A program made the translations under genes and the position numbers. From assembly GCF_002952215.1 (NCBI RefSeq), contig NZ_CP022600.1, forward strand, positions 2,108,001-2,172,000: 64,000 nucleotides of DNA, given 5' to 3'. Below, piece after piece: positions 1 to 64,000 of the stretch (within the stretch, counting starts at the first letter, position 1; every line of letters starts with the position of its first letter). Origin of the DNA: Porphyrobacter sp. HT-58-2. Its GTDB lineage: Bacteria > Pseudomonadota > Alphaproteobacteria > Sphingomonadales > Sphingomonadaceae. The notes beneath the pieces are model-generated. The model was not told the DNA's origin and did no database searches. It worked only from the letters and a program-made list of their open reading frames with translations.

Positions 1-31
1 CATGGCCGAGGAATTGGTGCTGTTCAAATAG
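1..31 (+). CDS. Possible 3' end of a gene entering the window
   Basis: One forward frame reads MAEELVLFK and stops with TAG at 29-31. It may be the last residues of a protein that begins before the window. There is too little sequence to identify it, and the in-frame ATG at position 2 could be coincidental. Confidence 0.3.
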   Translation, partial: MAEELVLFK

Positions 32-128
32 TGAGCCGCTTCATCTTTGCTGCGTCTCTCGCCCCGTTTCGGCACAGCCCTTGGCGCGGTGCAAGACGGC
101 TGCGGGGGCATGGTTTAACAGTTCTTTC

Positions 129-941
129 ATGAACATCATGACCCTCACCGCGCGCCAGCTGCGCGAACTCGAATATCACCGTGAACACGCGGCTACCTAT
201 GGCGAGGAAGCACTGCAGCCGGTCGCTGACGACGTGATTGTCAGTGCCGCGCGGCGGCCGTGGAACGCCTATTGGTCGATGTATGACCGGCTGCTTGCGG
301 CAGATCTGGCGGGCAAGGCGGTGCTGGTGCTGGGCTGCGGCTTTGGCGATGATGCGATCCGCATCGCGCAGCTGGGCGCGCGGGTTTCGGCCTGCGACCT
401 TTCGCCCGAATCGCTCGCCATCGCCGAGATGCGCGCGCGCCGCGCCGGGGTAGGGATCGACTTTGCCGCCATGCCAGCCGAAGCCATGACCTATGGCGCG
501 GACAGCTTCGATGCGGTGGTGTTCGTCGACATCCTCCACCATGTCGATATTGCCGCGACCATGGCCGAAGTCGCGCGGGTACTGAAGCCCGGTGCGCTTG
601 TGATCGGCGATGAACTCTACACCCACTCGCGCCTCCAGCGCATCCGTGAGAGCGCCGCCGTGCAGCGCCTGCTCTATCCGCTGATGCGCGGCTGGATCTA
701 TGACGGCGAGACGCCCTACATCACCGAGGACGAACACAAGATCGACGAGCATGAATTCGCGCTTGTCACCGCGCGGCTGGCGGGGTGGGAAACCGCCTGG
801 TTCAACGTGCTCGAAGGCCGCCTCTATCCCTCGCGCATGATCTGGGCCTCGCGGATCGAGCGGGCTGTCATGCGTCCCCTGCGCGCGCTCGCGCCGCTGC
901 TGGCGGGCCGCGTAGTGTTCAGCGGGCGGTTGGCAAAATAG
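129..941 (+). CDS. Class I SAM-dependent methyltransferase
   Basis: This 270-residue protein has a Rossmann-type SAM-binding core. Motif I is VLVLGCGFGDDA, followed by an acidic loop (ACDLSPES) that would bind the ribose, and a later motif FDAVVFVDILHHV typical of Methyltransf_11/25 enzymes. The substrate cannot be told; the insertion after LKPGALVIGDELY and the basic C-terminus are not diagnostic. ATG 129 is chosen; ATG 138 and an upstream start at 81 are also open. No strong Shine-Dalgarno sequence decides between them. The gene faces the FAD oxidoreductase that ends 5 bases downstream, so it is probably a single-gene unit. Confidence 0.85.
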   Translation: MNIMTLTARQLRELEYHREHAATYGEEALQPVADDVIVSAARRPWNAYWSMYDRLLAADLAGKAVLVLGCGFGDDAIRIAQLGARVSACDLSPESLAIAEMRARRAGVGIDFAAMPAEAMTYGADSFDAVVFVDILHHVDIAATMAEVARVLKPGALVIGDELYTHSRLQRIRESAAVQRLLYPLMRGWIYDGETPYITEDEHKIDEHEFALVTARLAGWETAWFNVLEGRLYPSRMIWASRIERAVMRPLRALAPLLAGRVVFSGRLAK

Positions 942-945
942 GGCT

Positions 946-2049
946 TCAGGCGCCGAAGCGGGCTGGCGAAAACATCTCTGGCGTCAGGCCTGCAGCGGTG
1001 CAGTCTTCGGGGAAGGGCAGACCCAGCACGGCCGCCGCTGCGATGCGCGACAGGGCAGGGGCGGTCTGGAACCCAGCGCCGCCTTGCCCGGCGCACCAGA
1101 TGAACCCCGGCGCGCCCGCCGCATGGCCCACCAACGGCAATTCGTCAGGCGCGAAACTTCTGAGGCCTGCCCAGCTGTGGGCGATGCGGCGGATGGCGAG
1201 GGTGGTCGCCCGTTCCACCCGGTCAGCGGCAATCGCGATGTCGAGTTCCTCGGGCGCGGCGTCGCAAGGCTCGGATGGGGTCTGGTCCATGCTTGAGGCG
1301 AGGATCTGGCTGCGGCCTTCGGGCAGCAGGTAGAAGCCTTCGCCCACGGTCTTGGTGAAGGGCCAATTGCGCACGTCTTCGTCCGCGGGCGCAGCAAAGC
1401 TGATCACGGTTCGGCGGCGCGGCTGAAGGCCGATGGGGGTGACCCCGGCCATGCGGGCTACTTCATCCGCCCAAGCGCCCGCCGCATTGACGAGCAGCGG
1501 CGCAGCAAAGCCGCCCGCCGACGTCTCCACCCGCCAGCCAGCCCCCTCGTGCGCAATCGCCGCTACCTGCGCGCCTGTCACCAGAGTGCCGCCATGGGTG
1601 CGCAGCGCCGCCACATCGGCCTGCAGCATCGCGTTGGTATCGAGCTTCAGTGACCCGCGATCGACCAGCGCCGCGGCGCAGGCGTCGGGCCTCAAGGCGG
1701 GCATCAGCGCCAGCGCATCGTCCGGCCCGATCCGGCTGTAATCGCAGCCATAGAGCCGGTGGACATCCTCCAGCGCATCGAGCGCCGCAATCTGGCCTGC
1801 CGCAGCGATATGCAGCGCGGGATGGATGCTGCCATGTGCGGCGAGGTCGGCCATGCTCAGCGCCGTCAGGGTGCGCACCGGTTCGTTGCCGAGGCCGTAA
1901 TGCGCGAAGGCGACCGAGCGGCCCGAGGCGTGGTAGCCGGGCGCGCTCTCGCCCTCCAGCACCGTCACCGTGGCGTGCCCCGCCAGCCGCGCCGCCAGAG
2001 AAAGCCCCGCGATCCCGCCGCCGATCACCAACACGTCAGAGACAAACAT
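946..2049 (-). CDS. FAD-dependent oxidoreductase (DAO family)
   Basis: The 367-residue protein starts MFVSDVLVIGGGIAGLSLA, the GxGxxG dinucleotide-binding fold of the D-amino-acid/glycine oxidase (DAO) family. The C-terminal IWCAGQGGAGFQTAP motif contacts FAD in this family. Members oxidise amines, amino acids or hydroxy acids; the substrate is not evident here. Start 2049 is preceded by GGAAAGG at good spacing; an in-frame ATG at 2067 is the alternative. Long upstream extension of this frame across pccB is an antisense shadow and is excluded. It is divergent from pccB, leaving about 100 bases for both promoters. Confidence 0.88.
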   Translation of the reverse strand: MFVSDVLVIGGGIAGLSLAARLAGHATVTVLEGESAPGYHASGRSVAFAHYGLGNEPVRTLTALSMADLAAHGSIHPALHIAAAGQIAALDALEDVHRLYGCDYSRIGPDDALALMPALRPDACAAALVDRGSLKLDTNAMLQADVAALRTHGGTLVTGAQVAAIAHEGAGWRVETSAGGFAAPLLVNAAGAWADEVARMAGVTPIGLQPRRRTVISFAAPADEDVRNWPFTKTVGEGFYLLPEGRSQILASSMDQTPSEPCDAAPEELDIAIAADRVERATTLAIRRIAHSWAGLRSFAPDELPLVGHAAGAPGFIWCAGQGGAGFQTAPALSRIAAAAVLGLPFPEDCTAAGLTPEMFSPARFGA

Positions 2050-2151
2050 CGCGGCCACCTTTCCCATCGTCCCGCCACTTTTGCCACGTTGACGCTTGCA
2101 CGCGCCTAAGGCAACGCACCACGGCAAGAGAGCCACAGGAGAGGAACCCCC

Positions 2152-3684
2152 GTGTCCGCCAACATTGCCGAAATGGAACGCCGCCGTGAAGCTGCCCGGA
2201 TGGGCGGCGGGGCCAAGCGCATCGAAGCTCAGCACGCCAAGGGCAAGCTGACCGCGCGCGAACGCCTCGACGTGCTGCTCGACGAAGGCAGCTTCGAGGA
2301 AATCGACACTTACGTCGAGCACGACTGCATGGATTTCGGCATGGAAACCCAGCGCATTCCGGGTGACGGGGTGGTGACGGGCAGCGGCACCATCAATGGC
2401 CGGCTGGTCTACGTGTTCTCGCAGGATTTCACCGTCTTCGGCGGCTCGCTGTCCAAGCGCCATGCCGAGAAGATCTGCAAGGTGATGGATACCGCGATGA
2501 AGGTCGGCGCGCCGGTGATCGGGTTGAACGATTCGGGCGGGGCGCGCATTCAGGAGGGCGTGGCGAGCCTTGGCGGTTATGCCGAGGTGTTCCAGCGCAA
2601 TGTGCTGGCGAGCGGCGTCGTCCCGCAGATCAGCCTCATCATGGGGCCGTGCGCGGGCGGGGCGGTCTATTCGCCCGCCATGACCGACTTCATCTTCATG
2701 GTGAAGGATTCGAGCTACATGTTCGTCACCGGGCCGGACGTGGTGAAGACCGTCACCAACGAGGTCGTGACACAGGAAGAACTGGGCGGGGCGATCACGC
2801 ACACCACCAAGACCTCGGTTGCCGATCTGGCTTACGAGAACGATGTCGAGGCCCTGCTGGCGACCCGGCGCTTCATGGATTTCCTGCCGCTCTCGAACCG
2901 CGAGGAAGTGCCGGTGCTCCCCACCAGCGATCCGTGGGACCGGCTGGAGGACAGCCTCGACACGCTGATCCCCGACAACGCCAACCAGCCCTACGACATG
3001 CACGAGGTGATCACCAAGGTGCTGGACGAGGGCGATTTCTTCGAGATCCAGCCGGCGCACGCGGGCAACATCATCTGCGGTTTCGGCCGCGTGGAAGGCC
3101 GCACCGTTGGCGTGGTGGCGAACCAGCCGATGGTGCTGGCGGGTGTGCTCGACATCAATTCCTCGAAGAAGGCCGCGCGCTTCGTGCGCTTCTGCGATGC
3201 CTTCGAGATCCCGATCATCACCTTCGTCGACGTCCCCGGCTTCCTCCCCGGCACGGCGCAAGAGCTGGGCGGCATCATCAAGCACGGCGCGAAACTGCTC
3301 TTCGCCTATGCCGAGGCGACCGTGCCCAAGATCACCGTCATCACCCGCAAGGCTTACGGCGGGGCCTATGACGTGATGGCATCGAAGCACCTGCGCGGCG
3401 ATTTGAACTACGCCTGGCCCACGGCGGAAATCGCGGTGATGGGCGCGAAGGGCGCGGTGGAGATCATCTTCCGGCAGGAAAAGGACGATCCCGCCAAGAT
3501 CGCCGAGCGCACCAAGGAATACGAAGACCGCTTCGCCAACCCGTTTGTGGCGGCCCAGCGCGGGTACATCGACGAGGTGATCCACCCGCATTCGACCCGC
3601 CGGCGGATTGCCTTGGGGCTACGGAAGCTGCGGACGAAGAGTTTGGAGAACCCGTGGAAGAAGCATGACAATATTCCGCTCTAG
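2152..3684 (+). CDS. pccB: Propionyl-CoA carboxylase carboxyltransferase (beta) subunit
   Basis: This 510-residue protein matches the acyl-CoA carboxylase beta family over its full length. The N-terminal and C-terminal carboxyltransferase lobes are recognisable by [27 protein letters not shown], and [14 protein letters not shown] with [12 protein letters not shown]. It transfers CO2 from biotin on PccA to propionyl-CoA, giving (S)-methylmalonyl-CoA. It starts with GTG behind AGGAGAGG at about 2137-2144. mce, scpA and pccA downstream complete the route to succinyl-CoA, which supports propionyl rather than acetyl specificity. The 3' end overlaps the next small ORF by 20 bases. Confidence 0.96.
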
Positions 3685-3952
3685 CTTCGTCGACGCTTCG
3701 AAACTGACCTACCAATTCGTCTCGACCAGCGATCCTGACACGATCGGCGTCGAAGTCGAATTGGATGGCAATGTGTTGCTCGAAGTTGAGATGACTGAAG
3801 ACGGCAAGATCACAGTGTACATCGACGAAGACAGTCACCAGGCTGAGTTTGAGTTGAACGAGCTACGCGCGGTTTTGACGAAGTGCGAAACCGATTTGAA
3901 CGACTGGCGGAACCGCTTGATCGAACCCGGTGGAATTTGGAGCAAAGAATGA
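3665..3952 (+). CDS. Hypothetical small acidic protein inside the propionate operon
   Basis: A 95-residue ORF starts at ATG 3665 within the end of pccB and ends in a TGA that overlaps the ATG of mce, so it is tightly packed between two known genes. The protein is rich in Asp/Glu and beta-branched residues ([35 protein letters not shown]) and predicts as mostly beta strand followed by one helix. It has no signal peptide or membrane segment. I recognise no family. Packing and composition support a real gene; a role in propionate metabolism is only inference from position. Confidence 0.65.
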
Positions 3953-4401
3953 AACTCGGCCGTCTCAATCACATCGGAGTCGCCACGCCCTCCATCGCGG
4001 ACTCGATTGCGTTCTATCGCGACGTCATGGGTGCGACCAAGATCCACACGCCCTTCGACCTTGAAGAGCAGGGCGTGAAGGTCTGCTTCGTCGACACCCC
4101 CGGTGCGGACGGGGCGATGAACGGCACCCAGATCGAGCTGATCGAGCCGCTGGGGGAAAACTCCACGCTTGCAGGCTTCCTCGCCAAGAACCCGCTCGGC
4201 GGACAGCATCACCTGTGCTTCGAGGTGCCCGATATCGCCGAGGCGCGCTCGGAATTCGAGGCGCTGGGCAAGCGCATCCTCGGCCCCACGCGGATCGGCG
4301 CGCATGGCACGCCTATCTTTTTCGTCCATCCCAAGGACATGGGCGGGATGCTTACCGAGATCATGGAGACGCCGAAGGACGGCACCCACTGGTCGAATTG
4401 A
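3949..4401 (+). CDS. mce: Methylmalonyl-CoA epimerase
   Basis: The 150-residue product is a glyoxalase-fold (VOC) protein. It begins [16 protein letters not shown], with the metal-binding His in LNHIGVA, a second His in GQHHLCFEV and the C-terminal PKDMGGMLTEI that carries the metal-ligand Glu. The enzyme interconverts (S)- and (R)-methylmalonyl-CoA between PccAB and ScpA. Its ATG overlaps the stop of the preceding ORF (ATGA), implying translational coupling. A longer open frame upstream is ignored because this start matches the family length. Confidence 0.95.
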   Translation: MKLGRLNHIGVATPSIADSIAFYRDVMGATKIHTPFDLEEQGVKVCFVDTPGADGAMNGTQIELIEPLGENSTLAGFLAKNPLGGQHHLCFEVPDIAEARSEFEALGKRILGPTRIGAHGTPIFFVHPKDMGGMLTEIMETPKDGTHWSN

Positions 4402-4408
4402 GAACACA

Positions 4409-4491
4409 CCCCGCCCCGGCCACCGAGCCGGGGCCCCGCTTTCCTCCTCGGTGAAGAAGAAGCGGGGCCCCGGATCAAGTCCGGGGCGGGG
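4409..4491. repeat. Palindromic REP-like element between mce and the enoyl-CoA hydratase gene
   Basis: Two GC-rich arms of about 31 bases (4409-4440 and 4461-4491) are imperfect inverted copies around a 20-base spacer. Each arm also contains its own small palindrome; the right one reads CCGGATCAAGTCCGG. Only the centre of the arms differs. This layout resembles paired REP/BIME elements. It could form a strong hairpin in the polycistronic RNA and fills nearly the whole gap between the genes. Confidence 0.75.
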
Positions 4492-4510
4492 AAACAGAGA
4501 GGTTGAACGA

Positions 4511-5296
4511 ATGTCCTACGAAACCATCCGCGTTGACCGCGAAGGCCCGCTGCTCACCATTACCTTGAACCGGCCCGAGCGGCTCAATGCCATGCCCCCG
4601 GCAATGGCGGACGAGCTGGGGCAGGCCTTCTATGATCTGGGCGATGCCCGCGCGGTGCTGATCACCGGCGAGGGCAAGGGCTTCTGTTCGGGCGCAGACC
4701 TTTCTGCGCGCGGCTCCGGCTCGGCGCTGGGCGGGAAGGGCGGCAGCCACGAGGCGCTGATCAATCACTACAACCCCGCGATCAGCCAGCTGATCCGGGC
4801 GAGTGTGCCAGTGATCTGCGCGGTCAACGGCCCGGCGGCGGGCGTGGGCTGCTCGCTGGCTCTGGCGGCGGATTTCACCATTGCCGCCAAGAGCGCCTAT
4901 TTCCTGCAAGCCTTCGTCAATATCGGCCTTGTGCCCGATGGCGGCTCGACCTGGCTGCTCACCCGCGCCATCGGTCGCGCCCGCGCCACGCGGATGATGA
5001 TGCTTGGCGAGAAAATCTCCGGGCAGCAGGCCGAGGAATGGGGCCTGATCTACAAGTGCGTCGAAGATGCCGACCTGATGACCGAAGCCCGCGCGCTGGC
5101 CGAGAAGCTCGCCAACGGCCCGACCATTGCCTACGCCCAGATGAAGCGCAATATCGCCACCGCGCTCGACCAGAACCTGCAGATGGTGCTGCTGGCCGAG
5201 GCCGAGGCCCAGCGGGTTGCCGGCGCCACGGCGGATGCGATGGAGGGCGGCATGTCGTTTCTCCAGAAGCGTAAGCCTGAATTCAAGGGGGCGTAA
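4511..5296 (+). CDS. Enoyl-CoA hydratase/isomerase family protein
   Basis: This 261-residue crotonase-fold protein begins [22 protein letters not shown]. It has the oxyanion-hole segments [12 protein letters not shown] and [13 protein letters not shown]. The acidic residue in [14 protein letters not shown] fits PaaG-type isomerases/hydratases that often carry Asp there. It should act on enoyl-CoA thioesters, perhaps in branched-chain or odd-chain acid breakdown upstream of propionyl-CoA; the substrate is not defined by sequence. Start 4511 follows AGAGAGG. It lies between two palindromic repeats within the propionate cluster. Confidence 0.9.
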
Positions 5297-5309
5297 TTCC
5301 CCCCCACCT

Positions 5310-5390
5310 CCGTTCGTATCGAGCGGAGCGCGAAGCGCGCAGTCGAGATACCGGAAAGCGTGGTGTCTCGACTTCGCTCGACACGAACGG
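5310..5390. repeat. Palindromic repeat upstream of scpA, same family as the one inside pccA
   Basis: The right end (5363-5390) is the same 28-base arm seen at 10810-10837 inside pccA. The left end begins CCGTTCGTATCGAGCG, its inverted partner, but is split by a nested hairpin (GCGCGAAGCGCGC). The element fills almost all of the gap between the hydratase stop and scpA, and its right edge lies about 15 bases from the scpA ATG. Dispersed copies plus the inverted-repeat form support a mobile or REP-like family. Confidence 0.8.
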
Positions 5391-5405
5391 AAAAATGGTA
5401 ACGCG

Positions 5406-7571
<2,166 letters not shown>

Positions 7572-7572
<1 letters not shown>

Positions 7573-7772
7573 TGCTGCTCCACAGCCTTTCCCAAGTGCT
7601 CAAGGGAGCGCTGATCGCACTTGTGAACCTGCCGCTCATTCTTCTTTGGATGAGCGATTACAGTTTGACCACCAAGGCTTTAGGCTCAGTTGGCCTGCTG
7701 CTACTTGCTGGCTTGGTCGGCTGGGGCGGTGCGGCATTTGGCGCAAGGCTCAAGAAGCGGAGAATGTTTTGA
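7572..7772 (+). CDS. Small two-span membrane protein between scpA and bioB
   Basis: A 66-residue frame starts with GTG 7572, sharing its first base with the scpA stop, and ends at 7772 overlapping the TTG start of bioB by 4 bases. It has two hydrophobic stretches ([15 protein letters not shown] and [15 protein letters not shown]) joined by a short polar turn, and a basic tail RLKKRRMF that would stay in the cytoplasm. I recognise no family. The exact fit between two coding genes is the best evidence that it is translated. It may help re-initiation into bioB. Confidence 0.6.
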
Positions 7773-8776
7773 CCAACCCCCGCACCGACTGGACCCGCGA
7801 GGAAATCGCCGACCTCTTCGACCTCCCCTTCACCGAGCTGCTGTTCCAGGCCGCCAGCGTCCATCGCGAATACCACCCCGCGACCGAAGTGCAGCTTTGC
7901 ACCCTGCTCAGCATCAAGACCGGCGGGTGTCCCGAGGATTGCGGCTATTGCTCGCAGTCGGTCCATGCGGACTCGGGCGTCGAGGCGACCAAGCTGATGG
8001 ACGTGCAGGCCGTGCTCCAGCGCGCGGCGCAGGCGAAGGATGCGGGCTCCCAGCGGTTCTGCATGGGGGCTGCGTGGCGCAATCCCAAGGACCGCGACAT
8101 GCCCGCGATCGTCGAGATCGTGAAGGGCGTCTCCGCGATGGGCCTCGAGACCTGCATGACGCTGGGAATGCTAGAGCCGCATCAGGCCGAGATGCTCGCG
8201 GACGCAGGCCTCGATTACTACAACCATAATATCGACAGCAGCCCCGAATATTACGAGCGTGTCATCTCCACCCGCGATTTCCAGTGCCGCCTCGATACGC
8301 TGGGTCACGTCCGCAAGGCGGGGATCAATGTCTGCTCCGGTGGGATCGTCGGCATGGGGGAGACGCGCGAGGACCGGGTGGGCTTTGTCCACACGCTCGC
8401 GACCCTGCCGCAGCACCCGGAGAGCGTGCCGGTCAACGCGCTGGTGCCGGTCAAGGGCACGGTGCTGGGCAATATGCTGGCCGATACGCCGCTTGCGAAG
8501 ATCGACGATATCGAGTTCGTCCGCACCGTGGCGGCGGCGCGCATTACCATGCCGCGCTCGATGGTACGGCTCTCGGCGGGGCGCGAATCCATGTCCGAGG
8601 CGACGCAGGCCCTGTGCTTCCTCGCAGGCGCGAACTCGATCTTCACCGGCGACAAGCTCCTGACCGCGCCCAATGCGGGTGATGACAAGGACGGCGCGCT
8701 GTTCGCCAAGCTGGGGCTGACGGCGCTGAAGGGCGAGGAACCCGCAAGAGCCTGCAAGGCGGCGGCAGTGGCCTAG
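7769..8776 (+). CDS. bioB: Biotin synthase
   Basis: This radical-SAM enzyme inserts sulfur into dethiobiotin. The 335-residue protein has the CxxxCxxC cluster motif at residues 54, 58 and 61 ([13 protein letters not shown]). Other family hallmarks are [30 protein letters not shown] and [13 protein letters not shown]. The only sensible start is TTG 7769, overlapping the preceding small ORF. The other bio genes are absent, so bioB sits here with the biotin-dependent propionyl-CoA carboxylase rather than in a bio operon, which suggests matched supply of the cofactor. Confidence 0.96.
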
Positions 8777-8780
8777 TTGC

Positions 8781-9568
8781 ATGACCCTCGGCTTCTCGGT
8801 CGACAGCCTGCTCCCTAAGGCGCGCGGGGCGGGCAGTTGCGCATGGGGCTGGTCAAGCTTGAGGAGCACCAGTGGCTCCAGCCCAAGCCCGATTTCGCGG
8901 CGCGGGCGGCGGGGTTTGCGGACTGGCCGGAAGGTGTGCAACTGACCCCCGAGGTGGACGCGCCGGGGCGCGAGTTGGCAGCGATGGTGGGCACCCAAGG
9001 CGCTCTCCCCGAAGCAGCGCTGGCCGTTCACGAAGACCTCTGCCTCCTTAGCAAACGCGACGATGAAGACGTCTACCGCCTGATCGGTGCAGCGGTGGCC
9101 TGGCCCTCTGACTGGCACCCTGCCGAGAAAATCGGCCTGCCCCTGCGCGCGCTCCATGCGCCGATTGCGGGCTACGAGGAACAACTCGCCACCGGGGTCG
9201 ACCGCTTCATGGCAACCCTGCGCCCCGGCCCGATCTACGCGCGTGCCAACTGGTTCATCGCGGCCACCGGAGCGCGCCGCTGGCTGCCCGACCGCCCCGC
9301 TACGCAAGCCTTCGCCCATGTCACGCCCGAGAACGCAGGGAGCACCCTGTTCGTGCGCTCCGAACGCCAGACCCTGCGGCGCCTGCCGCAGACCGGCGCG
9401 ATCCTGTTCACCATCGGGATCTATGTGGAACCGCTCGGCAAGCTCTCGCCTGCCAACATCGCCATGCTGAGCCGCGCTGTGCAAACTCTCGTCAGCGGGG
9501 AGGGTGACCGGCGCGGCGCGCCTGCCTATGCCGACAGCCTCACCGCCTTCGCCGCCGCCCATGCCTGA
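8781..9568 (+). CDS. DUF3445 haem-dependent oxidative N-demethylase family protein, probable -1 frameshift near start
   Basis: The uninterrupted frame from about 8837/8843 to 9568 matches the DUF3445 family. It shows WPSDWHPAEKIG, a conserved His in the region LRALHAPI, and RPGPIYARANWF, and relatives include dimethylamine-type haem demethylases. An ATG at 8781, four bases after bioB, opens another frame (MTLGFSVDSLLPKARGAGS) that joins sensibly if one base is restored near 8836. The gene was therefore probably meant to begin at 8781. As read, only the internal TTG 8837 or ATG 8843 starts are available. Its substrate and link to propionate metabolism are unknown. Confidence 0.75.
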
Positions 9569-9656
9569 CGCCGCCCAAATCCGCTAGCTTGCAGCTTGCG
9601 CAATCACTCGGCATAGCCGCTGGCAAGATATGTCCTTTGGAGAGAGGCCCTAACCC

Positions 9657-11753
9657 TTGTTCTCGAAAATCCTGATTGCCAACCGCGGCGAGATCGCCTG
9701 CCGGGTCATTACCACCGCGCGCAAAATGGGGATCAAGACCGTCGCGGTCTATTCCGATGCCGATGCTCGCGCGCCGTTTGTGGGACTCGCGGACGAGGCG
9801 GTGCATATCGGGCCGTCGCCTGCGGCGGAATCCTATCTTGTCGCCGACAAGATCATCGCCGCGTGCAAGCAGACCGGGGCTGAGGCCGTCCACCCGGGCT
9901 ATGGCTTCCTGTCGGAACGCACCTCCTTCGCCGAGGCGCTGGCGAAGGAAGGCATCGCGTTCATCGGGCCTCCCGTGGGTGCTATTGCCGCGATGGGGGA
10001 CAAGATCGAATCCAAAAAACTCGCCAAGGAAGCGGGCGTCAACGTCGTCCCCGGCTTCGTCGGCGAGATCGAGGATACCGAGCACGCGGTGCGCATCTCC
10101 AACGAGATCGGGTATCCGGTGATGATGAAGGCCAGCGCGGGGGGCGGGGGCAAGGGGATGCGCCTTGCCTATTCCGAAGCTGACGTGCGCGAGGGCTTTG
10201 AAAGCGTGAAGCGCGAGGGGCTGAACTCCTTCGGCGACGACCGCGTCTTCATCGAGAAGTTCATCCTCAACCCGCGCCACATCGAGATCCAGATTCTCGG
10301 CGACCAGCACGGCAACATCCTCTATCTGAACGAGCGCGAATGCTCGATTCAGCGCCGCCACCAGAAGGTGGTGGAGGAAGCGCCGTCGCCCTTCGTCACG
10401 CCGAAAATGCGCAAGGCCATGGGCGAGCAATGCGTCGCTCTGGCGCGCGCGGTGGGCTATTACAGCGCCGGCACGGTCGAGCTGATCGTCTCCGGCGCAG
10501 ACCCGACGGGGGAGAGCTTCTACTTCCTTGAAATGAACACCCGGCTTCAGGTGGAGCACCCCGTCACCGAGGCAATCACCGGCATCGACCTCGTCGAGCA
10601 GATGATCCGCGTCGCCGCCGGCGAAAAGCTCGGCATGACGCAGGACGACATCGGCATCGACGGCTGGGCGATCGAGAACCGCGTCTATGCCGAAGACCCC
10701 TATCGCGGCTTCCTGCCCTCCACCGGGCGGCTGGTGCATTATCAGCCGCCCAAGGCGAAATTCCGCCAAGGACCGTTCGCCTCGAGCGAAGTCGAGAGGC
10801 AGGAGAGCGGTGTCTCGACTTCGCTCGACACGAACGGAACTGGGTATATTCGCCTCGATGACGGCGTGTACGAAGGCGGCGAAGTGTCGCGCTTCTACGA
10901 TCCGATGATCGCCAAGCTGATCACCTGGGCCCCGACCCGCGATGAAGCCGCCGATTTGCAGATCGAGGCATTGGACAATTTCCGCATCAAGGGCCTCGGC
11001 CACAATGTCGATTTCCTCAGCGCGATCATGCAGCACCCGCGCTTCCGATCGGGCGAGCTGACGACGGGCTTTATCGCCGAGGAATATCCCGAAGGCTTCC
11101 ACGGCGCGGCGACCAGCGATGACATGAAGCGCATCCTCGCCGCCGTGTGCGCGGGCAATGAATTCACCCTGCAATCGCGCGCGCGGCGCATCTCGGGCCA
11201 GCTTGATGGCGATGACGGGCGCGAGGGCGTGCTGCGGGTGACGACCGATTGGCTGGTGAAGCTGGGCGATCAGCGCTTCGAAGTGATCCTTGCAGATGGC
11301 CACGCGATGGTGGACGGCGTGCGGATCGCAGGCACATGCAACTGGCGCCCCGGCATGGTGCAGGCCGAGGCCGTCGGCCGCGTGGGCGAAGGGCCGGAGC
11401 ACAAGCTCGGCCTGATTGTCGAGCGGCAGGGCAACCAGTGGAAGGTGACGACGCGCGGCGCTGCGCACACCGCGCTGGTCATCCCGCAGCGGCTGGCGCG
11501 GCATGAATCGCTGATGCTCGAGAAGGTGCCGCCCGATCTCTCCAAGCTGCTCATCTGTCCGATGCCGGGGATGCTGGTGAAGCTCCACGTCGCCGAGGGC
11601 GAGACCGTGCAGCCCGGCCAGCCCTTGGCGACGGTCGAGGCGATGAAGATGGAAAACATCCTGCGCGCCGAAAAGGAAGGCGTGATCGCCAAGATCAACG
11701 CCGCCGAAGGCGAGAGCCTCGCAGTCGATGCGGTGATTCTGGAACTGGAATAG
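9657..11753 (+). CDS. pccA: Propionyl-CoA carboxylase biotin-carboxylase/carrier (alpha) subunit
   Basis: The 698-residue protein carboxylates its own biotin with ATP and passes the CO2 to PccB. The biotin carboxylase half starts FSKILIANRGEIACRV. It has the ATP-grasp loop KASAGGGGKGMR and the catalytic region EMNTRLQVEHPVTE. The C-terminal carrier domain ends with VEAMKMENIL, where Lys664 would be biotinylated. The start is TTG 9657 after GGAGAGAGG. Residues 373-394 are an in-frame copy of a palindromic repeat, inserted just before DDGVYEGGEVSRFYDPM. Long palindromic-repeat insertion aside, the length and domains are normal. Confidence 0.96.
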   Translation: MFSKILIANRGEIACRVITTARKMGIKTVAVYSDADARAPFVGLADEAVHIGPSPAAESYLVADKIIAACKQTGAEAVHPGYGFLSERTSFAEALAKEGIAFIGPPVGAIAAMGDKIESKKLAKEAGVNVVPGFVGEIEDTEHAVRISNEIGYPVMMKASAGGGGKGMRLAYSEADVREGFESVKREGLNSFGDDRVFIEKFILNPRHIEIQILGDQHGNILYLNERECSIQRRHQKVVEEAPSPFVTPKMRKAMGEQCVALARAVGYYSAGTVELIVSGADPTGESFYFLEMNTRLQVEHPVTEAITGIDLVEQMIRVAAGEKLGMTQDDIGIDGWAIENRVYAEDPYRGFLPSTGRLVHYQPPKAKFRQGPFASSEVERQESGVSTSLDTNGTGYIRLDDGVYEGGEVSRFYDPMIAKLITWAPTRDEAADLQIEALDNFRIKGLGHNVDFLSAIMQHPRFRSGELTTGFIAEEYPEGFHGAATSDDMKRILAAVCAGNEFTLQSRARRISGQLDGDDGREGVLRVTTDWLVKLGDQRFEVILADGHAMVDGVRIAGTCNWRPGMVQAEAVGRVGEGPEHKLGLIVERQGNQWKVTTRGAAHTALVIPQRLARHESLMLEKVPPDLSKLLICPMPGMLVKLHVAEGETVQPGQPLATVEAMKMENILRAEKEGVIAKINAAEGESLAVDAVILELE
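10773..10837. repeat. Palindromic repeat inserted in frame within pccA
   Basis: The 65-bp element has two 28-base arms (from CCGTTCGCCTCGAGCG to GACACGAACGG at the right end) that are inverted copies with about 24 of 28 positions matching. The right arm is identical to that of the repeat at 5310-5390. It is read as PFASSEVERQESGVSTSLD plus a few residues in a surface-loop position of the biotin carboxylase C-domain, and it keeps the frame. Confidence 0.85.
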
Positions 11754-11930
11754 GGCGCTTTCCTACCTGCCAGCGGAAGGGCAGGATGCAGGGAATGACA
11801 GAAGTCGCCGCAAAAGCACGCGGAGAATTCTGTATATCACTGTAATAAAAGGAAAATGTGATAATTCCAGGCGGGTTTAGGTGCGGTTTAGCCCCGTGCA
11901 GGCCCGGTTTTGAGGGGGCTTAGACCCCCT

Positions 11931-13076
11931 CTAGACCGCTCCAGACCCCGCCTTGCCCGCCGCCAGCTCTGCGTCAAGAAACGCTGCAATGTCAGAAAGA
12001 TCAACGTCGCGCGCGACATAGGCCTCGCCAAGCGCCTTGAGCAGCAGGAAGGGCAGGGTGGTGCCTTCGGCCTTCTTGTCGTGGCGCATGTGATCCACCA
12101 GCGCCGCGCCGTTGCAGGCAAGGCCGAGTGCGGCGATTTCCGACGGCAGGCCCGCTGCCGCAATCGCACGGGCAGCCCGGGCGGCATCGTCTGCCGAAAG
12201 CTCCCCCCGCCGCGCGGAATAGCGCGCCGCCAGCACCATGCCGAGCGCCACCGCCTCTCCGTGCAGCAACCGGTCGGAAAAGCCCGTCTCTGCCTCCAGC
12301 GCATGGCCGAAGGTGTGGCCGAGGTTGAGGAGCGCACGGCGGTCGAGAGTCTCGCGCTCATCCTCGGCGACGATCCGCGCCTTCATCGCGATGCTGCTGG
12401 CGATGGCGTGTTCAAGCGCGGCGGGTTCGCGTGCTAGCACCTTCTCGCCGTTCGCTTCCAGCCACGCGAAAAACGCCGCATCACCGAGCAGGCCATATTT
12501 CAGCACCTCGGCATAACCGGCGCGCATTTCCCTGTCTGGCAGGGTGGCGAGCACCAGCGGGTCGATCAGCACCAGCGAAGGCTGATGGAAGGCGCCGATC
12601 AGGTTTTTGCCCGCCGCGGTGTTGATCGCGGTTTTGCCGCCGACCGAACTGTCGACCTGCGCCAGCAATGTCGTCGGGATCTGCACAAAGCCTACCCCGC
12701 GCTTCAGAATCGCGCAGGCAAAGCCGACGAGATCGCCGACCACACCGCCGCCCAGGGCAAAGACGTGATCCTTGCGGGTGACGCCCAGCGCCAGCAGCCA
12801 GTCGCACAGGCGTTCCAACACGCGCCATGTCTTGGCGTCCTCGCCCGGTTCGACCACGAACCATTCGGCCTTGATGCCTGCCGAAGCGAGCCGGTCATTC
12901 AGATCGCCGGCAAAGATGGCGTGGGTGTTGGTATCCGCGACAAAGGGGACAGCCCGACCGGTGCGGTTATAGGGCGCAAGATAGGGCTCGGCACGGCTGG
13001 CGATATGGTCGAGCAATCCCTGCTCGATCACCACCTCGTAAGCACGCCCGGCCAGAGCAACGGGAATTACAGCCAT
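11931..13076 (-). CDS. aroB: 3-dehydroquinate synthase
   Basis: This second enzyme of the shikimate pathway cyclises DAHP to 3-dehydroquinate using NAD and zinc. The 381-residue protein has the NAD-binding DHVFALGGGVVGDLVGF, QIPTTLLAQVDSSVGGK, and the zinc-site segments EVLKYGLL, NLGHTFGHALE and HGEAVALGM. Its ATG overlaps the end of aroK by 10 bases, so the two form an operon. The 177 bases between pccA and this gene (11754-11930) carry no gene that I can see. Confidence 0.97.
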   Translation of the reverse strand: MAVIPVALAGRAYEVVIEQGLLDHIASRAEPYLAPYNRTGRAVPFVADTNTHAIFAGDLNDRLASAGIKAEWFVVEPGEDAKTWRVLERLCDWLLALGVTRKDHVFALGGGVVGDLVGFACAILKRGVGFVQIPTTLLAQVDSSVGGKTAINTAAGKNLIGAFHQPSLVLIDPLVLATLPDREMRAGYAEVLKYGLLGDAAFFAWLEANGEKVLAREPAALEHAIASSIAMKARIVAEDERETLDRRALLNLGHTFGHALEAETGFSDRLLHGEAVALGMVLAARYSARRGELSADDAARAARAIAAAGLPSEIAALGLACNGAALVDHMRHDKKAEGTTLPFLLLKALGEAYVARDVDLSDIAAFLDAELAAGKAGSGAV

Positions 13077-13636
13077 TTGTCTATCGCCTCGATAATGGCG
13101 CGGGCAGTGTCGGCATGGGGGCCGTTCTCGCTGACCACGCGAATATGCGCCTCGCCGTAGAAGGGTTCACGCTCGGCCGCCAGTCGGGTGAGGATCTGCT
13201 TGGGATCGCCCTGCTTCAAAAGCGGGCGATTGCCGCGCCGCGCGGTGCGCTCCACCAGCGTGTCGATGTCGCAATCGATCCACACCGCGATGCCTTTCTC
13301 CAGTACCGCCGCGCGCGTCTGCGGGTCGACGAAAGCCCCGCCCCCGGTGGCGATGACCCCGTGGCCTTCATCGATCAGGCGGGCGATGACGCGGCGTTCT
13401 CCGTCGCGGAAATGGGCCTCGCCGAAGGTTTCGAAGATTTCCGGGATGGAACGCTGGGCGGCCTCGGCGATGGCATCGTCGGCATCCACGAAATCGCGCC
13501 CGAGCATCGCGGCAAGCTTGCGCCCGACGGTGGACTTTCCCACGCCCATAAGGCCCACCAGCACAATCGGCCGGTCAATGCGCGCCGCGATGGCGGACAG
13601 CGCCTGGGGATGGGTGGACGGTTTTTCAGCGGACAT
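13067..13636 (-). CDS. aroK: Shikimate kinase
   Basis: The 189-residue protein phosphorylates shikimate. It has the Walker A loop GLMGVGKSTVGR, the shikimate-binding FVDADDAIAE and RDGERRVIA, and GVIATGGGAFVD. The N-terminal extension of about 20 residues before the P-loop is common in alphaproteobacteria. Start ATG 13636 is chosen by family length; a much longer open frame upstream is antisense to another gene. It is the first gene of aroK-aroB and diverges from the small ORF at 13675. Confidence 0.96.
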   Translation of the reverse strand: MSAEKPSTHPQALSAIAARIDRPIVLVGLMGVGKSTVGRKLAAMLGRDFVDADDAIAEAAQRSIPEIFETFGEAHFRDGERRVIARLIDEGHGVIATGGGAFVDPQTRAAVLEKGIAVWIDCDIDTLVERTARRGNRPLLKQGDPKQILTRLAAEREPFYGEAHIRVVSENGPHADTARAIIEAIDKWL

Positions 13637-13674
13637 TGCCGCTTGGCCTATAGATGGGCTAGGACGCGCGCAAT

Positions 13675-13875
13675 ATGCCAAACCTGCGGTCCAAGTCGCT
13701 CTCCTCGTCCGGTTTCGAACCTGCCCGCTCTGCCGGGCAGCGCGGGTTGCCGCAATGGGCGGCAGCGACGGCTGTGGTCGTCGGCGGATTGCTGGCGCTG
13801 GCGTGGATTGATGGCGGAGAGGAGCCGCTTCGCCCGATTGCCGAAGATGTGGCCCTGCCGGAGCAGCCGCAATGA
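13675..13875 (+). CDS. Small single-span membrane protein
   Basis: A 66-residue frame contains one hydrophobic segment (AAATAVVVGGLLALAWI, about residues 29-45) after a polar, basic N-terminus. The remainder is short and acidic. It ends by overlapping the ATG of the following 642-residue gene by 4 bases, so the two are probably translated together. No family is recognised. Confidence 0.55.
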   Translation: MPNLRSKSLSSSGFEPARSAGQRGLPQWAAATAVVVGGLLALAWIDGGEEPLRPIAEDVALPEQPQ

Positions 13876-15800
13876 TCCGTCGGGCAGGATGGGGCATCAG
13901 CGTTCTCGCGCTCGGGATCGCCGGAGCGCTGGGCGGTGCGGGGCTGGCGAGCCTGGCAGGGGCGCAGAGCCAGCCCGAATCACTGCTGCCGCCGGGTTTT
14001 GACGATCCCGCGCCTGCGCCGACACCGCGGCAAAGCCCGACGCCCTCGACCACGCCTGCGCCGCGCCCTGTTCCCGGAGCGTCCGCGCCGCTGCCAGCGG
14101 GGCAGCCGGGCGCTGCACCATACGTGCCGCCGGCAGCCGTCGATCCGGCGAGCCTCCCTCCGCTGCCGGGAATTTCCCGCGATGAGTTGGCCCGCCTGCC
14201 GAGCCTCGAAAAGCTGGAGGCGATGTCGACCGACGAGCTCGACAAGCTTCTTGGCCTCAAGCCCAAGACCGATATGCCGCCCGGTGCCCGCAGGGCGCTG
14301 ACGCGGGTTGGTGTTTTGGCGGCGGATGAAGGCGGCCTGCCGCCGGTTTCGCTGGCGAACCAGCCCGAGGCGCTAGTGCGCGCGGTGCTGGCCGGGACGC
14401 GCGGGCCGATGGTTTCGCGCTGGGGTCACATCCTGATGCGCCGCGCGCTGGCGAGCCGCCTTGCTGCGCCGCTCGGGATGGATCCGATGGAGTTTGCCGC
14501 CCTGCGCGTGGCGGTGCTCAACGGGATGGGCGAATATGCCATCGCGCGCGCCGTGGTGCAGGATGTCGATACGGCCAACTGGTCGCCCGGTCTGACCGAT
14601 GCGGCGCTGACCGCCTATCTTGCCAGCGGCGACATCACCGGGGCTTGTCCCGCCGTGCGCCTGCAGGGCTCGGCGCGCGAGGATGCCGAGTGGCAGATGT
14701 GGCAGGCGATCTGCAATGCCTATGCAGGGGAAACCGCGCTTGCTGCGGCGCAGCTTGACCGTGCGCTTGGCCGGGGGATTGCGCCGCGGATCGACGTGCT
14801 GCTCGCCCGCCGCTTTGCAGGTGCCGCCGGACGCGGACAACGCGCGGTCGAGATCGAGTGGAAGGATGTCGAGGAACTGAACCCCTGGCGGTTCGGGCTT
14901 GCCACGGCGCTGGGCGAGCCGGTTCCCGAAGGGCTGATGGACGGCGCACTGAAAGCGCGAGGCGGGGCCTATTATGCCCGCGTGGGCGCGCTTCTGCCGA
15001 TGCTGCCTGCGCTTCAGCGCGCACCCTATGCCGGGCGGGCGGGGCGCGAAGGGATACTGTCGGCGAGCGCGATGGTTGATCTCTATTCGGAAGTCTACGC
15101 CGACCCGGCGGCGGCTGGTGATCCGCAGACCCATGCCGCGACATTGCGCGATGCCTATATTGCCGCTGATCCGGCCGCGCGCATTGCGGCAATGGAGCGG
15201 TTGTGGGCAGCCGGCGCTCAGCTTGGCGGAGGGGATGGCTATGGCGCGCGGGTGCTGACCGCCTACGCTGCCGCACGCATTCCGGCGCGCGAGGCCCATG
15301 CCGGGGTCGCTGGTGATCTGATCGCGGCGATGCTGGCCGCAGGGCTCGATGCCAATGCCGCACGCTGGTCTGGCGTCGTCAAGGAAGGCTCGCTTGGCTG
15401 GGCGCTGATTGCGGTGGCCGCGCCGGGGGCAGGCACGGCGGGGCAGGACGCGGTGCAGAGCTTCATCAGCGATGATGACAGCGATGATGCCCGCAAGTCC
15501 GCCTTCCTCGTCGCAGGTCTTGCCGGGCTCGGTCGCCTGAGTGCCAGCAATGCCGCTGCGCTTTCAGGGGATCTCGGCGTCGATCTGTCGCGCCAGACTC
15601 GCTGGAGCCGCACCATCGACCGCGCGGCAGAGGTCGGCAATCCGGCGTTGGTGGTATTGCTCGCAGGGCTCGGGATGCAGGGGACGAGCTGGGAGCAGAT
15701 GACCCCGCTGCACCTCTATCACATCACCGCCGCACTGACCCGTGTCGGCCTTGAGGCCGAGGCCCGGATGATCGCCGCCGAGGCGGTCGCGCGCGGGTAA
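13872..15800 (+). CDS. Exported protein of unknown function, alanine-rich helical repeats
   Basis: The 642-residue product has a signal peptide at about residues 1-32 (ISVLALGIAGALGGAGLASL then AGAQS). A Pro-rich linker of about 60 residues follows. The rest is a long Ala-rich domain of amphipathic helices, consistent with an alpha-solenoid or TPR-like fold. It would act in the periplasm. I do not recognise a named family. It is coupled to the 66-residue membrane protein upstream and is followed after 8 bases by xerD, so it is likely co-transcribed with a recombinase of unrelated function. Confidence 0.8.
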   Translation: MIRRAGWGISVLALGIAGALGGAGLASLAGAQSQPESLLPPGFDDPAPAPTPRQSPTPSTTPAPRPVPGASAPLPAGQPGAAPYVPPAAVDPASLPPLPGISRDELARLPSLEKLEAMSTDELDKLLGLKPKTDMPPGARRALTRVGVLAADEGGLPPVSLANQPEALVRAVLAGTRGPMVSRWGHILMRRALASRLAAPLGMDPMEFAALRVAVLNGMGEYAIARAVVQDVDTANWSPGLTDAALTAYLASGDITGACPAVRLQGSAREDAEWQMWQAICNAYAGETALAAAQLDRALGRGIAPRIDVLLARRFAGAAGRGQRAVEIEWKDVEELNPWRFGLATALGEPVPEGLMDGALKARGGAYYARVGALLPMLPALQRAPYAGRAGREGILSASAMVDLYSEVYADPAAAGDPQTHAATLRDAYIAADPAARIAAMERLWAAGAQLGGGDGYGARVLTAYAAARIPAREAHAGVAGDLIAAMLAAGLDANAARWSGVVKEGSLGWALIAVAAPGAGTAGQDAVQSFISDDDSDDARKSAFLVAGLAGLGRLSASNAAALSGDLGVDLSRQTRWSRTIDRAAEVGNPALVVLLAGLGMQGTSWEQMTPLHLYHITAALTRVGLEAEARMIAAEAVARG

Positions 15801-15808
15801 GGCGCGCT

Positions 15809-16696
15809 GTGTCGGCCGCGACCGACGCCTTCCTCGCCATGCTCGCTGCCGAGCGCGGGGCGGCGCGCAATACGCTGGCCGCCTATGCCCGCGATCTTGC
15901 GCAGGCCGAGGAAGCGATCGGTGATCTGGCAGTGGCAGAGCGTGACGCGGTGGCCGGACTGGCGGGCAAGTGGGCCGCGCTCGCCCCGGCAAGTGTTGCC
16001 CGCAAGGCTTCGGCGCTCAGGCAGTTTTTCGGCTTTGCGATCGACGAGGGCTGGCGTCAGGACGATCCCTCGGCGGCGCTGCCTGCGCCCCGTGCGCGCC
16101 GCCCGCTGCCCAAGGTGCTTGGCCACGATCAGATCGCCGCTCTTTTCACTCGCGCCGAGGCGGAAGCGGCGGGGGGTGAACCCAAGGCGGTGCGGCTGCT
16201 GGCGCTGATCGAACTGCTCTATGGATCGGGCCTGCGCGCCACCGAACTGGTCAGCCTGCCGCTCTCAGCGGTGCCGCGCGATGCTCCGTTCCTGACGGTG
16301 ACGGGCAAGGGCGGGGCAAGTCGCATGGTACCGGTTGGCGCACGGGCGCTGGAGGCGCTGGGACGCTGGCTGGCGCTGCGCCCGCAAGTGCCGCCGTCGC
16401 GTTATCTGTTCCCATCGGCCAAGGGTGGGCATTTCAGCCGGGTGCGCCTGTTCCAGCTCATCAAGGCACTGGCAGCGCGGGCCGGAATCGATCCGGCGAT
16501 CATCAGCCCGCATGTCCTGCGCCATGCCTTTGCGACACACCTTCTGGAAGGCGGGGCTGACTTGCGCGTGCTTCAGACGCTGCTCGGTCATGCCGATATC
16601 GCGACCACCCAGATCTATACCCATGTTGATAGCGCGCGCCTTGTTGCCCTCGTCAATTCCCGTCACCCGCTTGCAACCCGGACAACATCAGACTAG
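15809..16696 (+). CDS. xerD: Tyrosine recombinase XerD
   Basis: The 295-residue protein has an N-terminal SAM-like core-binding domain and a C-terminal catalytic domain. The catalytic set is visible: Arg in YGSGLRATELV, a Lys in TGKGGASR, HVLRHAFATHLL (H-x-x-R), His in LLGHADIATTQIYTHV and the nucleophilic Tyr in the same motif. Xer enzymes resolve chromosome dimers at dif with a partner recombinase. XerD is preferred over XerC because the gene precedes accA near aroK-aroB, an order I recall from other alphaproteobacteria. Start is GTG 15809. Confidence 0.88.
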   Translation: MSAATDAFLAMLAAERGAARNTLAAYARDLAQAEEAIGDLAVAERDAVAGLAGKWAALAPASVARKASALRQFFGFAIDEGWRQDDPSAALPAPRARRPLPKVLGHDQIAALFTRAEAEAAGGEPKAVRLLALIELLYGSGLRATELVSLPLSAVPRDAPFLTVTGKGGASRMVPVGARALEALGRWLALRPQVPPSRYLFPSAKGGHFSRVRLFQLIKALAARAGIDPAIISPHVLRHAFATHLLEGGADLRVLQTLLGHADIATTQIYTHVDSARLVALVNSRHPLATRTTSD

Positions 16697-16705
16697 CGCC
16701 GACCG

Positions 16706-17650
16706 ATGATTTCCTACCTCGATTTCGAGAAGCCGATCGCACAGCTGGAAGAACGCATCGCCCAGTTGCGTAGCGTCAACGCCCTGCATGATGTCGATGT
16801 CGCGCAAGAGATTGTCCGGCTCGAAGCCAAGAGCACCGAGCTTTTGGCCAGCACCTACGCCTCGCTCACGCCGTGGCAGAAGACGCAGGTCGCGCGCCAT
16901 CCGCAAAGGCCGCATTTCCGCGATTATGTCGCCCATGCCTTCAGCGAATTTGTGCCGTTGGGCGGTGACAGGCTCTATGCCGACGATCTGGCCATCATGG
17001 GTGGTTTTGCGCGGCTGAACGGTCGGCGCGTGATGCTGATCGGCCATGAGAAAGGCCACGACACGCAAAGCCGCATCCGCCACAATTTCGGCATGGGCAA
17101 GCCCGAAGGGTATCGCAAGGCAATCCGCCTGATGGAACTGGCAAGCCGATTCGGCCTGCCGGTGGTGACGCTGGTAGATACATCCGGTGCTTTTCCGGGG
17201 ATCGAGGCTGAGGAACGCGGCCAGGCCGAAGCTATCGCCCGCGCAACCGAGGCCTGTCTCGCGCTGCAAGTGCCGATGGTTGCCGCAATCGTGGGCGAAG
17301 GCGGATCGGGCGGCGCCGTGGCGCTTGCCTCGGCCAACCGTGTGCTGATGATGGAGCACGCGGTCTATTCGGTTATCAGCCCGGAAGGTTGCGCCTCGAT
17401 CCTGTGGCGCACCTCGGAAAAGGCACCGGATGCAGCGCAAGCGATGAAGGTGACGGCGCAGGATCTCAAGCGCATCCATGTGATTGACCGCATCGTGAAA
17501 GAGCCGGTGGGCGGAGCGCACCGCGATTCCGTTGCAGCGGCGCGGATGCTGGGAGCTGCCTTGACCGAGGAAGTGGACCTGCTTGCGGGCCAGACAGCGG
17601 CGGAACTGGTGGCCGGGCGCGAAGAACGCTTTCTCGCCATTGGCGGTTAG
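16706..17650 (+). CDS. accA: Acetyl-CoA carboxylase carboxyltransferase subunit alpha
   Basis: The 314-residue protein is the alpha subunit of the carboxyltransferase making malonyl-CoA for fatty acid synthesis. It starts MISYLDFEKPIAQLEERI. It has the family segments GHEKGHDTQSRIRHNFGM, VDTSGAFPGIEAEERGQ, GEGGSGGAVALA and SPEGCASILWR. It lies 9 bases after xerD, so it is probably in the same transcript. This is distinct from the propionyl-CoA enzyme encoded at 2-11 kb. Confidence 0.97.
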   Translation: MISYLDFEKPIAQLEERIAQLRSVNALHDVDVAQEIVRLEAKSTELLASTYASLTPWQKTQVARHPQRPHFRDYVAHAFSEFVPLGGDRLYADDLAIMGGFARLNGRRVMLIGHEKGHDTQSRIRHNFGMGKPEGYRKAIRLMELASRFGLPVVTLVDTSGAFPGIEAEERGQAEAIARATEACLALQVPMVAAIVGEGGSGGAVALASANRVLMMEHAVYSVISPEGCASILWRTSEKAPDAAQAMKVTAQDLKRIHVIDRIVKEPVGGAHRDSVAAARMLGAALTEEVDLLAGQTAAELVAGREERFLAIGG

Positions 17651-17755
17651 GGTGCGACGGGCCATCGCGAGTTAAGCTTTCGTTTGCCAAGACTTTCCGG
17701 CGCGCCGCTTTCCCGATAGGCTGGGAATTCGAATGGCGGCGGAAAGGGACGGATC

Positions 17756-19234
17756 ATGGCACGAATTTCACGCGCAATCCTTGCGCTGGGCGCAGCACCT
17801 CTGGCGTTGACCGGATGCATGGGCGCAGGTGGAGCAATCCCCTCGGCATCGACTCCGATCACAGCCCAGGAAGCCCAGATGGGTGCAAAGTATCACCCCC
17901 AATTCATTGCCGAATTCGGCGGTGCGATGACCGGCGCTCACGCGCAATATGTCGAACAGGTGGGCAAGAATATCGCGGTGCAATCGGGGCTCGGCAACGC
18001 GCGCGAGAGCTTTACCGTCAGCTTGCTCAATTCGCCGGTGCATAATGCCTTCGCGGTGCCGGGGGGCTATATCTACACAACCCGCCAGCTGGTCACTCTG
18101 ATGAACAACGAGGCGGAGCTTGCAGCGGTGCTGGGCCACGAGGTTGGTCATGTCGCCGCGCGCCATTCGCAGCGGCGTCAGCAGGCAGCGCAGAACAATT
18201 CGATCCTGGGCGTGCTGGGGGCGATCGGCTCGGCGATCCTGCTGGGCGATTCGGGACTTGGCCAGACGCTTTCGCGCACGTTCATGGAAGGCTCGCAGCT
18301 TCTGACGCTCAGGTTCTCGCGCAAGCAGGAACTGGAGGCGGATGATCTCGGCATCGAATATCTCGGGCGTGCAGGTTACGATCGGCGCGCGATGGGGACC
18401 GTGCTGGCGAGCCTTGCAGCGCAGAACGGTCTCGATGCGCGTCTTCAGGGCCGCAATGCCAGCGTGCCGGAATGGGCCTCGACTCACCCCGACCCGGCAA
18501 GCCGCGTGCAGAGCGCCTTGGCCAAGGCCGGAGCGGCAGGCACCGGCGGGGTGACGAACCGCGATACCTTCCTGACGCGAATCGATGGTCTGCTGTATGG
18601 CGATGATCCCGCACAGGGCCTGATCGAGGGGAGCACCTTCATTCACCCTGAATTGCGTTTCGCCTTCACCGCGCCGCAGGGCTTTTACATGGTCAACGGC
18701 ACGCGCGCGGTCAGCATTCAGGGGCAGGGCGGCCAGGCGCAGATGACGCTGGCAGCCTATAACGGCAATCTTGAAACCTATGTCCGCCAGCAGTTCACAG
18801 CGCTTGGCGGGCAGAACAATGCCAATCTCGCCCCGCAGCAGATTGAACGCAGGACGATCAACGGGTTACCGGCTGTTTACGGCGTGGCGCGGGTCAACAA
18901 CGGTCGCAGTCAGGTTGATCTGGTCGTCTATGCCTATGAATTTGCGCGTGACAGAGCCTATCACTTTGTCGCGATTGCGCCGGCAGGCCGCGCGGCGACC
19001 TTTGATCCGATGTTCCAGTCGATGCGGCGAATCACCGACCGCGAGGCGACCAGCGTTGTGCCAAAGAAGGTGCAGGTGGTGACCGTGGCCCGCGGCGATA
19101 CCGTGGCGAGCCTTGCGCGGCGGATGGCCTATCCCGCGGCGCAGGAAGATCGCTTCCGCGTGCTGAATGCCTTGGGTAGCAATGATACCGTAACGCCGGG
19201 CCAGAAGGTCAAGATCGTGGTGCGCGGGCGCTGA
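17756..19234 (+). CDS. M48 family zinc metalloprotease, lipoprotein with C-terminal LysM-like domain
   Basis: The 492-residue protein has a lipobox (LALTGC, Cys21), so it should be lipid-anchored in the envelope. The protease domain carries the zinc motif HEVGH in VLGHEVGHVAARHSQRR, with the downstream Glu in EADDLGIEYLGRAG. This resembles BepA/YfgC-type periplasmic quality-control proteases. A C-terminal stretch of about 50 residues (VARGDTVASLARRM to TPGQKVKIVV) looks like a LysM-type module that could bind peptidoglycan. It stands alone, with about 105 bases of upstream sequence. Confidence 0.9.
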   Translation: MARISRAILALGAAPLALTGCMGAGGAIPSASTPITAQEAQMGAKYHPQFIAEFGGAMTGAHAQYVEQVGKNIAVQSGLGNARESFTVSLLNSPVHNAFAVPGGYIYTTRQLVTLMNNEAELAAVLGHEVGHVAARHSQRRQQAAQNNSILGVLGAIGSAILLGDSGLGQTLSRTFMEGSQLLTLRFSRKQELEADDLGIEYLGRAGYDRRAMGTVLASLAAQNGLDARLQGRNASVPEWASTHPDPASRVQSALAKAGAAGTGGVTNRDTFLTRIDGLLYGDDPAQGLIEGSTFIHPELRFAFTAPQGFYMVNGTRAVSIQGQGGQAQMTLAAYNGNLETYVRQQFTALGGQNNANLAPQQIERRTINGLPAVYGVARVNNGRSQVDLVVYAYEFARDRAYHFVAIAPAGRAATFDPMFQSMRRITDREATSVVPKKVQVVTVARGDTVASLARRMAYPAAQEDRFRVLNALGSNDTVTPGQKVKIVVRGR

Positions 19235-19292
19235 TTCACCCGGATTGTGCCGGTCAGGCTCGCCGCAGGTAAGCAATATGCGGCGCGCACAA

Positions 19293-19323
19293 ACAAAAAC
19301 GGCGGGGATTGCTCCCCGCCGTT
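19293..19323 (-). terminator. Terminator after the Flp pilin gene
   Basis: On the minus strand a 10-bp stem (AACGGCGGGG / CCCCGCCGTT) with a 6-base loop is followed by TTTTTGTTT. It ends the pilin transcription unit and also lies just after the M48 gene on the other strand. Confidence 0.8.
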
Positions 19324-19345
19324 CCTGTGAATTCGCGTGCTCGAA

Positions 19346-19510
19346 TTACGAGGTCAGCGCGGTGTTCACTTCACCGAAGGTGGTGTTGAGGTTGGTGCCC
19401 AGCTGGGTCATGGCGGTGATCGCGGCGACGGCGATCAGAGCGGCGATCAGGCCGTATTCGATGGCGGTGGCGCCCTGTTCGTCACGGACGAGGTTCTTGA
19501 AGAAGGTCAT
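19346..19510 (-). CDS. Flp family type IVb pilin
   Basis: The 54-residue prepilin MTFFKNLVRDEQGATAIEYG continues into one hydrophobic helix. It has the Flp signature G|ATAIEYGLI, where a TadV-type prepilin peptidase would cut after Gly and leave Glu at +5. Such pilins form Tad/Flp adhesion pili. No tad assembly genes are in this window. Start 19510 sits behind AGGAGACGAC. Confidence 0.92.
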   Translation of the reverse strand: MTFFKNLVRDEQGATAIEYGLIAALIAVAAITAMTQLGTNLNTTFGEVNTALTS

Positions 19511-19622
19511 GTGTCGTCTCCTGGTTTGGTCTTCGGTACCCGTGCCCCCCTGTTCGCGGCGGGCAATTCTTGAGCTAATCGATACCAGTTGAGAAATTAC
19601 TAACTCGGCGAAGAGTAAAATC

Positions 19623-19805
19623 TTAATTCCCCATGGCAGCGCTTGTCTGAGCCTCAACGTCGTTCCACATCTCGATCGTTGCATTGGCAACGTTGTTCAT
19701 CGAACCGACGATGACGAGGACGATAAGGCTCACAATCAGACCGTATTCGATCGCGGTGGCACCGGTGGTGTCGTCGACAATGCTCTTGATGAAAGTCGGC
19801 AACAT
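19623..19805 (-). CDS. Second Flp family type IVb pilin
   Basis: The 60-residue prepilin MLPTFIKSIVDDTTGATAIE shares the G|ATAIEYGLI cleavage motif with the gene downstream. It differs in the helix (SLIVLVIVGSMNNV) and has a longer polar C-terminus. It is therefore a paralogue rather than a recent duplicate. The two genes lie 112 bases apart on the same strand. A near-match to a CtrA box is 55 bases upstream. Confidence 0.88.
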   Translation of the reverse strand: MLPTFIKSIVDDTTGATAIEYGLIVSLIVLVIVGSMNNVANATIEMWNDVEAQTSAAMGN

Positions 19806-19859
19806 CGGGAGGCCCCCTGTCTTCTGCGTCCTGATGAGATGTAAAATCCGCTCTACGGG

Positions 19860-19874
19860 TTAAGAAAAAGTTGA
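19860..19874. promoter_or_regulatory. Candidate CtrA box upstream of the Flp pilin
   Basis: The sequence TTAA-N7-TTGA differs from the TTAA-N7-TTAA consensus at one base. It lies 55 bases before the pilin ATG at 19805 and 32 bases before mutT. CtrA activates pilA in Caulobacter, so control of the pilin is the likelier reading; this is inference. Confidence 0.4.
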
Positions 19875-19905
19875 TGGAAGCACCGATGATGGAAAAAATT
19901 CCGAC

Positions 19906-20316
19906 ATGAGCGCCAGATGGATCCCGGTAGTGGCGGCTGCATTGGCGCGGTCGGACGGACTGTGGCTGATGCATCGCCGTCCGGAAGGAAAGCATCATGC
20001 AGGGCTCTGGGAATTCCCCGGAGGCAAGGTTGAAGCATCTGAAATGCCAGTGGATTGTCTGCTGCGCGAGTTGCACGAGGAACTCGGCATCACGGTGCAG
20101 CGGCACGCTTGCCGCCCTCGGGCATTTGCCGAAACCGCCCCCGATGATGCCGACAGAGCGATTGTCCTCATGCTTTACACTGTGAGCGAATGGGAGGGTG
20201 ATCCCATCCCTCTGGAGGGAGGCGAAATCGGTTGGTTCACGCCCGCCGAGGCTTTGGCGCTTCCCAAGCCGCCGCTTGACGTGGAACTGGCTGCAAAGCT
20301 GTTTCAAAATTTCTGA
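19906..20316 (+). CDS. mutT: Nudix hydrolase, MutT type (8-oxo-dGTP diphosphatase)
   Basis: The 136-residue protein has a complete Nudix box GGKVEASEMPVDCLLRELHE followed by ELGI. The leading segment RRPEGKHHAGLWEFPGG is typical of MutT, which clears 8-oxo-dGTP from the nucleotide pool. Length and motif spacing match the family. It is divergent from the pilin genes and upstream of tRNA-Arg on the same strand. Confidence 0.88.
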   Translation: MSARWIPVVAAALARSDGLWLMHRRPEGKHHAGLWEFPGGKVEASEMPVDCLLRELHEELGITVQRHACRPRAFAETAPDDADRAIVLMLYTVSEWEGDPIPLEGGEIGWFTPAEALALPKPPLDVELAAKLFQNF

Positions 20317-20376
20317 AGGGTGCCAAAAGACGCTTGCCAAGCCCTGCCGACGCCCCTAGATGGCCCCCCTCAGCGC

Positions 20377-20453
20377 GCACCCGTAGCTCAGCTGGATAGA
20401 GCACCAGACTACGAATCTGGGGGTCAGAGGTTCGAATCCTTTCGGGTGCGCCA
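20377..20453 (+). tRNA. tRNA-Arg (anticodon ACG)
   Basis: The 77-base cloverleaf has acceptor arms GCACCCG/CGGGTGC, D arm GCTCAGCTGGATAGAGC, anticodon stem-loop CCAGACTACGAATCTGG with ACG in the loop, T arm with GGTTCGAATCC, and an encoded CCA end. The A34 would be read as inosine for CGN codons. Confidence 0.97.
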
Positions 20454-20490
20454 ACAACGCCCGCTCCTCGCAAGAGGGGCGGGCGTTGTT
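20454..20490 (+). terminator. Terminator after tRNA-Arg
   Basis: A long stem of about 17 bp (ACAACGCCCGCTCCTC paired with GAGGGGCGGGCGTTGT) with a GCAA loop lies directly after the CCA end. The T-run is short (TTGTTGG), so it may act mainly as a processing or partial stop signal. Confidence 0.65.
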
Positions 20491-20516
20491 GGTTTCCGAC
20501 CCGGTCAGCCGTCGAT

Positions 20517-20906
20517 TCAATCTTCGACACTTGCCTCAAGCGCGTGCATGTCCTTGTCCGACAGGCCGAAGTGGTGGCCCGCCTCGTGGATCACGACATG
20601 GCGAATCAGGGCTGCAAAGCTGACGCCGGTTTCCTCCATCTCGGCCAGCAGCGGCTGACGGAACAGAGTGATGACCGGCGGCATCACCTCGGTATCCCAT
20701 TGCGATCTTTCGGTCAGGGCTACGCCTTCATACAGGCCGGTAAGCTCCCAGCGATCCTCGATCCCTACTGCCTTCAGCTGATCAGGAGCGGCAAAATCCT
20801 CCACCCTGAGCACCACATCGGTCATTTCGCGGCGAAACACGGCTGGCAGGCGCGCCAGCACAGCGCGCGCGGCAGCTTCGAAATCGGCACTGGTCGGGTG
20901 TGACAC
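20517..20906 (-). CDS. Metallopeptidase family protein (MinZincin-type, HExxH)
   Basis: The 129-residue protein ends with HVVIHEAGHHFGLSDKDMHA, a minimal zinc-protease motif HExxHxxG typical of the short DUF1025-like zincins. There is no signal peptide, so it is probably cytoplasmic. The substrate is unknown. Start GTG 20906 follows AAAGGA; the longer open frame upstream crosses folE and is rejected. Confidence 0.85.
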   Translation of the reverse strand: MSHPTSADFEAAARAVLARLPAVFRREMTDVVLRVEDFAAPDQLKAVGIEDRWELTGLYEGVALTERSQWDTEVMPPVITLFRQPLLAEMEETGVSFAALIRHVVIHEAGHHFGLSDKDMHALEASVED

Positions 20907-21107
20907 GCTGCTTTTGCATCCTTTCGTGCGGCGGGGGGGTGAATTGCTGCAGATACCTATTACATCTGCCAGGGTGAGGACAGCATCCATCCCGCGCAAT
21001 CGACGTATCTGCCCGGAACGCCTGACGAGATGGATGGTTGACGTCACGCGGGATCGACAGGTGAGGGGGCTCCGATTGAGCCGATGCGTAAAGAAAGACG
21101 ACAAGCG

Positions 21108-21734
21108 ATGAACTACATCTCTGCCCACGATCATGACGATGAATTCGATCCTGAAAACCCTTTGGGCAAACCCGAAGTGCCCGAAAACGTGCAGGAGGCC
21201 ATCCGCACGCTGATCGAATGGGCGGGCGATGATCCTGCGCGCGAAGGCCTGCTCGACACACCCAAGCGGGTCGGCCGGGCGTGGCTGGAATATTGCGAGG
21301 GCTACAAGGAAGATCCGGCGGTTCATCTGACGCGGCAGTTTTCGGAAGTGGGCGGTTATGACGAAATCGTCCTGCTTAAGGACATTCCCTTCCAGTCGCA
21401 CTGCGAACACCATATGGCGCCGATTATCGGCAAGGCAGCAATCGCCTATCTGCCGCGCAACAAGGTGGTCGGAATCTCCAAGCTCGCCCGTGTGCTGCAC
21501 GGCTATGCTCGCCGCTTGCAGATTCAGGAACGGCTCACCGCCGAAGTGGCGCAATGCATCTGGGACAATCTCGAACCGCATGGCGTGGCCGTGGTGATCG
21601 AAGCACAGCATGGCTGCATGACCGGGCGCGGGGTCAAGACCCCCGGCGTCGGGATGATCACGAGCCGGGTGCTTGGCTGCTTCATGGAAGATGATCGTAG
21701 CCGCAAGGAAGTGATGAGCCTGATGGGCTATTGA
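21108..21734 (+). CDS. folE: GTP cyclohydrolase I
   Basis: The 208-residue enzyme makes 7,8-dihydroneopterin triphosphate, the first step to folate. It has the family sequence REGLLDTPKRVGRAW, the zinc-binding FQSHCEHHMAPIIGKA, and the C-terminal EAQHGCMTGRGVKTPG with the second zinc Cys. ATG 21108 is preferred over an in-frame start at 21084 on family length. The 201 bases between it and the divergent zincin gene carry no gene I can identify. Confidence 0.97.
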   Translation: MNYISAHDHDDEFDPENPLGKPEVPENVQEAIRTLIEWAGDDPAREGLLDTPKRVGRAWLEYCEGYKEDPAVHLTRQFSEVGGYDEIVLLKDIPFQSHCEHHMAPIIGKAAIAYLPRNKVVGISKLARVLHGYARRLQIQERLTAEVAQCIWDNLEPHGVAVVIEAQHGCMTGRGVKTPGVGMITSRVLGCFMEDDRSRKEVMSLMGY

Positions 21735-21765
21735 TCGACGCCCTGGCGCAATCGGCGATAGTTTC

Positions 21766-21797
21766 AGGGGCGCTTCCATGGCGGGGCGCCCCTTTTT
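21766..21797 (+). terminator. Terminator after folE
   Basis: An 8-bp stem AGGGGCGC/GCGCCCCT with a 12-base loop is followed by TTTTT. Confidence 0.8.
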
Positions 21798-21876
21798 CAT
21801 GTTTGCGATAAAGGACAAAGCGGCTTAGCCTTGGCGCGGGACAGACCTGACAACCGATAGAAGGAGTTTCCCGATC

Positions 21877-22371
21877 ATGCGCACGACCGCTTCCCGCTTT
21901 TTTGTTGCCGCTGCTTTGGCTGCTGTCTTGGCCGCCTGTTCGGGCGATGCCGGCGACGATGCTGCTCCTGCCGCCAAGGATGCGCCGCCGGTACTGAAGG
22001 AACGGCACGACAACTTCGAGGCCATCGGTGATGCCTTCAAGGCGGTGCGCGGCGAGCTGGAGAAGGACGCACCCGATTTTGCGTTGATCGCCGCCAGTGC
22101 AACTGACATCAACACGCGGGCGATGAAGATCGAAGGGCATTTCCCCGCCGGCACCAGCCGTGAGGATGGCTACGATACGGAAGCCCTGGCAACGATCTGG
22201 GAAAAGCCCGAGGAGTTCAAGGCCGCCGCGACCAAGCTGGTCGATGAAAGCGCCAAGCTTGCCGAACTCGCGGGCGGGGGCGACAAGGCTGCCGTTGGCG
22301 CGCAGGCCATGGCGATGGGCGGCGCGTGCAAGGGCTGTCACGACCAGTTCCGGCTCGACGACGAGAAGTAA
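21877..22371 (+). CDS. Cytochrome c', class II, predicted lipoprotein
   Basis: The 164-residue protein has a signal sequence ending in a lipobox (AVLAAC, Cys21). It is a four-helix-bundle type domain with the haem site CKGCH near the C-terminus, the arrangement of class II cytochromes c (cytochrome c'/c556). It would bind one haem c in the periplasm, tethered to the membrane. The neighbouring cytochrome b561 starts 5 bases later, suggesting an electron-transfer pair or defence against NO/peroxide; that role is inference. Confidence 0.88.
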   Translation: MRTTASRFFVAAALAAVLAACSGDAGDDAAPAAKDAPPVLKERHDNFEAIGDAFKAVRGELEKDAPDFALIAASATDINTRAMKIEGHFPAGTSREDGYDTEALATIWEKPEEFKAAATKLVDESAKLAELAGGGDKAAVGAQAMAMGGACKGCHDQFRLDDEK

Positions 22372-22376
22372 CGCCC

Positions 22377-23063
22377 GTGGCCGACCCGGCTGAGACGGCC
22401 TCCGCGCGGCTGCGGGATGTGACGGTGTGGGACCCGCTGCTGCGGCTTACCCATTGGAGCTTCCCGCTGCTTGTCCCGGCGATGTGGTGGACGGCTGAAA
22501 ACAGCAAATGGGCGCTGCACAAGCGGCTGGGGCTGGTCCTGCTGGGGCTGCTGCTGTTCCGGGTGGTGTGGGGCTTTGTCGGGCCGGAGACGGCGCGGTT
22601 CAGCCACTTCGTCAAGGGGCCGGGGGTGGTGTTGGCCTATCTTCGCAGCGGCGCGGGCGGGCCTGCTATCGGCCATTCGCCGCTGGGTGGATGGAGCACT
22701 GTGGCGCTGCTTGGCGCGATGCTGGTGCAGGTCAGCTTGGGGCTGTTTGCGGGCGATCCCTTTGACGGGATGACGGGTCCGCTCAATCCGCTGGTTGGCG
22801 TGATGGTGGCCGACACGATCACCGAAATCCACGAGACCTTCTTCTGGGTCATCGCCGGGCTGGTCGGCCTGCATCTGGCGGCGATCACCTTGTACGCGGT
22901 GAAGGGCGATGATCTGCTCAGCCCGATGGTGGGCGGCGACCGTCCGCCGATGCCGGGCGTCGCCGGGATCGGCCCGATGCCGTGGGTGAGGGGGCTGCTT
23001 GCCTGCGGCGTCGCAGGGGGACTGGCGCTGTGGGTGGCCTTCGGGGTGCCGCCGCTGACGTGA
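22377..23063 (+). CDS. Cytochrome b561-type membrane protein
   Basis: The 228-residue protein has about five hydrophobic segments and the helical His residues of the cytochrome b561/Ni-hydrogenase b family: THWSFPLL near the N-terminus, ITEIHETFFWVIAGLVGLH in the fourth segment. It should carry two b haems and pass electrons between the quinone pool and the adjacent cytochrome c'. GTG 22377 is chosen as start because it lies 5 bases after that gene. A strong terminator follows. Confidence 0.88.
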   Translation: MADPAETASARLRDVTVWDPLLRLTHWSFPLLVPAMWWTAENSKWALHKRLGLVLLGLLLFRVVWGFVGPETARFSHFVKGPGVVLAYLRSGAGGPAIGHSPLGGWSTVALLGAMLVQVSLGLFAGDPFDGMTGPLNPLVGVMVADTITEIHETFFWVIAGLVGLHLAAITLYAVKGDDLLSPMVGGDRPPMPGVAGIGPMPWVRGLLACGVAGGLALWVAFGVPPLT

Positions 23064-23066
23064 ACG

Positions 23067-23104
23067 AAAAAGGGGCGGCTTCCTGCCGGAAGCCGCCCCT
23101 TTTC
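23067..23104. terminator. Bidirectional terminator between cytochrome b561 and peroxiredoxin genes
   Basis: A near-perfect 14-bp stem (AAAAGGGGCGGCTT / AAGCCGCCCCTTTT) with a CCTGCCGG loop has A- and T-runs on both sides, and lies between convergent genes. Confidence 0.92.
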
Positions 23105-23123
23105 CTGTGGCGTGAGCCTTTTG

Positions 23124-23603
23124 TCAGAGCTGCCCGAGCATGTAATCCGCGCTCGAAACCTTGAAGTCGCCTGGTTCTTCGACATTGAGCTGTTCCACGA
23201 CGCCGTCGTTGATCACCATCGAGAAGCGCTGACCGCGCTTGCCCAGGCCGAAGGCCGAGCCGTCCATGGTGAGGCCGATCGCTTCGACGAAATCTGCATT
23301 GCCGTCTGCCAGCATGGTGATCGCCTCGCTGCCGGCTGCGGCGTTCCAGGCACCCATCACGAAGGCGTCGTTGACGGCGGTGCCGATGATCTCGTCAACG
23401 CCCTTGGCCTTGAGATCGGCGGCCTTTTCGACGAAGCCCGGAAGGTGCTTGGCCGAGCAGGTCGGGGTGAAGGCCCCTGGGACGCTGAACAGCGCGACCT
23501 TCTTGCCCGCGAAATAGTCCGAGGACTTGACCGGCTGCGGGCCTTCGGGAGTGGCCTTGATCAGGGTGACTTCGGGAAGCTTGTCGCCAACGGAAATGGT
23601 CAT
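23124..23603 (-). CDS. Peroxiredoxin, Prx5 type
   Basis: The 159-residue thiol peroxidase has the active-site motif SVPGAFTPTCSAKHLPGF with the peroxidatic Cys. It shows the 1-Cys-type Prx5 layout, ending SSADYMLGQL. It would reduce H2O2 and alkyl hydroperoxides with thioredoxin or glutaredoxin. Start 23603 follows GGTGTGTG... weakly; family alignment supports MTISVGDKLPEV as the N-terminus. Confidence 0.93.
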   Translation of the reverse strand: MTISVGDKLPEVTLIKATPEGPQPVKSSDYFAGKKVALFSVPGAFTPTCSAKHLPGFVEKAADLKAKGVDEIIGTAVNDAFVMGAWNAAAGSEAITMLADGNADFVEAIGLTMDGSAFGLGKRGQRFSMVINDGVVEQLNVEEPGDFKVSSADYMLGQL

Positions 23604-23678
23604 GGTGTGTGCATCCTCTTGCATGCGGGGTGTGACCTGCTCTCTAGCCTGCGCTCGTAGGGCGGGCAACAAATAGAC

Positions 23679-23698
23679 ATATAAAGATAAGTTTATAT
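23679..23698. promoter_or_regulatory. AT-rich palindromic operator candidate upstream of ahcY
   Basis: ATATAAA-GATAAG-TTTATAT is a 7-bp inverted repeat in an otherwise GC-rich region, about 90 bases before ahcY. It resembles the AT-rich palindromes reported for ArsR-family regulators of S-adenosylhomocysteine/methionine genes in Proteobacteria (SahR/SamR). The regulator is not in this window, so the assignment is tentative. Confidence 0.45.
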
Positions 23699-23789
23699 TT
23701 GCCTCATATGGCGTCTGCCGCTAGGGGCCACAGGCATGAACAGATCACTCGCCTGTGCGGGTGTGCATCTGTGCTTAGGAGATAGAAAC

Positions 23790-25214
23790 ATGGCCACCCT
23801 CGCTGCCGCCCCGACTCACGAATATGTCATCAAGGACATCGCGCTCGCTCAGTTCGGACGCGACGAGATCATGATCGCCGAAACCGAAATGCCGGGCCTG
23901 ATGGCGCTGCGCGAGGAATATGGCGCGGCCCAGCCCTTGAAGGGCGCGCGGATCACCGGCTCGCTCCACATGACGATCCAGACCGCGGTGCTGATCGAGA
24001 CCCTCGTGGCGCTGGGCGCCGAAGTGCGCTGGGCGACCTGCAACATCTTCTCGACCCAGGACCACGCCGCCGCTGCCATCGCTGCGCGCGGGATTCCCGT
24101 CTTCGCCGTCAAGGGCGAGACGCTGGCCGATTACTGGGATTATGTCGGCCGCATCTTCGACTGGGCCTCGGAAGCCGATCCGGACCTCACCTGCAACATG
24201 ATCCTCGACGATGGCGGCGATGCCACGATGTTCGCGCTGTGGGGCGCGCGCCTTGAAGCAGGGGAAGAAATGGGCGAGCCGACCAACGCCGAGGAAATCG
24301 AATTCCAGCGCGCGCTCAAGGCCTTCGTCGCTGCCAAGCCCGGCTACCTCACCAAGACGGTGAAGGCGATCAAGGGCGTCTCGGAAGAGACCACCACGGG
24401 CGTCATGCGCCTCTACCAGATCGCCAAGCAGGGCAAGCTGCCCTTCCCGGCGATCAACGTGAACGATTCGGTCACCAAGTCGAAGTTCGACAACCTCTAC
24501 GGCTGCAAGGAATCGCTGGTCGACGCGATCCGCCGCGCGACTGACGTGATGCTGGCCGGCAAGGTCGCCTGCGTTGCGGGCTACGGCGATGTCGGCAAGG
24601 GCTCGGCCGCCAGCTTGCGTGACGGCGGCGCGCGCGTGATGGTCACCGAGATCGACCCGATCTGCGCCCTTCAGGCCGCGATGGACGGTTTCGAAGTCGT
24701 CACCATGGAAGAGGCCGTCAAGCGCGCCGACATCTTCGTCACCGCCACCGGCAACGAAGACGTGATCACTGCCGAGCACATGATGAACATGAAGCCGATG
24801 GCGATCGTCTGCAACATCGGTCACTTCGACAGCGAGATCCAGATTTCGGCCCTGTCGAACTACGAGTGGAAGGAAATCAAGGAAGGCACCGACATCGTCA
24901 CCTTCCCCGATGGCAAGTCGATCATCATTCTCGCCAAGGGCCGCCTGGTAAACCTCGGCTGCGCCACCGGCCACCCGAGCTTCGTGATGAGCGCAAGCTT
25001 CACCAACCAGACGCTTGCCCAGATCGAGCTGTTCACCAAGGCGGAGGAATACGACAACGACGTCTACGTCCTGCCCAAGCATCTCGACGAAAAGGTCGCT
25101 GCGCTGCATCTCGCCAAGCTTGGTGTGCAACTGACGCAGCTCAGCCAGAAGCAGGCGAGCTACATCGGCGTGCCGCAGGCTGGCCCGTTCAAGCCGGATC
25201 ACTACCGCTACTGA
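23790..25214 (+). CDS. ahcY: Adenosylhomocysteinase (S-adenosylhomocysteine hydrolase)
   Basis: The 474-residue NAD-dependent enzyme splits S-adenosylhomocysteine to adenosine and homocysteine, relieving inhibition of methyltransferases. It has the family signatures [40 protein letters not shown] (NAD-binding) and the C-terminal FKPDHYRY with the Lys and Tyr contributed to the neighbouring subunit. Start ATG 23790 follows GGAGATAG. A long antisense frame over this gene is a shadow. Confidence 0.98.
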
Positions 25215-25315
25215 TGTGATCAAACCGCCCGCTCCGCTCCGTTTTATCACGGGGTTGGGGGCGGGCGGCGCATCCCCCGTTGCACTCCCGCGCGTGCGCG
25301 CATAGCGGTTGAGCG

Positions 25316-27679
25316 ATGGATGTAACGCCGCTTTCGCTGTTGCTGATTGCGCTGGTGCTCGCCGCCTGGGCGGTGGGCGCGGGTGTGGTCGTGCTGCGTG
25401 CGAATAGGAGTGTGAAGCGCACCAAGGCGATGCGCACGAGCCTGAAGCGGATGCAGACCCTGCTGGATGTCGCCCCTGCACTTCCCATGCTTGTGCGTAT
25501 CGATGGCCGGATCGAAGCTCCCGAAAAGCTTGCTCGGTTGCTGGGGCTCACCAGCATCCCCCAATATCTATCGGAACTGGTTGTGCCTTCCGGGCAGCCT
25601 AAGGCAGGGGGGCTCGCACCGCAGCAAATCGAGGAGTTATGGGCCAAAATCCAGACCACCCAGAAAAGCGCGGCACCCTTTCGAATGGCGCTCAACCTGC
25701 CGGGCTCGCGGCGTAGTCTGGCGCTGTACGGCACGCTCGCCGATCCGCAGGTTTCTCCCGGCGGCGCCGCCTTGGTGTGGGTGTTCGACTTTTCCGAGAG
25801 CCATGCCGAGATGGCGCGGTTGAGGGCCGCTGCTGCGCGTGCAACAGGGGATTTTGCGGCACTGGTGGGCCTGATCGAGGCGGCCCCGATGCCGATGTGG
25901 TTCCGCGGCAGTGACCTGACCTTGCAACTGGTCAACCAAGCCTATGTTGATGCAGTCGGCGCCACTAGTGCTGCCGAGGTGGTGCAGTCTCAGATCGAGC
26001 TGCTCGAGCCTGAGAATGAGCGCTCACCCGCTGAAATCGCGGCATCCAGTCTGCAAACTCAGGATAAGTCGGAGCGGATCGTCGCGGCCACCATTCACGG
26101 TGCGCGTCGAACCTTGCGGGTTTCGGATCTGCCGCTCGGGCAGGAAGGCGTGGCGGGCTATGCCATCGACATTGAGGAACAGCAGCAGGTCGCGCGCGAA
26201 TTCCGGGCTTTCCGCGATGCCCAGCGCGCGCTGCTCGATCAGCTTTCGGTCGGTGTGGCGCTGTTCGATGCCGAGGAACGCCTGACATTTGCCAATCGCC
26301 CGTTCCGGCGCCTGTTCAGCGTCAACGATGAGGTGGTTGAAGCGCGTACATCGTTCGAACGCTTCCTCGCCGAAGCCCGTGAACGCGGTCTTACGCCTGA
26401 AGTGCGCGATTTTCCCGAATGGCGGCGCGAGCGCACTGGCTGGTTCGGGATGCGTGATGCAGTGGAGGAGGCGTGGCCGCTGCCCGGCGGTACGCACCTG
26501 CGGGTTGTTGCGCAGCCGATGCCTGATGGCGGCCTTGTGCTGATTACAGAGGACCGCACGGAAAGCCTCGCTCTTTCTGCAGTGCGCGACACCCTGCTGC
26601 GCACCCGTACGGCAACGCTGGATAGCCTGTTCGAGGCGCTGGCAATCTTTGCGCCCGATGGTTCGGTGCAACTGTGGAACCGGAGTTTTGCGGGAACTTG
26701 GGGCCTTTCCACCGAATTGCTTGATCAGCACCCCAGCGCCGATGAACTTCTGACCGCGATCGGGCGCAACCTTGTGCGTCCCGAAGAAGCCGGTCTGATC
26801 GGCGGGGCGGTGCGCGCTGCGACGCTCGACCGGCGGGAAAAAGGCGGGCAGGTGGAACTTGCCGATGGCCGCACCCTGCGCTTTGCGGGAATACCGCTTC
26901 CCGACGGAAACGGCCTGCTCACCGTGCTCGACATCACTGCCTCGCAGAAGGCTGAACAGGCCCTGCGCGAGCGTGCCGAGGCGCTCGACGAAGCGAATGC
27001 CGTCAAGGCCCGTTTCCTTGCCAATATGAGTTATGAATTCCGTACGCCGCTGACGACTATCGGCGGCTATGCGGAACTGCTGAAAAGCGGCGTGGCGAGC
27101 GACCCGGAACAGTCGGGCGAATATGTCGATGCGATCCTTGCTGCGGTCGAACGTCTTACCGAACAGGTCGAAAACGTGCTCGATCTGTCGCAGAGCGAGG
27201 CGGGGCTGCTGCCGATTCGCAAGGAGCGGCTCGATCTGCTCGATTTCCTCACAAAACTGGTGCGCGAACGCGAGGAGGCGATCATCGCGGCAGGCCTGAG
27301 CCTTGATCTCAAAGGGCGGCGCGGGCGCATCATCGAGGCGGATCCGCGCCAGATGGGAAGGGCGATGGGCAACCTGATCGACAATGCCATTGGTGGAACC
27401 CCGGAGGGCGGGCGCATTGTTATCGAGATTCGCCGGCTTGCCGATGGCGGCCCGGGCGCGGGCATGGAAGTGACGATCGCCGATAATGGCAAGGGGATGA
27501 GTTCGGCTGAACTTGCCCGTGCGATGGGTGGAGTTCGGGCCGAGAAAGACGCTGCGCCCGAGCGACGCACCGGACTTGGCATTCCGCTCGCCCGTCAACT
27601 GATCGAGGCGCATGACGGCACGCTGGAGATCATCAGCCGCAAAGGTGCCGGCACCACTGCAACGATCCGTCTGCCGTGA
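25316..27679 (+). CDS. divL: DivL-like PAS sensor pseudokinase, Tyr in place of the phospho-accepting His
   Basis: The 787-residue protein has one N-terminal membrane helix (residues about 5-28), several PAS-like domains (roughly 180-540) and a histidine-kinase core. In the dimerisation helix it reads FLANMSYEFRTPLTTIGGYA: Tyr573 (codon 27032-27034) replaces the usual His. The ATPase domain is present (NLIDNAIGG, DNGKGMS, GLGIPLARQLIEAHDG). This substitution is the hallmark of DivL, the alphaproteobacterial regulator that binds DivK and controls the kinase CckA and so CtrA. Length is close to Caulobacter DivL as I recall it. tsaE follows directly, overlapping by one base, which supports orthology. 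Confidence 0.85.
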   Translation: MDVTPLSLLLIALVLAAWAVGAGVVVLRANRSVKRTKAMRTSLKRMQTLLDVAPALPMLVRIDGRIEAPEKLARLLGLTSIPQYLSELVVPSGQPKAGGLAPQQIEELWAKIQTTQKSAAPFRMALNLPGSRRSLALYGTLADPQVSPGGAALVWVFDFSESHAEMARLRAAAARATGDFAALVGLIEAAPMPMWFRGSDLTLQLVNQAYVDAVGATSAAEVVQSQIELLEPENERSPAEIAASSLQTQDKSERIVAATIHGARRTLRVSDLPLGQEGVAGYAIDIEEQQQVAREFRAFRDAQRALLDQLSVGVALFDAEERLTFANRPFRRLFSVNDEVVEARTSFERFLAEARERGLTPEVRDFPEWRRERTGWFGMRDAVEEAWPLPGGTHLRVVAQPMPDGGLVLITEDRTESLALSAVRDTLLRTRTATLDSLFEALAIFAPDGSVQLWNRSFAGTWGLSTELLDQHPSADELLTAIGRNLVRPEEAGLIGGAVRAATLDRREKGGQVELADGRTLRFAGIPLPDGNGLLTVLDITASQKAEQALRERAEALDEANAVKARFLANMSYEFRTPLTTIGGYAELLKSGVASDPEQSGEYVDAILAAVERLTEQVENVLDLSQSEAGLLPIRKERLDLLDFLTKLVREREEAIIAAGLSLDLKGRRGRIIEADPRQMGRAMGNLIDNAIGGTPEGGRIVIEIRRLADGGPGAGMEVTIADNGKGMSSAELARAMGGVRAEKDAAPERRTGLGIPLARQLIEAHDGTLEIISRKGAGTTATIRLP

Positions 27680-28140
27680 TGGCGTTGCGCGAGGTTCTGC
27701 CTGATCTGGCGGCGATGGAGTCCTTCGGCGCGCGCATTGCCCAAAGGTTGCAGCCGGGCGACGTGGTCGCGCTCGAAGGCGGTCTTGGGGCGGGCAAGAC
27801 GACACTTGCCCGGGCCATTCTTGCGGCGCTTGGCCATGCAGGCGAAGTGCCATCGCCGACCTTTACCATCATCGAGACCTACGCCGCGCCGCCGCTGAGG
27901 ATGCCCGTGGTTCATGCCGATTTCTACCGGCTCGACGATCCGTCGGAACTGATGGAAATCGGGCTTGAGGATTACCGCCAGGGTGCGGCGCTGATCGCCG
28001 AATGGCCTGAGCATGCAGGCGGCTTCACGCAGGAAGCGGGGTGTCTTGCCATCATGCTGGAAACCGTTGGAGAAAGCGGGGAGGGCGGGCGGATTGCGAT
28101 TGCCCGTGGCGGTGCGGATTGGGTAGGGCGGATGCCATGA
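27679..28140 (+). CDS. tsaE: tRNA threonylcarbamoyladenosine biosynthesis ATPase TsaE
   Basis: The 153-residue P-loop protein has Walker A GGLGAGKTTLAR and the family pattern SPTFTIIETY with HADFYRL and IEWPE-like IAEWPEH. It works with TsaB/TsaD to make t6A37 in tRNAs reading ANN codons. It shares one base with the divL stop and overlaps the next gene by 4 bases, so it is in the middle of a tight operon. GTG 27676 is an alternative start. Confidence 0.95.
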   Translation: MALREVLPDLAAMESFGARIAQRLQPGDVVALEGGLGAGKTTLARAILAALGHAGEVPSPTFTIIETYAAPPLRMPVVHADFYRLDDPSELMEIGLEDYRQGAALIAEWPEHAGGFTQEAGCLAIMLETVGESGEGGRIAIARGGADWVGRMP

Positions 28141-29126
28141 ACGCTTTGCCTGAGGGTCTCGCCGAATTCATTGCAGCTGCTGGTTGGGGCGGTGCGCAAG
28201 TGCAACCGTTGCCCGGCGATGCATCGTTCCGGCGATACTTCCGGCTTGTTAACGGCGACGACCAATCGGCAATGCTGATGCACGCGCCGCCACCGCACGA
28301 GGACCCTGCGCCGTTTCTCCATGTCGCCCATTGGCTGAACAGCCATGGGATGCGTGCGCCTGCAATCCTTGCTGAGGATGCAGGCGCGGGCTGGGTGCTG
28401 ACCGAGGACTTCGGCAACGACCGGATGCGCGACTGGCTTGACCTCAACCCGGATGACGAACGCGAGGCTTATGAAGCCGCTGTCGAGGCGCTTGCTGCGC
28501 TTCATCGTCTGCCGCCGGGCCCGTTCCCGGCCTATGACATGGCCGTGTATCAGCGCGAGGCGGCACTGCTGACCGAGTGGTACTGCCCGGCGCAGGGGAT
28601 CACTGTGGATGCTCAAGCCTATGCCGCGGCGTGGGAGGAAGTGCTGACACCAATGCTCGCTCGGCAAGCGCCCGGCGTTACGGTGCTGCGAGACTATCAT
28701 GCGGAAAACATCATGCTGCTGGATGGTCGGCCTAGTGCGCCGCAGGGTCTGATCGACTTTCAGGACGCGCTGGTCGGTCACCCGGCCTATGATCTGGTGT
28801 CGCTGTTGCAGGACGCGCGGCGCGATGTGGCAGAGCCGCTCGAGGCAGCGATGCTTGCTCACTACGAAGCAGCGGCAGGTGTGACGGGCGAGGACTTCCG
28901 CGCCGATTACGCCCGGCTTGGAGCGCAGCGGAACGCCAAGATCGTGGGTATCTTCACCCGGCTTGACCGGCGCGATGGCAAGCCCAGGTATCTTGACCTG
29001 ATCCCGCGCGTCTGGGCGGCACTGGAACGCGATCTTGCGCATCCAGCCCTAGCTCCGGTGGCGCGCTGGTTCGATGCCAACATCCCGGCGCAGCTGCGGG
29101 CCGTCTACGGAGCGTTCCCCGCGTGA
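28137..29126 (+). CDS. amgK: N-acetylmuramate/N-acetylglucosamine 1-kinase (AmgK)
   Basis: The 329-residue protein has the aminoglycoside-phosphotransferase kinase fold: catalytic loop LRDYHAENIML and metal-binding LIDFQDALVGHPAYDL. With the following nucleotidyltransferase it matches the AmgK-MurU pair that recycles cell-wall MurNAc directly to UDP-MurNAc, by-passing MurA. ATG overlaps tsaE (ATGA). The substrate is assigned from the pairing as well as the fold. Confidence 0.88.
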   Translation: MNALPEGLAEFIAAAGWGGAQVQPLPGDASFRRYFRLVNGDDQSAMLMHAPPPHEDPAPFLHVAHWLNSHGMRAPAILAEDAGAGWVLTEDFGNDRMRDWLDLNPDDEREAYEAAVEALAALHRLPPGPFPAYDMAVYQREAALLTEWYCPAQGITVDAQAYAAAWEEVLTPMLARQAPGVTVLRDYHAENIMLLDGRPSAPQGLIDFQDALVGHPAYDLVSLLQDARRDVAEPLEAAMLAHYEAAAGVTGEDFRADYARLGAQRNAKIVGIFTRLDRRDGKPRYLDLIPRVWAALERDLAHPALAPVARWFDANIPAQLRAVYGAFPA

Positions 29127-29839
29127 CCAAGCTCGCTTCTGACACCGCCATGATCCTGGCAGCCGGTCTGGGCAAGCGGATGCGTCCGCTCACCGCCAGC
29201 CAGCCGAAACCTTTGGTTCGAGTGGCGGGCAAGGCTCTGATCGACCATGCTCTCGATCGCCTCGCAGACGCAGGGGTTGGCCGGGCGGTGGTGAATGTTC
29301 ACTATCTCGCCGATGCCTTGGAGGCGCATGTGCTGGCCCGAAAGAGCCCGCAAGTGCTCGTATCGGACGAGCGGGCGCAATTGCTTGAAACCGGCGGCGG
29401 GATGGCCAGGGCATTGCCGCTGCTGCCCGACCCTTTTTTCGCGCTCAACGCCGACAATATCTGGCTCGATGGCCCCAAGAGCGCATTCCATGATCTTTCA
29501 GTGCGCTGGAATCCCGATGCGATGGACGCGCTGCTGCTGGTGGTGCCACATGCGCGGGCCGTGAATTTTCAGGGGCCGGGGGATTTCCACATGGATCCGC
29601 TGGGTCGCCTCTCTCGCCGCCGTGATGGGCGGATAGCGCCCTTCATTTACACCGGCATCCAGCTCGTATCGCACCGCCTCATGCGCGATGCGCCCGAGGG
29701 ACCGTTCTCCACCAATATCCTCTGGAACAGGGCGATGGAGGAGGGGCGTCTGTTCGGAATCAGTTTTACAGGTCTGTGGTTCGAAGTCGGCACGCCGCAG
29801 GCGATCCGTCCGACCGAGGAAGCGCTGCTGGGTGGCTGA
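29123..29839 (+). CDS. murU: N-acetylmuramate alpha-1-phosphate uridylyltransferase (MurU)
   Basis: The 238-residue sugar-1-phosphate nucleotidyltransferase has the signature AAGLGKRMRPLTASQPKPLV and the sugar-binding FALNADNIW. It would use UTP and MurNAc-1-P from AmgK to form UDP-MurNAc. It starts with GTG 29123, overlapping amgK by 4 bases, and overlaps addB by 8 bases. Confidence 0.9.
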   Translation: MTKLASDTAMILAAGLGKRMRPLTASQPKPLVRVAGKALIDHALDRLADAGVGRAVVNVHYLADALEAHVLARKSPQVLVSDERAQLLETGGGMARALPLLPDPFFALNADNIWLDGPKSAFHDLSVRWNPDAMDALLLVVPHARAVNFQGPGDFHMDPLGRLSRRRDGRIAPFIYTGIQLVSHRLMRDAPEGPFSTNILWNRAMEEGRLFGISFTGLWFEVGTPQAIRPTEEALLGG

Positions 29840-32800
29840 GACCCGCAAGCCCGGTCCACTTGTCTATTCCATCCCTGCTCACCGGGGGTTCGCCGATGCG
29901 CTGGTGGCAGGTCTGGTCCCGCGTTACAACGAACCCGGTTTCGGCCTTGCCCGCCTGACTTTGCTGGTTCCTTCGAGCCGGGCGGCGCGCACCCTGTCCG
30001 AAGCCTTTATCCGTCACGCCGGTGAGAATGGCGAAGGCGGCTTGCTGATGCCGCGCATGATTGCAGTCGGCGATCTTGATCTTGACGAAAAGCTGGGCGC
30101 CGGGCTCGATCCGCTTGGCGCGGCGGACATTCCCCCCGCCTGCGGATCGGCTATCGGCGTGGCGCGCGCGCGCTCGATCCGCTTGGCGCGGCGGACATTC
30201 CCCCCGCCTGCGATCCGGTGGCGCGCTGGCTGACGCTTGATCGATTGATAGCCGAGGAGCGCGCCGGAGAGGGGATGGAACCATTGCCAGGGCGCGCGCG
30301 GCTCAATCTCGCCCGGGAAATGGCGCGGACGATGGATCGGCTGCTGGTTGAGGAAAAGGCAGGCGATGACCTCCTTGGCGACGGGGTGATCGACAGGCTG
30401 GGCGATCTGGCCGGGCATTGGCAGCACTCGGTGCGCCTGTTCGCGCGGGTCAATGCCCGCTGGCAGGCGGAACTGGTCACCCGCGGGCAGGTCGATGCGG
30501 CGACCCGGCGCAATCTGCTGTTTGCCCATGCTGCGCGTCGCTGGAGGGAGGCTCCGCCGCCGCGACCGATTATCGCTGCCGGAGTGACTAGCGCCGCGCC
30601 CGCGCTGGTACGGTTGCTCAGGGTCATTGCCGATCTACCGCAAGGTGCGGTGGTTCTGCCCGATCTCGATCTGGCGATGGATGATGCCGCGTGGGCTGAA
30701 CTTGGCCGAGCCGGCGCTGCCGATGTCCCCGAAGGTGACGTGTTCGGGGCCGAGGATGCACTCAGCCACCCGCAATATCATCTCAAGCTGTTACTGAACC
30801 GTATGGGGGTGAACCGGGCCGAAGTGCAGGCATGGCACAGGCGCGGCGCGGCGGCGGCCGAACCTGCGCGCGCGCGGGCGATTTCCTCGCTGTTCCTGCC
30901 TCCACTGGCCAGCCGTGCGTGGGTAGGGCTGGCGGCGGATAGACGACGGCTGGCCGGTGTGCGGTTGTTGACCAGCGCCACCATCGAGGAAGAGGCGCAG
31001 GCCATTGCGCTGCTGGTGCGCGAGGCACTGGAGCAGCCAGAAAAGCGCATCGCCTTCGTCACCGCCGATCGCGGTCTTGCCCGCCGCGTGGTGCAGCATT
31101 GCGAACGCTGGAACATCGCCGCCGACGATTCCGCTGGTCGCCCGCTGTCGCTGACCCCGGCCGGGCGCCTGTTCGGGCTGCTGGCAGAAATTGCCGCCAA
31201 AGGCCCCGATCCTGCCAATCTTGTCGCGGCTTTCGCGCATCCACTGGTGCGAGCATGGGACGCAGAGGCGCGGCGCGTTTGGCTGAGGGGACTGCGCGCT
31301 TTCGACCATAAATTGCGCGGGCCATCGCCTGCGCCTGGCTTTGAACCTCTGCGCAAGAAGGCGAAGGAGGCGATGGTCGAAGATTGGTGGGACGAGGCCG
31401 AGACTATTGTCGCGCCGCTCACCGATTGGCCCGCACAGATTCCGCTCGCCGAAGCCTTGACCCGTCTATCCGCTGTTGCCGAGGCCTTCGCTCGTTCCGC
31501 GATATGGGAGCGCGAGGATGGGCGCGCGCTCGGCACCATGATCGAGGAATTGCGCGGGCATGCCGAAGCTGCTTGCACCATGATCGAGACTGCTGATCTC
31601 GCTGGGGCTCTGCGCGATTGCATGAACGAGGTGGCAGTGCGCCCCGGCTATGGCGGCCATCCGCGTGTGGCGATTTACGGATTGCTCGAAGCGCGAATGG
31701 CGCGTGCCGATCTGCTCATTTGTGGCGGTCTCAATGAGGGTAGCTGGCCGCAGCCCCCCGGCGCCGATGCGCTGCTGGCCCCGGCGATCCTGCGCGCGTT
31801 GGGCGTGCCAGGGGCGGAGTTCCGCATCGGCCTTGCTGCGCATGACCTCGCCGGCTGTCTGGGTGCGCCAGAAGTGGTGCTGAGCCGCGCTCTGCGCGAT
31901 GCGGAAGGGCCGACACTGCCCTCGCGCTTTCTGCTGCGGGTTGAAGCGTTGCTCGGCGATGACCTCGAAAAGGAGCATCGTGAGCGAGCGATCCCGGCAC
32001 TGCTGCCGCACCTTGACCGGTTGCGTCCGCCTGAACCGCCCTATCCGCGCCCTGCGCCTGACCCCTCGCCGGAATTGCGCAATGTTCCGATCAAGGTGAC
32101 AGCACTCGACCGTCTGCTGGGTGATCCCTACCAGTTTTACGCGCAGGCCATCCTTGATCTCAGGCAGCTCGATCCGCTCAATGCCGATCCATTCAGCGAT
32201 CCGGCGCTGCGCGGGACGCTTGTGCATGCCATTCTCGACAAGTGGCACAAGGCGAGGCTCATCGATCGCGATCTTGCCATCGCCCCCTTTGCCGAAAGCC
32301 ATTTCGCCGCCGAGCGAGTCCACCCGCTATTCCGGGCGCTATGGCAACCGCGCCTGATTGCCGCGCTCGAACGGTTTGCTGGCTGGGTGCAGGAGAGCGA
32401 GGCGGAAGGGCGCACGGTGCTGGCGAGCGAGATTTCGGGCGAGATGACCGTTGAAGGGGTCAAGGTGCAAGGCCGCGCAGACCGGATCGACCAGCTCGCT
32501 GACGGCAGTCTCGCGATTGTCGATTACAAGACTGGTGCTCCGCCTCCCAAGAAGCAGGTGCTGGCGGGGTATGCGCTGCAACTCGGGCTGCTTGGTCTGA
32601 TTGCCCGCGACGGGCAGTTTGCCAATGGCAAGACCGGGCAGGTCGTAGCCGGCATGCCGACCAGGTTCGAATACTGGTCACTCAGCAAGCCGAAGAAGAA
32701 GGACGCGGAAGGCTTCGGCTATCGTGAAACGCCCATGTTGGAAGGCAAGGCCAAGACCGGCCTGGAGCCCGACCATTACCTGCCTTTCCACGAGGATAAG

Positions 32801-32950
32801 CTCGCCGAAGCGATTACCAGCTATATCAAGGGGAACAAGCCCTTCACCGCGCGCGAGAATCCCGATTACAAAGGTTATAACGAATATGACCAGCTGATGC
32901 GGCTGGAGGAGTGGCTTGTGCGCCTGACCGATAAGGAGGGCGGGGCATGA
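29832..32950 (+). CDS. addB: Double-strand break repair protein AddB, frameshifted by a 68-bp tandem duplication
   Basis: AddB partners AddA in the RecBCD-like helicase-nuclease that processes DNA ends. The first frame (GTG 29832) gives the N-terminal lobe to about 30140; the second frame (from about 30172 to 32950) gives the rest. The C-terminal nuclease motif is GRADRIDQLADGSLAIVDYK with the catalytic Asp and Lys. Between them 30104-30171 is repeated at 30172 onward. Deleting one 68-bp unit restores DPLGAADIPPACDPVARWL in a single frame of about 1016 residues. As read, translation stops at 30233 and the enzyme would be lost. No Fe-S Cys set is apparent, as in other alphaproteobacterial AddB. 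Confidence 0.9.
30104..30212. repeat. Imperfect tandem duplication, 68-bp period, within addB
   Basis: A 41-base block at 30104-30144 (beginning GCTCGATCCGCTTGGCG) is repeated exactly at 30172-30212. The tail of the first unit (30145-30171) resembles the unique sequence after the second but has a few extra bases (ATCGGCTATCGGCGTGGCGC against ATCCGGTGGCGC). The period is not a multiple of three, so it shifts the frame. Confidence 0.92.
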
Positions 32951-35900
32951 GCGGCGGGAACGGTCTGGTCTTCCCGTTGCAGGATAATCAGCTGACCGCT
33001 GCTGAGCCGGAGGAAAACGTCTGGCTTTCTGCCTCGGCTGGAACGGGCAAGACGCAGGTGCTCTCCGCCCGCGTGTTGCGCTTGTTGCTGCGCGAGGATG
33101 TCAGTCCGTCTCAAATCCTGTGTCTCACCTTTACCAAGGCGGGCGCGGCGGAAATGGCGAACCGCATCAACGCCGTGCTGGCACGTTGGGTGCGGCTGCC
33201 CGGGGCCGTGCTGGCAAGAGAGCTTGGCTACCTCGGCGCGGACATAGGCCCGGCGACCCAAGAACGCGCGCGCAGTCTTTTCGCCAACGTCCTCGATTGC
33301 CCCGGCGGCGGGCTAAGGATCGATACGATCCATGCCTTCGCCCAGTTCCTGATCGGCAATTTCCCCGAGGAGGCGGGGTTAGCCCCCGGCACGCGTGTGC
33401 TGGATGATCGCAGCCGCGAATTGCTCGCGCGCGAAGTGTTGACCGACATGGTCGAGGAAGCGGAGGCGGCGCAGGACGAACGCGTGCTGGGTGGCATCCA
33501 CATGTTCATCACCCGCAAGGATCCTGGCGCGCTGCACGCATGGCTGATGCGCGCCGCCGGGGCGCAGGAGTTGTGGGAAGGGCCGGACGGCTGGCAGCCG
33601 CCGATGGACATGCGGGTGCGCCAGATGCTCGGGATGCCCGCGGATGCGGACGAGGCTTGGGCCGACGAGCCGCTGCACCCCGACATCTTTCCCGACGATC
33701 ACGTCATGGCAATGATCCCTCCGCTTGAAGCATGGGGCACCGCTACCGCCGACAAGTGCCTCGCCTTCATGCGCGATTGGCTGGCCCTGGACGGATCGGC
33801 GCGGGTGGCTGCGGTGGCCGGTTTCCGCGGCACGCTGCTGAAGGCCGATGGCACGCCCAGCCTCAACCTGAAGAAGCCCCGCGAGAGCGATCCCGACTTT
33901 GCCGACAATCAGGAGATGGTGGCCGAAGCCCTGCGCGTTCATGACGACCGCCGCGCTCTGCTCGCCTGCGCCGGGATCGTCACCAGCGCGCTGGAGATCG
34001 GCCGCGCCTTTGCCGTCCGCTGGGAAGCGCGCAAGGCCCGCGAAGGCCTGCTCGATTTCGGCGATCTGATCCGCAAGGCTGCGGCGCTGCTTGGCCAGTC
34101 GGACGCTGCCGACTGGATCCGCTACAAGCTTGATCGCCACTTCGATCACATCCTGATCGACGAGGCGCAGGACACCAACCAAAGCCAGTGGGACATCGTC
34201 GAGGCGCTGATCGACGATTTCTTCACCGGCGAGGGCGCGCGCGGTGACAAGCTGCGCACGATCTTTACAGTGGGTGATTACAAGCAGGCGATCTTCGGCT
34301 TCCAGGGCACCAGCCCGGAAAACTTCGCCCGTGCCAAGGAACGCATCCACGCCCGCATCCGCGCCGCGCAGGACGGCATCCGCGCCAGCCGCACCAATCG
34401 CGGCATTCCCGGCTGGAAGGATCTTGATCTTGGGCGATCATTCCGCACCGCCAACATCGTGCTCGGCTTCGTCAACCGCATGATGGAGGTGCTGGGCTTT
34501 GCCGCATTCGGCCTAGACAAGGCGCCGCCAGAGCACGAGGGCGCGGAGCGGCCCGGGCTTGTCACCTTGTGGCCGCCCGTGGTGCCCGAAAAAGGGGAAA
34601 TCACAGAAGAGGACGAGGACGAGCAGGATAACGCGCGCGACTGGCTGCCGCGCCACGATACGCTGCTGGCCGAAAGGATCGCCGAGCAGGTGCGCCGCTG
34701 GGTGAGCGGTGAAGAACCGTTCGTGCTCGAAAAGGGCGGACGCCGTCATGCGCAGGCGGGCGATGTCATGGTGCTGGTGCGTCAGCGCAAGGAGCTCGCC
34801 GCGCAAATCGTCGCCAAGCTCTATGCGCGAGGGGTGCCAGTTGCCGGCATCGACAGGCTGCGGTTGGGGACGCCGCTGGCGGTGAAGGATGTGCTCGCCG
34901 CCCTGCGCTTTGCCGCGCAGCCGCAGGACGATCTTTCGCTCGCGAACCTGCTTGCCTCGCCGCTGCTCGGGTGGACGCAGGAGGATATTCTCGAACACGT
35001 CCCGCGCGCGGAAAAGCAGCGCCTGTGGGATCACTTGCGCCGCGAGGACGCGCCGCCGCTGGTGGCACAGACCGCCGAACGGCTGCGCGATTTGCTGCGC
35101 CGCGCCGATTACCAGACCCCGCAAGCCCTGATCGCTTGGCTTCTCACTGGACCGTGGCAGGGGCGTGCGCAGCTGGTCGCGCGGTTGGGGGCGGAGGCCA
35201 ATGACCCGCTCGACGAACTGCTTAACGCCGCCTTCGCCTACGAGGCCGAACACTGGCCGAGCCTGGCCGGCTTCCTGACGTGGTTCGATTCCGGAACAAG
35301 CGAACTCAAACGCGATTCCGACAGTGCCGGCGGGCGAGTAAGGGTTATGACGGTGCATGGTTCGAAGGGCTTGCAGGCGCCGATCGTGATCCTTGCCGAT
35401 GCCACCGGCGCGCCGGGCGATGCAGGCGATCTCGCGCTGGAGGACGAGGTGCTTGGGCTGGCTTCTGGACGCAAGCGCCTCGTACCGCTTCCCCAGCTCG
35501 GTAAGGATGAGAAACGAGGACGGATTGCCGAAGCCGAGCAAGCCAAGCAGATTGCTGCGCTGCAGGAGCACTGGCGGTTGCTTTATGTCGCTTTGACCCG
35601 CGCCGAAGAAGCGTTGTTCATCGGTGGGTCGTTGAATAAGAACGAAGCGAAAAAGGGCTTGCCTCACGAGGATAGCTGGCACGCGCGCCTCGCGCCGTTG
35701 TTTGAAGATGAGCCGCTGGAAGACCCAGTATGGGGCTGGCGCAAGGAATGGGGAGAGCGTGCCGCGCCGCTCACGCTGGATGGCGACGCGGGGGAAGTCC
35801 CGGCAGCACCGCTCGAACTGCCGGGCTGGGCCGTGACGCCGATTGGCCCCGAACCGCGCCCTCCGCGCCCACTTGCGCCGTCTTCTGTCGGTGAGGACAA

Positions 35901-36477
35901 AGGGGCAGAGCCGCCGCTGCCGCCAGAGGCAGCGCGCGATTCTGCGCGGCGCGGCAGTCTGATCCATGCACTTCTAGAACGCCTGCCTGATGTCCCCTCG
36001 GCCGAACGCAGGGAAGCGGCGCTGCGCTGGCTGAAGCGGCAGGCGGGCGACCTCGACGACACATTGCGCACTGAGATGCTGGACGCGGCGATTGGCGTGC
36101 TCGATCACCCGGATTTCGCCGCCATCTTCTCGGAAAGGGCGCTCGCCGAAGTGCCTCTGGCCGCGACCGTCGATGGCGTGGTCGTGGCCGGCACCGCCGA
36201 TCGGCTGCTTGTGGAGGACACCCATATCACTGTCGTAGATTTCAAGACCACCCGCCGACCGCCTGCCAGCCTCGCTGAGGTACCTGTTGCCACGCTTGGG
36301 CAAATGGCGGCCTATGTTGCCGCGCTCCAGGCGATCTATCCAGGGCGCGACGTGCGTGCCGGCGTGCTCTATACCCACGCGCCTGTATTGTTCGAGCTGA
36401 TGCCGGCCACGCTTGCTGCGCACAAGCACAGCTTGCAGGCCCCGCAGCAATCATTCTTGCCGCCAGATATTGAGTGA
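32947..36477 (+). CDS. addA: Double-strand break repair helicase AddA
   Basis: The 1176-residue UvrD/RecB-like protein has Walker [17 protein letters not shown] near the N-terminus, Walker [15 protein letters not shown], motif [15 protein letters not shown], and a C-terminal PD-(D/E)xK nuclease with [20 protein letters not shown]. It unwinds and trims double-strand ends with AddB for RecA loading. ATG overlaps addB by 4 bases. This gene is intact although addB is disrupted. Confidence 0.96.
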
Positions 36478-36547
36478 TAAGCCCGGCAAACTAGATTGCA
36501 TTCATGAGACCGGCGCTCCAATGCTCCGGCAAAAGGAGACAAGCGAC

Positions 36548-36868
36548 ATGGCGACCGTCAACGTGACTGATGCAAGCTTCAAGGCCGACGTGCTGGAGAG
36601 TGATACTCCCGTATTGGTGGATTTCTGGGCTGATTGGTGCGGGCCGTGCAAGATGATCGCCCCGGCACTGGAGGAAATCAGCGATGAATTGGCCGGGCAA
36701 GTGAAGATTGCCAAGGTCGACATCATGGAGAACACCGACATCGCCACGCAGATGGGGGTGCAGTCGATCCCGCTGATGGTGCTGTTCAAGGATGGCAAGC
36801 CCGTCGCACAAAAGCTGGGTGCAGCGCCAAAGGGCGCGCTCAAGGCATGGCTTGAAGGCGAGCTTTAA
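36548..36868 (+). CDS. trxA: Thioredoxin
   Basis: The 106-residue protein has the active site [14 protein letters not shown] and the cis-Pro segment QSIPLMVLF. It is the general disulfide reductant. It lies 70 bases after addA with its own AAAGGAG site at about 36532, at the end of the addBA operon, as in related genomes. Confidence 0.97.
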
Positions 36869-36871
36869 GGC

Positions 36872-37666
36872 TCAACCCGTTACCCGCGCGACGAACGCGT
36901 CCCAGATGGCCGGGTTCGACGCGCCCACGAGGCCGGGCGCATCGTGCTGGTCGACCCGGTAGGCGCTGCCGTCAAGTCGCGCCGCCTTGCCGCCCGCTTC
37001 ATTGAGCCACAGCACACCTGCCGCGTGATCCCATGCGAGCGTGCGCTTGAAGCTGGATATGTCGTTCTCGCCCAGCGCCAGACGCGGATACTGCTCGGCG
37101 GCGCAGCGTGGGATGTCGACCAAGGTGTAATGGGGTGCAAGTTTTGCGTCGACCATCGCGGATTGTTCTGGGGTGAGGAAGATACGGCTGACCGCAGTGA
37201 CCGGCTGTTCGTGACCAGTGGTGCGGGCCGCGACCTTGTCGCCGTTTACAAACGCCCCTTCGCCGCGCCGCGCGTGGCAGAAACGGTCCTTCACCGGATC
37301 ATAGATCCACCCTGCAACGGCCTCTCCCCCATCGGCAAGGGCGATGATGATCCCGAAGGGTTCCTTGCCTTCCGCAAAGTTGGCCGTGCCGTCGAGAGGA
37401 TCAATGATCCAGCACTGGCCCGAGAGGTGTTCAAGCACCGCAGGGTCGGCGTGCGCGGCCTCTTCGCCCACCACTGCGACCCCGGGGGCAAGGCGGGTGA
37501 GGGCTTCGGTCAGAAAGCCTTCCACTTCGCGGTCAACGATGGTCACGGGATCGTCCGCGCCCTTCATTTCCACCTCGTGCGCGGCAAGTTGGCGAAAACG
37601 CGGAAGCATTGAACGCTGCGCAGCAAAGCGCATCAGATCGCGAATCTCGTCGTCGAGCGCACTCAT
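36872..37666 (-). CDS. Inositol monophosphatase family protein
   Basis: The 264-residue Mg-dependent phosphatase has the metal-binding motifs VVGEEAAH, IDPLDGTANFAEG and the C-terminal WDHAAGVLWLNEAGG. Family members hydrolyse inositol-phosphate, 3'-phosphoadenosine phosphate or histidinol-phosphate. Substrate cannot be decided here; HisN is possible. ATG 37666 overlaps the end of argJ by 4 bases, so they are co-transcribed. Confidence 0.9.
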   Translation of the reverse strand: MSALDDEIRDLMRFAAQRSMLPRFRQLAAHEVEMKGADDPVTIVDREVEGFLTEALTRLAPGVAVVGEEAAHADPAVLEHLSGQCWIIDPLDGTANFAEGKEPFGIIIALADGGEAVAGWIYDPVKDRFCHARRGEGAFVNGDKVAARTTGHEQPVTAVSRIFLTPEQSAMVDAKLAPHYTLVDIPRCAAEQYPRLALGENDISSFKRTLAWDHAAGVLWLNEAGGKAARLDGSAYRVDQHDAPGLVGASNPAIWDAFVARVTG

Positions 37667-38889
37667 GAGCGGTAATCCGCGTTGATCGCGATGTAGCCGT
37701 GGGTGAGATCGCAGGTCCAAACACAAGCGCGGCCTGCCCCGATCCCGAGGTCGACCGCGATGTCGATCTCCTCGCCCGTCAGGTGCGCGGCGACGGGAGC
37801 TTCGTCATAGTCTTCGACCGGCACCCCGTTTCGCGCAGTCCATACCCCCCCGAAGGCGATGGAGAGCCGGTCGCGGTCGGCTGGCTGTCCTGCCTTGCCG
37901 ACCGCCATGACCACGCGGCCCCAATTGGCATCCTCGCCAGCGATGGCGGTCTTGACCAGAGGCGAGTTGGCGATGCTGAGGCCCACGCGGCGCGCGCTGT
38001 CGTCACTGGACGCGCCCGAAACGCGGATGGTGATGAACTTGCGTGCACCTTCCCCGTCGCGCACCACCAATTGCGCAAGGTTGCGGCACACGTCTGCGAG
38101 CGCCGCTGCGAAAGCATCCGCGCCAGGGCTGTCCCAGCTTTCGATGCGGGCATTGCCTGCCTTGCCGGTGGCGAAGACCAAAACTGTGTCGCTGGTCGAC
38201 GTATCGCCATCGACTGTAATGCAGCTGAATGTTGCGGCATTGGCGCATTCGAGCGCCTCTTGCAGGAAGGCAGGCGCAATGTCGGCATCGGTAAAGATGT
38301 AGCCGAGCATGGTCGCCATGTCTGGGGCGATCATGCCGCTTCCCTTGATGATCCCGGCAAATTCGACACGCTGGCCCCCCACCATTGCGCTTGCGCCAGC
38401 CCCTTTCGCGAAGGTGTCGGTGGTGCCGATCGCATTGGCGGCTTCCTCCCATCCGCAAGGTTCGGCGGCGAGCGCGGCGGCGATCCCGGCCTCAGCCTTG
38501 TCGATGGGCAGTGGCACACCGATCACGCCGGTCGATGAGACGAACACCTCGTCAAGGCCGCAGCCCAGCGCACCAGAAACTTGCGCCCGGATCGCTTCCA
38601 CTGCAGCGCGCCCGCGCCAACCGGTGAAGGCGTTGGAGTTGCCCGCATTGACGACCAGCGCCCGCGCACGGCCAAGTTTGAGTGCCTCGCGGCCGAGTTC
38701 CACTTCAGACGACGCACAGGCGCTCTTGGTAAACACGCCCGCTGCTGCCGTACCCTCGGCGAGTTCGGCAAAGGTCAGATCACAGCGATCCCATGTCTTG
38801 TAGCGCGCCCGCGCGACGCGCAGGCTTACACCCGCAATCATTGGCATGGCGGGGAAGGGACGGGCGAGGGGTGAACGATCGATCTGCAT
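37663..38889 (-). CDS. argJ: Glutamate N-acetyltransferase / amino-acid acetyltransferase (ArgJ)
   Basis: The 408-residue enzyme moves acetyl from N-acetylornithine to glutamate in cyclic arginine synthesis. The autocatalytic cleavage site FVSSTGVIG has the nucleophilic Thr, and the substrate-binding GIIKGSGMIAPDMATML and NAGNSNAFTG are present. It would self-cleave into alpha and beta chains. The promoter faces the small exported protein before secA. Confidence 0.95.
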   Translation of the reverse strand: MQIDRSPLARPFPAMPMIAGVSLRVARARYKTWDRCDLTFAELAEGTAAAGVFTKSACASSEVELGREALKLGRARALVVNAGNSNAFTGWRGRAAVEAIRAQVSGALGCGLDEVFVSSTGVIGVPLPIDKAEAGIAAALAAEPCGWEEAANAIGTTDTFAKGAGASAMVGGQRVEFAGIIKGSGMIAPDMATMLGYIFTDADIAPAFLQEALECANAATFSCITVDGDTSTSDTVLVFATGKAGNARIESWDSPGADAFAAALADVCRNLAQLVVRDGEGARKFITIRVSGASSDDSARRVGLSIANSPLVKTAIAGEDANWGRVVMAVGKAGQPADRDRLSIAFGGVWTARNGVPVEDYDEAPVAAHLTGEEIDIAVDLGIGAGRACVWTCDLTHGYIAINADYRS

Positions 38890-38977
38890 GGCAAAGCCCT
38901 CTAGGCACGTGATGGTAGACAGTAAATCGGCAAAGCTGGTGGACGAAACGCACGGACTTGCCTATTTAGCCCTCACC

Positions 38978-39253
38978 ATGACCCGGCATTTTCTTGCGCT
39001 TCTGGCCCTGCTGACCGGCCTTGCCGCACTTGGCGGCCCGGCCCATGCGTCGCTGGGCGAGGCCTTGGCTTGCAGTGCCAGCATTGCGGCAGCGGCGGGT
39101 GACGAGGTTGCGGGTGGAGAGACTGCCGCTGTTCAGCCTGTCCCTGCCACAATCATGGAAACCCGCGCTCTGGCCGTACCAGAAGCCCGCCCGGCCATGC
39201 CTGATGCGCTGCGCCTGCCGGTCTTGATGGGGATCGAACGCGCCTTTGAATAG
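38978..39253 (+). CDS. Small exported protein directly upstream of secA, SecM-like position
   Basis: The 91-residue product begins [20 protein letters not shown], a Sec signal peptide with a likely cut at AHA|S (residue 24). The mature part is short and Ala/Pro-rich and ends [17 protein letters not shown]. It lies 128 bases before secA on the same strand. In enterobacteria that place is held by SecM, an exported arrest peptide that tunes secA. I cannot see the SecM arrest motif, so function is open. An upstream in-frame ATG at 38912 exists but gives a poorer signal peptide. Confidence 0.65.
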
Positions 39254-39381
39254 GCTGCGGAAAGTCGATTTTCTTCGTTTTTCAGCGTTTTGCGCTGCTG
39301 CCTACGGCCACGCCGCGCTTTGTGTTTCGATCCGTTTCAGGCCCATGCACGGCCCGCACCCCATCAAAGGTTCTCTTTCCC

Positions 39382-42144
39382 ATGTTCAATGCTCTCGTCA
39401 AATCCGTGTTCGGATCCGCCAATGATCGTCACGTGAAATCGCTGCGCAAGATCGTCGACAAGATCAACGCGCTTGAACCGCAAATGCAGGCGCTCTCCGA
39501 TGAAGAATTGCAAGGCCAGACGGCCAAGCTGCGCGGTTTGATCGATGGCGGGGCGAGCCTTGATGACATCTTGCCCGAAGCTTTTGCTACCGTGCGGGAG
39601 GCATCAGTGCGCGTTTTCGGGATGCGTCACTTCGATGTGCAGATGATCGGCGGGATCACGCTTCACCGCGGCGAAATCGCCGAAATGCGCACGGGCGAGG
39701 GCAAGACCCTGATGGCGACGCTCGCAGTCTACCTCAATGCGATCGAAGGCAAGGGCGTCCACGTCGTCACGGTCAATGATTACCTCGCCCGGCGCGACGC
39801 TGCCGAAATGGGGCGGCTTTACAATTGGCTTGGGCTGACGGTTGGCGTGATCGTTCCGGGCATGCCGGAGGAAAGCAAGCGCGACGCTTACAACGCCGAC
39901 ATCACCTACGGCACCAACAACGAATTCGGCTTCGACTATCTGCGCGATAACATGAAGCACGAACGCAGTCAGATGGCGCAGCGGCCGTTTAACTTCGCGA
40001 TCGTCGATGAAGTGGACTCGATCCTGATCGACGAGGCCCGCACCCCGCTGATCATCTCCGGACCAACCGAAGACAAGTCGGAGCTTTACGTCGCGCTCGA
40101 TCAGGTGGCGCGGGAGATCCCGGTTGAATGGCTGGACATCGACGAGAAGGTGAAACGCGTCCAGTTGACCGAGGAAGGGCTGGAAGAGGTTGAGAAACTG
40201 CTTCTCGAAAAGGGTCTGCTGGCGACCGAGAACCTTTATGATGTCGAGAACACGCAGGTCGTCCACCATCTCGATCAGGCGCTTGTTGCCAATTTCGCCC
40301 GCAAGCGCGACACCGATTACATCGTCAAGGATGGCAAGGTCATCATTATCGACGAGTTTACCGGCCGCATGATGGATGGCCGTCGCTGGTCGAACGGGCT
40401 GCATCAGGCGGTCGAGGCCAAGGAAGGCGTCCGAATCGAGCCCGAAAACCAGACGATGGCGTCGATTACCTTCCAGAACTATTTCCGCATGTACCCGAAG
40501 CTTTCGGGCATGACCGGCACGGCCGCGACCGAGGCGGCAGAATTCTGGGACATCTACAAGGTCGGTGTGGTCGAAATCCCGACCAACCTTCCGGTCGCTC
40601 GCATCGACGAGGAAGACGAGTTCTACAAGAACACGCTCGACAAGTTTTCAGCCATTGCCAAGGCGATCAAAGAGAAGAATGCGATCGGTCAGCCAGTGCT
40701 GGTCGGCACGGTTTCGATCGAGAAGTCGGAACTGCTCAGCCAGTTTCTCGACAAGGAAGGGGTCAAGCATTCGGTGCTGAACGCGCGCTTCCATGAACAG
40801 GAAGCCGGTATCGTGGCCCAGGCTGGCCGGCTTGGCGCGGTGACCATTGCTACAAACATGGCAGGGCGCGGGACTGACATCCAGCTCGGGGGCAATGTCG
40901 AATACCGTATCCGCGACGAACTCGCCGATATGCCCGAAGGGCCGGAGCGCGATGCCGCAATTGCCCGCATCAAGGCTGAAGTTGCCGAGGAAAAGGAAAA
41001 GGTGAAGGCAGCGGGCGGCTTGTTCGTGCTCGGCACCGAGCGCCACGAATCGCGCCGCATCGACAACCAGCTGCGCGGCCGTTCGGGCCGTCAAGGGGAC
41101 CCTGGCCTGTCCCGGTTCTACCTGTGCCTTGAGGACGACCTGCTGCGCATCTTTGGCCCTGACACGCTGTTCGCCAAGATGATGAATTCCAACCTTGCTG
41201 ACGGCGAAGCGATCGGTTCGAAGTGGCTGTCCAAGGCGATCGAGACCGCGCAGAAGAAGGTTGAGACGCGAAATTACGACACCCGCAAACAGGTCGTTCA
41301 ATACGATGACGTGATGAATGATCAGCGCAAGGTCGTTTACGAACAACGCGCTGAAATCATGGATTCCGAAGCGGTCGATGACGTGGTCGTCGATATGCGC
41401 CATGACACGATCAACACTATCGTCGGCAGCGCCTGCCCGCCAGGCTCCTATCCCGAGCAGTGGGACATGGCGAGCCTCAAGGCCAAGGTCGAGGACATCT
41501 TCGGGCTTCAGCCGCCCTTTGATGAATGGCTTGAGGAAGATCAGGTCGAGCCGGAGCTGCTCGAAGAACGCCTGCGCGAAATGACCGATGCGATGATGGA
41601 GGAAAAGATCACGCGATCCGATCCCGCGATCTGGCGGATCGTGGAAAAGGACGTGCTGCTGCGCCAGCTTGATCATCACTGGAAGGAACACCTCGCCACG
41701 CTCGATGCGCTGCGGCAGGTGATCTGGATGCGCGGCATTGCTCAGAAACAGCCGATCAATGAATACAAGCAGGAAGCATTCGGCCTGTTCGAAACCATGC
41801 TCGATACCCTGCGTGAGGAAGTGACTAAGATCCTGTTCCGTGCTGAACTCAGGATCGAACCGCCGCAGCCGCAGCGGCTCCCCGAACTGCCGGATTTCCT
41901 GACGGGCCATATCGACCCGCTGACCGGGCTCGACAATTCGGCTGACGGCGACGGGTCGGAACTGCGTCCCGAATTGTTCGGCTCACTGGCAGGAAGCCCG
42001 CGGGCGGCAACTGGGCCTGGCGGAGCGAACATTGACAACCCCTGGGCCAATCTCGACATCAGCCGCAATGCGCCCTGTCCTTGCGGCAGCGGCAACAAGT
42101 ACAAGCACTGCCACGGCGCGATTGCGGGTGCGCAGATCGTCTGA
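39382..42144 (+). CDS. secA: Preprotein translocase ATPase SecA
   Basis: The 920-residue motor of Sec export has Walker [28 protein letters not shown], the helicase motif [13 protein letters not shown] and [19 protein letters not shown]. It ends with the zinc-binding [14 protein letters not shown] that contacts SecB and the membrane. Length is normal. Start ATG 39382 follows AAAGGTTCTC. A long antisense frame at 39604-40404 is ignored. Confidence 0.98.
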
Positions 42145-42172
42145 ACGGGGTGCAGGTTAGGCGGGGGCTGCG

Positions 42173-42931
42173 ATGATGATCGGAGCGGTTCCGGCGTTTC
42201 TGGCGCTGACCTTCGGAGTGACGGCGCTGCTTTATGCCAGCGTCGGCTTCGGCGGTGGTTCCACCTATTCGGCGCTGTTGGCACTATCGGGGCTGGATTA
42301 CCGCCTGCTGCCGCTGGTCAGTCTTGCGTGCAACATCGTGGTGGTAACGGGCGGGAGCATCCGCTTTGCCCGCTCGGGGGTGACCCCTTGGAGAAAGGCG
42401 CTGGTGATCGTCAGTCTCGGGGCTCCGGCGAGTTTTGTCGGCGGCCTGACCCCGATCAAGGAAGCGACTTTTCTGACGCTGCTTGGTGCCAGTCTGGTGC
42501 TGACGGCGCTTACCATGCTGCTTCCGGTGCGGGACAGCGTCAACGGGTCAGCGACCAGGCTTGCGCGCTGGATGCCCCTCGCAGCTGCACCGCTGGGTTA
42601 TCTTGCCGGGCTGGTGGGGATTGGCGGCGGGATCTTTCTTGCGCCTCTTCTGCATCTTGGCCGATGGCACGAGGCGCGCGGAATTGCTGCAACAGCAAGC
42701 CTGTTTATCCTCGTAAACTCACTCTTCGGCCTTGCAGGTCAAATGCTCAAGAACGGCCCCGATCTGTTCGGGACGGCAATCAACGCGGCGTTGCCTCTGC
42801 TGCTTGCAGTCGTGATTGGCGGTCAAGTCGGCAGCCTGATGGCCGCGCGTCTGCTTCCGCCCAAGTGGATAAGGTGGCTAACCGCCCTGCTGGTACTGGT
42901 GGTGGGCGCGCGCCTGCTCGCCGGAGTGTGA
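42173..42931 (+). CDS. Sulfite exporter TauE/SafE family membrane protein
   Basis: The 252-residue protein has about seven to eight hydrophobic helices and the paired family motifs ASVGFGGGSTYSALL near the N-terminus and GYLAGLVGIGGGIFLAPLL in the middle. Members export organosulfur or sulfite anions; the substrate is not known here. It lies 28 bases after secA. Confidence 0.88.
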   Translation: MMIGAVPAFLALTFGVTALLYASVGFGGGSTYSALLALSGLDYRLLPLVSLACNIVVVTGGSIRFARSGVTPWRKALVIVSLGAPASFVGGLTPIKEATFLTLLGASLVLTALTMLLPVRDSVNGSATRLARWMPLAAAPLGYLAGLVGIGGGIFLAPLLHLGRWHEARGIAATASLFILVNSLFGLAGQMLKNGPDLFGTAINAALPLLLAVVIGGQVGSLMAARLLPPKWIRWLTALLVLVVGARLLAGV

Positions 42932-42962
42932 ACTCCGTTATAGCGGCGAAAATGGAGGAAAA

Positions 42963-43037
42963 TGGCTCCCCGAGTAGGATTCGAACCTACGGCCATTCGA
43001 TTAACAGTCGAATGCTCTACCGCTGAGCTATCGGGGA
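42963..43037 (-). tRNA. tRNA-Asn (anticodon GTT)
   Basis: On the minus strand: acceptor TCCCCGA, D arm GCTCAGCGGTAGAGC, anticodon stem-loop TTCGACTGTTAATCGAA with GTT, T arm GGTTCGAATCC, and an encoded CCA after discriminator G. Confidence 0.97.
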
Positions 43038-43201
43038 GCAACCGGCAGACAAGTCCGCTGGCAGAGGCGCGCGTATATGGGGGGTGCTGCGGGATTGCAA
43101 GGGGGTTTTGAACAGCCTGCGATCACAAGCGATCCAACCCGGTGCGCGGCGGCCTCGCGGCTTTGCGAGCAAGAGCCGCGCGCGGCATGATGTGCGCAAA
43201 G

Positions 43202-43996
43202 CTAGGCCGTGACAAACTGCTCCGCCACGATCCGCTCCTCCAGGCTCTGGCCCGGGTCGAACAGCAGCGTGAGGTCATTGTCATGCGCGATTCTCAGGCG
43301 CACTTCCGCAATGTCGCGCAGTTCCTTCTGGTCAGCCACGGCCGCGACCGGGCGTTTGGCCGGATCAAGCACCTTGAGAATGATTGGCATCCGGTCAGGC
43401 AGGATCGCCCCACGCCAGCGCCGCGGGCGAAAGGGGCTGATCGGGGTCAGCGCAAGCATCTTGCTGTCGAGCGGCAGAATTGGCCCCTGCGCGGACAGGT
43501 TATAGGCGGTCGATCCCGCTGGGGTCGCCACCAGAACCCCGTCGCACACCAGTTCGCGGATCCGCACACGGTCGCCCACGGTGACCTCGATCTTGGCGGT
43601 CTGTCGGGTTTCGCGCAGCAGCGACAGTTCGTTGATTGCATTCAGAACGTGCGTTTCGCCATCCTGTGTTACGGCCTCAACACGCAGAGGTGAAATCGTC
43701 CAGCGTCGCGCCTTGTTGACCCGCGGGGCGATCAGCGCGCGCTTGTCATAGCGGTTCATGAGGAAACCGACCGTGCCGAGGTTCATCCCGAAGGCAGGGA
43801 TCACGCGTCCGGCATCCAGCATGGCATGGAGCGTCTGGAGCATGAAACCGTCGCCTCCCAGCACAACCACGGCATCAGCCTCGGCCAGCGACACCCACTC
43901 GCCCTGTGAGAGCAACGCCTCATGCGCTTCAAGCGCGCGGGGCGTATCGGAGGCCAGCAGCGCGAGGCGCTGATAGGTCACATCATTGCTCGCCAT
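43202..43996 (-). CDS. nadK: NAD kinase
   Basis: The 264-residue enzyme makes NADP from NAD. It has the ATP/polyphosphate motif VVVLGGDGFML (residues 47-50 GGDG), GMNLGTVGFL, INELSLLRET and CDGVLVATPAGSTAYNLSA. ATG 43996 gives the usual length; the upstream in-frame start at 44032 is less likely. The 164 bases between tRNA-Asn and this gene include a GC-rich hairpin around 43144-43187 but no gene. Confidence 0.96.
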   Translation of the reverse strand: MASNDVTYQRLALLASDTPRALEAHEALLSQGEWVSLAEADAVVVLGGDGFMLQTLHAMLDAGRVIPAFGMNLGTVGFLMNRYDKRALIAPRVNKARRWTISPLRVEAVTQDGETHVLNAINELSLLRETRQTAKIEVTVGDRVRIRELVCDGVLVATPAGSTAYNLSAQGPILPLDSKMLALTPISPFRPRRWRGAILPDRMPIILKVLDPAKRPVAAVADQKELRDIAEVRLRIAHDNDLTLLFDPGQSLEERIVAEQFVTA

Positions 43997-44148
43997 TCTT
44001 TCCCCTCCGGCAGCAAAGCAGACCGGGAGCACTTATCCCCGACGCTTCGCTTGGCGATGGCCCTGATGTGCCATATCGGCTCGGATTGCAATTGATGCGA
44101 GGCATGGGGCCGTTCAATGGCTAAGGAGAGGCGGGCAAGAGGAGCGTG

Positions 44149-44982
44149 ATGGAACAGGGTCGGACATCCTTGCGCGGGCCAGCAACCCGTGGGCGCTTTC
44201 CCGGCGTGAGCCCGGGTGTGCTGGAGGCCGATCTGTTGCGCGCGCTTGACCGGCGCGAGATCGAGGTATTGTTCCAGCCGCAATTCTCCTGCGTTACCGG
44301 TGCGGTTGTCGGGGCCGAGGCCTTGGCACGCTGGCGGCACCCGACATTGGGAGCCATCGGTGCGCGGGATCTGTTTGCAGTGGCCGAGCGTGCAGCACTG
44401 GTTGCTCCCTTGTCGCGCCATGTCGTTGCCCGTGCATTGGAAGACGCGGCGACCTGGCCGGATAATCTTACCTTATCGCTCAACATCACGCCCGAGGAAC
44501 TGGGCGACCCGCGCTTTGCGGCGGATTTCGCTGCCCTGATCGGGCGGTCTGACATCGCGCCAAAGCGGTTGATGCTGGAGATCACCGAGGATTTGCTGCT
44601 GCGCAATCTGCCGCAGGCCGCAAGTGCGCTGAAAGCCTTGCGCGGCCTCGGCTTCTGCACCGCACTTGACGATTTTGGTGCGGGCTTCTGCAATTTCCGT
44701 TACCTGCGCGAACTGCCCCTGGATGCGCTCAAGCTCGACAAGGTGATGGTTGAGGGCGTGCCAGCCGACCCCACGGCCCTTGCGGTGTTCCGGGCGATTG
44801 TCCAGCTTGGCAAGGCGCTCGGCCTTTCAATCTATGCCGAAGGGATCGAGACGGAGATCCAGCGCGCCGCGATCACTGCCGAGGGCTGCGATTACTGGCT
44901 GGGTTTTTTACGCGCCCAGCCCATGCCGAGCGAAAGCGTGCTGGCAATGGCTCGCACAGCGCGCGGAATGGGGCACGGTTAA
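44149..44982 (+). CDS. EAL-domain protein, probable cyclic-di-GMP phosphodiesterase with an altered last motif
   Basis: The 277-residue protein is a stand-alone EAL domain with no sensor or membrane segment. Catalytic residues are mostly kept: AEALARW, SLNITPEEL, LEITEDLL, LDDFGAGFCNFRYL, LKLDKVM, YAEGIET. The final motif, normally DxxQGYxxxxPM, reads DYWLGFLRAQPM, so the conserved Gln is Leu. Activity may be reduced. GTG 44146 is an alternative start. The gene is divergent from nadK. Confidence 0.88.
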   Translation: MEQGRTSLRGPATRGRFPGVSPGVLEADLLRALDRREIEVLFQPQFSCVTGAVVGAEALARWRHPTLGAIGARDLFAVAERAALVAPLSRHVVARALEDAATWPDNLTLSLNITPEELGDPRFAADFAALIGRSDIAPKRLMLEITEDLLLRNLPQAASALKALRGLGFCTALDDFGAGFCNFRYLRELPLDALKLDKVMVEGVPADPTALAVFRAIVQLGKALGLSIYAEGIETEIQRAAITAEGCDYWLGFLRAQPMPSESVLAMARTARGMGHG

Positions 44983-44991
44983 CCGGGAAGG

Positions 44992-46986
44992 CTATGGGCT
45001 GGGCGTGGCGCCTTTGAGGTGCCGATCGAACCAGTCGATGATCCGCCTCAGCGAATCGATCTGGTTCTCTCGCTTGGCAAAACCGTGGCCTTCGTCGCGG
45101 TAGAATACCGTCTCGTTCGGAATACCGATCTCGGCAAGAATTGCCGCGACTTCCTCTGCCTGTCCCCGCGGCACACGGATATCGCGGTCGCCCTGCAGCG
45201 AAAGCAGCGGTGCTTTGATGTTCCGGATATAGGTGATCGGCGAGTTCGAGGCGTAAACCTCGCGGTCCCTGACTGGATCGCCCAGCAGCGAGATCAGGTA
45301 TTGCTGCAGCAAGGCATCGGCCGTGTCGTACATGCTGAACCAGTTAATGATGCCAAACAGCTGCGCTCCGGCCGCGAATTCATCGGGCGTTCTGGCGAGC
45401 GCGATAAGGGTCATGTAGCCGCCGTAGGAGCCGCCCGTGATCCCGACCTTGTCCGGATCGACATAGCCGCTATCGATCAGGAACTGCTTGCCCGCGATCA
45501 CATCGCGCAGGTCGCCGCCGCCCAGATCCTGATAATTCGCGTTCTGGAACGGTTGTCCATAGCCGGTCGAGCCGCGAACATTGGGTTGCATCACGATGTA
45601 GCCACGGCTGGCAAGCGCGGTGGCCGTGCGGTTGAACCCGTCGCGGCTCTGGCCGGTCGGGCCTCCGTGTGGCAGCAGGATCGCCGGGTTGGTGCCGTCG
45701 CGCTTGAGGTTGAACGGCATGGTGACGATCGCGCTGATCAGTGTCCCGTCAAAGCTCTTGTAGGTGACGATCCGGGTTTTGGGCAGGGTTTCGGACTTCA
45801 GGCTCGCCACGCCCATCGCGGTGATCGGTCTGGCATTGCCGCTTGCAAGATCGACCAGTTGAAGGTCGCTCGGCCGGTCGGCTCCCGAATGGATTGCCAG
45901 AACGCGTCCACCATCGGGGGAAAACGGCGTATCGGCACCTGCAAAGCCATTCGTGCCGGGCGGCAGCGCCAGGGGCGTCTCTGCCAGCGTTTCGACATTC
46001 ACCAGTGAGGCAATGGTGCGGCCATCTTCATTGCGGGTCACCGTAAGAGTGCGGCCATCGGGGCTGAATGATCCTGCCGATTGCTCCCACGGAGTCGGTT
46101 TCAGCCAGCGCCATGCGCTGGTCTTTGTGTCGTAGATCCCTGCGCGCAGCTGGCCGGTCTCCTGGTTGGTGGTAACAGCCACCAGCCTGCCGTCGGCGGT
46201 CACGTCGCTTGCTTCGTAGATTGTGCCGGGCTGGCCTAGCATCAGGCGTTTTGCGCCGCTTGGGACGTCAACGCGCCAGACCTCCGCCATGGTGCTGTTG
46301 GCGTTGGAGCGCACTGCAATCAAGGCCTTCCCGTCCTCGATCCAGGCCACAGGTGCCCAGCGCAACGCCGGGTCAGGTTCTGTGACAAGCGGCGTTGTCC
46401 TGCCGCTCGTCAGATCGATCAGGGCAAGGTTGACCTGCCCTTCGCTTTGCAGCTTGGTCGCGATCACGCCCCTCTGGCCATTGGGCGCGATGATCAGCGA
46501 CGTTTCGCGCAGCTCAGGGGTGTTGGTGAGGTTGCGCACCGGGCCGCCATTGGCTGGTACGGCAAAAATATCGAACTGCTCGTCGCCGCCAACATCCTGT
46601 GTGAAATAGAGCACGCGTCCGTCGAGCGAGGGCATCAAGCCGCCCTGACGCTCCTCCGAACGGGTCAATTGTACCGGCCAGCCGCCGGTTGCTGGGATCT
46701 TCCAGATATTGTTCCGACCCGTAAGATTCGTGACGAGGAAGATCTCGTTCCCGTCCCGGCTCCATGCGGTAGCGCCCAGCGTGCGTGAATAGGACAGATC
46801 CTCTACCGGAACGGGGACGGCATCGGGGTTGGTGGGGCTTTCCAGCTCTGCGGGATTGCTGACGGGACGTTCGGGGCTGGGGACTTGAGCCGTCGCCGGA
46901 ACCGCAAGGAAGATGAGCGAGGCCGATGCCAATGGCAAACATGATGGCAAAAGACGGCTGCGACTGATTGACCTTGATGTGCGCAT
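44992..46986 (-). CDS. Exported S9 family prolyl oligopeptidase-like peptidase
   Basis: The 664-residue protein has a signal peptide ending near ATAQ (residue about 34). A beta-propeller of WD40/TolB-like repeats (SRDGNEIFLVTNL and similar) is followed by an alpha/beta-hydrolase domain. The catalytic Ser is in GITGGSYGGYMTLIAL, the Asp in GDRDIRVP and the His in RDEGHGFAK. It would cleave short peptides in the periplasm. It is convergent with the EAL gene, with 9 bases between them. Confidence 0.93.
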   Translation of the reverse strand: MRTSRSISRSRLLPSCLPLASASLIFLAVPATAQVPSPERPVSNPAELESPTNPDAVPVPVEDLSYSRTLGATAWSRDGNEIFLVTNLTGRNNIWKIPATGGWPVQLTRSEERQGGLMPSLDGRVLYFTQDVGGDEQFDIFAVPANGGPVRNLTNTPELRETSLIIAPNGQRGVIATKLQSEGQVNLALIDLTSGRTTPLVTEPDPALRWAPVAWIEDGKALIAVRSNANSTMAEVWRVDVPSGAKRLMLGQPGTIYEASDVTADGRLVAVTTNQETGQLRAGIYDTKTSAWRWLKPTPWEQSAGSFSPDGRTLTVTRNEDGRTIASLVNVETLAETPLALPPGTNGFAGADTPFSPDGGRVLAIHSGADRPSDLQLVDLASGNARPITAMGVASLKSETLPKTRIVTYKSFDGTLISAIVTMPFNLKRDGTNPAILLPHGGPTGQSRDGFNRTATALASRGYIVMQPNVRGSTGYGQPFQNANYQDLGGGDLRDVIAGKQFLIDSGYVDPDKVGITGGSYGGYMTLIALARTPDEFAAGAQLFGIINWFSMYDTADALLQQYLISLLGDPVRDREVYASNSPITYIRNIKAPLLSLQGDRDIRVPRGQAEEVAAILAEIGIPNETVFYRDEGHGFAKRENQIDSLRRIIDWFDRHLKGATPSP

Positions 46987-47069
46987 GGCATTCCCCCTTG
47001 GCTTCCCTTGTTCTCCCCGGAAAAGCTAGCAGAACAAGATGCCGTGTCACCCTGGATTCAACGGCAAGG

Positions 47070-50000
47070 CTAAGCTGCTCTCTTTGCTTTCGCCGCCTTC
47101 TTCACGATACCGGAAAGGCCCTTGGTCAGCTGAAACAGTCCGTTGAGGCGGCTCAGAGGGTCACCCCAGGCCCGGTTGATCACCAGCTTCATGTCGGGGC
47201 GCAGGCGGGCAGTGTCTTTGCCGCCTTCGTTGAGGCGAGAGACATAGGCGATCAGGCCCGCCGGTTCGGGGAAATCATCCCTGTGGAAGGTCACGAGCGT
47301 GCCACGCGCGCCGACATCGATCTTGGCGATGTTGGCGGCAATGGCCTGATGCTTGATCTCGATCAGGCGAATGAGGTTCTTGGTCGGCTGCGGCAGGTCG
47401 CCGAAGCGGTCGATCATCTCGGCGGCGAGGCTTTCGATCTCGGTCTGCCCCTCTGCCTGATTAAGGCGGCGGTAGAGCGCCATGCGCACGGCGAGATCGG
47501 GGACATAATCCTCGGGGATCATGATCGGCGCATCGACGGTGATCTGCGGGGTGATCTTGTCGGGCGCCGGGGCAAGGCCCATCTCGCCCGCCTTGGCGGC
47601 AAGGATCGCCTCCTCCAGCATCGCCTGATAGAGTTCGAAGCCGACCTCGCGGATATGGCCGGACTGCTCGTCGCCCAAAAGATTGCCCGCGCCGCGAATG
47701 TCGAGATCGTGGCTCGCCAGCTGGAAGCCCGCGCCAAGGCTGTCGAGATCGCCCAGCACCTTCAACCGCTTCTGCGCCACTTCGGACAGGGCGACGTCCT
47801 TCTCATGCGTAAGGTAAGCATAGGCGCGCAGCTTCGCCCGCCCGACACGGCCCCTGAGCTGGTAGAGTTGCGCCAGACCGAAGCGGTCGGCGCGGTGGAT
47901 GATGATGGTGTTGGCGCTCGGGATGTCGAGGCCGCTTTCGACGATGGTGGTTGAAAGCAGCACGTCATACTTGCGATCATAGAACGCTCCCATCCGCTCC
48001 TCGACCTCGGCGGGGCTCATCTGGCCGTGGGCGGAGACGCATTTCACCTCCGGCACATTTTCGCGCAACCATTCTTCGACGTCGGTCATGTCGGAGATGC
48101 GGGGGACAACAATGAAGCTTTGCCCGCCGCGATGGTGTTCGCGCAGCAGGGCTTCGCGGATCACCATGTCGTCCCACTCCATCACATAGGTGCGGACCGC
48201 AAGGCGATCGACCGGCGGGGTCTGGATGGTGGAAAGCTCGCGCAGGCCCGACATCGCCATCTGAAGCGTGCGCGGGATCGGGGTGGCGGTAAGGGTAAGG
48301 ACGTGAACGTCGGCGCGCAGCTGCTTGAGCTTCTCCTTGTGGGTGACGCCGAAGCGCTGCTCCTCGTCGACGATCACGAGACCGAGGTTCTTGAACTTGG
48401 TCGATTTGGACAGGATCGCATGGGTGCCGACCACCAGATCGATCTGGCCATTTTCCAGCCCCTCGCGGGTCTCGGCGGCTTCCTTGGCGCTGACGAGGCG
48501 CGAGAGGCGACCGACCTTAAGGGGGAAGCCCGCGAACCGCTCAGCGAAGTTCTGGTAATGCTGACGGGCGAGCAAGGTGGTTGGCGCAACGATGGCCACC
48601 TGTTGTCCTGCCATTGCCGCAACAAACGCAGCCCGTAGCGCCACCTCGGTCTTCCCGAAACCGACATCGCCGCACACCAGCCGGTCCATCGGGCGGCCGC
48701 TTTCGAGGTCGGCGAGGACATCGGCGATGGCGCGTTCCTGATCCTCGGTCTCGGCCCAGGGGAAGCGGTCGGTGAACTGGGTGAGGCTGGCCGCGTCGGT
48801 CGCCAGCACGGTTGCCTGCCGCAGCGCACGGGCGGCGGCGACCTGCATCAACTCGCCTGCGATGGCGGTAATGCGCTCCTTGAGCTTTGCCCGCCGCCGC
48901 TGCCACGCCTCGCCGCCCAGTTTGTCGAGCGGGACGGCCTGTTCGGACGAGCCATAGCGGGTGAGGACATCGAGGTTTTCGACCGGGATGAACAGCTTGT
49001 CTCCGCCCGCATATTCGAGCGCGACGCAATCGTGCTGGCTCTTGCCGACCGGGATCGGCTCAAGCCCGAGATAGCGCCCGATCCCGTGTTCGACATGGAC
49101 CACCAGATCGCCGCGCGACAGGGCCTGAAGTTCGGCAAGGAAAGCGTCAGAATCGCGACGTTTCTTCTTGCGCCGCACCAGCCGGTCACCCAGCACATCG
49201 GCTTCGGTGACGAGGTCGATGGTGTCGCTGGCAAAGCCGTGTTCGAGTGGGAGGACAACCACCGCGGTCTTGGCTTTGGCAGAGAGGCCCAGGGCCTGCT
49301 GCCAGCTGTCCGCCAGTGCGGTGGGCGCGCCTGCTTCCTCAAGGATTGCCGCGATCCGCCGCGCGCTTCCGGTCGAATAGGCGGCAAACAGCGGCTTGCG
49401 CCCGGCCTTGGCGACCGCCTTCAGGTGCGCGGCGGCAGCCTCATAGACATTCTCGCCGCGCCCCCGTTCCGGCGCGAAATCGCGGCCCGAACGGAAGCCG
49501 AAATCGACCGTCGCCGGCCCCGGCTCGGCGGCAAAGCCGGTGGCGCGGTGGGCGGGGAAGGCGGCCAGCGCCGCTTCGAATTCGGCGCGGGTGAGATAGA
49601 GCGCTTCGGGGCCGAGCGGGCGGTAGGAGCCCTTCTTCTCGCCCGCAATCCGGCTGCGCTGTTCGTGGTAATCGGTGATGTCGGTCAGGCGTTCTTCCGC
49701 AGCGCCCAGCGCGCTTTGGTCGATGATCACGACATCGTCCTTGGCAAGGTGATCGAACAGGCTGGCCAGCTTGTCCTCGAACAAGGGCAGCCAGTGTTCC
49801 ATGCCTGCAAGGCGCCGACCCTCGGACACGGCTTCGTAGAGCGGGTCCTGCGTCGCATTGGCGCCGAACAACTCGCGGTAACGGGAGCGGAACCGTTTGA
49901 TGCTGTCCTCGTCCACCAGCGCCTCGGATGCCGGGAGCAGCAGGTGGCTGTCGATCCGCTCCACCGTGCGCTGGGTGGCGGGGTCGAACAGGCGCAAGCT

Positions 50001-50570
50001 CTCCAGTTCGTCTCCGAAGAAGTCGAGCCTCAGACCCGCCTCAAGGCTGGAAGGGAAGATGTCGACAATCGAGCCCCGGACAGCGAATTCGCCGTGGTCG
50101 ATCACTGTGTCGGTGCGGCTGTAGCCCTGCCGCGTCAGCAGCGCGGCGAGGCTTTCGTGGCCGATCTGCGTGCCGACCTTGAACTCGCGGACGGATTCGC
50201 GCACCCGGAACGGGGTCAGCACGCGCTGAAGAACGGCGTTGATGGTGGTCACCAGCAATTGCTGGCCTGCACCCGGATTCTGCAAGCGGTGCAGCGTAGC
50301 GAGGCGCTGGGCGCTGATCGTCAGCGCCGGGCTGGCGCGGTCATAGGGGAGGCAGTCCCACGCCGGAAACTCGATCACCTCAATCTCGGGCGCAAAGAAT
50401 CGCGCTGCCTCGGCCGTCGCGCGCATGGCCGCGTCGTCGGGCGCGATGAACACTGCGCGGCGCTTGGCCGCGCGCGCCAGATCGGCGAGCACCAGCGGCA
50501 GGCTCCCGCGCGGGAGCGAGGCGAGGGTCAGCGGATCGGTGCCGGCAAGGATGCGTTTAAGGTCGGGCAT
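47070..50570 (-). CDS. mfd: Transcription-repair coupling factor
   Basis: The 1166-residue DNA translocase releases stalled RNA polymerase and recruits UvrA. It has a UvrB-homology N-terminal part, the RNA polymerase-interacting region, RecG-like helicase motifs VCGDVGFGKTEVALRAAFVA and VIVDEEQRFGV, TATPIPRTLQMA and QLRGRVGR, and a C-terminal TRCF domain. Length is normal. It is followed on the opposite side by sdhE and recG, a common alphaproteobacterial arrangement. Confidence 0.98.
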   Translation of the reverse strand: MPDLKRILAGTDPLTLASLPRGSLPLVLADLARAAKRRAVFIAPDDAAMRATAEAARFFAPEIEVIEFPAWDCLPYDRASPALTISAQRLATLHRLQNPGAGQQLLVTTINAVLQRVLTPFRVRESVREFKVGTQIGHESLAALLTRQGYSRTDTVIDHGEFAVRGSIVDIFPSSLEAGLRLDFFGDELESLRLFDPATQRTVERIDSHLLLPASEALVDEDSIKRFRSRYRELFGANATQDPLYEAVSEGRRLAGMEHWLPLFEDKLASLFDHLAKDDVVIIDQSALGAAEERLTDITDYHEQRSRIAGEKKGSYRPLGPEALYLTRAEFEAALAAFPAHRATGFAAEPGPATVDFGFRSGRDFAPERGRGENVYEAAAAHLKAVAKAGRKPLFAAYSTGSARRIAAILEEAGAPTALADSWQQALGLSAKAKTAVVVLPLEHGFASDTIDLVTEADVLGDRLVRRKKKRRDSDAFLAELQALSRGDLVVHVEHGIGRYLGLEPIPVGKSQHDCVALEYAGGDKLFIPVENLDVLTRYGSSEQAVPLDKLGGEAWQRRRAKLKERITAIAGELMQVAAARALRQATVLATDAASLTQFTDRFPWAETEDQERAIADVLADLESGRPMDRLVCGDVGFGKTEVALRAAFVAAMAGQQVAIVAPTTLLARQHYQNFAERFAGFPLKVGRLSRLVSAKEAAETREGLENGQIDLVVGTHAILSKSTKFKNLGLVIVDEEQRFGVTHKEKLKQLRADVHVLTLTATPIPRTLQMAMSGLRELSTIQTPPVDRLAVRTYVMEWDDMVIREALLREHHRGGQSFIVVPRISDMTDVEEWLRENVPEVKCVSAHGQMSPAEVEERMGAFYDRKYDVLLSTTIVESGLDIPSANTIIIHRADRFGLAQLYQLRGRVGRAKLRAYAYLTHEKDVALSEVAQKRLKVLGDLDSLGAGFQLASHDLDIRGAGNLLGDEQSGHIREVGFELYQAMLEEAILAAKAGEMGLAPAPDKITPQITVDAPIMIPEDYVPDLAVRMALYRRLNQAEGQTEIESLAAEMIDRFGDLPQPTKNLIRLIEIKHQAIAANIAKIDVGARGTLVTFHRDDFPEPAGLIAYVSRLNEGGKDTARLRPDMKLVINRAWGDPLSRLNGLFQLTKGLSGIVKKAAKAKRAA

Positions 50571-50631
50571 GGGCTTCCATAAAGCGGCGCGGGCGCATTG
50601 CGTTCCCGCCGCCCGGTCTTCGCGCGGCCCC

Positions 50632-50910
50632 TTAGCGCGGAATGTCGACGTAATCGAGGCGCTGCATCGCGGTGAGCAAGTCGCCAGCGATATGTTCCGG
50701 TGCGGGCTGCGATCCCAGCGCCCAGGCCATCACGTCGACATCATCGGCATCGAGCAGGGCTTCGAACCACGCCAGTTCCGCCTCGCTCCATTGCGCGTGA
50801 TAGCGATCATAGAAGCCGCCGATCATGTAATCGGCCTCGCGCGTGCCGCGGTGCCAGCTGCGGAACTTGGCGCGGGCAAGACGTTGTTCGAAAGAGGGCG
50901 TGTCGGTCAT
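50632..50910 (-). CDS. sdhE: FAD assembly factor SdhE
   Basis: The 92-residue helical protein has the SdhE core RSWHRGTREADYMIGGFYD containing the conserved RGxxE, needed to attach FAD covalently to SdhA. It lies just upstream of mfd on the same strand with 61 bases between them. ATG 50910 is preferred; an in-frame ATG at 50919 is equally open. Confidence 0.92.
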   Translation of the reverse strand: MTDTPSFEQRLARAKFRSWHRGTREADYMIGGFYDRYHAQWSEAELAWFEALLDADDVDVMAWALGSQPAPEHIAGDLLTAMQRLDYVDIPR

Positions 50911-50983
50911 GATGGCCACCTAGCCACAGCTTCCCGCTGCTTCAACTCGCAAAGACGCAAAGCGAGTGATAGCGAATGCAACC

Positions 50984-53059
50984 ATGCGCCCCGAGGCTCT
51001 CAATCCGCTGTTTGCTGAAGTCCAGACGCTCGAAGGCGTTGGGCCGAAGCTTATGAAGCCGCTCGAACGGCTTGGCCTCGCGCGGGTCAAGGACGTTGCC
51101 TATCATCTGCCAGAACGCTTCGTGAGCCGCCGCGCGATTGCCAATCTCGACGAGGGAAGCGAGGGCGAACAGGTCATTATCGCGCTTACCCCGATCGAGC
51201 ATCGCAGCCCTCGTGCGGGTAGCCGCGGACCTTACCGTGTGCTGGCGCAGGACGTGCGCGGCAATATCTGCGCGCTGACATGGTTCGGAAAAGCGGCCTA
51301 TGCGGCAAAGAAGCTGGTACCGGTGGGCGAGACGCGCTGGGTGGCCGGGCGGCTCGATCGTTATGGCGACATGCTTCAGATCGTTCATCCCGATCATATC
51401 GAAGTGGAAAGCGCGGCGCATATGGGCCGCCTGTCAGAGCCGGTCTATCGCCTGTCCGAAGGCCTCACCCAGCCGCGCATCGCCGCCTTTACCGAACAGG
51501 CGCTGGCGCGGCTGCCCGAACTTCCCGAATGGATCGAACCCGGCCAGCTTGAACGCGCCGGCTGGCCATCATGGGCGGCGGCGCTGCGGATGGCGCATGA
51601 GGGCACCGAGCCCAAGGCCCGCGATCGGCTGGCCTATGACGAATTGCTGGCGAACTCCCTCGCACTGCTGCTGGTCAAGGCCGAAGGGCGGCGGCGCAAG
51701 GGGACGGCGCTGGTGGGCGACGGGGCCTTGCGCGCGAAGTTGCAACTGCCCTTCGCCCTGACGGGGGCTCAGGCGCGCTCGATTGCCGAGATTGCGGGCG
51801 ACATGGCGCAGGAAGCCCCGATGCTGCGCCTGCTGCAAGGCGATGTCGGCGCGGGCAAGACGGTGGTCGCGCTCAACGCGATGCTGATCGCGGTCGAGGC
51901 GGGCAAGCAGGCGGCGCTGCTCGCGCCCACCGAAATTCTCGCGCGCCAGCATTTTGAAACGCTGCGCAAGATGCTCGGCCCGACGGGGGTGGAGATTGCC
52001 CTGCTGACGGGCCGCGCCAAGGGCCGCGAGCGCGAGTCCATCCTGATGGGGCTGCTCGATGGGTCGATCCAGCTTCTGGTCGGAACGCATGCGATCTTTC
52101 AGGACAGCGTGAACTACCGCGATCTAGGCCTCGTGGTGATCGACGAACAGCACCGTTTCGGCGTCGCGCAACGTCTGGCGCTGGCCGCCAAGGGCCGCCG
52201 CGCGCCGCATACCCTCGCCATGACCGCCACCCCGATCCCGCGCTCGCTGACGCTGGCGCAATATGGCGAGATGGACGTGAGCCGCCTTGATGAACTGCCC
52301 CCGGGGCGGCAGGCGATCGACACGCGGGTGGTGGCGATGGAGCGGATCGAGGATGTGGTCGCCGGGGTTGAGCGGCACCTTGCCAGCGGGCAGCAGGCCT
52401 ATTGGGTCTGCCCGATGGTGCGCGAGATCGACGGCGTCCCCGACATGGCCGACATCGCCGCCGCCGAGGCGCGGTTTGCGGCGCTGAAGGAGCGTTTTGG
52501 CGACGCGGTCGTCCTCGTCCACGGCCAGCTGCGGCCTGAGGTCAAGGACGCCGCAATGGAGCGGTTCGCCAGCGGGCAGGCGCGGCTACTGGTGGCGACG
52601 ACGGTGATCGAGGTGGGTGTCGATGTGCCGTCTGCCACGCTGATGGTGATCGAACAGGCGGAGCGCTTCGGCCTTGCCCAGTTGCACCAGCTGCGCGGGC
52701 GGGTGGGGCGGGGGGCGGAGAAGTCGACCTGCCTGCTGCTGCGCTCGGCCCAACTGTCCGAGACCGGCCGCGCACGGCTGGCCCTGATGCGCGAGACGCA
52801 GGACGGGTTCAGGATCGCCGAGGAAGACCTGGCGCTGCGGGGCGGGGGCGAGCTGCTCGGCACGCGGCAATCGGGGGAGGCGGCGTTCCGGATCGCTGAC
52901 CTCGAACAGATGCAGCGTCTGCTACCGGTAGCTCATGGCGATGCGCGGCTGCTGATGGAGCGGGACGGAGGCCTGACCAGCCAGCGCGGCGAGGCGGCCC
53001 GGCTACTGCTTTACCTGTTCGAACGTGACTGGGGCGTTCAGCTATTGCGCGGCGGTTAG
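50984..53059 (+). CDS. recG: ATP-dependent DNA helicase RecG
   Basis: The 691-residue helicase reverses stalled forks. It has a wedge domain with an OB fold, then Walker A LQGDVGAGKTVVALNAML, VVIDEQHRFGVAQR, MTATPIPRSLTLA and LHQLRGRVGRGAEKS. ATG 50984 is preferred over GTG 50966. It is divergent from sdhE and overlaps the end of the phosphatase gene by 4 bases tail to tail. Confidence 0.97.
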   Translation: MRPEALNPLFAEVQTLEGVGPKLMKPLERLGLARVKDVAYHLPERFVSRRAIANLDEGSEGEQVIIALTPIEHRSPRAGSRGPYRVLAQDVRGNICALTWFGKAAYAAKKLVPVGETRWVAGRLDRYGDMLQIVHPDHIEVESAAHMGRLSEPVYRLSEGLTQPRIAAFTEQALARLPELPEWIEPGQLERAGWPSWAAALRMAHEGTEPKARDRLAYDELLANSLALLLVKAEGRRRKGTALVGDGALRAKLQLPFALTGAQARSIAEIAGDMAQEAPMLRLLQGDVGAGKTVVALNAMLIAVEAGKQAALLAPTEILARQHFETLRKMLGPTGVEIALLTGRAKGRERESILMGLLDGSIQLLVGTHAIFQDSVNYRDLGLVVIDEQHRFGVAQRLALAAKGRRAPHTLAMTATPIPRSLTLAQYGEMDVSRLDELPPGRQAIDTRVVAMERIEDVVAGVERHLASGQQAYWVCPMVREIDGVPDMADIAAAEARFAALKERFGDAVVLVHGQLRPEVKDAAMERFASGQARLLVATTVIEVGVDVPSATLMVIEQAERFGLAQLHQLRGRVGRGAEKSTCLLLRSAQLSETGRARLALMRETQDGFRIAEEDLALRGGGELLGTRQSGEAAFRIADLEQMQRLLPVAHGDARLLMERDGGLTSQRGEAARLLLYLFERDWGVQLLRGG

Positions 53060-53556
53060 GCCCGGAAGCGGACACTTTCGCGAAGCAGTCGCTCTGCCCA
53101 TGCTTCGACACCAAGCGTGATCATCTGCCATGCGGCCTCAAAAGCCTCGGTTTCGCCATAGTAGGGATCCGGCACAGGCTCTCCCCGGCGCCCGTCGACT
53201 TCATCCATCAGCATAGCCAGCCTAGCGGTACCATTGCGCGGTGCGCGCGAGCGCAGGGCCTCAAGGTTGGCGCGGTCGAGCGCGATGATGTGGGTGAAGC
53301 GGAAGAAATCGTCCCGTTCGATCTGGCGAGCGGACTGGCCGGAGATATCAATTCCATTGAGGCTGGCGATGGTCACGGCACGCGGATCGGGCCGTTGGCC
53401 GACGTGATAGGATGCGGTTCCGGCCGAATCCACAATGCAGGAAAGCCCGCGCGCCTCGGCCACTGCGCGGAACGCCCCTTCGGCCATTGGTGACCGGCAA
53501 ATGTTGCCGAGACACACAAACAGCAGGCTGGTTTTATGTTCAATACCCCCGTGCAT
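53056..53556 (-). CDS. Low-molecular-weight protein-tyrosine phosphatase
   Basis: The 166-residue protein has the P-loop LFVCLGNICRSPMAEG (Cys15, Arg21) and the general-acid loop PDPYYGETEAF. It dephosphorylates tyrosine or, in some relatives, arginine or polysaccharide-kinase targets. No kinase partner is adjacent. The first residues MHGGIEHKTS are polar and the start could be a few residues later. The 167 bases upstream (53557-53723) hold no gene. Confidence 0.94.
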   Translation of the reverse strand: MHGGIEHKTSLLFVCLGNICRSPMAEGAFRAVAEARGLSCIVDSAGTASYHVGQRPDPRAVTIASLNGIDISGQSARQIERDDFFRFTHIIALDRANLEALRSRAPRNGTARLAMLMDEVDGRRGEPVPDPYYGETEAFEAAWQMITLGVEAWAERLLRESVRFRA

Positions 53557-53723
53557 GGACGGCCAACTATAACAAATCTGCGCCTCTGTCCACGTCCTAT
53601 CTTGTTGGTTTCACGTGAAACATATCGATTTCAGCCGATAGCGCGGGGAGGGAGCGTGCTGCGCCGGGGCAAGGCCGGGGCAGGGCTCGGCCAAGGGAGG
53701 CCTGAAGGGGGGCTAACGGGGGT

Positions 53724-55241
53724 CTACACCCCCCCTGAGACCGCGTGTATTGCTCGGGGCGATGTGCTCGACAGCACATCTTCGGTGATCCTGCGGATGT
53801 TGACCTTGGCCTTCAGTCGCGCGCCGAGCAGCGCTGTGCCTGAAACCTTGCGCTGGACAAAAAGCGTTTCGATCGGCGGGAAGGCCCATGTCTCCTTGTC
53901 CTGCGCGATGGCATAGCCTTCGTCCCGCAACAGGGGAATGAACGCGCGGTCGCCAAAGTCGAATGGCGCATCCTCGCGCATTTCATTGATGACGATATCG
54001 ATCATGCGGTTCACGCGCTCGGGGTGCTTTTCGGCGACGATCGGCATCATGAACCCGGCCTCGATGGTCGCCTTGAGCACTTCCTCGGCATTACCTCTGA
54101 GGCCCGCTTCCAGCATCCGGCGATAACCGTTGGCGACAGCTGGATCGACCGGGCGGCAGGCGCCGAAATCGAGCAGCACGATCTCGCCTGTCTCGCGCCG
54201 GTAGCGGAAATTGGCAAAGTTCGGATCGGTCTGCATCACGCCGAAATCGAACAGTTCGCGCGCCACCAGCCGGATCAGCCGGGCAAACACAGCGTCGCGG
54301 CGTTCGGGCGATTCGTTGCCCAGCTCCTCGATGCTGACGCCGTCCTCGAAACTCATTGCCAGGATCGAACCACGGGTCAGACCTTCGTGGAGCTTTGGGA
54401 CGACGAAGCCTTCGACGCCTGCCAGTTGCTCGCGATACATCGCCATCTGGGCGCCTTCGCGCTCGTAATCGGCTTCCTCGTGAAGCTGCTGCTTTGCTGC
54501 CGCCATCAGCTTGTCCATCTCAAGTTCCGGCGGTGCGAAGCCTGCGATCTTGAGCAGCGTCATGACATTGTCGACATCGGAATCGATACTTTTGGCGACG
54601 CCCGGATACTGCACCTTGATTGCCAGTTCCTCGCCATCGCGGGTCAGCGCCTTGTGCACCTGTCCAATGCTGGCGGCGGCGATGGGGCGGGGGTTGAACC
54701 AGCGGAACTGCTTGCGCCATTCCGGTCCCCATTCGCTTTTCAGCACCTGATCAAGCTGGCGGGTCGGCATGAAATTGGCCTGATCGCGCAAGGTCGCGAG
54801 GATTTTCGAGAGCTCCTCCGGCAGAAAGTCACCCGCATCGAGGCTGATCATCTGCCCCATCTTCATCGCCGCACCGCGCAGATGGCTGAGGCGGTCGGTC
54901 AGGCGCTGGACATTGCCGGGAGTGAGGATCAGGTCGCGCGCATTGATGCCATCACCGCTCGCCAGCCGCCGCGCACCTTCGGCAACCATGCCGCCGGCAA
55001 CGCCCCCGACCAGTCGCCCGAAGGTGCCAAGCCGCGCGATCCGCCCAGCCGGGACGGCACGCTGGCGGCTGCGGTCTTCGGGGAACTGGCTGAAATCAGG
55101 GGTCTGGTCATCGTCGGCCACGGGGGAGGGTGCTTCCGGCTTGCAAGGGGCTTTGGCGGGCAACGGTTCATCTGCGCGCGTGTTCCGCCCGAAATGGTGT
55201 TGGCTTAGCTGATACTCAAGCCGCCATCGACCGGCAGGCAC
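53724..55241 (-). CDS. AarF/UbiB (ABC1) family atypical kinase
   Basis: The 505-residue protein has the UbiB hallmarks: KxGQ motif in GAAMKMGQMISLDAGDFL, the Ala-rich loop IAAASIGQVHKA, Lys in AIKVQYPGV, DPNFANF and LLDFGACRPV. Such proteins regulate ubiquinone/lipid transport. Start is uncertain: GTG 55241 overlaps the SDR gene by 37 bases, and TTG around 55159 or GTG around 55122 would give a shorter, more usual N-terminus. It is downstream of the SDR gene on the same strand. Confidence 0.88.
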   Translation of the reverse strand: MPAGRWRLEYQLSQHHFGRNTRADEPLPAKAPCKPEAPSPVADDDQTPDFSQFPEDRSRQRAVPAGRIARLGTFGRLVGGVAGGMVAEGARRLASGDGINARDLILTPGNVQRLTDRLSHLRGAAMKMGQMISLDAGDFLPEELSKILATLRDQANFMPTRQLDQVLKSEWGPEWRKQFRWFNPRPIAAASIGQVHKALTRDGEELAIKVQYPGVAKSIDSDVDNVMTLLKIAGFAPPELEMDKLMAAAKQQLHEEADYEREGAQMAMYREQLAGVEGFVVPKLHEGLTRGSILAMSFEDGVSIEELGNESPERRDAVFARLIRLVARELFDFGVMQTDPNFANFRYRRETGEIVLLDFGACRPVDPAVANGYRRMLEAGLRGNAEEVLKATIEAGFMMPIVAEKHPERVNRMIDIVINEMREDAPFDFGDRAFIPLLRDEGYAIAQDKETWAFPPIETLFVQRKVSGTALLGARLKAKVNIRRITEDVLSSTSPRAIHAVSGGV

Positions 55242-55978
55242 TGCCCGGTGATGTAATCGGAGTGCGACGAGGCAAGGAATACCGCCAGCCCTTCCAGCCC
55301 TGCGTGATCACCGGGGCGGCGCAGCGGAATGCGCTTGGCCATCCATTCGCCGAACCGGGGATCGGCCTTGGCAGTGATGTCGGTCTCGTAATAGCCGAAA
55401 AGCAGGGCATTGGCGGTGATCTGGTAGCGCGCGAGTTCAAACGCTGCCGCGCGGGTCAGACCGTTCAGCGCGGCTTTGGAGGCGGCGTAATCGGAACTGC
55501 GGTTGACCCCCATGATCGACTGTCCGGATGAGGTGGCAATCAGCTTGCCGCCGGGATCCCCGGCCTTGGCGCGGGCGATCATGTGACGGCTGACATGCTT
55601 GTAGAGGAGCGCCGCCCCGCGCGTGTTGACGGCCATGGTGCGATCCCAGCCGTCCGCCGTGATGTCCGGGATCGCGGTGCCAGCGCCTGAAACTCCGGCA
55701 TTGGCAAAGCATGCGTCAATGCGGTCGAAGGCGCGCAGGGTCTGTTCCAGTGCAGTCTCGATACTGCCTTCTTCGCCAATGTCGCAGGTCAGCGCCAGCA
55801 CGTCCCCGGCGCCATGCGTGCGCAACTCTTCGACGGCAGCAGCGTTCTTTTCCGGATTGCGCGCCAGGATCGCGACATGGGCGCCCGCTTTCGCGAGGCC
55901 ACGTGCCATGGCAAGGCCAAGGCCGCCATTGCCGCCGGTAATCAGGGCCACGCGGCCAGTCAGATCGAACAGGTTCAT
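55205..55978 (-). CDS. Short-chain dehydrogenase/reductase
   Basis: The 257-residue protein has the NAD(P)-binding TGGNGGLGLAMARG, NAG in CFANAGVSG, the catalytic Ser in IATSSGQS, and Tyr-x-x-x-Lys in SDYAASKAALNGL. It is a classical SDR; the substrate is unknown. An Arg at NPEK (ARNPEK) after strand two hints at NADP use. It is upstream of the AarF gene with overlapping ends. Confidence 0.92.
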   Translation of the reverse strand: MNLFDLTGRVALITGGNGGLGLAMARGLAKAGAHVAILARNPEKNAAAVEELRTHGAGDVLALTCDIGEEGSIETALEQTLRAFDRIDACFANAGVSGAGTAIPDITADGWDRTMAVNTRGAALLYKHVSRHMIARAKAGDPGGKLIATSSGQSIMGVNRSSDYAASKAALNGLTRAAAFELARYQITANALLFGYYETDITAKADPRFGEWMAKRIPLRRPGDHAGLEGLAVFLASSHSDYITGQCLPVDGGLSIS

Positions 55979-56055
55979 GGCTGTTCAAGTGGCGCAAAGC
56001 CGCGCATCCCGCAAGATGCGCGGGAACCGCGCCCGACCCCAGGTTTTGACGCGGC

Positions 56056-56511
56056 ATGGACGGACAAAACTCGCTTTCACCTGCCGCGCGCCTGCTTGGC
56101 TATGCCGGGCTGTTGCCCCAGATGCTCTGCATCGCCTTGATCCTGATGGGCCACGAATACCGCTACTCGGCGCTGGCGGGCGGCTATGCCTATGCGGCAG
56201 CGATTTTCAGCTTTCTTGGCGGCGTATGGTGGGGGCAGGCGGTCACCGGCGGGCGCGCGACCACCGGCGCCTATGTGCTGGCCGTGATGCCCAGCCTGAT
56301 CGCGGTGGCGCTGTTCCTGCCATGGACCTTCGGTTGGGAATGGCCCGGCCCGGCGCTGTTCTATCTCGGGGCGCTGATCCTCGGGTCGCCGCTGATCGAC
56401 CGGGCGCTGGGCTTTGCACAGGCCGATTTCCTGCGGCTGCGCTGGCACTTGTCGCTGGGGTTGGGCGGGCTGACGATTGCCTTGGGAATGCTGGCCGGAC
56501 AGGTGATCTGA
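56056..56511 (+). CDS. DUF3429 family membrane protein
   Basis: The 151-residue protein has about five hydrophobic segments and the family pattern LLGYAGLLPQMLCIAL and YAAAIFSFLGGVWWGQA, with WHLSLGLGGLTIALGM near the end. DUF3429 proteins are inner-membrane proteins of unknown function. It is divergent from the SDR gene. Confidence 0.88.
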   Translation: MDGQNSLSPAARLLGYAGLLPQMLCIALILMGHEYRYSALAGGYAYAAAIFSFLGGVWWGQAVTGGRATTGAYVLAVMPSLIAVALFLPWTFGWEWPGPALFYLGALILGSPLIDRALGFAQADFLRLRWHLSLGLGGLTIALGMLAGQVI

Positions 56512-56608
56512 GCGCCTGCTGCGCCTATGCGCCATTGCGATCTTTGCGATGAATTAACCAAGCGAGCCTAGGGAGAAGCTTGGCTTTTCCTTTGGAAACA
56601 CGCGCACA

Positions 56609-58978
56609 ATGATCCGATCGCTTAACTCACTGGCCGGGAAAATCCGGCGCGCGCTCGGCCCGTCCGGCAAGAAAACTGCTGTTCTCAAAGGAGAATTGCA
56701 GGGCCAACCCGGGGGCGCATTGCTTCGCAAGAAGCGCGTGAGGATCGCAGTGCTGGCGATTGTATTTGGGCTGGTTTCTGGCTCCATTGATTTGCCGCTT
56801 CCCGTTGAGGATCTTTACCGCGCGGCGCGTGCGCAGCTTCGTTCGCGGCCGGCCCCGCAGGATATAGCCTTCATTGCGATTGACGACCGGACACTTGCCA
56901 GTTTCGGAGGTAAGGTTCCGGGCCGTGAGTATGACAGCCGCGTTGTCGAAACACTGTTCGAACGGGGGGTGACGCGCGTGACCTTCGACCGCGCGCACGC
57001 TGATCCTGAAAGTCCGGCCGCCGATGCGATTTTCGCCGACACGCTCGCCCGCCACAAGGGTAAGGTTTGGCTTGGCTTTTCGCCAACGGTGCAGATCGGG
57101 ATGCAGCAGATCGAGGAAATCGTGCCGCTTCCAGCCTTTCGCCAACATGCTGGTATGGCGGCAATGAACGGCTATGGTGCGCCGTTCGGCCTGTCGGTCA
57201 GCTTCGGCACACAGGTTGATCTGGGTGACGAAGCGCACCCGTCGCTCTCTGCCGTTCTTGCCGAGTACAGTGGGGAGCGCATCAAGTATCGGCCTGATTA
57301 TGCCTTTGACCCCAGCACCATACCCGCTTTCAGTTACATCGATATCCTGAACGGAAAGGTGCGCGAAAGCGAGCTGCAGGGAAAGAAGGTCATCATCGGG
57401 GAAGCATTCCTCAGGTCGACCGATTTCTATCTTGTGCCCTTCAGTTCAGAGAGGCTGGTTCCCGGAGCCTATTTCCATATCATGGGTGCGCATACGCTGG
57501 AGCGTTCTGTTCCGCGCGATTTCGGTTGGGTTCCAGCCATGCTGCTGGCCGCCTTTGCGATAATCTGGCAGGTTATGGAGCGATCGCGCAAAGTTTCGTC
57601 GATGGGCCTCGTGATATCGGGATTGCTGGCCTTTCCGATCCTGCTCGACGAATTCGGAATCAACATCGACGTCATGTCCGCGGTGGTCGCGCTGACAGGG
57701 GCCTGGATCGCATTCTACCTGCTTAATCGCAAGTATTTCAGCAGCGAAGCCAACGCCATGACAACCTCGGCGATCAGCTCCGACAAGCCGAGCTTTGAAC
57801 GGGATGTCTTTGCGCTCAAGATCGCCAATCTCGCCGAATTGTCGGAGGATTGGTCGGCGCGCGAGACTGGGGACTTCGTCAACACGCTGATCGGCTATGT
57901 TCAGGGACCGGGCGAGGTCGGTGATGTCGCCTTCGAACGCGACATGCTGGTTTGGCTTTCGCCGCGGATGGAGATTGATGATCTGGAGCGCCATGCCGAT
58001 GGTCTGGCACTGATGCTGAGGACAGCGATCAACCATGACTGGCAATCCACCAATGGTGCTCCTGCACTTGGGATCGATACCAATCACGATTTGCCGGTCG
58101 GCTTGCGGATCAAGAAGGCGATGCAGGCGGCGGACGAGGCCGCCAGCCGAGGTGTACGCTTCATTGTCAATGATGCAGCCCATCTGGAGGCCCGCAATCA
58201 CCGCCTCGGCCTCATCCGCGTGCTCGAAAAGGGACTGCGTGATCGCTATATCGGCGTTGCCTATCAGCCCAAGGTCGATCTTGCTTCGGGACGGATCGTC
58301 GGCGCGGAAACGTTGATCCGCTGGCAGCCCGATGGCCGTGAATTCGTCAATCCGCAGGACCTCGTGCTTGCTGCCGAGGCCGCTGATCTGATCAACGATC
58401 TGACTCTGGTGGTGATGGAAACCGCGCTGGTCGACGGCAAACAGGCCATTACCCTTGATCCGCGCTTCAAGCTGGCGGTCAACATGTCGGCCAAGAGCCT
58501 GTCAGACACGCACCTGCTCTTCGACATCATGACGATGCTGGGTCGGCACGATTTCCCGCCTGAAAACCTTACGCTCGAACTGACAGAGACCGCGAAGCTC
58601 GACGATCAGCGAATCGCTCCGCAGGTGGCAGCGCTCAAGCAGCGCGGCATCGGCCTGTCGATCGACGATTTCGGAACGGGGCAATCGAACCTCGAATACA
58701 TCGAGACCTTGCCGAGCTCCGAGCTCAAGATCGACAAGCGATTCGTTCAGCACATGGCGAGTTCCGAAGAAAGCCGCGCAGTGGTGCGCGCCACGATCGA
58801 GATCGCCCATTCGCTCGGCAAGGTGGTGGTCGCTGAAGGGGTGGAGGATCTGGAGACGGCCGCCGCCCTGCGCGAACTCGGCTGCGATCAGGCGCAGGGC
58901 TATCTGTTCTCGGCCGCCATATCGATGCCCGAACTGATCAAGGCGATGGGAGGCAAGCGAGCCATAATTAACTCTTGA
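56609..58978 (+). CDS. CHASE2 - degenerate GGDEF - EAL cyclic-di-GMP phosphodiesterase
   Basis: The 789-residue protein starts with a basic cytoplasmic stretch and a membrane helix, then a periplasmic CHASE2 sensor (about residues 75-300), three membrane helices (about 300-380), a GGDEF-like region without the GGDEF motif (about 395-540), and a C-terminal EAL domain. The EAL residues are kept although the tripeptide reads ETL (VGAETLIRWQP): NMSAKSL, LELTETAK, SIDDFGTGQSNLEYI, LKIDKRF, VAEGVED, DQAQGYLF. It should hydrolyse c-di-GMP in response to an outside signal. Its stop codon overlaps a CtrA-like site. Confidence 0.92.
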   Translation: MIRSLNSLAGKIRRALGPSGKKTAVLKGELQGQPGGALLRKKRVRIAVLAIVFGLVSGSIDLPLPVEDLYRAARAQLRSRPAPQDIAFIAIDDRTLASFGGKVPGREYDSRVVETLFERGVTRVTFDRAHADPESPAADAIFADTLARHKGKVWLGFSPTVQIGMQQIEEIVPLPAFRQHAGMAAMNGYGAPFGLSVSFGTQVDLGDEAHPSLSAVLAEYSGERIKYRPDYAFDPSTIPAFSYIDILNGKVRESELQGKKVIIGEAFLRSTDFYLVPFSSERLVPGAYFHIMGAHTLERSVPRDFGWVPAMLLAAFAIIWQVMERSRKVSSMGLVISGLLAFPILLDEFGINIDVMSAVVALTGAWIAFYLLNRKYFSSEANAMTTSAISSDKPSFERDVFALKIANLAELSEDWSARETGDFVNTLIGYVQGPGEVGDVAFERDMLVWLSPRMEIDDLERHADGLALMLRTAINHDWQSTNGAPALGIDTNHDLPVGLRIKKAMQAADEAASRGVRFIVNDAAHLEARNHRLGLIRVLEKGLRDRYIGVAYQPKVDLASGRIVGAETLIRWQPDGREFVNPQDLVLAAEAADLINDLTLVVMETALVDGKQAITLDPRFKLAVNMSAKSLSDTHLLFDIMTMLGRHDFPPENLTLELTETAKLDDQRIAPQVAALKQRGIGLSIDDFGTGQSNLEYIETLPSSELKIDKRFVQHMASSEESRAVVRATIEIAHSLGKVVVAEGVEDLETAAALRELGCDQAQGYLFSAAISMPELIKAMGGKRAIINS

Positions 58979-58999
58979 TTAGGGTTAATAATGTGTTAA
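58968..58999 (+). promoter_or_regulatory. Tandem CtrA boxes before the 13-residue peptide gene
   Basis: 58985-58999 is a perfect TTAA-N7-TTAA CtrA site (spacer TAATGTG). 58968-58982 is a near-perfect one (TTAA-N7-TTAG) that overlaps the end of the preceding EAL gene. The downstream ATG at 59038 is 39 bases away, which fits a CtrA site near a -35 position. Confidence 0.7.
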
Positions 59000-59037
59000 A
59001 CCTTTCAGTGCGTTTTCGCATTGCAAGGAGCATTGTC

Positions 59038-59079
59038 ATGATCTGGGAAGGTTGGGACTGGATCTTCGGCGGTCGCTAA
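59038..59079 (+). CDS. Trp-rich 13-residue peptide, MIWEGWDWIFGGR
   Basis: A short ORF starts at ATG 59038 with an ideal Shine-Dalgarno AAGGAG at 59025-59030 (7-base gap) and stops at TAA 59077. Three of its 13 residues are Trp and it has Gly-Gly near the end. CtrA boxes lie upstream and an intrinsic terminator 22 bases downstream, so the unit is about 130 bases in total. No family is recognised. It might be a functional small peptide, a leader peptide, or the coding part of a small RNA. The 330 bases between the EAL gene and tRNA-Pro contain nothing else apart from this unit; 59129-59308 is empty. Confidence 0.6.
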   Translation: MIWEGWDWIFGGR

Positions 59080-59101
59080 GCTGAGATCGAGATTCACAAA
59101 G

Positions 59102-59128
59102 AAAGCCCCGGGAAACCGGGGCTTTTTT
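59102..59128 (+). terminator. Terminator after the 13-residue peptide gene
   Basis: AAGCCCCGG-GAAA-CCGGGGCTT followed by TTTT is a compact GNRA-loop hairpin with an 9-bp stem and T-run. Confidence 0.92.
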
Positions 59129-59308
59129 CTTGTCTGCAGGATGGATGCCGGGGCCGGGGATTCCCACATTTTGCCCCGCGCGTTGGCGGCGTATGGTTAA
59201 CGGTCTTGCCGCCAGTCAAAGCTGCACGAACCCATCACGAAGGACGTCGCGTTAACCCGTTCAAGCGATTTCTTGGCAAAATGGCGCGACCGCAGCCTTA
59301 CGCAAAAT

Positions 59309-59385
59309 TGGTCGGGGAGAGAGGATTCGAACCTCCGGCCCCTGCCTCCCGAAGACAGTGCTCTACCAGGCTGAGCTACTCCCCG
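59309..59385 (-). tRNA. tRNA-Pro (anticodon CGG)
   Basis: On the minus strand: acceptor CGGGGAG/CTCCCCG, D arm GCTCAGCCTGGTAGAGC, anticodon stem-loop CTGTCTTCGGGAGGCAG with CGG, T arm GGTTCGAATCC, encoded ACCA end. Confidence 0.97.
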
Positions 59386-59497
59386 ACCGTGTCGGCTCCG
59401 CAGAGGCAAAATCCCCGTGCGGATCGAGGCAAGGCGCGCCCTATAGGTGTGGATGAGCACAGTGGCAAGCGGGCAAATGCGGCGTATAGTCGCAGCC

Positions 59498-60466
59498 ATG
59501 GCTAGCGCAGCGAATCCCCTTTCCGTCAGCGGCAAACTTCACCCTGAACAGCAATATCTCGATCTGATGCGGCAGATCTGGGAGAGCGGGAGCGAGCGGG
59601 TCGACCGCACTGGCGTCGGCACGCGTTCGGTGTGCGGTGCGACGCTGCGATTCGATCTGGCGGGCGGGGCAATGCCGCTGCTCACCACCAAGCGGGTCTA
59701 CTGGAAGACCGCGACGCGCGAGTTGCTGTGGTTCCTGACCGGTGAAACCAATATCCGCCCGCTGGTGCTGCAGGGTGTGAAGATCTGGAACGAATGGCCG
59801 CACGCGAAATATGTCCGCGAGAGCGGTGATCCGATCAGCCTTGACGATTTCGTGCAGCGAATCGCCGAGGACGAAGGTTTCGCCGCCCGTTGGGGCGATC
59901 TGGGGCCGGTCTACGGCAAGCAGTGGGTTGACTGGCCGACCTACCGCTATCGCCCGGACGGTCTGTACGAGAAGGGTGAAGGCATCAATCAGGTCGCGGC
60001 CGTGATCGAATCGCTGCGCACCAATCCGGGCAGCCGCCGCCACATCATCGAAGGCTGGAACGTCGCCGAGCTTGATCGCATGGCCCTGCCGCCGTGCCAC
60101 AAGACCTACCAGTTCCATGTCGCGGGCGAGGGCGAGAGCGCGCGGCTCAACTGCCTGCTCTACCAGCGTAGCTGCGATGTTGCGCTGGGCCTGCCGTTCA
60201 ACCTTTGGTCGGCCGCGCTGCTCACCGCGATGATCGCGCAGCAGGTGGGGATGCAGCCGGGCGAACTCGTTTGGATGGGCGGAGACGTGCATCTCTATCT
60301 CAATCATGCGCATCTGATCGAGGAACAGCTTGCCCGTCAGCCGCAGGGCCACCCGCGTCTGGAGATCACCCGGCACCCGGAAACAATTTTCGACTACCGG
60401 ATCGAGGATTTCCTGGTGCATGATTACGCGCCGCTACCGCCGATCAGCGCCCCTGTTGCGGTTTAG
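59498..60466 (+). CDS. thyA: Thymidylate synthase
   Basis: The 322-residue enzyme methylates dUMP with methylene-tetrahydrofolate. It has the signature RMALPPCHKTYQFHV with the catalytic Cys, TGVGTRSVCG, ELLWFLTGETNI, and NLWSAALLTAMIA. It is longer than the E. coli enzyme (264 residues) because of an insertion after the WNEWPHAKY region, common to many bacterial ThyA. ATG 59498 is preferred over the GTG 59447. Confidence 0.97.
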   Translation: MASAANPLSVSGKLHPEQQYLDLMRQIWESGSERVDRTGVGTRSVCGATLRFDLAGGAMPLLTTKRVYWKTATRELLWFLTGETNIRPLVLQGVKIWNEWPHAKYVRESGDPISLDDFVQRIAEDEGFAARWGDLGPVYGKQWVDWPTYRYRPDGLYEKGEGINQVAAVIESLRTNPGSRRHIIEGWNVAELDRMALPPCHKTYQFHVAGEGESARLNCLLYQRSCDVALGLPFNLWSAALLTAMIAQQVGMQPGELVWMGGDVHLYLNHAHLIEEQLARQPQGHPRLEITRHPETIFDYRIEDFLVHDYAPLPPISAPVAV

Positions 60467-60521
60467 CCCAGAGCCCTCTGCCGCGCTTGACCGCACCCTG
60501 CCGTTGAAATAAAAATACGTA

Positions 60522-60538
60522 TGCAAGCAATGATTGCA
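60522..60538. promoter_or_regulatory. Imperfect palindrome before the branched-chain dehydrogenase operon
   Basis: TGCAAGCAATGATTGCA matches its own reverse complement at 14 of 17 positions and lies 53 bases before the E1alpha start, in the 124-base gap after thyA and close to AT-rich sequence (AAATAAAAATAC). It could be an operator; the regulator is unknown. Confidence 0.35.
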
Positions 60539-60590
60539 CCCGCCACCCGATAACCGGCTGCGGGCTGCCATACAGGGGAGAGCGCGCGAC

Positions 60591-61898
60591 ATGGCCGATC
60601 CAGCGACACCGGGGGCCAGGGCTGGTGACAGCAATCGCCCGGCGCTTACGCTGCACGTGCCTGAGCCGAAGTACCGGCCCGGCGATCAGGCGGATTTTTC
60701 GCATATTGATATTGGCGCCCCGGGTGACCAGCCGCGCCCGGATGAAAGCATCCACCCCTCACAGATGGCTGGACTGGCCTATGGCCTAGTTCGTGTGCTG
60801 GGTGATGACAATCAGGCCCATGGGCCCTGGAACCCGCGGCTCGATCCCGAAACGCTGCGCCAGATGCTCGGCCACATGGCGATGGTACGGGCGTTCGATG
60901 AACGCATGTTCCGCGGGCAAAGGCAGGGCAAGACCAGCTTCTACATGAAGTGCACCGGCGAGGAGGCGACCTCGATCGCGCCCGCCATGGCGCTGGCTAG
61001 CGATGACATGATTTTTCCCAGCTATCGCCAGCAGGGCATTCTGATCGCGCGCGGATACCCGCTGATCGAGATGATCAACCAGATCTATTCGAACAAGGCC
61101 GACAAGCTGAAGGGCCGCCAGCTGCCGATCATGTATTCGAGCCGCGAACACAGCTTTTTCTCGATTTCGGGCAACCTTGCAACGCAATGCCCGCAAGCCG
61201 TGGGCTGGGCGATGGCGAGCGCGATCAAGGGCGACAGCCGGATCGCGGCGAGCTGGGTGGGCGAGGGCTCGACCGCCGAGGGCGATTTCCACTCCGCCTG
61301 CACCTTTGCCGCGGTCTACAACGCGCCCGTCATTCTCAACGTCGTCAACAACCAGTGGGCGATTTCGAGCTTTTCGGGGTTTGCCGGAGCCGAGCGCACC
61401 ACCTTTGCCGCGCGAGGCCTCGGCTATGGCATTGCGGCCCTGCGGGTCGACGGCAATGATGCGCTTGCCTGCTATGCCGCGACCGAATGGGCGGCCAACC
61501 GGGCTCGCGGCAATCATGGCCCCACGCTGATCGAATACTTCACCTATCGCGCCGAGGGCCACTCCACCTCCGACGATCCCTCGGGTTACCGTAGCGCGCA
61601 GGAGCGCGAGGAATGGCCGCTGGGCGATCCGGTCACGCGGCTCAAGAACCACCTCATCGCGATCGGCGAGTGGGACGAGGAGCGCCACGCCGCGATGGAC
61701 CTCGAATGTGCCGAGACAGTCAAGGCCACCACCAAGGAGGCCGAGAAGAACGGTATCCTCGGCCATGGCCTCCACCACCCGTTCCACACCATGTTCGAGG
61801 ATGTCTACGAGGAGCTACCCTGGCACCTCGAAGAACAGGCAGAGCAGGCGATCCGCGAACGCATCACCAAGTTCGGCACGGAAAGGCCCTTCGGATGA
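60591..61898 (+). CDS. bkdA: Branched-chain 2-oxo acid dehydrogenase E1 alpha subunit
   Basis: The 435-residue protein decarboxylates branched-chain keto acids with thiamine diphosphate. It has the TPP motif region GEGSTAEGDFHSACTFAA then NNQWAIS, the phosphorylation-loop-like RAEGHSTSDDPSGYRS, and KGRQLPIMYSSREH typical of the branched-chain group rather than pyruvate dehydrogenase. ATG 60591 gives the family length with a polar N-terminal extension. It overlaps the next gene by 4 bases. Confidence 0.93.
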   Translation: MADPATPGARAGDSNRPALTLHVPEPKYRPGDQADFSHIDIGAPGDQPRPDESIHPSQMAGLAYGLVRVLGDDNQAHGPWNPRLDPETLRQMLGHMAMVRAFDERMFRGQRQGKTSFYMKCTGEEATSIAPAMALASDDMIFPSYRQQGILIARGYPLIEMINQIYSNKADKLKGRQLPIMYSSREHSFFSISGNLATQCPQAVGWAMASAIKGDSRIAASWVGEGSTAEGDFHSACTFAAVYNAPVILNVVNNQWAISSFSGFAGAERTTFAARGLGYGIAALRVDGNDALACYAATEWAANRARGNHGPTLIEYFTYRAEGHSTSDDPSGYRSAQEREEWPLGDPVTRLKNHLIAIGEWDEERHAAMDLECAETVKATTKEAEKNGILGHGLHHPFHTMFEDVYEELPWHLEEQAEQAIRERITKFGTERPFG

Positions 61899-62947
61899 GC
61901 GAGGAAACCGAAATCGTGACCGAAGCGACTTCCGAACGCCGCCTCAACATGATCGAGGCGATCAACGAAGCGCTCGACATCATGCTGGAGCGCGATCCCG
62001 ATGTGATCATCATGGGCGAGGATGTCGGCTATTTCGGCGGCGTGTTCCGCGCCACGGCTGGCCTTCAGGCCAAGCACGGCAAGACCCGGGTGTTCGACAC
62101 GCCGATCTCCGAATGCGGGATCATCGGCGTGGCCGTGGGGATGGGGGCCTACGGCCTGCGCCCTGTGCCGGAAATCCAGTTCGCCGATTACATCTATCCC
62201 GGCCTCGACCAGCTGATCTCCGAAGCCGCGCGCCTGCGTTACCGCTCTGCGGGCGATTACATCGCGCCGCTGACCGTGCGCTCGCCCTTCGGCGGGGGGA
62301 TCTTCGGCGGCCAGACGCACAGCCAGTCGCCCGAGGCGCTGTTCACCCATGTCTCGGGCCTCAAGACCGTGATCCCCTCCACGCCCCACGATGCCAAGGG
62401 GCTGCTGATTTCGGCGATCGAAGACAATGATCCCGTGATCTTCTTCGAGCCCAAGCGCATCTATAACGGGCCGTTTTCGGGCTATTACGACAAGCCGGTC
62501 GAGCCGTGGAAGAAGCACGCCGATAGCGTGGTGCCCGAGGGCTATTACAAGGTGCCGCTCGGCAAGGCACGCATCGTGCAGGAAGGTGAGGCGCTGACCG
62601 TGCTGGCCTATGGCACGATGGTCCACGTGGCCGAAGCGGTGTGCAAGGCCAAGGGCGTCGATGCCGAAATCCTCGACCTGCGCACGCTGGTGCCGCTCGA
62701 CATCAAGGCGATCGAGGCCTCGGTCGCAAAGACCGGGCGCTGCCTGATCGTCCACGAAGCAACCCGCACCTCCGGCTTCGGCGCGGAACTCTCGGCGCTC
62801 GTCACCGAACGCTGCTTCTACCACCTCGAAGCGCCAGTGGAACGCGTCACCGGCTTCGACACGCCCTATCCCCACAGCCTCGAATGGGCCTATTTCCCCG
62901 GCCCCGTCCGCATCGGCGAGGCGATCGACAAGCTTCTCAAGGACTGA
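61895..62947 (+). CDS. bkdB: Branched-chain 2-oxo acid dehydrogenase E1 beta subunit
   Basis: The 350-residue transketolase-like subunit has GEDVGYFGGVFRATAGL, DTPISECGIIGVAVGMG, and EIQFADYIYPGLDQ. The C-terminal domain has HEATRTSGFGAELS. It forms the alpha2-beta2 E1 with the preceding gene. ATG overlaps that gene by 4 bases, E2 follows 4 bases later. Confidence 0.94.
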   Translation: MSEETEIVTEATSERRLNMIEAINEALDIMLERDPDVIIMGEDVGYFGGVFRATAGLQAKHGKTRVFDTPISECGIIGVAVGMGAYGLRPVPEIQFADYIYPGLDQLISEAARLRYRSAGDYIAPLTVRSPFGGGIFGGQTHSQSPEALFTHVSGLKTVIPSTPHDAKGLLISAIEDNDPVIFFEPKRIYNGPFSGYYDKPVEPWKKHADSVVPEGYYKVPLGKARIVQEGEALTVLAYGTMVHVAEAVCKAKGVDAEILDLRTLVPLDIKAIEASVAKTGRCLIVHEATRTSGFGAELSALVTERCFYHLEAPVERVTGFDTPYPHSLEWAYFPGPVRIGEAIDKLLKD

Positions 62948-62951
62948 CCCG

Positions 62952-64000
62952 ATGGCCAAGTTCATTTTCAAGATGCCCGACGTGGGCGAAGGCGTGGCCG
63001 AGGCGGAAGTCGTCGAATGGCACATCAAGGTCGGCGACCGGGTCGAGGAGGATCAGCACCTTGTCGACGTGATGACCGACAAGGCCACCATCGACATCGA
63101 AAGCCCTGTGGCGGGGACGGTGGTCGAAGTGGCGGGCGAAGTCGGCGATGTGATCGCGATTGGTTCGATGCTGCTGGTGATCGAGGTTGAAGGCGAGGTC
63201 TCTGAAGAACAGGCCGAGGCTGCTGCCGAGCAGATCGAAGACGAGATGTCGGATGCGGACGAGGCGGAGGAGGCAGTTGCGCCTGAACCCGTTCGTGCTG
63301 AGCCTGTGGAAGCCCCCGCTTCGCCTGCGCCCGCGCCTGCTCCGGTGGTCGTTGCGCACAAGGTTCTCGCCAGCCCCGCCGTGCGCCAGCGCGCGCGCGA
63401 TCTCGGGATCGATCTGGCAGAGGTAAAGCCCGCCGAGGATGGCCGGGTGCGTCACGGCGATCTTGATGCGTTTCTCGCCTATAACGTCGGCAGCGGTTTT
63501 GGCGCCGCGGGCAAGGCACGAGCGGACGAAACCATCAAGGTCATTGGCCTGCGCAAGCGCATCGCTCAGAACATGGCGGCGGCCAAACGTCACATTCCGC
63601 ACTTTACCTATGTCGAGGAATGCGACGTCACCGATCTCGAAACCCTGCGCGCGCAATTGAACGCTGGCCGGGGCGAGCGGCCCAAGCTCACCATGCTCCC
63701 CCTGCTGATCCGGGCGATCTGCAAGGCGTTGCCCGACTACCCGATGATCAACGCGCGCTATGACGACGAGGCGGGCGTGGTGACGCGCTATGGCAGCGTG
63801 CATCTCGGCATGGCGGCGCAGACCGATTCGGGCCTGATGGTGCCGGTGATTCGCGACGCACAGGCGAAGAACCTGTGGCAACTTGCCAGGGAGATCGGCC
63901 GCCTGGCCGAGGGCGCGCGCAGCGGCAAGGCGACTTCGGAGGAACTCTCCGGCTCGACGTTGACGATTACTTCGCTCGGGCCGCTCGGCGGGGTTGCGAC
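62952..64000 (+). CDS. Dihydrolipoamide acyltransferase E2 of the branched-chain complex, 3' end outside window
   Basis: The visible 349 residues hold one lipoyl domain (Lys44 in VMTDKATIDIESP), an acidic then Pro/Ala-rich linker, a peripheral subunit-binding domain (LASPAVRQRARDLGIDL to RHGDLDAF), and most of the catalytic domain (KVIGLRKRIAQNMAAAKRHI, HLGMAAQTDSGLMVPVI). The HxxxDG active site would lie beyond the window. The linker includes a stretch PVRAEPVEAP that looks derived from a dispersed palindromic DNA repeat. Single-lipoyl E2 with this linker fits the branched-chain enzyme. Confidence 0.93.
   Translation, partial: MAKFIFKMPDVGEGVAEAEVVEWHIKVGDRVEEDQHLVDVMTDKATIDIESPVAGTVVEVAGEVGDVIAIGSMLLVIEVEGEVSEEQAEAAAEQIEDEMSDADEAEEAVAPEPVRAEPVEAPASPAPAPAPVVVAHKVLASPAVRQRARDLGIDLAEVKPAEDGRVRHGDLDAFLAYNVGSGFGAAGKARADETIKVIGLRKRIAQNMAAAKRHIPHFTYVEECDVTDLETLRAQLNAGRGERPKLTMLPLLIRAICKALPDYPMINARYDDEAGVVTRYGSVHLGMAAQTDSGLMVPVIRDAQAKNLWQLAREIGRLAEGARSGKATSEELSGSTLTITSLGPLGGVA
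63288..63335. repeat. Repeat-derived segment in the E2 linker
   Basis: CCCGTTCGTGCTGAGCCTGT at 63288 onward followed by GGAAGC is close to one arm of a GC-rich palindromic repeat that I recall as common in sphingomonads, with a small hairpin GAAGCCCCCGCTTC. It is read in frame as PVRAEPVEAPASP. The second arm is not recognisable. Confidence 0.45.

Follow-up and report, generated by a model that had tools for sequence, protein, structure and literature searches.

What does a reading frame of 13 codons do between the end of a long gene and a transcription terminator? The question is raised by a locus of Porphyrobacter sp. HT-58-2, in a stretch of 64,000 nucleotides that we analysed whole and call the window. 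The micro-ORF (MIWEGWDWIFGGR, 13 aa with a TAA stop, at 59038 to 59079 on the forward strand, like every feature of the locus described here) was read from the sequence and from its relatives; its peptide core is GWDWIFGG. An AAGGAG Shine-Dalgarno (SD) sequence lies at 59025 to 59030, 7 nt upstream of the ATG at 59038, and an intrinsic terminator (59099 to 59128; GCCCCGG-GAAA-CCGGGGC followed by a run of T), evident in the sequence and in its predicted fold, closes the unit. Upstream are two CtrA-like sites, TTAACTCTTGATTAG (58968 to 58982, 7/8 positions) and, as a full pattern match, TTAATAATGTGTTAA (58985 to 58999, 8/8). A preliminary description of this DNA had named the perfect and the near-perfect CtrA site, the short ORF and a strong GNRA-loop terminator, and all of these are present. 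Its remark that nothing else is encoded there needs a small correction, since the 7/8 site overlaps the stop codon (58976 to 58978) of a CHASE2-EAL gene; the micro-ORF starts 59 nt past that codon.

That the micro-ORF is a real protein gene is, on its pattern of conservation, highly probable. A survey of the window's genus, with a model that recognises only window-type elements, found relatives in 48 of 114 genomes, at 50 places in all. We compared 46 relatives, 37 of exactly 12 codons, eight of other lengths and one with a GTG start. Among the 37 relatives of 12 codons, Trp2 and Gly10 are invariant, residues 5, 8 and 9 are hydrophobic in most, residue 5 is F, I or V in 34, residue 9 is F in 27, and residue 12 is R in 34; Ser 11 is written with both TCN and AGY codons. 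In frame the pN/pS ratio is 0.58, whereas the two other frames give 1.09 and 1.30; the ratio is near saturation, and permuting alignment columns gave a mean of 0.93 but a minimum of 0.55 in 60 permutations. In codons 3 to 12, the freest position is the third in only five and the first in the other five. The terminator was recognised by a regular expression in 42 of the 46 members. The preliminary description had said that lack of the ORF or of the CtrA site in close relatives, together with lack of a transcript or ribosome footprint, would count against a peptide gene; at the level of sequence the ORF and CtrA-like sites are conserved there, and to that extent its peptide-gene reading stands.

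The genus-level relatives belong to a larger set of Trp-bearing micropeptides, which, judged from genome sequence, is found through the window's taxonomic family. Members in our set are 9 to 41 aa long (median 14.5 aa), and the commonest core is G-[FI]-W-[DES]-W-[LIV]-[FLM]-G; the core is a majority rather than a universal feature, since of 150 unique members 110 contain W-x-W, and 21 of 138 have a single Trp. The peptides are aromatic, with a net charge of zero or above in 132 of the 138. The window's ORF has the features by which we define the family, being SD-led, of 9 to 41 codons and at most some 310 nt past the stop codon of a CHASE2-EAL gene, and its core has W-x-W followed by hydrophobic residues and Gly. 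A strict micro-ORF scan found one in 137 of 142 positive tails, which had themselves been chosen with a similar scan, against a mean of 12.6 and a maximum of 22 in shuffled tails, 2 of 142 in the reverse complement and 1 of 56 in negative EAL tails. The core FWDWxxGG, searched for as a DNA pattern, matched 17 times in 239 genomes, always within an SD-led micro-ORF; 16 of the 17 lie directly 3' of an EAL gene and 14 are at loci already known, and the reversed pattern was absent among the matches listed. Seven peptides (L032, with a GTG start, L154, L226, L293, L331, L340 and L343) entered the list through reading by eye, while L161 was taken out as spurious; the cores of L218 and L226 are weak.

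Three longer members (23, 38 and 41 aa) had no Pfam or NCBIfam match at E up to 1; the window's 13-aa peptide is shorter than the 20-residue minimum of that scan. A protein database search with the 41-aa member returned one match, a 'hypothetical protein' of Sphingomonas sp. LaA6.9 that is probably the query's own record. In a class-level search of 289 genomes, four had matches with E no higher than 1e-70, and all four belong to the window's taxonomic family. The micropeptides are unreported in the open-access papers that we searched, most subscription papers lying outside that search.

The most informative fact of the locus, overlooked in the preliminary description, is the upstream neighbour. 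The CHASE2-EAL gene (56609 to 58978), of a type associated with c-di-GMP phosphodiesterases, encodes 789 aa with Pfam matches to CHASE2 (4.8e-14) and EAL (1.6e-58); hydrophobic segments at residues 42-67 and 304-373 (Kyte-Doolittle scan) flank CHASE2 at 66-311, EAL occupies 539-769, and the PDB holds relatives of the EAL domain. When CHASE2-EAL genes were collected by protein search alone, a Trp-containing micro-ORF of 11-41 aa lay behind 59 of 69, the other ten having none within the stretch read. By a count made by hand, the pairing occurs in 25 of 27 genera, with no positive in two (g110 and g115). Within the window's genus, counted with the model that recognises only window-type elements, 48 of 49 genomes agree in having the window-type pair together, and in the one that does not a contig end truncates the sequence. 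In a second Erythrobacter lineage, for which the reading covered 30 given loci only, the micro-ORF accompanies 14 of the 14 best matches. Where a genome has a second micro-ORF (G025 and G013), each copy sits behind an EAL gene of its own.

The association is with one kind of EAL gene. Many further EAL genes have no micro-ORF within the stretch read, among them a paralogue resembling CHASE2-EAL that the window's own genome carries, and in five genomes it was found at 5 of the 37 EAL 3' ends listed. On a tree of 116 EAL proteins the micro-ORF label changes twice, against 18.7 times when labels are shuffled. The 202 EAL 3' ends examined are a collected set, not a random one. Of the places listed in one search, 70 were examined (30 loci and 40 fetched, some picked as likely paralogues), and a script scored 47 of these positive; L293 and L286 were positive by eye. 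L286 and L214 were judged positive from sequence though their ORFs run off the stretch, and L248 and L257, read by eye, were later found by the scan as well. Pfam CHASE2 was found in the proteins of the window, L219 and L349, and only EAL in that of L350, whose start is cut off; for the remaining loci the name CHASE2-EAL rests on tblastn alignments that span the CHASE2 part. Because the peptide's usual place is just 3' of this gene, we suggest that it controls the enzyme, though the adjacency could also reflect inherited synteny. A functional link between the two is probable in our judgement, and for direct binding of the one to the other the case is evenly balanced.

We next consider what would drive the micro-ORF. 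Inspection of the window and its relatives by eye suggests a putative -35 element, TTGATT (58975 to 58980), overlapped by the 7/8 CtrA-like site, and, after a 16-nt spacer, a putative -10, TAAACC (58997 to 59002). Here, as in the family at large, the micro-ORF seems to be served by a separate promoter under CtrA-like sites. With up to one mismatch the CtrA pattern occurs four times in the window, two of them at the micro-ORF, against 1.4 expected, and 6 of 100 shuffles reached four. This excess is modest by itself, and the significance of the sites together with the ORF comes from their conservation in relatives: of 142 upstream regions, which are related to one another, 119 have a match of at least 7/8, where the null gave a mean of 11.8 and a maximum of 18. 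In genome G292 a relocated micro-ORF retains a 7/8 CtrA-like site, an SD sequence and a terminator-like hairpin. The putative CtrA control proposed in the preliminary description, with its predicted binding, transcription and cell-cycle timing, is supported only as a site pattern that is conserved and enriched. DivL, which that description placed in the same window, is unconfirmed: among seven window ORFs scanned against NCBIfam, the one kinase (25316 to 27679) is matched by 44 families, of which the 25 listed all scored below their curated cut-offs and none was DivL. A phosphorelay of Sphingomonas melonis is said, going by the title of a reference, to control motility and biofilm formation, and CtrA is described as dispensable in that species. 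CtrA-regulated genes carry TTAA-N7-TTAAC sites, according to PMC7200025; a TTAA-N7-TTAA site is found at the micro-ORF, and the likeness lies in the same full-site pattern over a putative -35, the sites here being predicted ones.

On balance, we favour by a little the explanation that the micropeptide has an independent gene, under CtrA control, and is a dedicated regulatory partner of the neighbouring CHASE2-EAL. CtrA would set transcription of the micropeptide gene, in Erythrobacter translation would be held back by a hairpin in the leader, and the peptide, as a ligand or a membrane-interface subunit, would bind the membrane phosphodiesterase and alter c-di-GMP turnover in one direction or the other, so that the CtrA programme would be coupled to c-di-GMP outputs. 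A bolder form, in which the peptide is the cognate CHASE2 ligand or an obligate CHASE2-EAL subunit and the pair a widespread sphingomonad module through which CtrA switches c-di-GMP turnover by way of 9-41 residues, we put forward only tentatively.

One form of this explanation needs export: the peptide may be a secreted autocrine signal sensed by periplasmic CHASE2. The placement of CHASE2 between hydrophobic segments would suit such sensing, and the anatomy resembles that of the leaderless communication peptides (LCPs) of Firmicutes. These, according to PMC10518010, are encoded by ultrasmall ORFs, most of 8 to 10 aa, rich in aromatic and aliphatic residues (one is MWLILLFL), and were found by small-ORF scans around a receptor gene. 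The likeness to SIP/LCP systems with RopB-type receptors is one of arrangement, an ultrasmall aromatic/aliphatic ORF adjoining a receptor gene, with a receptor role assumed for CHASE2-EAL and no sequence relation claimed. In SIP/LCP systems a cytosolic transcription factor of the RRNPPA group serves as receptor, whereas the neighbour here is a membrane CHASE2-EAL protein of Alphaproteobacteria; the peptides here also reach 41 aa, most commonly have a FWDWLFG core and are preceded by CtrA-like sites. Since the neighbour is CHASE2-EAL and not a RopB-clan receptor, we do not file the micropeptide as an LCP. By inspection, we noticed no signal sequence in the peptides, so a periplasmic ligand role requires an unknown export route, and we regard autocrine signalling as unlikely.

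A somewhat less likely reading is that the peptide is membrane-active with a role of its own, in the envelope or as a type I toxin, and that its place beside CHASE2-EAL could be inherited synteny rather than function. The aromatic, seldom negative composition fits this, and so does the leader hairpin, as type I toxin mRNAs are also known for hairpins that sequester the SD. Against it stand the co-occurrence with the EAL gene inside the genus, the pairing of second copies with second EAL genes and the spread of the pairing over 25 of 27 genera. Small proteins that regulate membrane sensors or enzymes include MgrB, SafA and CydX, which are about 30 aa or longer and have a transmembrane helix. 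The mode of action that we favour for the micropeptide, with a single membrane protein as the target of a very small one, is alike, but at a median length of 14.5 aa the peptides here are too short for such a helix.

Might the RNA itself be the product? The region 59000-59130 folds more stably than shuffled sequence (z -4.78), and a predicted 5' hairpin (59001 to 59028) holds AAGG, the first four SD bases, in its 3' arm; in this prediction the SD called ideal in the preliminary description is partly paired. A compact unit of leader hairpin and terminator, with a 5' arm complementary to an SD, could be a CtrA-driven sRNA that targets other mRNAs with its anti-SD arm or stem, in which case the ORF would be incidental or serve a minor second role. 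Because MAFFT had misaligned the hairpin arms, leaders were folded one by one, the window's included: at least four of six SD bases are paired in 42 of 46, and two or three in the other four. Such pairing exceeds the control only in the Erythrobacter set; elsewhere it is not above the null (at least four of six bases in 58 of 95 leaders; mean 3.5 against 3.7). RNAalifold gave no consensus pairs on the primary MAFFT alignment, in which the arms are out of register, and Rfam at gathering score found three tRNAs and no other family in the whole window. The hairpin varies in sequence where the peptide residues do not, and the protein core is kept family-wide, so the dual-function RNA suggested in the preliminary description has little support and we think an sRNA improbable.

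A Trp-containing peptide followed by a terminator also recalls trp leaders, and rnTrpL/peTrpL, from Alphaproteobacteria, is a dual-function attenuator sRNA with such a leader peptide. Here, however, there are no trp genes downstream, the micro-ORF has promoter-like sites of its own and the peptide core is conserved. An attenuator governing a downstream gene is very unlikely, lacking a same-strand gene to regulate: next in the window are an opposite-strand tRNA and then thyA, at L141, L142, L144, L146 and L148 the long ORF downstream, which we take for the real gene, lies on the opposite strand, and some members have a single Trp. A chance ORF between gene and terminator, conceivable for a frame so short and below gene-calling limits, is equally implausible given the residue conservation, the recurrence in 48 of 114 genomes, the strict scan against shuffles and the core-pattern search.

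These findings add a conserved family of protein genes, of which many have only 9-16 codons, that standard gene finding misses, and they single out one kind of CHASE2-EAL enzyme as its candidate partner. If the peptide acts on CHASE2-EAL, c-di-GMP signalling would gain an input in the form of a peptide, the CHASE2 domain would have a candidate ligand, and CtrA would be linked to c-di-GMP.

The micro-ORF, very probably a gene for a 13-residue Trp-rich peptide (59038-59079), is preceded in the window by two CtrA-like sites of the form TTAA-N7-TTAA, box 1 (58968-58982, matching at 7/8 positions) and box 2 (58985-58999, 8/8), and by a Shine-Dalgarno sequence (SD, 59025-59030), and is followed by a terminator (59099-59128). 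These elements all appear in the sequence as the preliminary description gave them. Its remark that nothing else is encoded there needs amending, since the stop codon of the neighbouring CHASE2-EAL gene (56609-58978), which encodes a protein of the c-di-GMP phosphodiesterase type, falls inside box 1; the SD, which it called ideal, is present, but some of its bases belong to a predicted hairpin (59001-59028), on the 3' side of the stem. TTAA-N7-TTAA with at most one mismatch occurs four times in the window against 1.4 expected, and at least four occurred in 6 of 100 shuffles, so the promoter pattern by itself is unconvincing. The terminator (also L026) has an 88% match elsewhere in the same genome (G000:C1:1418881-1418919), and its conservation therefore says little about the micro-ORF gene.

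Relatives were gathered by a DNA search (61 genomes) and a promoter-pattern search (114 genus genomes). The pattern matched in 50 of the 114, a few by chance, and most of the 29 named stretches carrying it are labelled Erythrobacter or Porphyrobacter. The relatives share the same anatomy, and their peptides differ in residues while keeping the shape (MWGYFSHLFGSR, MWAWFYELMGTR, MWGWITHMFGSR, MDFWYYWFGTGRR, MWDIWGWASKLFGSSK). We read 46 members, plus one from a record labelled Hyphomonas. Among the 37 with an ATG start and exactly 12 codons, W2 and G10 never vary, 34 have R12, 34 have F, I or V at residue 5, and 27 have F at residue 9. Across codons 3-12, the third position is freest at codons 3, 4, 6, 10 and 12 and the first position at the other five, as expected where hydrophobic residues interchange. 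The pN/pS ratio is 0.58 in the micro-ORF frame, and the two remaining frames give 1.09 and 1.30; sites are, however, close to saturation, and permuting the columns 60 times yielded a mean of 0.93 and a minimum of 0.55. The case for a protein gene rests on residues, frame and length. A covariance model built from box 2, hairpin and ORF, which sees window-type elements only, detected 50 places in 48 of the 114 genus genomes (E ≤ 1e-4); three further genomes matching only at E 0.2-0.9 were counted as noise. At the level of sequence, the peptide-gene reading withstands the check that the preliminary description set, since ORF and CtrA-like sites are conserved in relatives. The Hyphomonas-labelled record, a MAG contig (L086:2265-2364), carries an Erythrobacter-type copy (MLWAWIYDISGSR), for which mis-binning seems likelier than transfer.

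The element also has a usual neighbour. At 11 loci, comprising model hits outside the genus, the second copies of G025 and G013 and the copies of G036 and G070, it lies 67-70 nt 3' of the stop of an EAL-domain gene, and the genes further downstream differ between lineages. One weak model match (L145) covers the promoter-like part only. Five genomes gave 49 EAL matches; 37 of the 3' ends were read and a micro-ORF was present at five, the window's own not counted; three of these five EAL genes match the window's CHASE2-EAL protein, and the remaining two were judged alike by layout. An orthologue of that protein is encoded in 49 of the 114 genus genomes (E ≤ 1e-100), 48 of which have the element; in the exception, G114, the gene is cut by a contig end. 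The 65 genus genomes lacking the orthologue gave no covariance-model match better than E 0.2, and 14 of them carry another pair, of a type the model cannot see.

Searching 298 genomes of the family with the CHASE2-EAL protein alone (E ≤ 1e-80) returned 69 places, spread over 66 genomes of 27 genera; the window's genus accounts for three of them. An SD-led, Trp-containing micro-ORF follows 59 of these genes, in 25 of the 27 genera (30/30 best matches, 29/39 of the rest). Many of the family peptides exceed the window's in length and carry the same core after a basic N-terminus (MKNQKSRPVRGFWDWLFGGSGGAAGGKG, MAKRTKQPVRGFWDWLLGGGWSN, MTKASQTKFDIWEWLYGKPVLA). At L267 (G257:C1), an SD-like stretch and ATGTGG 3' of the CHASE2-EAL gene run, by eye, into a longer transposase-like frame, as if an insertion had replaced the micro-ORF. 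The other pair, carried by 14 of the genus genomes without the orthologue, represents a second Erythrobacter lineage; this lineage, queried from G126, has micro-ORFs of 9-16 residues at 14 of its 14 best matches (for example MWNFWRWMFG, MRRSIWDWIFS and MLGSWLDWF). Fifteen of the next 16 loci were readable; 14 showed no micro-ORF, and the Trp-containing ORF at L376 was judged spurious. We take these 16 to be mostly a third paralogue, found without a micro-ORF in the window's own genome too (G000:C1:67634-69676; L366, L323). Several of the micro-ORF-less places in an order-wide search (70 places examined, ORF at 47 by script and 49 counting two by eye) are this paralogue as well. In several genomes this CHASE2-EAL-like paralogue (also L316, L326, L370, L373, L375 and L377) is followed by a small lipoprotein-like gene with an LAGC-like motif and then, wherever enough sequence was read, a CNAD stretch; the gene bears some resemblance to the I78 inhibitor family. 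At the level of the class, matches (E ≤ 1e-70) occurred in four of 289 genomes, all from the window's family.

A strict scan found the micro-ORF in 137 of 142 positive-called EAL tails, against a mean of 12.6 and a maximum of 22 after shuffling, 2/142 in reverse complements and 1/56 in negative-called tails; because the positives were picked with a similar scan, the fair comparison is with the shuffles and the reverse strand. On a FastTree phylogeny of 116 EAL proteins (96 with the micro-ORF and 20 without, some labelled by hand), 2 changes of label suffice, versus 18.7 when the labels are shuffled; L164, L180 and L182, which lack it, are placed with the positives on weakly supported nodes, and the tree contains long branches.

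The peptide core can also be searched without using the EAL gene. An exact degenerate DNA query for F-W-D-W-x-x-G-G (23 nt) gave 17 matches in 17 of 239 family genomes, and the reversed pattern none among the matches listed. Every one of the 17 falls within an SD-led ORF (13-41 residues), and 16 immediately follow a gene whose product has EAL at its C-terminus; 14 are loci known before and so not new members, and the strict pattern finds no Erythrobacter member. In G292, no core-like ORF occurs in the 330 nt behind the CHASE2-EAL gene on contig 3, and contig 4 holds a micro-ORF (MAKRTKKPVRGFWDWVLGGGWN) accompanied by a CtrA-like site (7/8), an SD and a terminator-like hairpin (L385, G292:C4:85739). 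This natural separation, the sole relocated example seen, indicates that the micro-ORF is able to form an independent unit; in that genome it could affect the enzyme only in trans.

Across 142 upstream regions of 110 nt, in which related sequences are counted more than once, a site of at least 7/8 occurs in 119, where the null gives 11.8 on average and 18 at most, and one of 8/8 in 53 (0.73 on average in the null); once the 47 Erythrobacter-type loci are set aside, 72 of 95 have at least 7/8 (null 7.6, maximum 15). The right end of box 2 lies 38-41 nt 5' of the ATG in 39 of those 47, and elsewhere the site most often ends 66 nt 5' of it (15/72). By eye, the right half of box 1, or of the corresponding site, shares bases with a putative -35 (TTGNNN), and a putative -10 lies 16-17 nt beyond, just ahead of the leader; such an arrangement is usual for CtrA activation. 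Each of the 46 leaders was folded (mean z = -3.1 against mononucleotide shuffles); at least four of six SD bases are paired in 42 and two or three in four. The last 46 nt of the leader are more stable than 5'-shuffled controls in both sets (-13.9 vs -7.8 and -15.4 vs -10.3 kcal/mol). SD pairing exceeds the control in the Erythrobacter set (at least 4/6 in 43/47; mean 4.6 vs 3.6) and not in the others (58/95; 3.5 vs 3.7), making SD sequestration a genus feature. The DivL that the preliminary description placed in the window is possibly a 787-residue histidine kinase (25316-27679); no DivL family stood among the 25 NCBIfam matches listed for it, all under their cut-offs.

Motility and biofilm formation are typical c-di-GMP outputs. 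PMC7200025 gives TTAA-N7-TTAAC as the ChIP-seq consensus in Hyphomonas and, with PMC8116508, describes CtrA as dispensable in Sphingomonas melonis, whose phosphorelay controls motility and biofilm formation according to the title of a cited paper.

Pfam and NCBIfam gave no match for three longer members, and a 41-residue query of a protein collection returned one relative, annotated as hypothetical in Sphingomonas sp. LaA6.9 and probably the query's own record. This hit, like the Erythrobacter and Porphyrobacter labels, fits the GTDB name Sphingomonadaceae for the window's family. The open-access literature search found no report of a micropeptide/CHASE2-EAL pairing among the papers listed. 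The nearest working analogy is provided by leaderless communication peptides, whose genes lie next to those of RopB receptors (PMC10518010); here the candidate receptor, CHASE2-EAL, is of another class, so the micropeptide is not a member of that group.

Taken together, the micro-ORF is very probably a real, overlooked gene, as the mini-gene reading had it, and part of something far wider than was supposed. In the 789-residue CHASE2-EAL protein, hydrophobic stretches (42-67 and 304-373) flank CHASE2, and the EAL domain shows its customary motifs (ETL, DDFG, KID, EGVE and QGY), so the protein is probably a membrane-bound, functional phosphodiesterase whose sensor part is periplasmic. The tiny aromatic peptide, encoded next to the enzyme gene, is missing with the enzyme, doubled with it and kept once after separation, which on this genomic evidence is best explained if it is the enzyme's partner, a specific and as yet unproven hypothesis. 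It could be a ligand in the periplasm, a subunit at the membrane interface or a modulator in the cytosol. We rate the micropeptides as a new family within a known kind, that of a tiny protein paired with a signalling protein, and not as categorically new. If CtrA promotes motility, the simplest logic would be that the peptide activates the phosphodiesterase.
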